In this document: positions 1 to 64,000 of the stretch, one piece after another
Position numbering within the stretch: the first letter of the stretch is position 1
Layout: each line of letters opens with the position of its first letter
NCBI GenBank assembly: GCA_001630475.1
Contig: KV419405.1
Span: 66,900-130,899 of the forward strand
Direction: 5' to 3'
DNA from: Sistotremastrum niveocremeum HHB9708
Lineage: Eukaryota > Basidiomycota > Agaricomycetes > Sistotremastrales > Sistotremastraceae
DNA length: 64,000 bases
The notes under the pieces: model-generated
Told to the model about the DNA's origin: nothing
Seen by the model: the letters and a program-made list of their open reading frames with translations, nothing else
Databases searched by the model: none
Made by a program: the position numbers and the translations under genes

Positions 1-251
1 AACAGCAACATCAGGCTCAGACTTCATCATTCCCTCAGCAGTCAGATCCGAACCGTGATCTCGAGCAGCAAATTCACGATGATCTGAATTTCGGTTACGG
101 GGGCACTGAGCACCTCAACGCCCACACAGCCCAATATGATCTTCATCCAGGACAAAACATTTCACCGTTCAATATGATGCACGATAACCTCTCTCATATC
201 GACGACGGCTCAACTCCTTTGCCATACAACTTGCCAATGTTCTATGCTTGA
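1..251 (+). CDS. C-terminal end of a glutamine-rich protein (partial)
   Basis: One open frame (frame 3) runs from the window edge to a TGA at 249-251 and gives about 82 residues. The visible part is low complexity at first (Q, H and S rich, starting QHQAQTSSFPQQ) and then acidic and polar, ending in PYNLPMFYA. No domain can be seen. Glutamine-rich tails of this kind are frequent in fungal transcription factors and co-regulators, but that is only an inference. The gene starts outside the window, so the function cannot be called. It converges on the RING/TRAF gene that follows on the other strand. Confidence 0.6.
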   Translation, partial: QQHQAQTSSFPQQSDPNRDLEQQIHDDLNFGYGGTEHLNAHTAQYDLHPGQNISPFNMMHDNLSHIDDGSTPLPYNLPMFYA

Positions 252-727
252 TTGTCCAGGCCTCCATCTACATATTCGGACGTCTTTTGCTTTCTCTGAT
301 CCACTTGCTTTTTTGTTTGTTAACCGCATTTTCCGAATACTTTGTCGCTTCTTGTTATAACTCCTGACCTTCCATACAGGTTCTAATTAGTAAACTTATT
401 TTTTGTGGCAGTTACAGGTCCGTTGATTCTTTCCGGTTCTTATTCTCACTGCGTCATAATATGCTCGATTTCCTTGTCTCTCGAATCGTTGTTGTTTTCC
501 ATTGTGTTTGTACATCAATTAGGGTCCCCGAATTACAACTGTGATATAGCTTTGAGTGATAAAGTATGCAAGTCTACATTCCAAATAGGCTGTCCATCCG
601 TCATAGTTTGGTTACGGATGTCGTTGGCATGGACTTGGTGAGGGCAGGGTAGGATCCGAGGACTGAGCGAAGATAAGGATTTCCGGAGACTATCATATCG
701 GGATCTATTCGTTTGTCTCCTATTTCA
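252..727. other. Convergent intergenic stretch, no gene seen
   Basis: This lies between two 3' ends (the Q-rich gene on + and the RING/TRAF gene on -). It is T-rich just after the first stop codon, as expected of a 3' untranslated region. The short open frames in it have no recognisable sequence or splice structure. I see no RNA gene or repeat. Confidence 0.6.
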
Positions 728-2275
728 TTACCTGGTACTCTTTCCATCATGATTCGATGTACCTGGGGGACCGTTCCCGTCAGAATTAGAGAATTTCAAA
801 TAATAAGCTTTCCGAACCTGTTGACGAATGCCCCTGACCGCAGCCTTTACCCCAGCGAGCTCTTCCGCGACTCGGACATTCTCTGTTGTCAGCGCAATAT
901 CGTGTCGTCGACCAGTATGTTCAACCGTCTTGGCGAGTGTGACAACGGAATCCCGAAGAGAAGTAAAAGTGTGCTCTAGAGTTCCATCAAGATCAAGTGG
1001 TGCGACACTGATCGAGGTCGGAGGGGCGGTATGATCTGGTGGAAGAAGGTGCGGATATTGGAAGGGTATACGATGGGGAGGGAATAGGGTGTGTTGCGTT
1101 TCTCCCTCGAATATTTCGGGGAAAGGATCGTGCTCATCGGATTGCGATGACGAATGAGGAAAGAAATCTGCCCCATTTAGGGGCATGGTCCCTGTCGGCG
1201 ATGATGTACTTGATGAAACGGCTGCGTTATGACTCGCGTTCGCAGGAAGTTTGAACCAGGGATGAAGAAGATACTTCATCGCATGAACATCATGTCTGGA
1301 CCGGTCGAAAACAAATGCAAGTTCTTCCAGCCGATCTTTCAGTCGCTGGTTTTCGGCTTCGAGAGCAGATATACGCTTTGAGTTCATAAGGAAGAATTCT
1401 TTTAATGGTTCGTAGGGACACCTTTCCAAGTGATCGGGGCGGTCAGCCTGACGTCCTGTCCATCGACAACCGTGCGGTTGATGCTCGCAGGAGACTTGCG
1501 CGTCTGGACAACCAGATGCGTGACTTGCATCGGGAAATTTGAGATCACAGGTGGTGCAGAATTGATCGTCACCACTTGATCTTTCGCTATCCTGAATCCC
1601 ACGAGATAAGTCATGGTTTCGACTCGAGAATTGGTAGATAACGCACCGAAGTCTCATGAGTGAGGTTCACGAGGCGATCATGGCGTGACGGATGAGAATG
1701 GCTCTTGAGATCCTTTCTCTTGATAAATTGATCGCATTTACGCTCCGGACATGGCAGTGGTTCGTAGAGGCACTCGTCCTTGAGATGATGCTCGAGCAGT
1801 TGCCGCTCGCACTGATGATCACACCCTAGGGAGCGATGGGTACAGTATACAGGGAGCTCCGACACCATCTAGAGTATTCCAGTGAGTTAATTAGATATAG
1901 AAGATATCCAGCACGACGCTTACATGACGAACGATGGGACTGGCAAGCGAAACGTCCTCCAGAGACAGCGGTGACCGATCGATTGGACATTGCGGCAGCA
2001 CCGCGATAGCAGAGCATATGCATTCCCAACAGAATGTATGCGAACACGATTTCGTAGTTGCAGGTACGTTGAACGGCGTTCTGTTGGCGTCAAGCACATT
2101 GAGACTTTGAATATCAGGGATAAGACGTTATCTAACCGACATATACAACACAGCTTCGTGTCAATCAGCAAAACTTGATTAATGACGTGTGTAAGATACG
2201 GCGTACAAGATTAGGATTTACAGCTTCAACATACGAATAAGACAACGAGAACGACGAGGACGATGAGGAAGTCAT
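728..2275 (-). CDS. RING finger and TRAF-type zinc finger protein, probable E3 ubiquitin ligase
   Basis: Four or five exons. The start ATG at 2275-2273 opens a serine run (MTSSSSSSFSLSYSY). A GT..AG intron then joins to LCCICR, and a 56-nt intron joins to TPFNVPATTKSC. This gives a RING of the form C-x2-C..C-x-H-x2-C-x2-C (CSHTFCWECI) ending in CPID, with the last metal ligand an Asp as in some TRAF-type RINGs. After an intron come TRAF-like Cys/His fingers (CTHRSLGCDHQC, then HQPHGCRWTG, then HLERCPYEP), followed by a helical stretch starting KEFFLMNSKRISALEAENQRL that looks like a coiled coil, and a proline/serine-rich tail. RING plus TRAF fingers without a MATH domain is common in fungi, and a ubiquitin ligase role follows from the family. 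The substrate is unknown. It lies 71 bp downstream of the TPP1-like gene on the same strand. Confidence 0.8.
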
Positions 2276-2346
2276 GCAGTATGAACAAATCCGGAGATAT
2301 CGCCGTTTAACCGAAGCAGCGAGGACAATCACATGCCACTTCCTTC

Positions 2347-4984
2347 TCAGGAATAGTTAGCATGAGCTTTAGCTTCTCGTGTTTTGGTAAGAATGCCATC
2401 CAGATCTCTCCAATTCATTAATCGAATACCGGCCTCATCTGCATGAGCAGAAATATCCAGCCCATTTCCAGGGTGGAAGCGAGCAAACAGCCCAGCGTCG
2501 ATCACCGGTTTTGACTTTGCAGATCTAGCCGGCTCAGGAGGCACAACTGCATCATCTTTCTGCTCGGGACTGGGTATTGCCTTCATTTTGCCTTTTTCGT
2601 GAGCAGTGTATCGTCGATCCAGATCTGGGGGTTGAGGAATTTCAGGAGAACTGGCGCGTTCGACGTGTGCTTCGCTTCGCAGCTCCTCCGTTCGATTTGA
2701 TAGCTGTGCCTGCTGATCCCCATGAATCTCGTGTTTTTCCAAACTACCGTTCGAGGCGGAGCCCGGAGGTTCTTTCAAGGTTGACAGGGGAGCCTCCGTG
2801 TTCTGGCTCCGATCCCTATCTGCAGACGGTCTGGATATTTTCGTCCCGGAAGACGAAACAAGCGGAGGTGACGGATTGGTACGAAGATCCAATTTCCCAA
2901 GAGAAGAACCGCTGGTCCGAGAAGACTGCAATATATCCTTCTGAACAGGCTCAGATGTCTGCGGTCGCTGTACCAAGATATCATCCTTGGCGACGCTCTT
3001 CCTGGACTTCTGTAGGAACGCAGGGCTCCTCCATGAGGGGGGACTATGCTCCACGGGCCGTACAGGATCCACAATATCTGATTTCTTCCTTTTGGGAGGA
3101 GTTTCGTCTTCTGAGCTGGATGTGGCATGATCACGTTTTCTTTTCGCAGCATTGATAGGAGGAGAACGCGGTCGGATAACTTCAATCACTGCCTCATCTT
3201 GTTCTCTAGTTTCCGGAATAAGATCATAGGATCCATCCTCAATCCCTCGGTACGTCTCAGAGATTGCCTGCGCGAGACCAAGTGATGGCACTGGCTCTGC
3301 CGTCTGTGGCGGGTTCGGTGGCGAATTGGGGTGCGCCACATCAGTTTGTTTTGTGACGGAGAGAGTGGGAGATGTTCGATGTGATTTTTCATTCGCGCTC
3401 TCAGGTGTCTCTTTCGTCGCCTCTGAAGTCTTGTGAGTAGGTGACTTGGTGAATTGGTTTTCTTTGTTTGCCCTAGGTTCGGGTGATGGATGTGACGGCC
3501 CGCCGAAACCGGTGACTGACAGGCGACTCTGAGAGGCATCGTACGGAATAGACTGCGAGCCTGACAAAGATTGGCTCTGTGAACCCGAGACATCTGAGTC
3601 TGGAACGAGCACGTTGCCGCGCAGTGGCACACTCTCTTGAGTGATCTGCCCACGGAATGGGCTTAGAGAAGAGATGGGCAACGAGGAGGCAGGCAGTGAT
3701 GAAGTGTCGTGGAATAACGGGTTTGTTTGCACTTCATAAGTATCGGGAAGGGCTGTTGTCGGGATAGATTGTGAAGACATTGGTTTTTGTGACTGCGAGT
3801 TGTATTGTTTCAGAGGTGATGGTGCCGGAGACATACGCTCCGCGCGCCCTTTTGGAGACGGCGTCGGCTCCCATTCTACGTCCAGTATTCGCTCTGGAGA
3901 TTCTGGCGGAGCGTGACTACTGCCACCATTCTCTAGCTCTTCGGTTTTGACCGGTAACTCTATCTGTTCATGCTTCACGGCGGGTGAAGGCAGCTTTTCC
4001 TGTCCAAATACTAATGATCATAGCTTTTGGTCAGCTCTGACAACACAAACAGTGGGTACTCGCCTGGAATCTTATCTAGTAAGGCTTGATCCTTCTCGCT
4101 GGGCACCGCATTGCGCAAAGGATCACGGGCGAAGAACTGGACGTAGTTAAAACAGACAGTCCAGATTAGAGCGCTCAGTCTGACCTTCCATAGCTCAGCA
4201 CTCGGTTGCTTAAACCCAACTACATTCAGTTTTGTGTCGGATGGCGTCTTGAGGGGAGGGTTGTCGAATGGCGAAGTCTCTTGAGGAGCTGGTTCCTTCT
4301 TATCGAATTGTTGTTGGCGAATGTAATCCTTCTTCAATATATCTCTGACCGTCTTCGTAGTTAGATCAGAAGTGCTTTGGTGAGCTCGAACATGTCACAC
4401 ACCCTTGATCCTTGAGCAATCCACCTGTCCATCTCCTCATTCTCTCTTCGGCCGTCACCAAAGTCAAGTCTCCAAAAGGGGGTTCGCCCTTCGACCCAAT
4501 GAGTCCAACAGACTCGATCTCTAAAGCTAGCCGTGCCATGGATTCGATCTCATCGTTTACGCCAGTCGGAACGTGTGTTAGGAAAGGCCGGTATTGTTTG
4601 ATACTAAAATAGCCAGTTTTACATGCCGAGATACGTTCTCCATGATCTCTGCGCGAAGACTGAGTTTGCGAACGACTTGACTAAATATGAAACATGCTCA
4701 CTGTAAGTGTCTATCGACTGCTGCGCTAGAGAGCCGAGCAGGTATAAAATGAGTACCATCAGATACCTCTGTCCATATTTCGAAAGGATTAGGATTTCGC
4801 TCAGTTGGACCTGTGATGAACTGAAAAGGGTTGGTTTGGTTCGCGCGCCCTGAGTTAACAAGCTCACCTTGACGATTTGAACTAGTCGTTTCTGTTCAGA
4901 AAGGGGAGCTGGCTCTCCCCCGAATTCACGAGCGACGCCTAAGAGATAATCAAGCAACCACGGCTTTCGCAGGATCGTCCCCAT
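2347..4984 (-). CDS. Shelterin TPP1/Tpz1-like telomere protein (N-terminal OB fold)
   Basis: The start ATG at 4984 gives MGTILRKPWLLDYLLG, then an intron of about 47 nt (GTGAGC..TTTCAG) joins to an exon containing FEIWTEVSDGTHFIPARLSS. A later exon reads RLALEIESVGLIGSKG and leads into a long S/P-rich, charged linker of about 500 residues and a C-terminal block ending WRDLDGILTKTREAKAHANYS. The opening (PWL..LL), the VSDGTHxI strand and the later L-E-I-E-S-V-G-L-I-G strand are the marks of the TPP1/Tpz1/Est3 OB fold, which bridges Pot1 to the rest of shelterin and recruits telomerase. The joins between 4620 and 4740 are uncertain: two models use either a 31-nt or a 56-nt intron. The linker and tail are not recognisable. 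The family call is an inference from motifs. An unrelated OB-fold protein is the main alternative. Confidence 0.6.
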
Positions 4985-5260
4985 GGAAAGATTTAGATTG
5001 TGGGTGAGCCGCTAATTATAAGCGCGCGGACGCGTTCCAAGCGCTTGTGAAGCAGGTATATCCATTAGCGAACTAACATCAAGTGTACAATTTGTCCGGA
5101 AACTTCAATGTGGTATCAATAGGGCAGTCTTAGGATGAGAGAGACTAGGTAAAAGAGAGAGAGAAAAGAAAACCGAATGATGACAAGATAAGAAGGGAAC
5201 AGCCATGAGAGTTCGTGCATGGGCATCGATCATACGAGTAGCGTGGCCAGATGGGTTCCA

Positions 5261-6067
<807 letters not shown>

Positions 6068-6218
6068 TGTTGAAGATTAAGGGTATGGTTGGGGTAAGGA
6101 ACGTCGATGGGTGGGGAGAGCCTGACTGGCAGAGAAACGGAAGGAAGACGAACGGGAGGAAAACGGTAACAATCGTCGGAGTCTCAATTCGCGTTGACCC
6201 ACTTTCTTGCTCGCCACC

Positions 6219-7549
6219 ATGAGCTCCTATAACGCTCCCCCAGCCTATCAATCTAAGACTTACGGAACCAACGATTCAGCAGCGGCAGATCCATTGCTTG
6301 GAAGAGCAGGTCCCAGCAACGGAATCTACAACCAACCCGACCCTGGTGACCTTCCGGATGATTTCAAGGTCGGTCTGCATTCTTGGGCACTTACGCCAAT
6401 CGCTCACATGCATATAGGTCTGTTTCTTGTACTAGTTAGTGGGATTGGCATCTAACACACATGTCTAGTACGGTGTCAATGTCACCGAATCTGCTCCTGA
6501 GATCAGAAATGGTACGAGTTCCATTTCAGGTACCCTCGGCATCCCTCTCTAATGCTTCTTTGCTAGCGTTTGTACGAAAGGTATGTTGTGATTGGATATC
6601 CCATTTGACAAGAAGCTCATCGTACCAAGGTGTACACCATTCTGTGTGAGTGTTGGTTCTGGTTCGACTACCTCACCCTCTGACTCCGGAATCCGCAGTC
6701 TGCCAAATTGTTAGTGATTCCTCTGAACGACAAAGATCATGGTTTCCAACGATGACTTATTTAGCTGTTGACTACTATCGTCGGTGGATACATGTCCCGC
6801 AACTTTGAAGCTGTCTTCTGGGTTCAGACACAGTGAGTGAATCGATCATACGTCAATAACACATCCTAAAATATTCTGGAAGCTCTTGGTCTCTCTTTGT
6901 TGGTCTAGGTGCCACCCTCGTGAACCTCGGTCTCTTGTTCTGGAAGCGCCATTCACATCCCATCAACCTGGTCCTGTTGACCACATTCACTTTGCTGGAG
7001 GCGTCGACGATCGGGGTTTGCGTTGCTTTTGTCAATAATCAGATCATACTGCAAGCCCTCCTGATCACCCTAGGCGTCTTCCTTGGTCTCACATTATTCA
7101 CGATCCAATCTAAGTGGGACTTTTCTGGAATGGGACCTTTCTTGTTCGCAGGTCTCATTGCTCTCCGTGAGTGATCTGGCTTTCACGTGTTTTCGTGGAA
7201 TATAACATCATGTATTCAGTGATGACTGGACTTGTTGGGATGTTCATCCCATTCGGCAAGACTATGGATCTTATCTATGCCGTCTTGGGAACTTTGCTTT
7301 TCAGCGGCTATGTGGTCTACGACACCTTCCAGATTTGCAACAGGCTCTCACCGGATGAGTACATCATGGGTGCGATCAGTCTGTACCTCGAGTAAGCCCT
7401 CGATTTTCTTGTTTTGCTCCGATACTCATTCGTCGCATCAGCTTCATCAACCTCTGTGGGTGCTTTCTATCCCGACATCTGGTCCGAGTTCTGACTATTT
7501 TCTAGTTTTGATGATTTTGAGGGTGTTGAACAACACTCAAAGCGATTGA
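6219..7549 (+). CDS. BAX-inhibitor-1 / LFG (TMBIM) family membrane protein
   Basis: ATG at 6219 lies in a good Kozak context (GCCACCATGAG). A polar N-terminus with a PPAYQSKTYG-type segment is followed by the exon join giving YGVNVTESAPEIRNAFVRKVYTIL and ILLTTIVGGYMSRN. Several hydrophobic helices follow (LVNLGLLFWKR, LVLLTTFTLLEASTIGV, ILQALLITLGVFLGLTLFTIQ, FAGLIALR), then VVYDTFQICNRLSPDEYIMG, and LDFINLFLMILRVLNNTQSD at the end. This is the usual seven-helix layout, and the last segment keeps the family L-D-x-I-N-L-F motif. Such proteins leak Ca2+ from the ER or Golgi and dampen stress and cell death. Eight or so introns of about 50 nt. One join uses T|TC to read ILFCQILLTT. Confidence 0.9.
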
Positions 7550-7744
7550 ACGATCTGAAAGAGAGTTTATTGCATAGGAGGGACATCTGTTAGCACTGTA
7601 TACAACACCCAAGACGCACATGTATTATATTCGGGGCGGTCAAGCTTAGCCTAGGGGTAGATCAATGATGACGCGCCGTTACAACTAATTGGCTTCGGCA
7701 TTCCGCTTCTTATCTGACCCTGACGAGCACAGTCAACAGCAACG

Positions 7745-9103
7745 ATGACCGGAGAGACCATGACTGAACCTGTTATTCTATCGTTCCCTACAATTTTACA
7801 GAATTCGAAATTAACCTCTCGCTTTGCACACCTATCTCTTAACCAAGATGAAGATCAGGCAGCGAAAAGAGCTCGCCGCACGCCGAACAGGGCAGGAGGC
7901 AGAGTAGGCAACGAAGGCAAACGGTGGTCTAGGATCAGAGACAACAGTCGGTATCCCACTGCTTGATCTATTTTCTAGTCATTGTGTCTCCTAGATGCCT
8001 TCACTTCCAATCCCCACGTTGTCCAGCCTCAAGCCAGGGACCACAGGATCGAATACTCCTACCCAAGAACAACCTTCCCAGCTCCTTTACCACCATATCT
8101 AAAACGTTCTTCATCTGCGCCTTCGCCCCCTCTCCCTTCCAATGACTCCCATTCATCCATGGCGGGGCAGTTCTCGGTCTCACTGAAGGGCATGCGCCGA
8201 GATTTGCGCAGACATGGGGGGCGAGCCAGTCGTTTGGTCCAGGAGATTGAAGAGCATCTCCTTCGGTGGCTCGACAACATTCATATTGATCTCAATCCTG
8301 AGAATACGACCGCCGAGCGATACGAATTTCCTGGTCTGCCCATCGACGAGCAGGCTTCCATATCCGAAGTGTCCAGATCCCCGACGAAGCTCGTTTGGTA
8401 CATTGAGCAAGATGCGTTTGCTCGATATGTAGTCCATTGCTGCTGTCGATATCACAACATTGTGTCATACAGTAAGTCATCCCTCGCGCAGTGCGAACAA
8501 CTGAGTCGACCGGTTCGTTTGATAGGCAAGGTTGAAGACCAGTCTGATAAACGACTCACACATCTTCTTCGGCCCAACCAAACTCGTTTCGCTGTGCAAA
8601 AATCTCTGGCACAAGTGTATACACCCCCAGTTTCCGACATCGACTATGCATCTTCCGTTGCTCCTGATACCGAGTCATTGTACGACTCTGACATACACTC
8701 CGATCTGGGAGACTCCTTGGTCTTGGAGCATCCAACGACCACAAATTCCCTACCGGTCCTAACAGAAGAGACCCTTCCTTCGCGCTTCAGTGATATGCAC
8801 ATCAGTCATCCTCCAGACGAACCCACTTTATCCTCCGACGCTGAGGGGGAATTCGAGACAGATGATGCGGCCAGCGCGATGTCTGAGTCCTGGTTCCAGC
8901 TTCAATCAAGCTCTTTGATTGCCGTCGAAGATGCAGAGGATCGTACACCCCGTCGTATGGATCCCCTAGCTGTCCGCTTAGCCCATCGGACCCCATCCAT
9001 ATCTCCTCGACGGCCCTTCCCAAAGCACCAGCCTCAATCTGTCCCTCAGCTGCCCATACACCGTGGGTCGGCCCAATCTTTTTGGTCCTACTTATTCGCC
9101 TAA
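7745..9103 (+). CDS. R3H-like domain protein, function unknown
   Basis: ATG at 7745. Exon 1 is basic (AAKRARRTPNRAGGR) and joins through a 48-nt intron to NNAFTSNPHVVQPQARDHRIE. A conserved-looking central part reads ASRLVQEIEEHLLRWLDNI, then a YEFPGLP segment and LVWYIEQDAFARYVVHCCCRYHNIVSYSK, with an intron inside SYS|K. The D-x-F-x-R-x-x-x-H..Y-H-N-I-x-S-x-S pattern resembles an R3H single-strand nucleic-acid-binding module, and RLTHLLRPNQTRF follows it as in R3H-linked fungal proteins. The rest is S/T and acidic, ending PIHRGSAQSFWSYLFA. RNA binding is inferred and no partner is visible. It is convergent with the chitin synthase, 194 bp apart. Confidence 0.65.
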
Positions 9104-9297
9104 AATGCTGGGGTGTTGTTTGTATGTCCAAAGCATAGGCCATGAGCTCTCTCTATGTTTATAGCTCCTGTACATGTACCTGTTGTGTATTTATTGAGTC
9201 ACTATTACTGATTTATCTTGACCGTAGAAGATACATGTTATTGATAAGCGTCCTTGCCGCATAGTAGAAGCAATAAATAGATATAGAGTACAATAGC

Positions 9298-12200
9298 TTA
9301 GCCTGTGAAAATCCAGATGAAAAAATATGAGAGTGCTCCGAACATCCGTATGATGCTTGTGATAGCCATGAAGGCCAGTATGAAGACCATGTATGCGCGA
9401 GTTTTATGAGATCCGCTGGAATTTACATCAAATGTCCCAGACACTCCACCAGAGACTATGAATGCGACCAGAATACCCTGAGAGATGATCAGCGCCGCGT
9501 CTGCCAGATGGTTGCATGGCTTACATTCGATAATGTCCAGATCAAAAGCACCTATTGCAAAGTTGAAGTTAGGTAAGAGGTAGCGTTTTCGCGAATGACA
9601 TTATCCATACATTTGTGCGCACGTTGGCGTAGTAGTCGCGAGCTTTCTGTTGATCTTGGGCCTCGCTGGGCTTCGCGGCTGGTTTCTTGACGGGAGTATT
9701 CTTTTTGATGTTATCCAAAGATGTCAAATAGGCGTCATCCGCGGAGGATACGAAAATCTCAATGTCCACTTGAGACTTGTGATTTTGCACCACCGATCCA
9801 AGATCGGTCTCCTGAGTGCCCTGTTCTTTTGTCCCCCAAGAGATGTCGTCGAGGTTGCAAAAGGCGAATCTTCCGCAATGTGAGGTAGAGTCAGCTAAGA
9901 GACAAAAGAGACTCACATATTAAGAATATTGATGTAAGATGCACTTAATAATATGTATTGCATAAAACTAGTGATGAGATGCCAGGGATCTAGGGCAAGA
10001 AGGCTTGCGGCAAGATAGGAGAAGTAGGTTGCGATGAGAGAAACTAGCATTCGGTCGTAGTCTGTCGATCCAACAGTTTTGGCGATTTTGACAGTGCACA
10101 CGATGGTGCCGACGAGCATGTAGGTCGTCAGAACCGCGAAATAGATGGCCACGAATTTATATTTCCATGGGGAACTAAGAGAAGGAATTAGGGAGGAAAG
10201 TGAGAGGAGTCTAAGGACTCACGCTCGAGGCTTATTTCCCATTGAAAGAAAAAAGCAGCCGATGATGGCGGCGGCATAAGAATACTGATATTGGGTGAGT
10301 TATTCCACAGCAGCGAATCCAATTTGATTCACACCTGGACAACCGTATTGAAGAAGTTGAAAGCAGCCGATTGGGGAGCCAGTGATGATGTCAAGATGGA
10401 CTAGAACTCATTGAGACCAAGGACGGAGTGGCACAGTGTGTGACCTACAAAGAAAATATAGAAATTTCCCTGTAGAACGGGTAAGCAAGCTGTAAGGCAG
10501 GTATCAGATCACCTACAATTGCAAACCAGGCAAAAACGAGTCCGACAAGGTTATATCCAGCCTCGATCATGAGCAAAGCTTTACGGCCAAGACTATGGTC
10601 ACTTTGAAGAATTTGCCCCACGTGCGCGAGAGCATATATCGCTGCGAAGAACGACCCGTTCAGCCATCTCCTGCGTTGGGATATGAACTCTGGGAGGGCA
10701 TCGGGGACATCGGTTGTCCCTCTGGCTTGCTTCACATATTTGAGCACCCTTGAGAATAGGTAAGCCTAACATGTTTCACTACCCTGATCCAGAGGGTCAT
10801 ACCAGGCAGATTTCCATTTCGCCACCAATTCGAAGCATAAAATTCGCTGTTGCAGTGTGAAGCGGGTCGTAAGCCAGTCATAACGTGTGTGCTTACGTCT
10901 TCTGCTAGATACATATTGGATGTGAGAAGGTCGGCGTCATGTCCATGTAACACTTCGCCTTTGAAGTACGACGCTAGAGGGCCGATACCATTTGCGTTGT
11001 TCTGAATTGCAATCCAGCTGTGTTCCCTTTGTCACCAGACACTCTTGACAGACGGCATCGAACTCACCGATAGGCCGAGAATGCGCCCGGCTACAATGCT
11101 CTGTTAGGTATATCTATTTGGAAAGGAAGAAACATACCAGAACACTGATGTATCCGAAGACAGACTCAGTTGCTACAGATCCCATCAGTATTGCAATGAC
11201 TACGTGCAGAAAGACACAAACTCTTGTCAAGCATATTGCTCATCTTGTATTCGAAGTTTTGAGCGGCAACTGAGACCAAAGTCAATTTCTGCCCACGATA
11301 GCAGACGGCATCCTTACCGAGCGGATTCAGCAGAGCCTCCCATCGCTTTCCCTTATATGCAGCAATCTCTCCACAAGCACCGCCGACGTTTGAGTTCAGA
11401 TCAAAGGTCTTCCATAGATGATAGAGGCTTTTCCCTCCTGGACGAGTGCCGACATCCAACAAAATACAAATATTTGGCTGGAATCTCTCTGAGTACGTGT
11501 CACGCACGACAACGGCAGGGGTCGAACTTACCTGAAGAAGAGGTGCAAAGGCATTGAAGAACCAACTGCCATTGTCAGTTTAGTCCGGTTCTCACCGCTT
11601 CCAGTTCTTTCAAGACCTACCGATGCGAATTGATCTTTTTCTGATTCTTTTCTTTCCTGCGCAAGGATTTCAGAGAGAGCGGACCAACAACTATTCGCAA
11701 AACGCACAAACAAAAGATGATCTGGGTTGGAACGATTCCCTTATCAGGGAACCTGAACTTCAATTCGGGATCTAAGGCGAACGTGGTGGTATATCTGAAT
11801 TTAGTAGCTTGAGCGTCGAACCATCGTCTAGAAATTTGTTCACCCACTCGAAGAGATGGGCTTGGACAGGCTCCTCATTAATAAAGTTTTTCATATGGCC
11901 GCCTGAGCTTGGCATAAGCCCATGTGAACTATGATTTGAGGCAGAACTGACATACCCTCTTGGTAAACGCCTAGTGAGGCGAGGGCGTCCAACACGCGTG
12001 AATGAACAACCTTTCGTCCGTCAGCAACGATGCAAACGACGACCTAAGGGTGTATGAGTTTGAGGACAAACAAAGCATTACATGGCCGACCTTCTTCCAT
12101 GAATCAGGTCCCCAAGTGGATGAATTCTTGCGTGTACACAAATGTGAGATATTCTGTGCAAGACAGTCAGCCTCAGCCTCCGGAAAACCTAAGGACCATA

Positions 12201-13367
12201 GCCTACCTTCATGATGCCAAACAACGTTCGGCTTAAAGAGACAAAAAAATTGAGTTATGTATCGAATCTTATGGGAAGCACTCACGCAAGAAGAATGTGG
12301 TCCTCGTTATACATCGTCACAACAATGAACATTTCGGTTCGGCGTCCATAAATATTCTGACGCAAAGAGAAGCCTTTCCTTTCAAAATCATCCGGATCGC
12401 AAGTGACAGCTGTGTATCTGAAAGGCGTTAATCATGTATTCAGCATCCATCGCCGGTCACGCAGGGCTGGACCGTACCTTGTCTTCAGCATCTCTTCCTC
12501 GCCTTTCACAGGTAATATCATCTTTGACGGGACATCCAGCTCAGTCACAAGATGTCCATTAGTTAGCGCAACGCGTTTCTTCGCTTTATTTCTTCGCTCA
12601 ACGCGTCCACTCGGAGCAGGACCATAATGTTGAGTCGAAAAGGCTTCTGACGCCGCCGAAGGCGTATTCAGTGGAAGTTGTCCAGCACCCGCGTCTCTGA
12701 TACCCTGAAGATATTCCTGTTCTCGCTGTAGATAGTCGAGGGTATGATTTGCCTCTTGCATTCGAGGATCCTCCGGCGAAGGTGATCGAGAAGGGGGCAT
12801 TTGCAACGGTACTTGAGCATAACCAGAGCCGTACCCATATCCAAATTGCCCGTAATCATCCACATAGGCAGACTGCGGTCTCGAATACACCTCCTGTGCA
12901 TATTCTGCGGGATTCTCATAATACAACGCTGTCTCGTCGTGACCTTCAAATGGATTATCTGCAATGTCGCCCGAGTCGATGGTAGGCAACTGGGGCACAG
13001 GACCATATTTAGATCCTTTCTGCCAATCCCAGGGAGGTTCGGCGTCCACAGCTGTGGCTTGTCCAGAAGAGGCATAGCTATCGCGTGACTGCACGGATGG
13101 TGGATAGGCGGGGTGTTGGAAGGGATCTGATAATTGTCTCGAAAGTGGCTCTCCTCTATTCAACCGCTCTTGCATGGAAAGAACAGCTCCGTTTATCTGT
13201 TCGAAGTTCATATCGGGTTCCGGCTCGTCATTGCGAGGGATCACGACGGGGGCGTCTGTAAGTGTGTATCGAGGAATATCGTTGGATAGAGTGGATGTAC
13301 GTGATTGTGGCTGCTGGGGATGTGTTTCATCTGGTGGATAGTCGGTTGGAACTGCCTTTCTTCTCAT
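9298..13367 (-). CDS. CHS: Chitin synthase, division 1 (class I-III type)
   Basis: The start is taken at the ATG at 13367 ([14 protein letters not shown]), because the open frame upstream has no ATG. A disordered N-terminus of about 250 residues leads to the CHS1 N-terminal region with [38 protein letters not shown] and the donor-site strand [10 protein letters not shown]. Later exons give [17 protein letters not shown] and [20 protein letters not shown], which hold the catalytic ED and QRRRW motifs. C-terminal membrane helices end in [14 protein letters not shown] and a TAA at 9300-9298. More than ten introns. The enzyme polymerises UDP-GlcNAc into chitin at the plasma membrane. The exact class cannot be set by eye. 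An E-box (TCACGTGA) lies about 90 bp upstream of the ATG. Confidence 0.92.
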
Positions 13368-13451
13368 GGTGGGCAGGCAAGATGGTCGTTTCAGACGCGA
13401 CGCGACGCGCCCGAGGTCGAGCAAGGAAAATCAACAACACGAACATTTCAC

Positions 13452-13459
13452 TCACGTGA
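13452..13459. promoter_or_regulatory. E-box palindrome TCACGTGA upstream of the chitin synthase
   Basis: A perfect 8-bp palindrome with a CACGTG core lies 85-92 bp upstream of the chitin synthase ATG. CACGTG is the classical site for bHLH factors such as Cbf1 and SREBP/USF relatives. That it works here is inference from position only, but the same CACGTGAC form recurs near 42520 and 55825. Confidence 0.35.
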
Positions 13460-13587
13460 CTTTCATTTTAGTTTCCATTATGGTGTATTTAGAGTATTTT
13501 TGGTTTTCGTCTACTATCCATAAATAATAAGTGATACATACAAAACAATACAACAACAATAGATTAGCAAGGGCCCAACACAGAATC

Positions 13588-14873
<1,286 letters not shown>

Positions 14874-14976
14874 CTAGCAGAGGTCGAAAGAACGGCTGGG
14901 GCGTAATAAGCAGTTGGGTGTGAGCCGAAGATGGACGGATATACGGAGAAAGCGATGACCTGATTCGCTGGCGCCG

Positions 14977-15228
14977 TCAAAGCTCGGTTACACACCCACA
15001 GTCGCCTTGCTCGCCCTCACCACCGTTCCCATCATTACGCTCTCTTCTCATGATTTCACTGTATTTCCTACACAAGCCGTCATAGTCTCTCACAACTCCT
15101 TCGCGTATTTCTAAACCTTTATCTTTAATCTCGACTTTTTCGTACATTTCGTCAGTATTCAAAGGCTGTTCCTGGCTGTCCACGCTTCCTGTCCTGCGCC
15201 GTTTCATCAAGCAGTGTCGTACATCCAT
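14977..15228 (-). CDS. Small hypothetical ORF (83 residues), doubtful
   Basis: A single ATG-started frame reads MDVRHCLMKRRRTGSVDSQE and then a charged, helix-prone segment (EKVEIKDKGLEIREGVVRDY). It has a basic start and acidic middle, and no known domain. It lies between the unknown conserved gene and HEM2, 137 bp upstream of the HEM2 ATG. It might be a short coiled-coil protein, a first exon of something else, or leader sequence. The perfect palindrome around CACGTG about 95-110 bp upstream of its ATG weakly supports a promoter here. Confidence 0.35.
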   Translation of the reverse strand: MDVRHCLMKRRRTGSVDSQEQPLNTDEMYEKVEIKDKGLEIREGVVRDYDGLCRKYSEIMRRERNDGNGGEGEQGDCGCVTEL

Positions 15229-15321
15229 TATGGCAACAGCTCTGATGATGGACCTCGACCGGGGCGCTCAGTAATACACGGTCTCCGATTGACCACTGCT
15301 TACAGTTCCGACGTTCCCGAA

Positions 15322-15337
15322 TAGTCCACGTGGACTA
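15322..15337. promoter_or_regulatory. 16-bp perfect palindrome with E-box core
   Basis: TAGTCCACGTGGACTA is a perfect dyad centred on CACGTG. It lies upstream of the 83-residue ORF and HEM2. It could be a bHLH dimer site with extended half-sites. It is too short to matter as a hairpin, and its function is inferred from symmetry alone. Confidence 0.35.
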
Positions 15338-15452
15338 CAGCTACTGTGTTACATTGTGTATGAACAAGCATAGTGCCCTAGCGCGAATACAACTACCAAG
15401 TTGCAGCAGACAGGTGACGTGAATGGCCCTATAGTCCAATGCACCAACGACG

Positions 15453-17075
15453 TCAACAGAACAGACGTTTCCACCAGTCCACAAATCTCGTCCACCACCC
15501 TCCGTTCCAGCCTTCTCCACGCTCCTCGCTACCAATCCATATTCGACCAGTACCACATCTGATGTCTTCGGGATCAGTTCCTTCACCTTCGTCCTGATCG
15601 AGCCCCTCTTCCAGATCAAACTTTCGGCGCGACGCTCCCATTGTAAATCTGGCGTGCCCGCGTGTTGAAACAAAGGTGGGAAAGAGCGATTCCAGTGAAT
15701 GGAATTCAGCATTGCTCAGATCTGGCACGACCCATGTCCGGAGCGTCTTCTCTGGCGGCCGTTCGTAGTCTGTGTTCATCTGACTTTTACTCAAAGCGAC
15801 CACATCTTCCTGCGCCGCGATGGTCGTCGGACTTTGGGGTGCTTCCTCGACCGTCAATTCTGTTGTTCCCGTTTTCGGCGTTTTTACCAGACCAGCTGAA
15901 ATGCCAGATAGTGAAGAAGAGACAGATCGAGATAGCGTTGGTGTATCTAAGAAGGGATCCGAGGGTGCTCGAATGCGGTTCTTTCGTCCCGAACCAGACG
16001 AGGGATATATCGGCTCCATGGCCATTCCTGATTCTGGAGCCTGATGTACTTCTGGCTGGTACAATTCACTTGTGGAAGATGCGGGTGGTGTGTCACTAGA
16101 GCTGGATGACTTGGTGTCCGAGAATCCGAGAACCTATCAAACCATGTATGAGCGGATGAGCAATCCCGAACAAAATACTCCTTACTCCTTTCAGAATATC
16201 AATGGCTTCAAGCATGAAGTCCTTTCCGCTAGAGGATCATCAGGGCAATGTCAGCAAAAGGCTAGATTGAAAACAAGCTTGTACTAACGCTGATTCTTGG
16301 AAGACCGCATCGTCAAACTCCCACTCTAACCTTTTGGACCCAGCCCCGCCAAGTTTATTCGGCAACGTCTGTAGTCGCATAATCGCCCACAGAGCATGGA
16401 AGAATGGAGTTGTACCGGGAATGCCAGGGGTGCACCAGGCACGCACAAATCGAGAGAAGCGCTCGTATCTCTCCTTTCGAGCGACTGGACCAGCAAGATT
16501 GGCACGTGCAAGCGGCGTCAAAGATCCGCCGGGGTGTGTCGATGATAACTGTGCTTTGAATTCAGCTAGTCGGCGTGCTGTCGTTGAAGCATGATAAGCA
16601 GAACGGATGGCAGCTTGAAGTCGGATGTATGGGGCTCTCTGGGAGGTGGGGAGGTTGTTCATAATTTGTGAGACGGCGCGTCCTGACGCATCGTCTTGGT
16701 CGTAGTACCTGTGGAACATCCATCGTAAACAAAACCTCGGGAACAAGACCTTGTCTCTCACCATGAACGACAGTGAGCTGCAAATTCCTCAAGTTCTCGG
16801 CGTGTGTCGGCGGGAGGCGGCGTCGTGCGCCGGGCACGGCCTTGAGCTCCGCCTCGCATCTTATATGATGAAGAAAAAGTGGACGATGTAGGTGAAAGCT
16901 GATATGATCTCGATGAACCAAGAGGTGTAGTAGATCGTGAAGGAGATCTCGAGGAAGAGGGCGGATTGTACAAGAAAGGAGTTGAGTCTTGAGGCTTGGA
17001 TGCCGAAGTCTGAAGCGAGAGCCGCAGAGGCGGTGGTGGTGGCGGTCGTGTGCGCGCAGTGTCAAGGATTGACAT
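15453..17075 (-). CDS. Conserved fungal protein of unknown function
   Basis: ATG at 17075 gives MSILDTARTRPPPPPP and a P/S-rich disordered region of about 80 residues. RRELEEFAAHCRSWYYDQDD is formed by an intron inside the Trp codon and begins the folded part: ASGRAVSQIMNNLPTSQRAP, AAIRSAYHASTTARRLAEFK, then RFSRFVRAWCTPGIPGTTPF and WEFDDAVFQESAGKDFMLEA joined over an intron. Another intron leads into VLGFSDTKSSSSSDTPPASS and a long S/T-rich tail, ending in a tryptophan-rich stretch (GWNGGWWTRFVDWWKRLFC). The exon joins keep frame and look like selected coding sequence. I do not recognise the family. The tail could be membrane-active or amphipathic, but that is a guess. Confidence 0.7.
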
Positions 17076-17431
17076 GGTTAAATCTAGTCGAGTTCGTTGG
17101 TGAGAACGAAGGTAAAAGCGCTCTCAGAGTTGAACGCCTCAGCGGGGTAAAGGAGTGGTACAAGGGAAGGAGATATCGACCGTGAGACAATGCCGATATG
17201 CGTACGCTTACCCGACGGCCGAGACTCACTGCCGAGACCAGTCTCGGGTGAGTCGGCTCTTGGAAAAAATAGGCACATAAATCAACTCATATTCACAGCA
17301 CGAAGTAAACGGGAAACGACAGTATTTGACAAAAGAACGTGGCAGTCAAGAAGACCATTACATCCCCGAAAAGCGCCGGGATACAACAATTATTGTAACA
17401 GAGAGTTCGGGAAACGGACACCAGCGACGCC
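17076..17431. other. Intergenic stretch, no gene seen
   Basis: This is the promoter side of the unknown gene (start at 17075) and the 3' side of the secreted-protein gene. No open frame in it is convincing, and I see no repeat or RNA. Confidence 0.55.
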
Positions 17432-18542
17432 TTAAGTGTTGGGAACGAAAGTGAAGGTCACAATCTTGATCTGGTCCCCGTATGAAGCAGAAAAGGCGGC
17501 GGGGTCGCCTGAGAAACCCAGGTCAGAGTAAGTCTTGTCGTAGAACAGGATGACATCAGTGCGAGCTGGGGAACGTGATAAGTCGAGGCATTCGACGAAT
17601 GAAATAGCCAGTTACCTCCGGTTGAGTCTGCCCAACTGGCGGAAATGTCGTTGGTCAGGGGGTTGAAGACCCAGATCTTGCTTTCGCCGGGTTCACCCAC
17701 GGGGTTGGGCGTGTTTGCGGGCTTGTTGGAAGCTGGCGTTTATGAGCTACAGCCAGTTCACTCAACAACACGAACATACCTTGGACAGCAGTCAAGAACG
17801 CATATCTGTCGAATATATCTGAGTAAAGGTCTTATAAGATGATCCAAGATGTTTCCACATACGCATCGCTGGAAGGGCCGAAAGTAGGACCGGCGTAGCC
17901 CTGGGCAGCACCAAAGTCTGGCTCAGCTTCGTTGGCCACGGCAATGTTGATGTAGCCGTCCGTTGCTTTAGGGATGGTGAACGTAGCAGCCTTGGCAGGA
18001 CTTTGGGTCAAGGTGAAGGTGCCGAAAGTAGCTGGTGAAGAATACGATGAGGAGTGAGGACTACCCCAACGGAAAAGACGTACAAAGAGCCTCCGCGATG
18101 TAGCCAATCACTTTTCCGGCGGGACCGACGACGGCGATGATGCCCTTTTGCCTACGAACAGAGACGTTCGACGGGGATTCCTCGCCGTTAATGAGAGCCA
18201 CTTACTTGGTCGCAGTTATACTAGGAGAAGCCCTTTTCGCCATCTCTTATTTGGAATATCAGCAGATGCAAACTGTCATTCAGGCATGTACGCACCCATG
18301 GGGGTGGGTCTCCTCTTGATCATGCGAGTAGGGATGGAATCAGGCTTGCTGGGGGGAAGGCCTGCTGCCAAAAGGGCCGCGTTTGACAAGGGCGCGAAAT
18401 CGATATTGGGTTGCACGACTTCTCCATTAATCAGAGGGTGTGATAAAACTTTTCCAAGCAGGTCAATGTGAGGCTTGCTAGAGAGGGCGGAGCCAGCGAA
18501 AAGTGCGCCGATTAAAAAGAGGGAAGAGAGCGGGGAGCGCAT
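17432..18542 (-). CDS. Small secreted protein with signal peptide
   Basis: ATG at 18542 gives MRSPLSSLFLIGALFAGSAL, a clear signal peptide with likely cleavage after SALS-S. The mature part has NGEVVQPNIDFAPLSNAALL, KGIIAVVGPAGKVIGYIAEAL, FGTFTLTQSPAKAATFTIPK, INIAVANEAEPDFGAAQGYA and a C-terminal domain with WVFNPLTNDISASWADSTG and IKIVTFTFVPNT. About five introns split it. Proteins of this layout, with a V-V-x-W/F-x-P..W-x-N/D pattern and a VTFTFV ending, are common among secreted proteins of unknown role in mushroom-forming fungi. I see no catalytic motif. Extracellular or cell-wall location is inferred from the signal peptide. Confidence 0.75.
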
Positions 18543-21219
18543 CCTTGCAGCAAACTGAGGTCTAAGGGAGAACTACAGAGGAAACGTGGAGGGAATAAGT
18601 GGGCAGGCGACCTTATATGAGGCTGGAAATCGATTGTCCGCACAATATTTGAGAAAATATTGCAACGATCGAGAGCACCTGGTGACATGCTTATCAGTCA
18701 TTTTTGCGAGGTCGTGACCTGCCGACGTTCGAAAAGAAGCTCCAAGCACATATCGGAAATGGCGAATTCCGGGATGTTTGAGCACCAACGACGGCGTAAT
18801 AATACGGGACTGCAGCTGCTATACGATGCATTTCGAATGGCGGGTGCCGCAAACAACAGACAGGACCGGACTTGCGAAGAAGAAAGACATTCGGGTCGAT
18901 AAGAGCGACTTTCCCAGTTTCAAGAAGCAGAACAGCCATGCTAACAGAGAGCGTTCGAGAGCAAAGTTTCTCCGAGGGTACAAGATGGGGTGCCGATCGG
19001 GCCGCTCGCCGACAGAACAGGCACACAAGTTCGCTGCCCAAGACGGCACTTGCACTCGAAAACAAAGTCGGTGAGCTCTCTTTAGGGGTCCGGGACCAAG
19101 TTGGCGCACGACTGGAGCAGAGAAGACCAGTCAGTCGAGACAGGAGAGAACCTAAGCGTCAGGGTGTTTGTCGCCACGGTGTCTCCCGCAAATTCCGTGC
19201 CTGGCGACACTCCGATCCTCGATCACTTCCTAATCGGGATACTCGTCCGGACATATCGGTTCAACACCTCCGCTACAACTGCCGGCCATGTCCAGTCAGC
19301 CAGTTCTCTGCAATTGGTTCGTTCTGAATATTTACTTTGCATACCAGTCATGCACTAGCCAGTGACTCACTTGACGTCCTTCCATGCTTGCAAAGTCGCC
19401 GCCACCTCGACGCATGAGCGAAGCGCACGACGCTCAGTCGCCACAGATCATTCACAAAACAGACTGACACATCCTATGCCATGGCGGAGGTACAGTGCTC
19501 TTGCGCGTATGCACTTGATAACAGGTACGAAAGCGTCGCTCAACCAGCGCACATAACAAGTGGATGACAACACAGGCCCGCATGTCACTCTGTTGCTCTC
19601 GAGCTAGCCCAGGAAACTTGTTCTCATGCTCTGGGTAGTACGCTATGGCTCTGCATATGCTGGTGTTGCAGCCGGGACTCCGAATGTCGCGCTGGACCGC
19701 GCAATAAAGATGCATCTCTCCTCTATTCCGTTAATCGCGTACCAAGAGCATCAATGCGCAGCCCTGTGGGATACCGATGTGCGAGTCAAACAAAGTTCAC
19801 CCGTGGAATCTCGATGGCAATACATTCCTAGGCTTTCGTCCTCGGAGCGTCTCAGAAAATGCCGATTGATATCACTGTCTCACCTGCAATCCGACTCACG
19901 TCTTCGCCAGCAATTCATTTCAATTCGCAATTTGCCTTTGTGCCTCCAGCGCTGTCTCCCGAAGCTGTCACGTTACATTGGTCGCTGCCTTCGTCATTTC
20001 CAAGACAAGACGTAGGGCTTCGCACTTTTGAGCAATCATATCTCGAGCCTCATTTCCGCTGAGCTGCATTGCCGTTTCTCGCGGCTTCAATAAGTTGGAA
20101 GTGAACGTGCTTGCATATCGTGCATTGTTCTGGCTTACAATCGGTCATGAAGGTGTAATGACAAAGCCTACGAGAGGTACTCTATCTTTATTGACTCGAG
20201 GATTTTTATTGGCCAGAGGATGCTCCACACTGTTGCAAGTCAGGTCCCGTAATCGAATTCGGAAAATGCACAAGGGTGATCTGGTTACCAAGAATGCCAT
20301 GAAGCCATGTCTGCTCGGAGTGCCGCTCGCATAGGCCAGTGGAAACGCGATTCATTTCACACGGTGACCAGATGGCGCGGCGCAGTTATCAATTAACGAT
20401 TACCGTTCGAAGAGCATGACAGTCGACATGAAGAGGTTGGTACCAAAGGACTGGGACCCTATGGACTGAGCCTGGTATGTTCTGTTTTCCCGCGGCGAGA
20501 ATGAGCTACCTCGAGTTAGCAGCAATGTAGGGCGGCGGAGAACGGTGGATCGAAGCGGAGGGCATGTTCTCCTGTCGATCATGGCTGGGCGGCAGAGGAG
20601 AGGTTGGAGGTTGGGTTGTGTCGGCCACGCGGTTGATTGGAAGAGGCTCAAACGACTTGGAGGGGCCGACAGAACGTATCAATTCAAATCAAGATCGAGG
20701 GACAGATGATGAGTTGGCCGATGATGTGGATGATGGGAAAGAGAAGAGGTGCTAAAGCCTCCGTTAAGTCGGTTATCAGCCCAATACCCGAGTTCCTGAT
20801 CGCAGAAAATAAGCGAGAATATTGGGTGCTGACGAGAGGTGCGCAGAAAAGCAGGGGATATTGCATTTCGGACGCGGACGTGCGATGGACGCGCACTCGA
20901 ATATATTGTGTCGGGGGGCGGGGGCGCAGGCGCGACGGGCGCGGGACCGGCTACCTAACGAGATGCGAATGGCCGAGGGTGGATGCCGAAACGGTGACTT
21001 CGGAGCCGGACGGCCAAAAACCCCGGAATGACGCATCGAGCGTCGGAGATACGAGGAAATCTGAGCGCATGGTCCCAAAGACCCCGAACGGTTCCTGAGC
21101 CTCGGCAGATCGTAGATCCATATGTTCTCGCTACCTCCGCCGAATTCCGATCCGGCGCTGCGCTCTTAGTACATCTACCCTGCACTTCTTGTCCGGACTG
21201 TCCTCGACTCGCTGCCGCC
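18543..21219. other. 2.7-kb gene-poor stretch upstream of the CSL gene
   Basis: Open frames of up to about 150 codons occur on both strands here, but none has a recognisable domain, codon pattern or splice structure, and many overlap each other. At 18643-18662 there is a short hairpin (CAATATTT gag AAATATTG type). Between about 20775 and 20835 two arms (TCAGC-CCAATA and TATTGGGTGCTGA) form an imperfect inverted repeat. About 20905-20950 is GC-rich. The most likely content is a long promoter and 5' leader for the CSL gene. A degraded element or a non-coding transcript cannot be ruled out. Confidence 0.5.
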
Positions 21220-24200
21220 ATGTTCGACTCTGCTGAATCTTCGCTCGTATCGACTTCATCATGGGGCGACGAACGACAGCCACAACACGACGACTTTAAC
21301 AACCACTTTGCCCACGTCGAGTTCGACGCCCTGCACGCCGCCGCCGCCTCCGCCTCTGCTCACCACCAGCCATTTGACCAGCAGCAACCCCAGCCCGCAC
21401 CCCACTTTGACATCTTCTCCAACCCGACATCCAACCCCTTTGGCACGGCGCGTTACCGACCAACAGTCACCACATCTGGTCTCCCGACCCAGCAGTCCCA
21501 TTCCACCCCGCCGTTTGGCTTCCCGCCGCAGGACCTGTATCCAACGCAGTCTCCATTCGCAGACCCGCTCAATTCAGCACCATACGACTTCTTGGGCTCA
21601 ATGAATGCTTTCGCGTCAGCAGGCAACTCCGCATCAATGCCTTCGTCAGCGACAAGCTCGTCGCACCCCTCCCACAGCCACGACCTCGTCAGGTCACAGC
21701 CACGCCCCTCGTACCTCCCTTCCCCGTCCTCTGCGTCGCCGTCGTTCCCTGACTTCATGTTGGACGCCCACCGTGCTTCAGCCAATTACACGGCACCCCG
21801 CAACATCTTCTCGGACTTTTCCTCGCCATCGGCTCTCGGCCTAGGACTCGGCATCAACAACTCCGCCGACTTCCATACTCCGCAGCAATTCCCCGACTCC
21901 CTTGATATGCTCTCCGCCTTGAAAGCAGATCCAATTGCTTTCCAGGACCGGCATTTCTCCTCAGATGCCTCGCTCAGAAACCTGGGCGTCGTCGATGACA
22001 GACTCGGAAGCTTGCATTTGCACCAGAGTCGCTCCAGTCGTCCTGGCAGCGATCTCGAGTCTTTTGTCCGGTATGTCCGTTGCCTCCCGCTCGACGCGCT
22101 CAAACTCTGATCTCCTTTTTTTTTGGCTTCGATTTTTTCGAATAGCCCTTTCTTGGATCAGTACATAAAAGCGCCTAACAGACTCGCGCACGGCGAGCGC
22201 ACTTTGATCGTCATGTCGTCAAAGGTCGCTCAAAAGTCTTACGGCACCGAGAAGCGTTTCCTGTGTCCTCCGCCAACCGCGATCATGATTGGAAATTCAT
22301 GGTGGTCAGACTCTGTTCGACACGGCGAAGAGCCCAAGCAAGCCCCTCCCCGCGTCGTCATCTCTATTTCTGGAGAGCCTGCTCCTCAGGAAGGGCCCAT
22401 TGAATGGACTAGCGCGTCCGGCAAAACATTTGATGTCGCGGATCCCCCGACTGGAACCACTTTCCTCGGGAGATGCGTTGGTAAACAGCTGTTTATCAGT
22501 GACGTCGACGAGAAGAAGAAGAAGGTCGAAGCCCTCGTCAAAATCATGGCTCCTGTCGCGGACGACGAACCGGACAGAGTTATCGGCACGTTCCCTAGCA
22601 GGCCTATCAAGGTCATCTCCAAGCCTAGTAAAAAGAGGCAGAGTGCCAAAAATCTGGAGCGTAAGTCCCTTCTTTCGAATTTCGCCGCGCCCCTAGAGTT
22701 AACCATTCTCCCTTAGTGTGTATTAATCACGGCTCCACCATCTCCCTCTTCCACCGACTTCGCTCGCAAACTGTTTCGACCAAATACCTGTGTGTTTCCG
22801 GTTCGGGCGCGTCGTTCAAGGGTTCAGATGGACAACCCCTACTTGGTGTCGACCAGCGATCACGAGTCGCTACACCCTCCTTCATCGCTCGCACGGCTAG
22901 CTGGGGTTAGTACTTGTGTCGTAATCGGACCTTTACCATTCATCTAACTATGCTTGCAGACCCCTTCGTGATGTACATCGTTGACGTTAACAAACCAGCC
23001 AGCGGTATCGATGCTCCTCCCCCTCCCCCTCCACAACCCGATTACCCCTCCCCTCCTCCCAACGCCATCCCTTTCACCAGTAATGGGTCTCAAATACCCA
23101 TATACTACAACCAAACCGTCGTTCTTCAATGTCTCGTGTCTGGCGTCGTTTCACCGGTCCTAATCATCCGCAAGGTTGATCACGGGACAGTCGTTGTCGG
23201 CGGTGGCCTGCAGGAAGGCGCCAAGGGCGTGCCTGATCACTTCTGTGCACCTGGCGAGGTGTGCGGAGATCCAGTCTCACAACTTCATAAGATCGCGTTC
23301 GAAGTTTACGATGCCGCTAAAGCCGTTCCGCAGCCAGGCACTCCGGGGGCAACCGGCGCTTTCCTCAGTTGCATGGGAGAGAAAGTAAACACATACCGCC
23401 CGGTCGAAGGACGACAGTGGAACAGTCCACAAAATTCATCACGCGGTTCCAACTCGCCATCCATCCCATCATCACCCATGCCTTCGACGCCAAGCAGTCT
23501 AGGACCTTCTAGCGTCGGCCCCGACTACTTCTCGGCTGCTGGTTCGAGTACGGGAAGCGTCCCTCCATCCCCCACCTCCTTCGACTTCCCTTCAAGCGAT
23601 GGTGGTCGCGTCAAGAAGCGCAAGCGGGGTAGCATCAGCAACTCGCCCGGAATGACTAAAGCCTCTGCAGCATCGGCCAAAGGGCGGCGCCGCCAAAACT
23701 CAGCGAGTTCGGTGTCTTCCTCGAGAGCCGGTGGCTACTCAGGTGGTAGCGAACATTCTGCCTCATCAGGCGCACTATGGGCCGTCGACATTGGTGAAAC
23801 GAGCGTCTGGACTATCGTTGGCACCGATCAAGTTCGCTACAATTTCTACGTCCCTCCCGCTCTCTTCAACACTCCCACTCCTTCGCATGGCGTCTCTCCC
23901 GGTTCGTTCCCTGTCCCCGCCAAGCAAGTGACACCATTCCCCGCCGTCGTCAAATACCTGCCACCTGATCGTGCATCTGAAGCCCCGAAGTCGAACTGTG
24001 CATCATCTCGGGCAGTCATGGCGAAGCCTAATCCACACGCGAGCAAGATGCTAACGGTGTATGGAGAAAATTTCTCAAAGTCGGAGCCTGTTACGGTCTT
24101 CTTTGGAAGTACACCCTCGCCGTTCGTCGAGATCAGATGCACAGAGGTGTTGGGCTGCACTCCACCTGAAGAGCCCTTGCCAAAACGAGTGCCGATTGTC

Positions 24201-24251
24201 CTCGTCAGAGGAGACGGCGTCATATTCCCTTCATCTACGCTGTATCCTTAG
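21220..24251 (+). CDS. CSL (Su(H)/CBF1/LAG-1) family transcription factor
   Basis: ATG at 21220 (CCGCCATGTTC). Four exons: 21220-22070, 22146-22660, 22717-22905 and 22960-24251, about 948 residues. The first about 280 residues are disordered (H, Q, P, S rich). The Rel-like N domain follows (RPFLDQYIKAPNRLAHGE, SSKVAQKSYGTEKRFLCPPP, IMIGNSWW), then the beta-trefoil domain (GRCVGKQLFISDVDEKKK, HGSTISLFHRLRSQTVSTKY) with a proline-rich insertion near PPPPPPQPDYPSPPPN, LHKIAFEVYDA, WTIVGTDQVRYNFYVPPALF, and a C-terminal TIG part (TVYGENFSKSEPVTVFFG). CSL proteins bind GTG(G/A)GAA. Fungal members (Cbf11/Cbf12) act without Notch in adhesion, lipid and cell-cycle control. A serine-rich insert at about 23400-23750 splits the BTD. 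The TIG end stops at STLYP, slightly short of animal forms. Confidence 0.92.
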
Positions 24252-24471
24252 TTTTCTTCTGTTCATCTTTGTTCATCTGTCGTTTCGCTATCACTTTTGC
24301 TTCTTGTTGACGGTATTGGCCTCCTGTCTCGCATTTTCATCATCGCTTGCCGCTCTCTTTTCTCTTGTTTCATGTCATCTTGGATCATCTCAACTGTAAA
24401 TTGCACTTCAAATCTAATCATAAACAGGATGTAAAAATAATATCAATACATATTCTCATCGGAACCGTTGA

Positions 24472-25929
24472 TCATGCTGGGTTCGAATCTTTGTCCGACA
24501 CTCTATCGAGGGCCGATCGGGCGGTTCGATCACGGACTCCCTTTAGGAATGGCACCAGTTCCGTCCCTCCCGTTCCTTTCAGATTTGAGCCATGCGTTTC
24601 GGTGGCGAGAAGATTAGATGGAGTGCTGCGGGCCTGACTAATGATGTACGATGTGACAATTTGGATATGTCCGTCCCTGAAGATCTTGAGCGCCTGAATT
24701 GCCGAATTATAGGCTTGTGTGAAGCCTTCATTGTGCGAGGTTTGCACAAGGTCTCGAATTCGACGTGGCTCCGCAGCCAAATGCGTCAGAAAAGCGCGGT
24801 GATGGCGCGGCATATACGCTTTCATTCGCTCCAGAAAAGGCTTCTCGTGCGTTTCCGAGTGGGACATTACAGCGTGTGTCTTCTCATCGACGCTTAAGAA
24901 GATGTCCAGGGCGTAGATCAAAGAGCTTTGCCCAGCACTGGGTCCTGACATCTCGATCGGCTGTAGGAAGCCGAATTTCTCTGCATCCTGGAACAACCAT
25001 TGATTCGTGGGATTCGGACCGGAGTCCACTCCACGGAACCATGGCCTGACAACGTTGTAAAACACAGAAGGATCGCACCCTTGCCGCACGGCATGCAGCG
25101 TCGAGGTTAAATCGTGTATGACCATAGCGAGCTTGTCAAGGTACCCGGAAATGCGACGTATGGCGATTTCGTCACCTATAAAGGCTTCGTCTAAAGATGC
25201 TCTCATGAGATCGAGGGCTTCAACGCCTCGGAGTTCGATGCGCGATGATGTCAAATAGAAGTGGCATTCATCGGGAGTGCCCGAGGCCGTTGTGACGACT
25301 CGGATGTTTTGTTCAGAGACTGGGAGACTGGGATCTATAGGGGCCCAGTTGTACAGTACGGTGTCCGCGTACGTCAGGACAGGGGGTAATTGGAGCGAGG
25401 CAGAAACTCTCAGCAGTGGGATACCAATGGCACAAGGAATGATGGTCGACGAAGAGTTTGGATCTTTCGAGTGCGAGTGGACATATATATGCAGCAAGAA
25501 AGCGAGGACGAGATGTGCTCGGCGCAACAGAGGTTCTGACGAGATAAAATCCACTGTGTCGAGAATTGGCATCTAGACAGAAAGGCCCAGATTATCAGAT
25601 AACTATATGCTTGGGTAATATCGCCGAGATGGGCCGACCTTTTCTATGCGTTGACGCCATACTTCGGATCTTTCGAGGTCTGCGGTGGTTATGGCCAGCG
25701 AGTCGCCGACGATGAACGGGTGCGTCAGCACGGCATCAAGAGCAGACTCCCAAAGCTCCCATTTGTCGGGAAGGCGAGTGAGAGGAGGTTGGTGGGGCAT
25801 GAAACCAGTTCGCGGGTCGACGTCGAAGTCGTGAGCCGCTAAGGTGGTGGTATCTGTCTGGCCTTGCAAGATACCATATTCAAGATTTGGCCGTGGAAGA
25901 TCTAGGAAGTGTAGGGGCTCATTAGACAT
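24472..25929 (-). CDS. IDO: Indoleamine 2,3-dioxygenase family haem enzyme
   Basis: Opens the indole ring of L-tryptophan to N-formylkynurenine, feeding NAD+ synthesis and Trp breakdown. Two exons: the first starts MSNEPLHFLDLPRPNLEYGI and holds GFMPHQPPLTRLPDKWELWE. The second holds PWFRGVDSGP, the loop EMSGPSAGQSSLIYALDIFL, MPRHHRAFLTHL, the proximal haem-histidine region RDGHIQIVTSYI, and LKGTGGTELVPFLKGVRDRT. About 460 residues, which fits fungal IDOs. All key motifs are present, so it looks active. Its start is divergent from the small membrane protein gene, with 150 bp between them. Confidence 0.93.
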
Positions 25930-26079
25930 GGTGGTTAGGAGTAAGTTAAATAAATAAGAAAATTGGCGTTGATGGACGAAGAGATCGTTTTTCCGAGTTC
26001 CGATGCCGATCTGAAATATCCCCCTGAGCGCTATTGCCAGTGCTCCTGGATGCTCTCTGCGTCGTCGAGCTGATCGTCC

Positions 26080-26631
26080 ATGGCATCGGAGACAGCGTCA
26101 TATGTCGCCAGCACCGTCTACACTCTCTTATCTCCCCCGACGTCGTCATGGGTCGCGAAAGTGGCCGCCATGTTTCGCATTCTCGCTCTCATTCTCTTCA
26201 CTCCAATGATACTCATTACAGCCCTTGTAAGTCGACTCGATCATTAAATGCATTCTCGGACCTGAAGATTCGGCTTAATCTAGGACGTCGCCTCGTATCT
26301 CATCGTACGCACGTTGGGCACGCCCCTGGAAGCCACGACGACATCACCCTCTATCCACCCAACTCACAGCGAGCGAGCTGCTTCTTATGTAGACACTGAT
26401 CTTCCCCATGGCACTAATCTTCAACTATCCGGAGGAGACACGTTGTCACCGCCACCTTCGCGTTCCGCAAGCCCTGGCGTTCCTTCGAGTAGAAAGGACG
26501 TTCTGAATATGACTTCCATATCATCGACACAAGATCCCGCATCTCGATCAGACGGCGCACAACCATTACATGGCAGCCGCCAAAATACTGTTAGATTACG
26601 ACACTCCGAACCTCGTTCTTCCGCCTTATGA
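26080..26631 (+). CDS. Small single-pass membrane protein, unknown function
   Basis: Two exons: ATG at 26080 (GTCCATGGCA) gives MASETASYVASTVYTLLSPP, then AAMFRILALILFTPMILITA, a strong membrane helix. A GTAAGT intron of about 52 nt joins to LDVASYLIVRTLGTPLEATT. The rest is a polar, S/P-rich cytosolic or luminal tail ending RHSEPRSSAL. About 165 residues. Both exons keep one frame through a canonical splice, which supports a real gene. No family is recognised. It shares a short divergent promoter with the IDO gene. Confidence 0.65.
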
Positions 26632-26766
26632 CCCTTCTTGAGCCCATAGAGTTTTTCTGCTTCATTTGACATGCTGCGTCAGCCTCGCAGTTACTTAGCT
26701 TACCATTTCTGACCGAAACTACATCCCATGTTGTTAAACTGAATACACATTACACTTTTTGCATAT

Positions 26767-28484
<1,718 letters not shown>

Positions 28485-29307
28485 AACAAAGGATCGTGGT
28501 CAGAGGACTGCCGATGATGATGGTTTGAACCAAGTCCTTCGGATAATGCCGGTGTTTGGCAAACAAACAAACAAAGGCATCGGGTAGTTCGGACCAGCCT
28601 GAGAAGACGAATTGTCAATTCTTGCGTTTTGCTAGCCATGTCCTTAGCCAATGTCATCATTAAATGACATATGTTATATTTGGTCTTCGAATTTGCAGGC
28701 TTCGGATAGCGCAAGCACTGTGCACCGGCCCCCGGGACGATCATTGCAATGTCGGCCTGAAACGTTAACAGAGATCCAGGACCGAGAATAGTGAAATGGA
28801 CGGCGGTATATCGATGTCTCATCCTCTTAGAGGCCATGAAAGGCAAGCTAGCCCAGATGGGTACCAATTGTCATTGACTGAAAGGTTTGTTGCAAATTGA
28901 CAAGACGCGTACAGTAACGCGGCGTACTTTTCGAGAACGTACCTCTTGTTTTGCAGCACTCTGCCAGCTTCAACCTGTAGGGTAGGGACTGAAAGCATGG
29001 TAGATGTTTTAGAGCATTGTGATGAAGCTGGAGAGGTGTCTGGTCATTTCAACGCATAAAGTTCGTCAAGTTCATGAGAGTGTGGAGACGGAAGGGTCGG
29101 TAAGCGGATAAGGGCCTCAGGGAACTGGCCTCAGGGAACGACATGTCGACGAGACTGACGTCGGTAAGATATAGCTATATATTTACGAAAATCTAAACGC
29201 TGCGCGCTGAACTGTACAAAGCAGATTAACAAGGTGCTCCTTCCCTTTGCATCGGCCTCGCATTCCTTTTACGGAGCAGAACAAAAAAGTCTATAATAGT
29301 GCAGACG
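28485..29307. other. ESA1 upstream region, no gene seen
   Basis: This separates the 3' end of the BAG gene from the ESA1 start. An open frame of 139 codons on - (28448-28867) overlaps ESA1 exon 1 in another frame and has no recognisable content. A 13-bp sequence is duplicated near 29113. The rest looks like promoter and 3' UTR. Confidence 0.55.
29113..29139. repeat. Tandem 13-bp duplication GGCCTCAGGGAAC
   Basis: Two exact copies of GGCCTCAGGGAAC, separated by one base, lie at 29113-29125 and 29127-29139, in the ESA1 upstream/BAG downstream region. They could be a small replication-slippage duplication or a doubled protein site. No further copies are seen nearby. Confidence 0.6.
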
Positions 29308-30016
29308 TTATAATGCAGAACTCGGGACATTCGAGTTGGAATTGCGTGCAGCCTTCCATGCGCCATCTAGACGATCTAACAGACTCTGGACCTCCTTGAC
29401 GGCAACCTTGCGCTCTTTTCTAGCGTCCACCCATTCACCTTCCGGAGACAGAGTGTCAAGACGTAGAAGACATTGCAACAAAAGTTCAGCTATTCTGGCG
29501 TGCTCCTGCTCTGCGTCCGCCGCCAATGTCTTTGCGTCCGACTGGATATTCGACAGGAATTTATCCAAAGCTGGAACCAAGGTGCCCCGGAGCCCTTCAA
29601 GTTCTGACCGGATAGTGGCGATCGTGCTTTGTTCTGTCAGTCGTTCCGTAGACTTGGCACCGACACCACCAGGTCGGCTTGGAGGCAGTTCCCCACTCCC
29701 GATCACTGTGATATTACTCTTGGGCTTGAGGCCATAAGCAGATACTAGTCGATGGGATGAGACACGTATTTAATCATGGGGATGTGTAGGACACATACTC
29801 GGAGCGCTGTCGTCTTTCATAACGCCACCAGCATGTATCATTTTGAAGGCATCTTTCGGTAGATGAGTCTGATCCGCAATAAACTGCCTGACTGTCGCAA
29901 GTTTGGTTTCGGGCGGGGGAAGGTCTAGATAAAATCTACACTGATTATCAAGAGAAGTCGAAGCCGATGTGTGAGCTAAGGCACCTTTCCTTCCCCCACT
30001 TGATGGTCAATCCCAT
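29308..30016 (-). CDS. BAG1/Snl1-type Hsp70 co-chaperone (UBL + BAG domain)
   Basis: Exchanges nucleotide on Hsp70 through its BAG domain. From the ATG at 30016 the protein reads MGLTIKWGKERFYLDLPPPE, then LATVRQFIADQTHLPKDAFK and GGVMKDDSAPISAYGLKPKS, a ubiquitin-like fold. The BAG helices follow (ERLTEQSTIATIRSELEGLR, ALDKFLSNIQSDAKTLAADA, RIAELLLQCLLRLDTLSPEG, VAVKEVQSLLDRLDGAWKAA). In the same frame upstream lies a strong membrane helix (TTCSAVGIALVIALPFLYSR), but no in-frame ATG before it. Either the gene starts at 30016 and is soluble like Bag101, or a spliced first exon adds the anchor, as in the membrane-anchored Snl1/Bag102. I give the safe start. Confidence 0.78.
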
Positions 30017-30314
30017 TCGCCTTTTTGTCCCAAATGACCGAGACCGTTGGATGCGTGAGTATAGAAAGGGAAGTGCGATGACAAGTGCGATGCCCACTGC
30101 AGAACACGTAGTGAAGAGCCTGGTTCGCTGACGCCTTAGCAAACGGACGTACGATAATGAATTGGTTCCAACAGGATGGGCGACGAAGAGACGGATATAT
30201 GAGGGAGTCGAGACGGTGACCGACGTGAAAGGCGTCACAGTCGTCAAAGCCTGAGCTTGTTTGGCGGCTCGCGTTCGTCTGATTTGTCGGTGTATCCGCT
30301 TACTCAAACCTCTA

Positions 30315-32244
30315 ATGGACGACAACAACGCTGGCTCATCGTCGACCGCCGGTCGAGACACATCTGATCTCTCAAATGATGAGACAGCAGCCAGCTCCTC
30401 TTCTACTCATACCAACCCACCTCCATCTCGCCCACCCACTGTCCTGATGCCCACCAGATCTCCTCCCTCGGTGCCCCGTCGAGGGGGCACTTTGTTATCT
30501 CCAGGCATGCACTCTGCTTCACGTATACCGCCCGGTCTACAAGCAAAAATGGCAGCGGTTCGTACCTATATATCTGATCATCTTTCTTCAGTCGTTTATC
30601 TATTCGCGTAGATGGCCAATCGGAATGCACAATCATCCAGCGCCGTGCCTCATTCAGTGGATGCCGCCACAGCAGCTATGGGTCGTATCGGACTATCAGA
30701 TCGTGTTCCTCCCCTCCGTTCATTTCAAAGTACTCCCAATCCTCCTCCGCAAGGGCCTGGTGCCCGACGCCGAGGTCCGGCCTTGCGAATCAGTGACATC
30801 GTCGGACCCGATGGTCTTGAGTCTGATGGACCTGCAGCTGCGGGCCTGGGTGCCGGTCGACCACGACAGAGCTCGCCAGTCAGACGGGGCCCACCACCAG
30901 GAGACTTGGGCACTCCTTTCTCCAATTTCCGAAAGATCGTGTAAGTACTCCGCTCGATCTTTGATTATTTAACCCATCTCGGCTCGTCAATATGATCCAC
31001 GGTTTCTGATTTTGCTCATACAGAGATCCATCAGGTGCTCTTCATTTTGGAGGCAAAGCCGTACTGCATGCCTCGGGCGTGGACTTTTCCAATGGGTCAT
31101 CATTCAAGATCAACATGAGTCAGCTTGATCTCGATGAAGAACTGGGCCGCGGTAATTATGGAACGGTGAAGAAGGTGCTGCACAAACCAACGAATGTTGC
31201 CATGGCCATGAAGGTCAGCTATTTCTTAGCCCTCGGTGCGGCCATGATCTCAAGCGTGAATCGTAGGAAATACGCCTGGAATTGGATGATAGCAAGCTAA
31301 ATGCGATCCTTATGGAGCTTGATATCCTCCACCGAGCCGTCGCCCCCGAGATCGTCGAATTTTACGGGGCGTTTTTCATCGAGTCTTGCGTTTATTATTG
31401 TATGGAGTACATGGATGCGGGGAGTCTGGACAAACTTCAAGGAGCCGGCGTCCCTGAAGATGTTTTGGCCAGAATAGCCTCAAGGATGGTCACTGGATTG
31501 AAGTTCTTGAAAGATGATCTGCAGATAATGCACCGAGGTATCTTGTCTTGCTGTTTCCTAATGCCGCCACCACACCCTCAACACTTTCGCGTTTCTAGAC
31601 GTCAAACCCACCAATGTGCTGGTCAACAAAAAGGGGGAAGTCAAACTCTGCGACTTTGGTGTTTCCGGACAGTTAGAAAAATCACTAGCCAAGACCAATA
31701 TTGGATGCCAAAGCTACATGGCTGTAAATCCTTTTCTTGTCGCAAAATAGGGTGTAAACTGACTAGCTTCATTAGCCCGAAAGAATAAAGGGGGAGTCGC
31801 AAAACAACCTCGGCACTTATACCGTGTCATCAGACGTCTGGTCCCTTGGATTATCTCTCATCGAGATGACTATGGGAAAATATCCTTATCCTCCTGAAAC
31901 ATATCAAAATGTGTTTGCTCAACTTACCGCCATCGTTCACGGTCCGCCTCCCGAGCTGCCGGAAGGGTACAGTGAAGATGCGCAAGACTTTGTGGCACAA
32001 TGGTAGGGCTTTGGCCAGTGTGGTGATCCCCTGCTTATCCATTTGAACAGTCTCATGAAAGATCCGAATGCCAGGGCCACGTATGCAGAGCTTTTGGTGA
32101 GTCTAATTCCCAAAGATCGAGCAAGCCTCTGAACTGAGGCAGGAACATCCATTCTTGGGGGCCGATCGGGGTCGCGAGGTTGATATGGCGGGCTGGGTTG
32201 CGCGGGCCTTAGCTCATCGACAAGAGAAGACTAATCAGACTTGA
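30315..32244 (+). CDS. PBS2: MAP kinase kinase of the HOG pathway (Pbs2)
   Basis: Phosphorylates the Hog1 MAP kinase in osmotic and general stress signalling. ATG at 30315 opens a long S/P-rich N-terminus ([17 protein letters not shown]..) with basic and proline-rich docking-like stretches. The kinase domain has [20 protein letters not shown], the lysine in [18 protein letters not shown], the Pbs2 hallmark [56 protein letters not shown] (activation-loop Ser and Thr present) and YMAPERIKG. Several introns of about 50 nt interrupt it, one between SYMA and PERI. It ends [14 protein letters not shown]. The signature sequences match Pbs2 rather than Ste7 or Mkk1. Confidence 0.94.
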
Positions 32245-32513
32245 ACTTAATGTAATGTAGACGCCCGAGTGGACAGGTGGAAAGGCGCGATATCACTTCT
32301 GCAGACTTGAGAGGATACACACGCATCCTTTGTCTTCAGTGTCCGGCGGGGAAGCCATTGATCTCAGCAGGAGAGGTTCGGGTTGTTGTATAGTAGGATG
32401 CCACTAGTACTGAACGCAACTTGTTTGTAGGAACAATATTCACAGTGTTACCGACGTGTTGTTGACAAATATTTGCCGGGCACGAACTTTAGGCGCCAAT
32501 GATCAGAATGAAG

Positions 32514-33020
32514 CAGTGATGTGCCGTACGCAGTACGAAGCAGATCCGTACGTACGGATTTCCCTGTATGTACGCGTACGAGACGAACGTACATGTATAT
32601 AGATCACGTGAAAGTCGTATGTACGGATGGCGGCATCTCGGCAAGAGTACCGTTTCGCAGATGGGAAAAGGCTGACATAATCACGTTCAAAGCCAAAATC
32701 GCCGGAGACTTTCGGACTCTGCCGATGATTCGGTAATGTCCGCGAAGTCACTCTTCATCCGTTTTATTATGGGTTGTTACATAGAAAACCATATTGGAGA
32801 GTAACTTAATGAGACTTAATAACAATTAGAGTATTAGACTTTTTTTTCAACATTTTTAACATCGCAGATGATCGGTCAATGCCCTTGGACTGATGTTGCA
32901 CGGAAAAGGTCGGCACGTGATCAGTACGAACCCAATACGGTAAGGACGGCGTACATACGGCGTATGTACTCCGAATGTCAACGCGTACGAAGCGTATATA
33001 CGGCGTACGGCACATCACTG
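32514..33020. mobile_element. Non-autonomous hAT-like MITE with 8-bp target duplication
   Basis: A 507-bp block begins CAGTGATGTGCCGTACGC (32514-32531) and ends with its exact reverse complement (33003-33020). It is flanked by the direct repeat GAATGAAG at 32506-32513 and 33021-33028. An 8-bp target duplication and ends starting CAGTG are the marks of the hAT superfamily. The inside carries many GTACG-type subterminal repeats on both arms (for example GTACGTACGG) and no transposase frame, so it must have been moved by an enzyme elsewhere. The exact termini and duplication suggest a fairly recent insertion. It lies 270 bp past the PBS2 stop, and its right duplication ends 79 bp before the SMP/C2 gene ATG. 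The remaining 32245-32505 shows nothing but 3' flank. Confidence 0.88.
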
Positions 33021-33107
33021 GAATGAAGTCATTTACTCCCAATGATGTCATGGACATGAGCAGCGTTATTTCGAGAGCCATGCATCGTCGCCACCTTCTC
33101 CCAAACC

Positions 33108-36100
33108 ATGGCCGCCCATCAATATGGACAAGGCTACAGGTGAGCAGCTTGCACGTCGTCTCGACGTTTTGTATTGACTGTTGGCAGTGAACGCGCTCCT
33201 GTGCCAACAATCCAAGGATATCAGGACGACAAAGCGCAGGCCGAAAAGGATCTTCTTCAAAAGCACGAGATAGCAGAGACACAAAAACAGTCTGCAGGAC
33301 AGTCAGCTCAGGGAAATGCAACAGAAAAGAGTGAAATTATGGATCGCATGGCCGGTCCCAAGGGAAAGCCTACTGATAAAGTCAAGAATAAAGCTGGAGA
33401 ACGCGTCGTCAAAGACCCAACGACGGGACAAATGGTCGTTATCAAAGACGCCGAGTTCAAGGGTAAGTGACCTTGCTAATACCACCAGCCGTGTTGATCC
33501 TCACTCGAAGTGCTAGATTATCCTCAGGGGGACGCTCTTGCTCCCGAATCGAGTAAGAAAGGTCCTGCCACCTCGGTTCCAGAGACCGCGGATTCCTCAG
33601 ATCCCGTCCATACCGCGCCAACACCCGCTCATGTTGGCAACATATCCCTGTTGCCATTCCCTCCCGCCACACCTCCGTCTATGAAGTCTATTCTGAGCCA
33701 TCTAGATCGGCTACAAATTGCCATCGTGGCGGGATGCGCCATAGGATGGTTCTTCACGGCCTTTGGGGCTGGATGGTGGAAGTTCGTCTTCCGCTCACTG
33801 CTCTTCAGCGCACTGGGTTTCGGAGTCACTACCCTGGCCAGTCTGGCACAACGAGAGCTCGAAAAGGAGATGGAGCGTATCAGAATTGACATGCATAGAC
33901 AACGCGGCGAGAAGTATGCACCCCCCACTCCCGGTAGGCGTTTGAACCCAAGTCTTGGCGTCTCTTTAACGTTGGAAAAGAATCTGTCGAGTGGCTAAAC
34001 GCCTTCATCAAGACGATCTGGGGTCTCGTTAATCCTGATATGTTTATCTCCATCACCGATATGATTGAGGACGTCATGCAGGTAACTCTGTTCTCCACTA
34101 CATCCCTCCTGGGCTCTACTGACGCGTCATTCAGCAATCTCTTCCGGGCTTTGTCGATGCTGTTCGTATCTCGGACGTTGGACAGGGTACAAATCCTTTC
34201 CGTATCATTTCGATGCGAGGTTTGCCAGATCAGCCAGGAGATAAAGAGTTCGTTGAGCGTTGCCTTCTCATTCCAGTCGCTGATCTCGTGACAGGTATCC
34301 TCGCCAAGAGTGGATCGATCAAGGTACCAACCTGTTGACAGGGAAGAACGCTCAAGGCCAGGATACCGACCAAACTGGAGATTATGTGGTATGTCTTGTC
34401 ACCACATGATAATGCCACCTGACCTAAGATCGGCTTAGAATTTTGAAGTCGCCTTCTCTTATCAAGCCCTCCCTGGGCAAGGTGGCGACCTCAGAGCCAA
34501 GAATATTCAGTAAGATCGATATCTCTCCTCCGAACCGAATGACCAGCTAACATTTGACGTTCATCAGCTTGCTTATCGAATTCTTCCTCGGCGTTTATGA
34601 CTGGCTACATATTCCGATTCCAATATGGATCCAAGTAGAAGGGATAGTAGCTACAGCCCGAGTTCGATTGCAATTCATCCCTGAGTTTCCCTATGTGAGA
34701 AACGTGAGTTCTGCGCTTCTCACTCGGTCCTAAGATGTGTTGTCTCATGGGATACTATCCAGCTCACGTTCACATTGATGGGTGTGCCAGGCGTCGAAGT
34801 CTCTGCTATCCCGATGCTGTCCAAACTTCCCAATATTTTGGACCTACCCTTGATTTCTCGATTCGTGAAGATGGCGATCGCTGCTGGAGTGAGTTTGAAC
34901 GTTTCCTTTCGGAACTCAAAATTCTAATTCGTGATAGACCGCCGAGTTCGTCGCCCCCAAGAGCATGACCCTGAACCTTCAGGAAATAATGAGCTCGGCC
35001 GTCATTGGAGGTACGGGTTTGTATTTTCTTTACGCATAACAAATGCTTAACGAAGCATTAGATACTCGGGCTACCGGCGTCTTTGTGATCCACATAAAAC
35101 ATGCTGAAGGTTTATCCGCCCAGGATCGAAATGGTCGCTCCGATCCATACATTGTGTTAGCCTATGCCAAGGCAGGTGCCATTCAGATTGTCAGGGCTCC
35201 TTCACTTACTATCACCAAAAGTTCGGAAAACCATTATATTCTACTCGCATCATCATGGGAGATCTCAACCCTGTATTTGACGAGACGGCGTTCTTGTTGG
35301 TGTCACAAGACGAAGTGAAAGCAGAAGAAGATCTAAGTGCAATGCTTTGGGATTCCGATAAGCGTTCCGCCGAGTATGCACTATCATTTGATTCGCGATA
35401 TCCTCTATAATTTTCCATCACAGTGATTTGATTGGGCGAGTCCAAATCCCGGTCAAAGAGTTGATCAAGACTCCCAATGTCATGTTTGATCGCACGGACA
35501 AGTTAGTTGGCTTTGAAGACGCAGACGCTATGGCTGGAACGCTGCAGTAAGTGCTCAATTCTAGAGTGATGGATGGGTCTAACCTCTCAATGAAGCTGGT
35601 CTATTGGTTATTTCGAGAAAGCGCCTTTGTTGAAGGAGCTGGAGGCACCACCTGAAAATCCACCCCTCCCTACAAAAACTCCCACTGGCATGTCTCTTGT
35701 CTGAATGCCAGATAATGGCTAATTGTTGCTGACAGAGATGGAAATTCGTCCTGGTGATAAAGCTCCCAATCCTGCTGCTAAAGATTTGCCACCGCCACCA
35801 CCCGATATTGACAGGACGCCCCCCGATCCTAAATATACGTCGGCTATTCTGAGCATTGTCGTTCACCAGATCAACAATCTGGAGAGGCAAAATCTCTCAG
35901 GTACCACCGGTAATCGAGAGGGTGCAGCCGGACAAGATACAGACGAGCCATCAGAGCAAGGAAACAACCTTCCAAGCGCTTATTGTGAACTTGTCATCAA
36001 CGACGATCTTGTTTACAAAACGTGAGCATTTGGACAAACATTGATATGTCTTATTGATCCCTTTTCCAGCCGCGTCAAGCAATACACATCAATGCCTTAC

Positions 36101-37438
36101 TTTGAGGTGAATTCATTCTGTCAGGTGGCAACTTGAGCTCATCACTCGTTCGAACAGGCTGGCACGGAAACATTCCTGAGAGACTGGAAGAAAGCGGTTG
36201 TTCGGGTTGTAGTTCGAGACTCACGGTTCGCTTCTGCCACGCTCAACCGATCGTTTATCGTCTGACATCAATACAAGACTTCGAGAGAAAGATCCTATCC
36301 TTGGGATCATCAATCTCAAATTGGAGGAACTGTTTACTGAATCTTCAGAGATAACTCGATTGTTCTCCTTGCAGGAAGGCATCGGCTTCGGGTCCGTCCT
36401 CGTTTCATATACGATTTTCTAGCGTTGAAGCTTTCTTTGATAGACGTGCAAACATCTCGCTACTATTGAGGCCGGTCAAAACTGATCTTCCTCGATCTCT
36501 GCGAGGCTGGGATACCGGAACGGTCGAACTCCTTTCTCCTGTATCAGTGGAAATTAAGGACGAAGCTCGTCAACACTTTTCTGATCCAAAAAAGTTGACT
36601 ATCTCTACGACTGACAGCAATGATAAAGTTCCAGCATCGGAGGCAGAGGTATTGGAGGAAGGAAGAGTCACGAGATGGAATCTCGACGCCATGAGGCTAC
36701 CAGTGTACAACCGGTACTCGTCTTCATTAACGTTCGAAGTTGGTGGTGGGGGTATTGGCAGAGGAAAGCCTGTGGCACTCGCAATCCTCTGGCTCCAAGA
36801 CATTGTGGATGACGAAGAGACCGATGTCAGGATACCGATCGTTGTCGGGAAAGACCTCCGCCAACTCTCTCAAAACGTTCTGAACGATTTCACGGCCAAA
36901 ACTCACGACTACACCATCGCAGGGTACCTGACCACCAGAATCAAGTTGGATAGTGGCCTTGATGAAGTACGTTCTTTAGCACTTCATCTACAAAGCTCAG
37001 CTGCTAATGACAAGTGCAGGATCATGAAGCTCACGCGAAGACTCAAGCTCGTCGTCATGCGTTTGAGACATAGTGCGTAATATTATCGAGTTTCCTGGAT
37101 TGTATACTGAAATTGCGTTCACAGCGACCATATCGAAGGAGAGGCGCAGATTGCTGAAAAGAATTCTCATGCTATGGACGACGGTGTCATTGATAAGGAC
37201 GAAAAGAAAGCCATCTCCCGAGCTCACAGCAGACAACTCCACAATCGGCAGCGAGGCATTGCTGGCTTTAGGCCTTATAGAACCCTTGTATGGATGAAGC
37301 AAGGCATTAAGAGCCGTATCATACCGTCGAAGAAGAGTACGAAGAGAGATCGTAAGCTGATTCCTTTGGACTCGATTAACTTCGTGATCGATTGACTGTG
37401 TTTCTGCAGCGGCTGTCAAGTCTGAAGCAAAAGCATAA
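33108..37438 (+). CDS. SMP- and C2-domain lipid-transfer protein (tricalbin/Mug190-like)
   Basis: ATG at 33108 gives MAAHQYGQGY|SERAPVPTIQ. Exon 2 is polar. The next exon carries a hydrophobic hairpin (LQIAIVAGCAIGWFFTAFGA, FRSLLFSALGFGVTTLASL) that anchors to the ER. The SMP domain follows (ESVEWLNAFIKTIWGLVNPD, ITDMIEDVMQ, GFVDAVRISDVGQG, FVAPKSMTLNLQEIM), then at least two C2 domains (FVIHIKHAEGLSAQDRNGRS with DPYIVL, and LSIVVHQINNLERQNLSG). There is a long C-terminal region (RPVKTDLPRSLRGWDTGTVE, LQDIVDDEETDVRIPIVV) and a basic tail. More than twelve introns. Such proteins tether ER to plasma membrane and move lipids. Mug190 of fission yeast is the closest recalled relative. Exon joins from 34200 to 35400 were only partly checked. 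Confidence 0.85.
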
Positions 37439-37608
37439 AATTTTCACCCAAAACATTGTATAATACTGGATGATAGTGGTCTTGTACTGTACATTAGATA
37501 CGCATACGGACTGAACACGTGTAATCAGATGTATTATGAATAAATCATACTTCGCTCTTTCCAGATTGCAACTGTAACACTAGCGCCCGCGCCTCGTCCT
37601 GGCCGACG

Positions 37609-39826
37609 ATGGCGTTGTATCCGGCGTCGAATGATCCTGCTCAACTTGGCGAAGAACTATTAGCATTGAAAATTGCTCGCCATTCGAGCTGCTCGAGCTG
37701 TGACTGTCCAAATCTTCACCCTTCAGAATCTGTGGATATTTCGACGGATGCCCAGAGTGGGATATTGGGACTCGCTCAATATGGGTCCGACGAAGACGAA
37801 GATCCACCGCAGTATCTCACCGAGTGCGAGTGTGGACATGGCGTTTCTGAGCACGGCAATTCACCTGATATATCTGAGGAAGGACAGGCTAGGCGTGGGC
37901 GAGTGGCAATCCGGTTAGATGAAATCTTGCAGGTGAGCCTCAATTCCTGCGCATGGACCATCGCTCATAACCATTTTCTGCAGCGAAACGACAGACTCTT
38001 GGACTTTTCCTATGTTGATGATGACATTCTGTCGTTGAGGAAACAACTGGACCCACAACCAAATGAACTCATGTCCCACACAACAGTGTCATCGCCTTCA
38101 ACGTCAATGACCACTAGTAACTTGGGCCTTCTTGATCCTTCGGCCGTGTCGTCTCCTGTGCCGATACCAGAAATACATTCATCATCGTCTCTTAGTGATG
38201 AGGATGAAGATCGCCCATTAGCGTCTCGCGTGCCTTCCACCATAATGAATGGCGCACCGGGTCCCTCAAACCATCGCACAGGCAAAACAGTGCCAGGTCA
38301 CATGAAGACAGCTTCAACAGCACCTGCTCCCATCGCTTCGAGTCCCACTACCTCAGATCCGGCTTCTCCTTCAGGTGTTCCTTTAATAATCCCTGCAAAG
38401 ACTTCTCGTCTGGAGAACGGGGTTTCTCGAAAGGAGGAAAAGGCCCCCCAAGGACAGATTAGTCGAATTGCAACGACCTTTCCTGCGGACACGTCTTCTC
38501 CTCGCAGCCCACAACCCGAGAAACCGTCTGTCGCAGAGCTCCGGCGAGGGATCATCCGCATTGACGCTGTCTCCCCCGATGGGAACCCTCGTTCTCTCAT
38601 AATACTAACGGGCCTAAAAAATCTCTTTCAAAAGCAACTCCCCAAGATGCCTAGAGAGTACATTGCGCGTCTCGTCTACGATCAGAATTCCCGGGCTCTT
38701 GCTATCGTTAAAAGAGGCTGGAAAGTTGTCGGTGGGATTCTGTTTCGACCCTTTCCACACCGAAATTTCGCGGAGATCGTCTTTTTTGCGACTGCCAGTG
38801 TAGACCAAGTCAAGGTCAGTCGTCTGGCCCAACTGTGACGATCAGCTCTCATTCCCAACAGGGATACGGTGGCATGTTGATGAATCATTTCAAAGCCCAC
38901 ATTAAAAAAACATATCCTGGAATGCTGCATTTCTTAACTTATGCAGACAACTATGCCGTGGGATATTTCAAGAAACAAGGGTTTACCAAGGAAATTACCC
39001 TCGACCGGTCCGTTTGGGCAGGTTATATCAAAGATTACGAGGGTGGCACTATCATGCAGTGTACGATGTTGCGGAAAGTCGATTATCTGCAAACGAAGGA
39101 AATTCTAACAGCGCAGAGAGAGGTGACCGCTTTGAAACTGGACGATATATAATTGCTGATGCTGGTCACTAGGCGATATTGTCCAAGATTCGTCAGAAAT
39201 CGAGAGCACGAACTGTTTACGAGCCCCTCCCGCAGTTTCTCGAGGCGCCTCCTGGCGAAGCTATGCGTATAGACCCTCAAGATGTTCCCGGTCTTCGTAA
39301 GTGACAGAACCTATTTTCAGAATCTACGTTGGCTGACTGCCCTGAAGGTGAGACTGGATGGACATTTGACATGGCTCAAGCGTAGGTGATTCTAAAGCAG
39401 TCGTCGTTGACTCTGGCTCATCGTTCTTTAGTGCTCCTCCCAGTGTTATCAACCCTCATCACTCGAAGATGCAGCAGCTTCTGACGGACCTTCAAAACCA
39501 TCCTCAGGCGTGGGCATTCTTGACACCGGTCAACGGCGAGGATGTCGTTGATTACTATGATGTCATCAAGAAACCCATGGGTTAGTCAATTTCGTCGAAG
39601 CTCAGAAATCTGGCGTGATATATTTTGTTCAGACTTCCAAACCATGGAGCACAAGCTCTCACATAATATGTATTCGTCGATCGAGGCGTTCGTGGCCGAC
39701 GCAGAGTTGGTTTTCGACAACTGCTTATTATACAACCCGGAAGGCTCCGTATACGCTAAAAATGCTATCAAGCTCAAGAAATACCTCCAAGATCAGCTTG
39801 CGGAGCTCGCAAAGAGCTTTCAATGA
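37609..39826 (+). CDS. GCN5: Histone acetyltransferase Gcn5 (SAGA) with PCAF-like N-terminus
   Basis: ATG at 37609. N-terminal Cys/His motif: [29 protein letters not shown], then [20 protein letters not shown] and [18 protein letters not shown], which resemble the start of the animal PCAF/GCN5 N-terminal homology domain. A 200-residue S/T/P linker follows. The GNAT domain has [40 protein letters not shown] with the catalytic Glu, [20 protein letters not shown] and [22 protein letters not shown]-terminal bromodomain has [52 protein letters not shown] and ends [12 protein letters not shown]. Acetylates histone H3 in SAGA and ADA. All catalytic parts are intact. It converges with the Erd1-like gene, 141 bp apart. 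Confidence 0.95.
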
Positions 39827-39967
39827 TCTACTTTGGCCTTATCTTTATTTTCCCTTTTGCCTCGTTAGTTCATGTATCCTTGTAATTGGTCTTGAGTAAT
39901 AGGTGTATTATAAGTGGCAGGGGCGATGTGTAGTCTAATATATACAACAGATGAGGATGCTATAACC

Positions 39968-41530
39968 TTAACTCGACTCTCTCATGTCCAATTCTAACTC
40001 TTCTACAGGCAAATGCAAAGGAGAGACCTTTTGTGGGCCTGATTCCTGTTTAATGTACTCCCATTCTACGCGGAAAAACACCCAAATCCAGCGACGGAAG
40101 AGTTCTAACGCTTCCATCAGGAAGATCCCAGATTCCAGTTCTGCCACGTTGTGGAGATGTGATGAAAGCTTCAGTGACCATATAAAGCGAAGGAGGAGAT
40201 TTAAGAGGATGGCGAGATAGTAGACGACAGGATCTTGGAAAAGTACTAAAGGAGTACGCAAACCCCAAGGATGAGTTGTTGGGAATGTGGATGTCGAGGA
40301 TCGAGGTTCATGTACAACGTTATGGGGTCGATCAGGTTGTGATGAACCGTTCCGTGATGGAGTTCGGCTGTGATTGTTATGTGCAGGGGCTGGATGTTCG
40401 ATGACAGCGATCCAACTTGAGCGATGCAGGGTTGTCAAGCCCCAGTCATTGGTGATGTCCCACCAGAACGAAAAGAGAGAGTTGACTACGACGCAAAGAA
40501 GCCTGGAATATGCTCCGTCAAATGTTGGACAGTGCAAGACATAAAGTGAACTACCATAGTCTGAATAGAGGATGCTCAGGGAACCATACAAGCTCGTCTA
40601 CTTCTTCTCCTGGCTGCAGCACAGGTTCAACTGAGGCTATTCTTTGAGCAGCCGACAAAAAGATGACAGGAAAAGCGGTGGCATATTTTGCAGCATTCCA
40701 CAGCTGTTTCGACGATACTCGGCCGGTGGCATAGTAGTCAACTATACACTGTCGGAAGCGAATCGCGTAGGGAATGCTAGGGAATTGTGAGGAGTGGTAG
40801 TATATTATTCACTATTAAACTTACCTCATCATGTATGGAATCATCCATTCGGAAAATCCAGCAGGAGCAGGCATTCGCACAAGGCTACCTCCTCGCAGAA
40901 GCACCGCTGACGATACCCATAAGTCACCGAAGACTTTTGCATACGAGGTCAAAACATCGGCGAGTATGACGTCGGAAAAAAAGACAGGTTGATCGAGTGG
41001 TGCAAGAATACATCTCTTTAGAGAACTTGACAAGGCGGAGTCAAACGAATGCCTAAAAGCCAGGGCCTGAGGAAAACTCACTGGAGAAACAGGCGTCGCT
41101 CACGTTTGTGGAGAATATTAAGGGGAGATATTACAGCAAGGATGATGATAACAAGGCAGCTGGCAGGTATAAAACGCATGCGGTCAATGAGCAATAAATC
41201 GCCATGTGTCAATGCTCGAAAAATGAGCCAATTTGCCCCTGCAAAAGCGACAAAGGCTAGGAACAAGGAGTATATTGATGCATGGTGCAGTGTATTATGT
41301 TCTGGTGTTGAGCGTGGGGAGTGGTTGGGAGTTAATGGTAGGGCAAGATGGGATGATCCTTGGACGTTCAGAACGCGACCCAAGTCTATTCCAAGGAGCT
41401 GGAGGGCGTGGATATTCGTCGCCCAGCAAAGGAGGCCACAGCCTGCAAGTACAATGACACGATATGGAAGTGGTATCACAGAAGAAAATGCAGAGACTGG
41501 ACGATTGTCCAGCGGCGAGTCGATGTCCAT
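39968..41530 (-). CDS. EXS-domain membrane protein, Erd1-like
   Basis: ATG at 41530 gives MDIDSPLDNRPVSAFSSVIP, then a hydrophobic helix (YRVIVLAGCGLLCWATNI) and HGDLLLIDRMRFIPASCLVI. Later exons give PVFFSDVILADVLTSYAKVF, FWWDITNDWGLTTLHRSSW, VVYYLAILLNLLLRFIWSLK and EALELFRRWIWVFFRVEWEY, ending ELELDMRESS. The F-S-D-x-x-x-x-D..S, W-D-x-x-x-D-W-G-L and R-R-x-x-W-x-F-x-R-V-E-W-E-Y motifs define the EXS domain of Xpr1/Syg1/Erd1. With no SPX domain in front, it fits Erd1, which keeps Golgi glycosyltransferases in place and recycles phosphate from the Golgi lumen. Its start faces SNU23, with 77 bp between the two ATGs. Confidence 0.86.
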
Positions 41531-41607
41531 CCTAATGCTGTGGGCTGATTCCGAGGATACTCGCCCTGATCTCGGGATTCTCCGAACTCCTTCACTCGCA
41601 CTCCGTC

Positions 41608-42423
41608 ATGGTCGAGAGCAAAGGTGTCTACGGAACAAACAGTTCTGATGCTAGGCGGAAGTGGGACAAGGAGGAGTATGAGAAGGTACATTAACTTCAC
41701 AGAACTCTGTTCGAAACCGAATCTAATCGACGTGGCTAGAAAGCGAAACTAAAGGATGAGCAAGAACGGGAGCGTATGCAAGAAAATGAGGCGTTGAAGA
41801 AACAAGGCAAGTGTTCTTTATGGCTCTTAACCTCAGCTAACATCTGGTTTAGGAAAGCGACCTAGGCTCAAACCCAAGGAGGATGTACCCAAACCTACAG
41901 AGCTCATGAAGCAGCGTGAAGGATCTCTTGAACTCGACAAGAACCTCGGGCAGACGATGATCGTAACAAACGCTGGTGGACGTGGCCCTGGTCAACCAGG
42001 CTTCTATTGCGAAGTTTGCAGCAGGAATCACAAGGATAGCGCCGGTTATCTTGACCATATAAACAGTCGAGCTCGTCAGTATTTATAACCCTCCCCATCG
42101 CATTACTAATCACACAACATATTTCAGATCTGCGGAAGTTGGGGCAAACTACTCGCATTGCAAGATCTACGGTGGAGCAAGTCAGAGCCAGAATTGCCTT
42201 TCTGCGCGAGAAGACGAAAGAGGCTTCTTCTGCCAAATCATTCGATTTCGAGCAAAGACTTGCGCAGATTAAGGCCCAGGAAGAGGCGGTTCGGAAGCAG
42301 AAACGCGAAAAGCAGCTTCAGGAAAAGGAGGCTCAGCGGCTTGCGATGATTAATGGTGCAGGAGAGGACGATGGTATGATGGCAATGATGGGTTTCGGTG
42401 GCTTTGGGAGTACAACGCAATAG
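41608..42423 (+). CDS. SNU23: U4/U6.U5 tri-snRNP zinc-finger protein Snu23 (ZMAT2)
   Basis: Component of the spliceosomal B complex. ATG at 41608 gives MVESKGVYGTNSSDARRKWD; short exons follow (KAKLKDEQERERMQENEALK) and then KRPRLKPKEDVPKPTELMKQ. The matrin-type C2H2 finger is GFYCEVCSRNHKDSAGYLDHINSRAH (Cys, Cys, His, His all present), spliced into LRKLGQTTRIARSTVEQVRA. The charged helix FDFEQRLAQIKAQEEAVRKQ and the end MMAMMGFGGFGSTTQ are diagnostic of Snu23/ZMAT2. About 215 residues, full length. Shares a very short divergent promoter with the Erd1-like gene. Confidence 0.94.
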
Positions 42424-42517
42424 GTGTCGTTCGGCCTCGGGACACCAGTCAAGTTGCGACTGCCACACACAAGTGTCTTGCGACTCTGGCCTGTTGTCTT
42501 GAGTGCTCTTCGTTGTA

Positions 42518-42525
42518 TCACGTGA
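42518..42525. promoter_or_regulatory. E-box palindrome TCACGTGA upstream of the TDP2-like gene
   Basis: Perfect TCACGTGAC, 161 bp before the ATG of the phosphodiesterase gene and 95 bp after the SNU23 stop. Same motif form as near 13452 and 55825. Function is inferred only. Confidence 0.3.
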
Positions 42526-42685
42526 CTGCCTCACTCGTTTTCCGTTGTTTGTGCCAGTGGCTGGCTGCATCTCCGCCCTCGTGTTCTAGGCATGCTTTCT
42601 CGTCGCTCGTCCTCCATGTCGATGTCGCGCCCTCCTGGATCATCATGGTCCAGCTTTTCTTCTGTCAACGAGCTTCAGGCAAATC

Positions 42686-43732
42686 ATGGATTGGTTTCGT
42701 CGCGTCCTCTCGACATTCTTCCCTAAACAACCCCCGCTACCGCTTAGAGGGCCTTATCCTCAGCCTCACTACTCCCAGATCTATCATTATTCTTTCAGTT
42801 TACACGCCTGGATAGGAACCTCGAGTTCCCCGCTGCCTAGTGCAAAACAACCATTACCCTCTCAAATCCAAGTCTTGACTTGGAATGTCAACTTCTCCAA
42901 TCCATTGCGTAGGCAGCGGCTGGATCGCATCCTATTCCATATCACGAACGACATCTTCGAAGGCCGAGCGCCTCCGCCGGCTTGTGTCATCCTCTTCCAG
43001 GAGGTTCACCAGCAAGCGCTCCCACTTCTCCTAGCTCATCCCTTTGTGCGAGCCCATTTTGCAATATCCACCATATCCCACGATACGTGGCCAAATCCAT
43101 CTGTCTACGGCAATGTCACCCTAGTCTCCACCGGCATCCCCATCCGCGCCGCGTTCTCCATCAAATATCCGAGCACCGTGATGGGCAGACACGCCATTTT
43201 CGTAGACGTACAATTGGCTGCCTATCACACCGAAAACAATGATCCATTCGCAAAATCCCCACGTCAGGGGGCGAGTGCTGATCTAGACTTGATCATGAAA
43301 CACGTGGTTGTTCGAATAGCAAACACGCAGCTCGAGTCATTTGTCGGCTATGGCGAGCGCGCACGACTGCATCAGCTCGTCGTCGTTGCACGTTTCTTGC
43401 GGAGCCCTAGTCTTCATGGCGGGATTGTGGGAGGCGATATGAACACCTTGACTCTGAAGGATGACGGGATACATACACAAGCTGGGCTACGAGATCCGCA
43501 CGTTGGCAGTCCCACTGAGAACGTGACGTGGGGTATGCAGCCAAGCACTGACATCCCTCCGAAGCGTCTTGATCGATTCTATGTAACTCGTGGGCGGGGG
43601 GTATCATTGGATCCTCCTCGTATTGTAGGCGCTGGCTTGACTATGCCCAGTGACTCAGACCGAGTATATGCTAGCGATCATTGTGGAGTGTCAACTATAG
43701 TGCGTATATCTGGGACTGAGAGCACATTCTAG
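42686..43732 (+). CDS. Endonuclease/exonuclease/phosphatase family protein, TDP2-like
   Basis: Intronless frame from ATG at 42686 (MDWFRRVLSTFFPKQPPLPL), 348 residues. It has QIQVLTWNVNF (first metal-binding Asn), CVILFQEVHQQALPLL (catalytic Glu), YGNVTLVSTGIPI, MGRHAIFVDVQLAAYH, LHGGIVGGDMNTLTL (Asp/Asn pair) and VYASDHCGVSTIVRI (Ser-Asp-His motif). This is the full EEP catalytic set. The order TWNV, FQEV, GDMN, SDH fits the Mg2+-dependent phosphodiesterases, with TDP2 (removal of topoisomerase II or picornaviral 5'-tyrosyl adducts) the best guess. The precise substrate is not fixed. It converges with the IleRS gene, 47 bp apart. Confidence 0.82.
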   Translation: MDWFRRVLSTFFPKQPPLPLRGPYPQPHYSQIYHYSFSLHAWIGTSSSPLPSAKQPLPSQIQVLTWNVNFSNPLRRQRLDRILFHITNDIFEGRAPPPACVILFQEVHQQALPLLLAHPFVRAHFAISTISHDTWPNPSVYGNVTLVSTGIPIRAAFSIKYPSTVMGRHAIFVDVQLAAYHTENNDPFAKSPRQGASADLDLIMKHVVVRIANTQLESFVGYGERARLHQLVVVARFLRSPSLHGGIVGGDMNTLTLKDDGIHTQAGLRDPHVGSPTENVTWGMQPSTDIPPKRLDRFYVTRGRGVSLDPPRIVGAGLTMPSDSDRVYASDHCGVSTIVRISGTESTF

Positions 43733-43779
43733 TGCACTATTATATGGACAACGCCTGTCAATCCCCATTATATCAGTAA

Positions 43780-46700
43780 TTATCGCCCGACTAATGTCAG
43801 TAAGAATTTGGTATCCGCAATCTCCTGCTCCTCCTCAATGATAACGTTCCCACCAGCCGGCCTTGATGACCCTTCCTGCGGCACATTCCGGATGGTCCGT
43901 GAGATGAAGTCGTTCTGGGAGACCAATGCCTCCTTCAGTTGCTCTCCCGATCCCTCCTCGAAGACGTAGTACACGTCAACATCATCAGTGGCCTGCAAGT
44001 TCGCCTTCTTTCTCAGTTTTTGGACCCTGTTCACGAGCTCTCGACTGAGCCACTCTCCAACAAGCTCGGGGTGAACTTGAATATCGAGAAGGACGACGAC
44101 ATCGTTATCCGTGTCAGTTCCAAAGGTGCCACTAGACGATAGATCGATGTACCGAGAAACGATGAGGTCGCCGGCCACGAGTTCTATTCCGTCGACCTTC
44201 ACCGTCCCGGTCGAGACGTAGTTCTTCACTTCTTCAGATGATAGACCCGGCAGCGCATTCTTGACTTTTCCAAGATCTTTGCGCAGCTTTTTACCGAGTG
44301 TGGGCCAGTCTGCTGAAGCTCGGTAGCGAACACCCGAACGCTCCTCGTCCGAAGTGAAGACGATGTCGCGCACATTTAACTCACTCTGGAGATATCTCTG
44401 CAGGCTTTGAACGTCCTCCAGATATTCAGAGTCAGCATGGAAGATCAGTAACTCTTTCAGCGGTGTCTAGGGAGGAGAGTGTCAATTGGTGCCCTCGAAA
44501 GGATCGAAACGAGCATACCTTCAAGGACAGAGAGTGCCGTTCGCGAACTGCTCTGGTCAAATCAATGACAGTCTGCATCCGCTTGACCTGTCGCTCAATA
44601 ACGGCATCAAAGTATTCTTCCTTGACATCAGGGAAGCGTAAGAAGTGGATGGATCTTGTATCTTCGTTGGGGGTGACTGAACTGGGGATGAATTGTCGCA
44701 GAGATTGATAGAGGTTTTCAGTGAGGAAGGGTGTATAAGAAGACTGTAGACGATTAGATAGGTCACATCAATGATGAAATTGCTTACCATGGTGCGACAA
44801 AGTGTGAACAGAGCCTCGAAAAGGGTATTGAGGGAACTTAAGGCATCTTCGGGTCCATCCTGACCCTTCAGACGAGAACGATTGAAACGGATGTACCAAT
44901 TTGTCAACTCGTCGACAAGATCCAGAAGGCGGGGAACGATGGTGTAAAGCCTATAAGCGGCCATTTCTTCGCGGACCAGGCGAATCAACGATTGGCAACG
45001 GGCCAAGATCCACCTATCCATAACGTTCAAAGATTTCGGTGCATGTGCATCGTACACAAAGGCCTTCCCAGTCTCTTTCTTGTACAAAGCAGCTTGACCC
45101 ATGAAGAATCGGAAAGAGTTGAGCCATGGCAGAAGGACTCGAGAAATGACTTCGCGGACACCCTCCTCTCTGAAGCGGAGGTTATCACCACGAACAATGG
45201 GGGAGTTCACCAAGAACATTCTATTAAAGATGAGTTTTGTGAGACAGTCGCGTAGTCCATGGCGCTCACCGCGTGGCATCCGCACCAAAGCGATCGATGA
45301 TCAGATTCGGGTCCGGGTAATTTTTGAGTTTCTTACTCATTTTCTTGCCATCGCTGTTGTACAAAAGTCAGTCATGCTTTATATGTTGGCAAACAAACTA
45401 GCCTTGCGAGTACGAGACCAGTTACGATGAGATTTTTCCAAGGAGCCTCGCCGAACAAATGTGTAGCCAAAACGAGAAGCGTGTAGAACCAACCACGAGT
45501 TTGATCAATTCCTTCCGAGACGAAATCGGCAGGGAAAGTCTTGCCGAATTTCACTTCGTTTTCAAATGGATAATGCGATTGAGCGTACGGCATGCTAGTG
45601 AGGCTTGTTAGCAAATTAGATGAAGATTGATGTGCTTCACGAACCTGCCAGACTCAAACCAGCAATCAAACACTTCCTCAATGCGCTTGAGGACGCCCTT
45701 TCCAGTTTTTGAAGGTATGGTAATGTGATCAATGCTTTCGCGATGAAGATCGGTTATACCCTTCACTCCTGAGAGTTCCTCCAGCTCAGCTACAGAGGTC
45801 ACGCTGACGACCTGATAATAATTAAGAACAAGCGTCCGGAGAAAATCAGGCAACATACTTCTTCGAAATCCTCGCTGACCCACAAAGGGATGGGTGTACC
45901 CCAATATCGATTTCTTGAGATATTCCAGTCACGAGCATTGGCTAACCAGTTACCGAATCTATTGTCACCTACGCTCTGCGGGACCCTACATCAGGGTTGG
46001 GTCAGTGATCACGGGAGGAGCGCCCAGGGGTACCAACCAGCGCGTCTTATTATTTGCTTCTACGAGTTTATCTGAGATTTCCGCAACTTTCACGAACCAG
46101 ACAGGAATAGCGCGGTAGATCAAAGGAGTTCCCGATCTCCAACAATAAGGATACGAGTGGTTTAATGTCGATTGTACGATGAGGCGACCCTTCTGTTTGA
46201 GCAACTTCTGGATGTCCTTGTCTGCTGTCTATGAAATTGACTTGTTAAATGACAGTTCCGATAAGTTCTGAGTACCCAAGTTTACCTTGATATGCAAACC
46301 CTGGAAATCAGGAACTTCCTTAGTGAAGCAGCCGGCGTCATCTATAGGACAGGGCGGCATTTCATCCGGTTTTAAGATGCCATGAGCGATCGCAATCCTG
46401 TGATCGTCGTCGCCAAAGGCAGGAGCCTGATGGACAATGCCGGTACCATCATCGGCAGTGACGTATGTATCGTTGAGAACACGGAAAGCTCTATCCTCAT
46501 ACTGCATAGGTTGACATGTTAGGTTAGCTGTAAGAGTCAGAAAAATCCACATACCCGTTCCGTAAAGTACTCAAACAGAGGAACGTATCTCCAGCCTTTC
46601 ATATCCGAACCTTTGAAGGTCGCCAATTTCTTGAATTTTGCCTTTTTGGGATCTTTGTAGAGTGTTCTCAACAGTCCTTCGAACAGGATGAAGTTCTCAT

Positions 46701-47622
46701 TTCTTTCGGTATCGTGAATCTTAACATAGGAGAAGTCAGGATGCACACATATGCCGAGATTTGACGGAAGGGTCCAGGGAGTGGTTGTCCATGCAAGAAG
46801 TGAGGTTTGAGGGTCATCCACCAAGGGAAAAGAGACAACCACTGCCAATGATCAATAGGGGCACAAAATTGAAGTTGGAGGTGGCTCACCTGCGGGATCG
46901 TTTACATCTCTATAATCGAGAGCAGCCTCAAAATTTGACAAGGGGGTCGTACATCCAGTGGAATAAGGCATGACTCTCAGCCCTCGGTATACGACTCCTT
47001 TCTTGAATAGCTGCCCAAAGACCCACCACACGGATTCCATATATGATGTATTAAGTGTCTTGTAGTCATTGTCGAAATCGATCCATCTTCCCATCCTGAC
47101 AACAGTATTCCTCCACTCTGAGGAATATCGCATGACAATGGCACGACATTCGGCGTTGTATTTATCGATTCCCATCTTGAGGACATCATCGCGACCTGTG
47201 ATGCCGAGTTTCTTATCGATCTCGTGCTCGACCGGGAGACCATGGGTATCCCATCCAAAGCGACGCTCGACGTGGAAGCCACTCGAGCTGGCATGTCGTG
47301 TGACGATATCCTATAGAAGACGTTGAACATCGTGAATGCTACCCGATATTCAATAATCGATGTACCTTGATGGTTCCAGCGAGGAGATGGCCGTAATGTG
47401 GTAGACCAGTAGCGAATGGCGGTCCATCGTAGAAGGAGAACTCTGGTCGACCTTCAGAGAGTTTTAAGCTTGTCTGGAAAGCATCTATCTCTTTCCAATA
47501 TTCGAGGACTTTCTCTTCTTCTTGAGGAAAGTTGAACGGGGCAGAAACTGCATAAACGGTCATGTGCGTCGATGAATTTATGTAGAGCTGGCAAACTAAC
47601 TGTCGTGAGGTGCGAACGGCAT
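43780..47622 (-). CDS. ILS1: Cytosolic isoleucyl-tRNA synthetase
   Basis: Charges tRNA-Ile in the cytosol. ATG at 47622 gives MPFAPHD, spliced to [20 protein letters not shown]. The class I HIGH motif is [12 protein letters not shown], with [10 protein letters not shown] just before it. The editing (CP1) domain has [20 protein letters not shown] and [20 protein letters not shown]. The KMSKS loop is [16 protein letters not shown]. The anticodon-binding part has [20 protein letters not shown]. The eukaryotic C-terminal extension runs to [25 protein letters not shown]. No mitochondrial targeting sequence. Around ten short introns. Length of about 1,080 residues matches Ils1. Confidence 0.95.
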
Positions 47623-47845
47623 CCTGGACTAGCAGGTATGTGACGAAACGCTGGACGATTGATGAAAGTAAGTGGCGAGATGCTGGGACAGTCACCAGCG
47701 AGAATTTGGTTCTGACAGAGTGACTCGGCTATAAAGGTGACTCCCATGCCCTGCACCCTTGTAAAGATAATCGCTCCGGCAAAGATCCCAATCAAAGATT
47801 ACAGATTATAACATTATTAAATATCAGGCCCTAGTGCAACAATGG

Positions 47846-48809
47846 TTATGTACTTTTGACATCCTCAGCAGCTTTCCATCCCACCCAATTCTCTCGCTCA
47901 AGTTCCAGAGCATACCGTCTCCATCTGAAAAAACCTAGGGTCTCAGGTTTCTCAGAGGCCACTCGAAATCCAGCCTTTCGCAGAGCAGTTCCAACATATT
48001 TCTCGAATTCGGAATGAATTGCTTTGATATGTGTGAGTTTTGTGCTCCGTTTCGCGGAGAAAGCTTGGCTCAAGGCCTGCGCAAGCAAATCATCTTGAAC
48101 AGCGGCCATTCTGTATGATTCGTCCATGAAGAAATGGCGGATTATTGCGGTCGATGAGCCTTGGGAGGGTAAGGGTGCTTTCTTCTTCGTACTCTTGGCT
48201 TTCGAGGATGGATTCTCGTTCTCCTCCTTCAAGGACGCTGCAATATCAATGGTGGTCGGTAAGTTGGTAATGGCTGCGTCCGCAGATGCATCTATAGCGA
48301 TCACTCCAATTAAGAGACGCTTGTGCTCGACAACCCATAAGCTGGAGGCTGGGTCCTGGGAGTAGAATTTATGCGGCTCGAGCAGGTCGGTGCGAGAGAG
48401 GACATTGGTAACTTCAGCCTCGAAGTAAGTCCGATTGAACCTGCAAATTTTTTAAAGATCACTCGGATTGGGAGGACCTCGAGAATAGACGAACCAGTCG
48501 ACAAAGAACATCAGGGGCACCGCGCATGAGGCAAATGCAGGTATGGGCTGCAGAAACCTCCAAACTCCACGGATGGGGTCCGGCCACCATCTCATGTATT
48601 CAACCATGGCCAGTGATACAGCAAGCCATATACCGAGGTAAATTGGATTGCTGTAAGCTTGAAGACGGTAAGAAATTGAGGCTCGCTGCAGGGAGAACTA
48701 ACGCACCTTTCTGATTGGCCTTCGCAAGCTGCTCCATCGTGGCCCGGCCCAATAAATACTGCAACGCCTTCATATCGGCGGGCACAAAGGGGCGAAGTGA
48801 TCCGTCCAT
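47846..48809 (-). CDS. Membrane-anchored GNAT-like N-acetyltransferase
   Basis: ATG at 48809 gives MDGSLRPFVPADMKALQYLL, which looks like the first strand and helix of a GNAT fold. An intron ending TTCAAG joins to AYSNPIYLGIWLAVSLAMVE, a membrane helix, with another at IPAFASCAVPLMFFVDWFNR. Then come SQDPASSLWVVEHKRLLIGV with IAIDA (GNAT beta4), an inserted charged linker, HFFMDESYRMAAVQDDLLAQ (motif A region) and YVGTALRKAGFRVASEKPET. It ends KAAEDVKST. Two helices inserted after the first GNAT segment recall the Nat8/CML-type arrangement. The substrate is unknown. The acetyl-CoA R/Q-x-x-G-x-G/A loop is not well kept, so activity is uncertain. Confidence 0.62.
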
Positions 48810-48919
48810 GTTGTATGGAGATTCAGGAGAATGAGAGAGAGCAGGGCCATGATTATTTTGTGAAGCACGGTCACGCCGTGACAGGTAAGAAACGTGCGTC
48901 ACAATCATTATTTGCGATG

Positions 48920-50379
48920 CTACTTTTCCAAGTCTTTGTCTCCGGCTACTCGACGATATCCTAGCCGTGCTCTCCACGTTCTCATCACTCCCGACCCTCT
49001 GAAGTAAGCAAATCCACCAGCAACCGCAAGCACCAGAAGCGCAAAGAAAATGATTTTGTTGAAATAGCTTGAAACCTCGACATTCCCCTCAACGATCTCT
49101 TCGTCAACAACGGGTGAAGGAGCTGGGACCGAGGCTGTTGAGCTGGGAACCACTTTAGTCATTGTCTCGTCCGCGATAGTTGAATCGTGTTCCTAGAAAC
49201 GCACTCTCTTGAGATTCAACTCAAAGCTCAGCATGGAGAGGCACCTCATTGCCATCCGCGTCCTTGTCGAGAGGAATCTGAATTACAAAAAAGATTGGAA
49301 ATTGTCAACTTGCACGAATGTCTGGGTTGACCCACCTCTCCTGAATCGGCGATGATCACGGGTACGTTGGGCTTAGTTGCGCTGGTCGGGGTATTCTCTG
49401 GCATTAAGAGTTAGATGTACGTTCCGAACATGTCGCAGAGAGGACTAACCAATTTTTGTGACAACATCCATGCCAGAGATGACTTTTCCGAATACAACAT
49501 GCTTCCCGTCCAGCCAGCTGGTCATGATAGTGCAGATGAACTGAAGCAGTGTTCAAGCTTTGATCGTGTGATCAAGATTCAACGTTACGCACGAATTGGG
49601 AGCCGTTAGTATCCTTGCCTGAATGTCGAGCTCAGCGGGGAAGGGTGTGTCTCGGGATGAAATTGACTGACCTGCGTTAGCCATGGACAAAATGCCGGGA
49701 CCGGTGTGCTTGAGTTTGCTGTACGAAATTGAATACGTGGCAACCGGAATGAGCTGATGGATTCATACAAGTTCTCGTCAGCGAAACGATCGCCGTAGAT
49801 AGACTGTTGACAATGAGTAAAAGGCCCAAGTATGAAAATGCAGGACGTGCCTTTCCTCCAGTGCCATCGCCCCGGGCTAAAGACAAACCAATTAGCTTTC
49901 GGTAAGCTTCTAGTCACGAAATTCTCACTGAAGTCACCGCCCTGAATCCTATTTGAGGTGTTAGGAAAGCGTACCATGGATCAAGAGATAAGACGTACAT
50001 GAATTGGGGAATGACGCGATGGAAGCCGGAGCCCTTGTAGCCAAACCCGAGCTCATTACCTTCGGCGTCCTTTCCAGTCGCGAGAGCACGGAAGTTCTCG
50101 ACGGTTTTGGGGACGGTCTAACATCAGTCGATTTAGCGATAGAACATGGTCCACAATAGCCACGCGAACCTTGCCGTAGAGACCCATTACAACTGAAGTA
50201 GCGTTAGACTGGCGTCAGAGCTTGGGAACGGTATACGCACTGCGGCCAAGGTCTTCATCTCCCTGTTTGATATCGAAATAAACCTTGTGGGTGATGCGAG
50301 GACCTTTCAATGCCTCAGACAAAATAGCCAAAAGAGAGGCAAGGACGAGGAAAGTGAGCGGTCGACTGAGGAGATGCAT
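48920..50379 (-). CDS. ER cyclophilin (peptidyl-prolyl isomerase) with C-terminal anchor
   Basis: ATG at 50379 gives [20 protein letters not shown] and a cut near SEALKG, a signal peptide. The mature part is [19 protein letters not shown], then the cyclophilin fold with [31 protein letters not shown] (catalytic Arg), [46 protein letters not shown] and [15 protein letters not shown]. After the domain comes an acidic linker ([16 protein letters not shown]), then [20 protein letters not shown], a membrane helix with a short basic cytosolic tail ending DKDLEK. It speeds proline isomerisation in secretory proteins. The membrane anchor is unlike soluble cyclophilin B. Its ATG is only 40 bp from that of TFB4 on the other strand. 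Confidence 0.92.
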
Positions 50380-50419
50380 GAGAGTGATGTGGCAAGTTTG
50401 ACGGACAAACCCGAAGTCG

Positions 50420-51680
50420 ATGTCCCATTTGTCTCTGCTCCTCGACCTCCAACCGGCAGCATGGCACGACCCAACCCAGTCTCTTCAGTTTTCCACCTTT
50501 CTGGCCCATATTCTGGTCTTTCTGAACGCTCATCTTGCGCAAAAACATGAAAATTCACTCGCAATATTTGGCGCGTTTCCGGGAAAGAGGTATGTCCTTG
50601 TATTGCCGTCTTTCAGCAGCTCACTTTGTTTGCCATATAAGCATCATGCTGTATTCGTCGATAGACCAGACAAAACCTGCTGATCGTCGTGTACAGCCTG
50701 ATCCAAATTGGTATCAGCCATTCAAGACGTTGGACGCGGCACTCACAGAGAGAATACGCGAGGAAATGCCACAACCCTCAAACAGTAGCGAAGCAGAAGA
50801 ACGTGGGTTTTCAATATACATGTATCGACATGTGTCTTGAAAGCTTTGCCAGTACCGGTTGCGCTGGTTGGAGCCCTCGCGAAGGCTTTATGCTGCAAGT
50901 CTTCCACTTATTGCAGTTCAATGGCAGTAATAACCATCACTAGATTTCAACAGAATCATCCAGGCAACCAAAGTCGAAGCCCCATCCGATACACCTCTCG
51001 TCATGCCTGAATCCCGTATCCTCATCGTCTCCGTATCCCCAGACGCAGCCGCGTCCTACATCCCCCTTATGAACTCCATTTTTTCCGCTCAGAAACTCGT
51101 GCGCTGCTCTCGTACTCATAGAAATTCTATCGACTAAGTTATTTCAGAAAGTTGTCATTGATGTATGCAAGATATATGGCCCAGACACCACATTCCTCCA
51201 ACAAGCCGCATACTTGACCGGTGGATCATATATTCGTGTCGAGAAACATGAATCTCTCCTACAATACTTAATGGAAAGAGCAACCAAATCATTCCGATAT
51301 GCCCAGACTGATTATACCAACAGATGTGTTTCCTTCAACCCCCTTCGGTCCGATCCTTACTTGCAGTGCCAACAACCGACAGGGTTGATTTCCGCGCTGC
51401 TTGCTTCTGTCATAAAGATATCATCGATGCCGGATACGTGTGCTCCGTTTGCCTATCCAGTGGGTCCGATTGCTTCTCATTGACAGCCTCCGATCTCAAC
51501 TTCCCCAGTATTCTGTCAACCCGTGCCTGTCTGTTCCACATGCCGGTATGCTCATTTATCTACCCGACTCATGCGCCCTATCTGACATCTCCCGAACCGT
51601 ACAGAACGAAATTCCCCATGCGGACCCTTCAGAGATTCAGTTCTGCGAGAACACTTCCCATTCAGTCTACAGATTCTTGA
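50420..51680 (+). CDS. TFB4: TFIIH core subunit Tfb4 (p34/GTF2H3)
   Basis: Part of TFIIH core, used in promoter opening and nucleotide excision repair. ATG at 50420 gives MSHLSLLLDLQPAAWHDPTQ, a von Willebrand-A-like fold with LAHILVFLNAHLAQKHENSL and SIMLYSSIDQTKPAD. Then come GALAKALCYFNRIIQATKVE, SRILIVSVSPDAAASYIPLM, KVVIDVCKIYGPDTTFLQQA and SYIRVEKHESLLQYLM. The C-terminal zinc ribbon has FRAACFCHKDIIDAGYVCSV, CLSIFCQPVPVCSTCR and ends PIQSTDS. Two introns appear to use GC donors: 50895-50943 (GCAAGT..CACTAG) and, less surely, 51280-51323 (GCAACC..CAACAG). Without them the conserved reading is lost. About 330 residues. Confidence 0.9.
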
Positions 51681-52107
51681 GCAACCCTGACTCCAGTGAA
51701 GCCTGAGCAAATTCGGAGATTCTAAAAAGCCTATTTTATTGATCGTTTTGGTGCCGCTGTATTTCTCCGACTTATCATATGACGATGTTTTCCCATGAGA
51801 GAAGATCGCATTTTGCCACATGGATTTTATGTCTCGGTTCCACGCTGGGTATTCTGCGACGTTTAAGCACCACAACACAATACATAACAACTACTTAGTA
51901 TCGCCGTGAAGCGACAGACAGAGACGGGACTAGTAATAACGCACAGGAGATTTACCTGAAAATACAGCTGAACAAGCTCTGGGCACACAACACTATAGTG
52001 CGAGATGTATTCGAACACCACAAACAAGGAAACAGAGAAACAAGAAAAAATCAGAACAGTGGGAAACGATAGAACAAATATTTTCAGCGTTGTACAGTGA
52101 TCCTTGA
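51681..52107. other. Convergent intergenic stretch, no gene seen
   Basis: Lies between the stops of TFB4 (+) and TUP1 (-). A/T-rich tracts such as AAACAAGAAAAAA fit 3' untranslated sequence. No convincing ORF, repeat or RNA. Confidence 0.6.
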
Positions 52108-54373
52108 CTATTGGGGAGGCGCAGCAAAGCTCCCTAATGTGACGTTAAGTTCGAGGGTTCCCGACGAGGGAAGAATTACGTACATATTCTAGCTTGCCAG
52201 TCACCACTGCCAGTGGCAAGGTAATTTCCGGAGGGGCTGAGGTCAACAGAGATAACTGAAAGAAGAGGGCCCTTTAAGAACACATGTTTACCACGCGAAG
52301 TCGTCGGAAAGAAGCGTACCCGAGTTCTTGTGTCCCTGCAACGTGACTTGCATCTGCGCCGATCGGGCATCCCAGAATTGGACGCAACGATCTTTGGAGC
52401 CAGATACCACCCACTTGCCATCGTGTGATACGGCCACCGAAAGAACATAATCCTATCAAGTTCCATTTAGCACCCTGATGAAAGATGTGAGAAGCGAGGC
52501 ACGTCATACCTTATGCCCGACAAAATTCATGGTACATTGGCTTCCTTTCTCGCCACCTTGATTTGCGTTAGTTTCTCCTCGTGAAATGTCGCGGACATAT
52601 GACATACTTTTGACCGGATTTCTCAATAAGGGACCGACATCCCAATGCTTCAAGGACTTATCAAGACTTCCACTGACCAGCCCCTTTCCGTCAGGAGTAA
52701 AGGCAACGCTGTAGACGCTGTCTCTGTGCCCGTTCAATCTCTCGATCAGCTGACCGGTAGCGACATCCCAGATGCGAACGACAGTATCGAGACTGCCTGC
52801 GGCAACTAAGCGACCATCTGGGGAAATTGCGACAGAAGTGACGCCAGCATCAACTTGCTCCGGTTCATTAATCGTGAGGATCTTGCACTCATTTGTTTGC
52901 ATGTCCCATATGCGGGCGGTCCTGTCCCCTGAGCCCGAGACAATAAGACGTCCATCGCGTGAGAAATCAAGGGAGTAGATTTCTTGTTGGTGCCCCTTGA
53001 AGAAGGTGCGGATTTTCTTTTTAGAGATATCCCAGATCTAAAACGGGACGTGAGTACGTTAGAGTAGTGCCCTGGATAGACACTAACTCGAATTTGTTTG
53101 TCCTCGGCGCCGGTCGCCAAATAGCGCCCGTCAGGGCTAAAACAAACGCTTCTAATGTAGAGGTCGCCGGTTTTTGAAGCAGCGTCATCCGCCAAGATGC
53201 TGGGAAAGAAGTCAGTGAGGATAGAAGACCGGCTTTTTATAGGGGTCCCTGACCAAACTTTTGATCCGGTCTTCGTGTCGTAAATCTGGGCTGTGCGGTT
53301 ACAACCGGTGGCGAGATACTTTCCATCGGCAGAAAAACGGACGCAGCACACAACACTAGGCACATAAAGAAGCTCAGGATGGGGCCATTAAGATGAAAAA
53401 ACGTGGCAGACCTCTCATGATTCAATGTGTGCACCAGCTGCACATCCAGAAGGCGTTTCGAAGCTTTTGAGCTGTACTGAGCAAGCCAGTCACTCCCCTC
53501 CTTGCGATACTCTTCGGTCTGACCGCCGTCTTCGGGGAACGTACCAGGGGCGAGGGCGCTAGATGGGGTTGACGCAGAGGCAGACGGCGGAACATCGCCG
53601 ACGTAAGGGCCTGACGTGGGCGGGGGTTTGCTGGATGAACCAGCGCTATAATAATCTATGAAAACAAGAGTGAGCCGTGGCAAGATCTGAGCCAAGGTTT
53701 AATTTACCTCGTCCATCACGGTCAGATTTCGGACGCTCCGACTTGATGCGTTTGAGGTCGCGGCTGTCTCTTTCACGGTCGCGTTCCCTGTCCCGGTCCC
53801 GTTCACGATCTCTGTCGGAACGTTCGCGGTCTTTGTCTCTGCCATAGTACGGATCGACATAGCTGGAGGAATTGGGTGCCCGATCTGAGCCCATTTGCTG
53901 CGGCGGGATTGGCAGGTTGGATTGGATTGGACCAGGACCCATTCCAGGAGCAGGTTGCTGGATACCACCAGGGGGTATAGCTTGTCTTGCAGCATGAAGT
54001 TCGGAACGAAGACGGGCTAGCTCCTCTTCGTATTGCTGGCGAATTTTAGCATGCTGACTTTCGAGTTCATAAAGTGATTGGCGAATAATGTTGACTTCGT
54101 TGACTTGGCTGGTCACTGGTTGGCGGCGATGGGAATTAGGCGACATGACAGGATTGCAAAGGGCTACATACCGTTTGAATCAAGATCGTCTCGCTGGGCT
54201 CTTGCAACACTGGCTTCCTGGGAGAGCGACTCGAACTCCTGTCTGATGATCTCGATGGATTCTTGAAGACGAGCGGCAGAGTGGGCGACGATGTTGGTGG
54301 GAGGCTGAGGGGGAGCGCCGGTTGGCTGGAGGGAGCGGTGCTGATGACGGCGGGAACGATGAGCAGAGTCCAT
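52108..54373 (-). CDS. TUP1: General transcriptional co-repressor Tup1 (WD40)
   Basis: ATG at 54373 gives [20 protein letters not shown], then the tetramerisation helix ([20 protein letters not shown] and INIIRQ-type [20 protein letters not shown]). A linker rich in RD/RE dipeptides (about 53710-53870) and a Q/P/G-rich stretch follow. The WD40 propeller starts at [18 protein letters not shown] and continues with [80 protein letters not shown] and [20 protein letters not shown]. It ends IWSFAAPPQ-TAG. Tup1 represses genes together with Cyc8/Ssn6. Seven blades are expected and six or seven are visible. About ten short introns. Confidence 0.94.
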
Positions 54374-54583
54374 TTTTGATGGTGAGGGGAAAGGGGAAAA
54401 GGGGACGGACGGGAAGAGGAGAGCTTACATTATATATGGTAGAAGACATTTGAGCGTGTAGTGCAACGTCGACGGGAGACTCAGATTGGATAAACAAGGC
54501 ACAAACATTGGATGCATAAAGACTCCGGAAATTCATTTATTATTCACAAACGGCGCTTCTATTTCCCACGAATGTGCTTCCGT

Positions 54584-55630
54584 TTATGTCGCTGTCCCTG
54601 TCTCTTCCCGAGCTTCTGTCCGCGCTTCTCTCTCCCGGAGTTCCCGCTCCAGCCGGTCCCGCTCGGCTTGTCGCATCCGCATGATCGTCGCCGTCTCAAA
54701 GTCCACGCTCGGCGGAGGAGCCGCCTGCCATCCGTTAGCCGGGCTGCCCGGACCCCCAAGCAGCGCACTCACCTTCTCTGCCTGCAGCCACCGCACCGCC
54801 TCTGGCTCCTGCCCGCCCGCCCAGCCCACCTCCATGTCGTCCAGCCCGCCCCCCGCCTTCCCTCTCGCGCACACCGCCGAAAACGCGTCCCCGACCTTTG
54901 CAAACGGGACGAGCGCAACCACAGTCTTGGCTGGCTTGTCAGGGCTCTTCTTTGGTGCCTTCATCGATATCACTATCGACCCCTCATCCACGTCCCCAAA
55001 TCGTCGCATCCACTGTCCAAGCGCCGCCGCAGTCACGAGCTCTGGATATCTCGCGATGGCATACTTGAGTCGAATGGTAGTGTCCAAGGGGCCCAAGTCC
55101 TGCTTCTGCTCCGTTGTCTTTGCTGCCTTTGCTGCTGCTGCCGCCCTCTCTGCTGCCTTCAGCTCGGCCTCTTCTCTCATCTTCCTGCCCTCTTCCTTCA
55201 CCCTCTCATTCTCTTCTTCTCTCTGCTTGCCCTTCTTCTTCTCGTCCTCTTTTCGTCTCTTGAACTCTCGTTCCGCAGCCTCCAGCTCCTCCTGCATGCC
55301 CTTGCGTTTGTTGTCATATTTCGCGAACCGTTCCTTGTGAGCCTCCTTCAGCCGCACTTTGGCATCCAACGCCAGTCGTCGTATCGGATCCAACAACAGC
55401 TCATAGGCTTGATTCAGCTCGTGAAATTTGTGCGCCGCTTGAGGATTATTCGGATGCTGCAAGTCCAATGAGTCAGGAACCGTGGCTTGAAGCTCGATGA
55501 CGAGACTACTCACTCTGTCGGGGTGAACTTTGAGCGATCGTTGTCTGTACGCGGTCCTTATCTCGCCCTCTGTAGCTTCCATCGTGATTCCCAATAGATC
55601 ATAAGCATTTTCTTCTTCCAGAGGTGCCAT
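54584..55630 (-). CDS. J-domain protein, DNAJC17/Cwf23-like splicing co-chaperone
   Basis: ATG at 55630 (GCCATGG) gives MAPLEEENAYDLLGITMEAT, then TAYRQRSLKVHPDR with the HPD motif. A 57-nt intron (55513-55457) removes a frame-neutral stretch and joins to HPNNPQAAHKFHELNQAYEL. A very long charged helix follows (EAAEREFKRRKEDEKKKGKQ and on), then a small folded part (TTIRLKYAIARYPELVTAAA) that fits the RRM-like C-terminal domain of DNAJC17, and an R/E-rich tail ending EETGTAT. DNAJC17/Cwf23 works with the spliceosome. Two exons, about 330 residues. Its start is divergent from the phosphatase gene. Confidence 0.85.
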   Translation of the reverse strand: MAPLEEENAYDLLGITMEATEGEIRTAYRQRSLKVHPDRVSSLVIELQATVPDSLDLQHPNNPQAAHKFHELNQAYELLLDPIRRLALDAKVRLKEAHKERFAKYDNKRKGMQEELEAAEREFKRRKEDEKKKGKQREEENERVKEEGRKMREEAELKAAERAAAAAKAAKTTEQKQDLGPLDTTIRLKYAIARYPELVTAAALGQWMRRFGDVDEGSIVISMKAPKKSPDKPAKTVVALVPFAKVGDAFSAVCARGKAGGGLDDMEVGWAGGQEPEAVRWLQAEKVSALLGGPGSPANGWQAAPPPSVDFETATIMRMRQAERDRLERELREREARTEAREETGTAT

Positions 55631-55824
55631 GGCTGAGGGCAAGACGTCAAGGTTGCGTTGCGTGAGAATTTCGGAACCGTAACCCTCGCCGAACTTTCAG
55701 TCGCCGAGCCGTCGGAGTCCGAGGCGTTTATCCGAGCCTTTCCCTCGTTCCTCGCGTCCGAGGATCCCGATCTCGCCCGATCCTTTCCGACCACATTCGA
55801 CGGAGAAAATACAGCAGATCCACG

Positions 55825-55832
55825 CACGTGAC
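55825..55832. promoter_or_regulatory. CACGTGAC E-box in a divergent promoter
   Basis: CACGTGAC lies 13 bp before the phosphatase ATG (55845) and about 195 bp before the DNAJC17-like ATG (55630, - strand). Same motif as near 13452 and 42518. Site function is inference. Confidence 0.3.
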
Positions 55833-55844
55833 AATTGAAAATCA

Positions 55845-56915
55845 ATGAGTCTTTCTGTCTCTCGCCAGCTCGTCGTCTTCGACTTTGATTGGTACGAAAT
55901 ATTCATCTCTATATTCATCTCAGTATTCCGTATTCATTGCATCGCCCCTTCAGGTCTCTCGTCGATCAAGATACAGACAGATATGTCTTCGAGGTTCTTT
56001 CGCCAGCTCTCAGGCGAAAATTGAAAGATCTCAAGTCGTCTGTACAATGGACTGATCTTGTGTACGTCGAGATCATACATTGAGACTTGAATCTCGAATC
56101 TCAAGTTGATCGATGCACGCAGGGCGTTGTGCCTTGAAGATCTGCATAGTCAAGGTTTCACCCGTCAACAGATCGAGCACGCATTGCAGATCTTGCCTTT
56201 CGTACGTAGCATTTGTTAGTTTTGTCAGAGCTAAAACTTTATCATAGCACCCTGCCATGATTCGAGCTGTGACTGGTCTGAAAGCCGCCACGCATGTGGA
56301 CACGACGTTCTTTTGTCTCTCCAACTCAAATGCGGTATTCATATCCACAATCCTTAACGTGCGTTTCGCCTTGCTACGACGTATACTCTTGCTCAACAAT
56401 TTAAATGTAGCACAAAGGCTTGCAAAACCAATTCGACGAAATCGTCACAAACCCCGCAGAGTGGGACGCGTCAGGCCTGCTAAAGTTAAGGCGTCGTGTT
56501 GATCCAACAGGCCCCCAACACAAATGTCAAGTCGGATGCAGCCCGAATATGTGCAAAGGTAGGCAGATGGCTCGATGTCCAACTGGCACGTGCGTCCTAA
56601 CACGTTTGGCAAATAGGTGACGAGTTGGATGACTTCCTCAAGAGGCGTGGGCCGGATTACGAGCGTATAACTTATATCGGAGACGGTTCCAATGACTTTT
56701 GTCCAATTCTACGACTTCGAAGGTGAGCTAGTTCCTCATTCGTTTCTCCCCTTTCTCATGTCCTCTGCAGCCAGGACTATGCGTTCGTGCGCAGGGGCCG
56801 AGGCTTGGAAGAACGAATTCAAAAGGAGGGCGAAGCAAAAGGACTCAAGGTGCAACTTCGCTATTGGGGAGGAGCATGGGAAGTCGAAGAGTTGTTCACC
56901 AAGCTGCTTCACTAG
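55845..56915 (+). CDS. HAD phosphatase of the PHOSPHO1/PLP-phosphatase type
   Basis: ATG at 55845 gives MSLSVSRQLVVFDFDW, spliced inside the Trp codon to SLVDQDTDRYVFEVLSP. D-x-D (FDFDW) is the HAD nucleophile pair. Then come VQWTDLVALCLEDLHSQG, FTRQQIEHALQILPF and HPAMIRAVTGLKAATHVDTT, then FFCLSNSNAVFISTILNH (the S/N motif II), VGCSPNMCKGDELDDFLKRR and TYIGDGSNDFCPILRLR (acid pair of motif IV). It ends GGAWEVEELFTKLLH-TAG. Substrates of the family are phosphoethanolamine, phosphocholine and pyridoxal phosphate. Which one applies here is unknown. Seven exons, all joins in frame. No membrane segment. Confidence 0.88.
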
Positions 56916-57212
56916 CTCATTTCTGTTTCGAGGGACGCAGTGATCCAATTTAGATGCCGCCAGCGAAGGGGTTTGTCATTTTAATACAGATGTTACAGAC
57001 GCTGCACAGCCACTAGTTTACCAATCTGACGAAATGCATTGTTGAAGATCAGTGGAAACGGAATGGACGCAATGAAAGCAAGGTGAAACACAATATATGA
57101 GGGGAAAATGAGATGCAGGAGGTTCGAGACTGAAACAGAACAGTAAAGAATAAAAGTGGCTTTATTTTTGTCCGCGAAGGAAATCATGATGAGACCCACG
57201 AAGATGAAGATA

Positions 57213-61332
<4,120 letters not shown>

Positions 61333-61655
61333 TGACTCTCAGATTATCGGTCAGGCGTCGAGGCGGAAAATACTGATTTTCTGCTTTTGGGACGAGATCA
61401 AGTGGAACCGGATGAGCTGGACGTCTTGCTTGATGGTCTGAACGACAAGTCTAGATCTGCGACACCCGAGTTGGTCGTAGGGTGCGCAGAGCTGTTTCGG
61501 CTGTCCTTATACGTCGCGCGCCATGATCAAATTAGAACTCCCAGGCCGCGCCATATCATGGGGATCATACTACCAACTAAAAAGCAAGAACACAGTAGAG
61601 ATAATAAGTATTACAAGTCCAGTCCAGTCCATTCCTCGCGTCCCAGAAAACCTGT
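61333..61655. other. YAK1 upstream region, no gene seen
   Basis: Lies between the YAK1 ATG and the CASP stop, both on -. A 90-codon frame on + (61387-61659) has no recognisable content and no splice signals. I treat it as chance. Confidence 0.55.
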
Positions 61656-64000
61656 CTAATTTCCGTATGGGATAGCCTTGGATCGGTCTGAACCAAGTGC
61701 GCTCTCATACGTCGTAAAAATAACCAGCACGTGAAGAGCCGTCGCATAGCATATGAAAGTTATTCGTGCTCTTCGACTACCGAGAATGTGACGTGTAAGA
61801 GCAAGTACTGCGCCTTCCACTGGATTGAGTGCCTGAACCGCACGAGACGCTTCCTGTTTTCGGAATGTTAGCATCACAGCCTACGACGGCGATATGGCAC
61901 TCACGCGACTCTGGAATGCGGCAAACGGATTCATGGCCTCTTCATACCGAGACTTGTATTTACCAAGATCATCTCCCGATCCAATGTTCAAGGCGTCTAA
62001 TGCGACCTTCGAAGGTCCGGCGCCGTCGTCTCGATAGCTTTGCATATACCTCACTTTCTCATAGAGTTTCAGGTTATCGCCTTGGAGTGTTTTTGACTCT
62101 GCACGAAGCTCAGAGATGACAGCCAGTTGCTTCCGTAGTTGCTGGAGGTAATTACGTAGTCAGCAGCCGTTGTGATTTATCCAAGGGAAAAGCCTTTATG
62201 TTACCTCTTCGAGTTCAGCGTTTCGTTGTCTGAATCGATCCCGCTGGCTTGTTACGATGGGCAAAATGGAAGTCTCGGCGGATGACGTGAATGGGATAGG
62301 ACTATGGTTCAAGGTGCGATCATCTTCGCCTGGGCTCCTCGTAGACGACACGTCTGGTGTTCCACGTCCGCCCAGCAAATTGAGTTCACCATTGCTATCA
62401 GGTGGTGTACTTGATTTGTGGACTTGCAGAAGATCGAGCTCAAGCTTCTCGTTGAGTTCCTTCTGCTTCTGTAGCTCTGCTTTGTGCTCCTCCAGCTCAG
62501 CCGATATTCTCGTGAGCGAGGCTTCCAGCTCTCCATGAAGAACCTAAAGGAAATGAATAAAACGATTTGATGCTCGTTGGGATGACCCACTCTGAACTTC
62601 GTCAATTCATCCAACATCCGTTTATTTTTTGATGCTAGAAGGACCTCCAGCGATTTGTTCTGGCCATCACTTTGTTTGGAGGAGTTGGGATTAGGCAATC
62701 TTAGGCCGTCGTCCTGATTCTGATCGCCATCAATGTCGTCTTCACTGTCATTGATGTCTGCGCCAGCAAATTCGACGAACTAAAATGCTGATCAGGATGA
62801 GACTGAGCATTCCGGCTTTTGGCTCACCTTCATTATCTCTAATTCTCGCTTGATCTCATCGTAATCTGAGAAACGTGAGATTTTTCTCTTCAGATTCTCA
62901 ATCTCGGATGCCTGGGACACCGTGAGATTACAGAAAGCACTAAACAAAACTACGCGGCTTACTTTGGAAGACACATCTCGCTCTAACGCTTCTATCTTTC
63001 GAGTGAGCTGGCGTTCGGCGTCTGCGGCAATGTCGCGCTGGTTATCGAGTGCACGAGACAGCTTCTCCTGAGAATTCTCAAGGGATTCAATCGTCGATTC
63101 GAAGGTCTTGATTCTTTCCACAGCAGCAGTATCAATACCAGCTCGGGATGCCTCGAGTTCGGCGCGGAGAATTTCCTGGTATGGGCTGTTTGTTACACTG
63201 GACATGAACTGATCGAACTGCATACGTTTCGTCGTTCGACGGCAGCTACACGGGTGTTAGCCCTTTCAAGGTCTGCCACGATGAGATCGAGTTCGGCCAG
63301 CCGCGCCACCGTTTCTTGATCTAGCAGAGCGAGGATTGCAGAGAATCATTCCTGACCGAGGTTGAGTCCTTACCTTGTCGTTCACTGTGATTGAGTAACT
63401 TCGCGTCCTTGCTCTCGTTCGACGTTCGAAGATCGCGGAGTTGACTCTTAGCTAATTCAACCTGACGAATGAAGTCCTTCTCCCTTGAGGGGTGTTGAGC
63501 CAGCCGCATGTGAAACATAACAGAAACAGCCTGACCTTTCTTGATAGTTCATAAGACGTTCATCATATGTTGCATGCATCTCATTCTCTTTCACAGCCAC
63601 TCTCTCCGCAATCATGACCTCCATCTTCTCCTCGAGAGTTTCCACTCGTTTCTCAGCCTTCTTACGCTCCTTTTCTGTGCTAGATTGAGCGTCCGCCTTC
63701 TTTTTGAGTTCAGCATTCTCTTCGCGCAGTCTTGCTATTTCGGACTCTAGCGAGGAAACTTGAGAGACTTTGACCGTCTGATCAACTGCGAGCTCGAGCA
63801 AAGGATATGGATCAGGGGCTTCGGCGAACACTTTGTAGACACTGAGGAATGCATTCTCAGAGAACTTGCACCGCCGAGTCAAAGAATCAATCTCGGTCTG
63901 ATACGCTGATTTACAGGGCGTTTCAGGACTTGGAATATGGCTCCGGTAGCTCCTCACCTTTCAAAAGCCCTTTGATAGCATTTAGCTTCTCCTCGTCGGG
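61656..64000 (-). CDS. COY1: Golgi coiled-coil protein CASP/Coy1 (partial, N-terminus outside window)
   Basis: At the window edge the frame reads PDEEKLNAIKGLLKG, then an intron and AYQTEIDSLTRRCKFSENAFLSVYKVFAEAPDPYPLLE, written in parts: the E-I-D-x-L-x-x-R and P-D-P-Y-P-L-L-E motifs are CASP hallmarks. Then comes a long coiled coil (EENAELKKKADAQSSTEKER, EREIEN-type NLKRKISRFSDYDEIKRELE). Near the end is EASRAVQALNPVEGAVLALT, then RITFICYATALHVLVIFTTY, the single tail-anchor helix, with a 17-residue lumenal tail. CASP/Coy1 tethers retrograde vesicles at the Golgi. Eight or more introns of about 50 nt. The 5' part lies beyond 64000. Confidence 0.9.

Follow-up and report, generated by a model that had tools for sequence, protein, structure and literature searches.

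A probable TPP1/Tpz1-type shelterin gene in the basidiomycete Sistotremastrum niveocremeum

The question raised by this locus is whether a multi-exon gene on the minus strand encodes the TPP1/Tpz1 subunit of the fungal shelterin. TPP1 is the shelterin member that helps to shield chromosome ends, guides telomerase and couples these two activities. The gene lies near one end of the window, by which we mean the whole stretch of 64,000 nucleotides that was analysed. The initial annotation had put it forward as a candidate of the TPP1/Tpz1/Est3 family, and this assignment is supported by a match to the Pfam family PF10341 (scoring under the curated cut-off), by an alignment with human TPP1, by hhalign comparison and, more weakly, by an alignment with Est3. 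Judging from its sequence, we consider it very probable that the gene encodes the TPP1/Tpz1 of this fungus.

The predicted gene extends from an ATG at 4984 to the end of a TGA at 2347 (minus strand) and encodes 792 amino acids in six exons, whose phases are consistent and which contain no internal stops. The five introns are of the fungal style (four GT-AG and one GC-AG), the whole splicing pattern being a prediction. The model comprises the following features.

4868-4984, minus strand: exon 1, with the start codon and the N-terminal PW motif (PWLLDYLL, residues 8-15); open from the ATG at 4984 to the GT donor at 4867.
4821-4867, minus strand: intron 1, 47 nt, GT-AG, placed by the phase-consistent model.
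4702-4820, minus strand: exon 2, with the VSDGTH block, the centre of the PF10341 match, which aligns with VSDGTH of human TPP1.
4649-4701, minus strand: intron 2, 53 nt, GT-AG (GTGAGC...GCGCAG), placed by the PF10341 score and by phase.
4403-4648, minus strand: exon 3, with GYFSIKQYRPFL and RLALEIESVGLIG, the presumed later OB strands and the helix after them (strand pattern judged by eye).
4345-4402, minus strand: intron 3, 58 nt, GT-AG, placed by the phase-consistent model.
4185-4344, minus strand: exon 4, the post-OB region, from the phase-consistent model.
4137-4184, minus strand: intron 4, 48 nt, GT-AG, placed by the phase-consistent model.
4064-4136, minus strand: exon 5, from the phase-consistent model; residues 209-238 (SAELWK...DKIP) are encoded here and by the last part of exon 4.
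4011-4063, minus strand: intron 5, 53 nt, GC-AG, donor CAG/GCGAGT; phase-consistent, the unspliced frame stopping inside the intron.
2347-4010, minus strand: exon 6, a 556-codon open frame with the long low-hydrophobicity linker and the C-terminal block; stop codon at 2349-2347.

The three peptides to which the initial annotation had drawn attention are all found in coding exons of this model (minus strand): PWLLDYLL near the start (4963-4940, exon 1), the second-exon peptide EVSDGTHFIPARLSS (4769-4725, residues 57-71) and the later peptide RLALEIESVGLIG (4533-4495, exon 3, residues 118-130). The join between 4620 and 4740, described there as ambiguous, is accounted for by the predicted 53-nt GT-AG intron at 4701-4649, which yields ...AAVDRHLQ-DHGERISACKTGYFSIKQYRP... 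at the junction. This join brings the PF10341 score of residues 1-155 to 23.8 bits, whereas the other acceptor gives only 17.5 bits and a stop after 105 amino acids, and was rejected. For intron 3 an alternative in-phase solution exists; it differs by a few residues, located after the OB region.

An open frame of 556 codons, such as that of exon 6, has a chance probability of approximately 3e-12 (from (61/64)^556), and its attachment to the gene rests on a single GC-AG intron. Introns of the GC-AG type form a rare class, and if intron 5 is retained, the OB frame ends 17 codons further on, so the locus could be divided into two genes, one for a short Est3-like OB protein that ends in intron 5, the other for a disordered protein encoded by the 556-codon frame. 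We regard this division as unlikely, as the donor of intron 5 is near consensus (CAG/GCGAGT, which we take to fit the usual pattern apart from position +2) and the phases fit. Moreover, in Tpz1 of S. pombe the motifs for Pot1 and Ccq1 are also separated by more than 200 residues, according to the published description (PMC9333443). The single six-exon gene is thus the preferred model, and the residue numbers given below refer to its product.

The spliced N-terminus of this product matches PF10341 (TPP1/ACD): residues 1-155 gave an E-value of 4.2e-5 and 23.8 bits against 24,736 Pfam families, which falls below the curated cut-off of 26.5 bits. The Pfam scan returned E-values of 4.6e-5 for residues 1-161 and 5.5e-4 for the whole protein. 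The match extends from column 41 to column 92 of the profile (52 columns) and over residues 31-88, across two splice joins. Exon 2 alone reached an E-value of only 0.11, exons 2 and 3 together 0.0032, and exons 1, 2 and 3 together 4.6e-5, while neither exon 1 nor exon 3 by itself matched PF10341 in the scan. Single exons therefore score far less, and the signal depends on splicing. The exactly reversed sequence, scanned as a control, gave no TPP1 match. Since the profile recognizes both Est3 (E 2.1e-49) and human TPP1 (E 1.2e-32), the family takes in both kinds of protein.

Pairwise comparisons were performed with residues 1-155 against the human TPP1 OB sequence and Est3 (both identical to PDB chains), using 2000 shuffles and 116 decoys derived from the window as controls. 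Seven of these decoys come from same-strand stretches that overlap the gene itself; the four best-scoring decoys are not among the seven. The local alignment with human TPP1 scored 81 (z 5.6), a value attained by none of the shuffles and none of the decoys (best decoy 59.5), and the global alignment gave z 4.8, with 2 of 2000 shuffles as good. The local alignment with Est3 scored 66.5 (z 5.4; 1/2000 shuffles and 0/116 decoys as good), with a thin margin over the decoys, the best of which reached 65.5; the global alignment was weak (z 2.8, 33/2000 shuffles as good). When residues 1-161 were compared by hhalign with a two-sequence TPP1/Est3 profile, the score was 28.3 (27.1 in a separate run) with a probability of only 20-29%, against 21.1 for the best of 200 shuffles and 18.2 for the best of the 116 decoys.

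The similarity is concentrated in the N-terminal part of the domain. Residues 1-45 aligned with the N part of human TPP1 better than all but 3 of 2000 shuffles, while against the N part of Est3 they did not exceed chance (297/2000 as good). PW occupies residues 8-9 and VSDGTH starts at residue 58, a gap of approximately 50 residues that is found in human TPP1 as well. Residues 89-161 were no better than shuffles against human TPP1 (1296/2000) or Est3 (779/2000). By these sequence comparisons, the similarity to the TPP1/Est3 family is significant over the first ~95 residues. A phmmer search of the OB region against PDB returned no TPP1 or Est3 chain at E-values up to 10, and an AlphaFold2 model of exon 3 by itself was uninformative (pLDDT 48.8). 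It is because of the family similarity that we infer an OB fold for this domain.

OB families are structurally related, and the later strands of the predicted domain have no specific TPP1/Est3 similarity, which would also suit a member of the RPA2/Stn1/Ten1 class of OB-fold proteins that resembles TPP1 through the common fold only. This we consider very unlikely, since Pfam scans at a maximum E-value of 10 (HMMER filters discard most matches above ~0.1) list PF10341 as the sole family for the protein, with no Stn1, Ten1, RPA or other OB family, and the PW-containing N-terminal part (residues 1-45) aligns with human TPP1 as well. That an unrelated fungal protein matches a few columns of the TPP1 profile by chance is barely credible: although the score is below the curated cut-off, only 52 columns are matched and one decoy nearly ties the gene against Est3, the Pfam, human TPP1 and hhalign results concur, and shuffles and decoys stay well below.

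We return to the TPP1/Tpz1 reading and to the remainder of the protein. By position, and by analogy with residues 185-212 of S. pombe Tpz1 (PMC9333443), the most likely candidate for the Pot1-interacting segment is residues 209-238; phmmer found no PDB match for the post-OB segment at E-values up to 10. In the linker, residues 241-725 are poor in hydrophobic residues (73% P, E, S, K, Q, G, R, D, T and N; 18% V, I, L, M, F, W, Y and C), and for the C-terminal block phmmer yielded no PDB match with an E-value below 1. Two further features were recognized in this part of the gene.

3940-3978, minus strand: two adjacent SUMO-consensus-like sites, VKHE (residue 250) and VKTE (residue 259), a sequence motif.
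2350-2550, minus strand: the C-terminal 67 amino acids, with a helix predicted at model residues 47-65 (AlphaFold2, single sequence, pLDDT 69.9).

Since 73 of 5000 whole-protein shuffles also carry two SUMO-consensus-like sites within 10 residues, these sites are a lead only. The C-terminal 67 residues resemble the TIN2-binding tail of human TPP1 at chance level (436/2000 shuffles as good), and equating their LMNW with LMAW of the human tail was rejected, as it did no better than shuffles.

In this reading, the predicted N-terminal OB-type domain would contact telomerase via a TEL-patch-like surface, while Pot1, sitting on the telomeric overhang, would be bound at its third OB fold by the short segment that follows this domain. 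The long disordered linker may carry regulatory sites, and the C-terminal helix might dock a bridge to the double-strand-binding proteins. A more specific version of the TPP1 reading, in which the 67 C-terminal residues form a docking module for an unrecognised bridge protein of this lineage and VKHE/VKTE act as a SUMO switch like Lys242 of Tpz1, seems to us doubtful.

The genome was also searched for other telomere components. The RNA-binding domain of TERT was found in two pieces (E 6.4e-20 and 6.8e-8; C17:593650-594161, minus strand). Searches for the Pot1 partner with PF16686 and PF02765 (families POT1PC and POT1) were empty in this genome, and no control genome matched either family; a human POT1 OB1 query found nothing either. 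Insensitive searches with the TINF2_N and TRF families also returned nothing from the genome, and five stretches of viral contigs that fitted a search pattern included no relatives. The PF10341 search of the genome missed the very gene described here, so the blanks for POT1, TRF and TINF2 are not evidence of absence. With a search that skips simple repeats, no runs of three TTAGGG units were found in the 111 contigs of the genome, whether the units were contiguous or spaced by as many as 5 bases. GGGATT was rejected as a non-canonical telomere repeat; the 15 matches listed for its runs occupy 10 contig-internal sites. Twenty of the 111 contig starts were taken, 3 of which read N, and none of the 17 readable ones carries a telomere tract. 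Contigs C7 and C18 start nearly identically (first 110 bases), perhaps with a subtelomeric or transposon repeat.

As regards the genomic neighbourhood, the TPP1-like gene has frames of an Arf-family GTPase (5477-6183, minus strand; Pfam) immediately upstream of it, and it is also flanked by a RING-finger frame (1891-2127, minus strand) with Pfam scores under the cut-offs. The latter is followed by cysteine/histidine-rich frames (1611-1868 and 728-1666, minus strand), and by eye the region 728-2127 resembles a TRAF-type RING protein. The best Est3 decoy mentioned above comes from within this region (737-1201). Elsewhere in the window, an ORF on the plus strand (22911-24251) contains BTD (E 2.2e-8) and TIG_SUH (E 6.9e-11) domains and is presumably a CSL-type (CBF1/Su(H)/LAG-1) transcription factor.

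The spliced model can seed searches for Pot1-TPP1 in related fungi, and with it one could ask whether the roles that Tpz1 and TPP1 have in Pot1 binding, SUMO regulation and bridging are ancestral. It was suggested in the initial annotation that most fungal TPP1 proteins have been missed by sequence searches. The divergence of TPP1 is fast enough to leave the present copy under the Pfam curated threshold. The suggestion is nevertheless too strong, since basidiomycete TPP1 orthologs (Cryptococcus/Kwoniella) have already been published (PMC11185503), and the known picture is therefore unchanged. The gene is probably best viewed as a believable further member of the known TPP1 family, not as an unprecedented one.

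Comparison with the characterized members of the family places the protein as follows. Like Est3 of S. cerevisiae, it belongs to PF10341 and contains a D..H.I...S...V....H..RI block which aligns with that protein (1/2000 shuffles as good, the best decoy nearly tying); unlike Est3, which has 181 amino acids with PF10341 at 18-175, it continues for ~630 residues past the OB region. With human TPP1/ACD it shares the Pfam family, the PW motif (LRPWIRELI in the human protein), the ~50-residue spacing and VSDGTH, which align at z 5.6, whereas the later OB strands are unalignable beyond chance and the C-terminus has no detectable similarity.

The likeness to Tpz1 of S. pombe is one of layout: both present, in order, an OB region, a post-OB segment, a linker and a C-terminal part. 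By eye our protein has no SWSSS motif. In Tpz1, the Pot1 motif (185-212) binds OB3 of Pot1, the Ccq1 motif spans 425-470 (PMC9333443), and SUMO on Lys242 aids in bringing Stn1-Ten1 to telomeres (PMC6686008). Lys242 follows the 185-212 motif, and the SUMO-consensus-like lysines of our protein likewise come after its post-OB segment (PMC6686008, PMC9333443, for the Tpz1 positions). Among basidiomycetes, a study on U. maydis describes both Pot1 and Tpp1 as binding at single-stranded telomere termini (PMC11670948).
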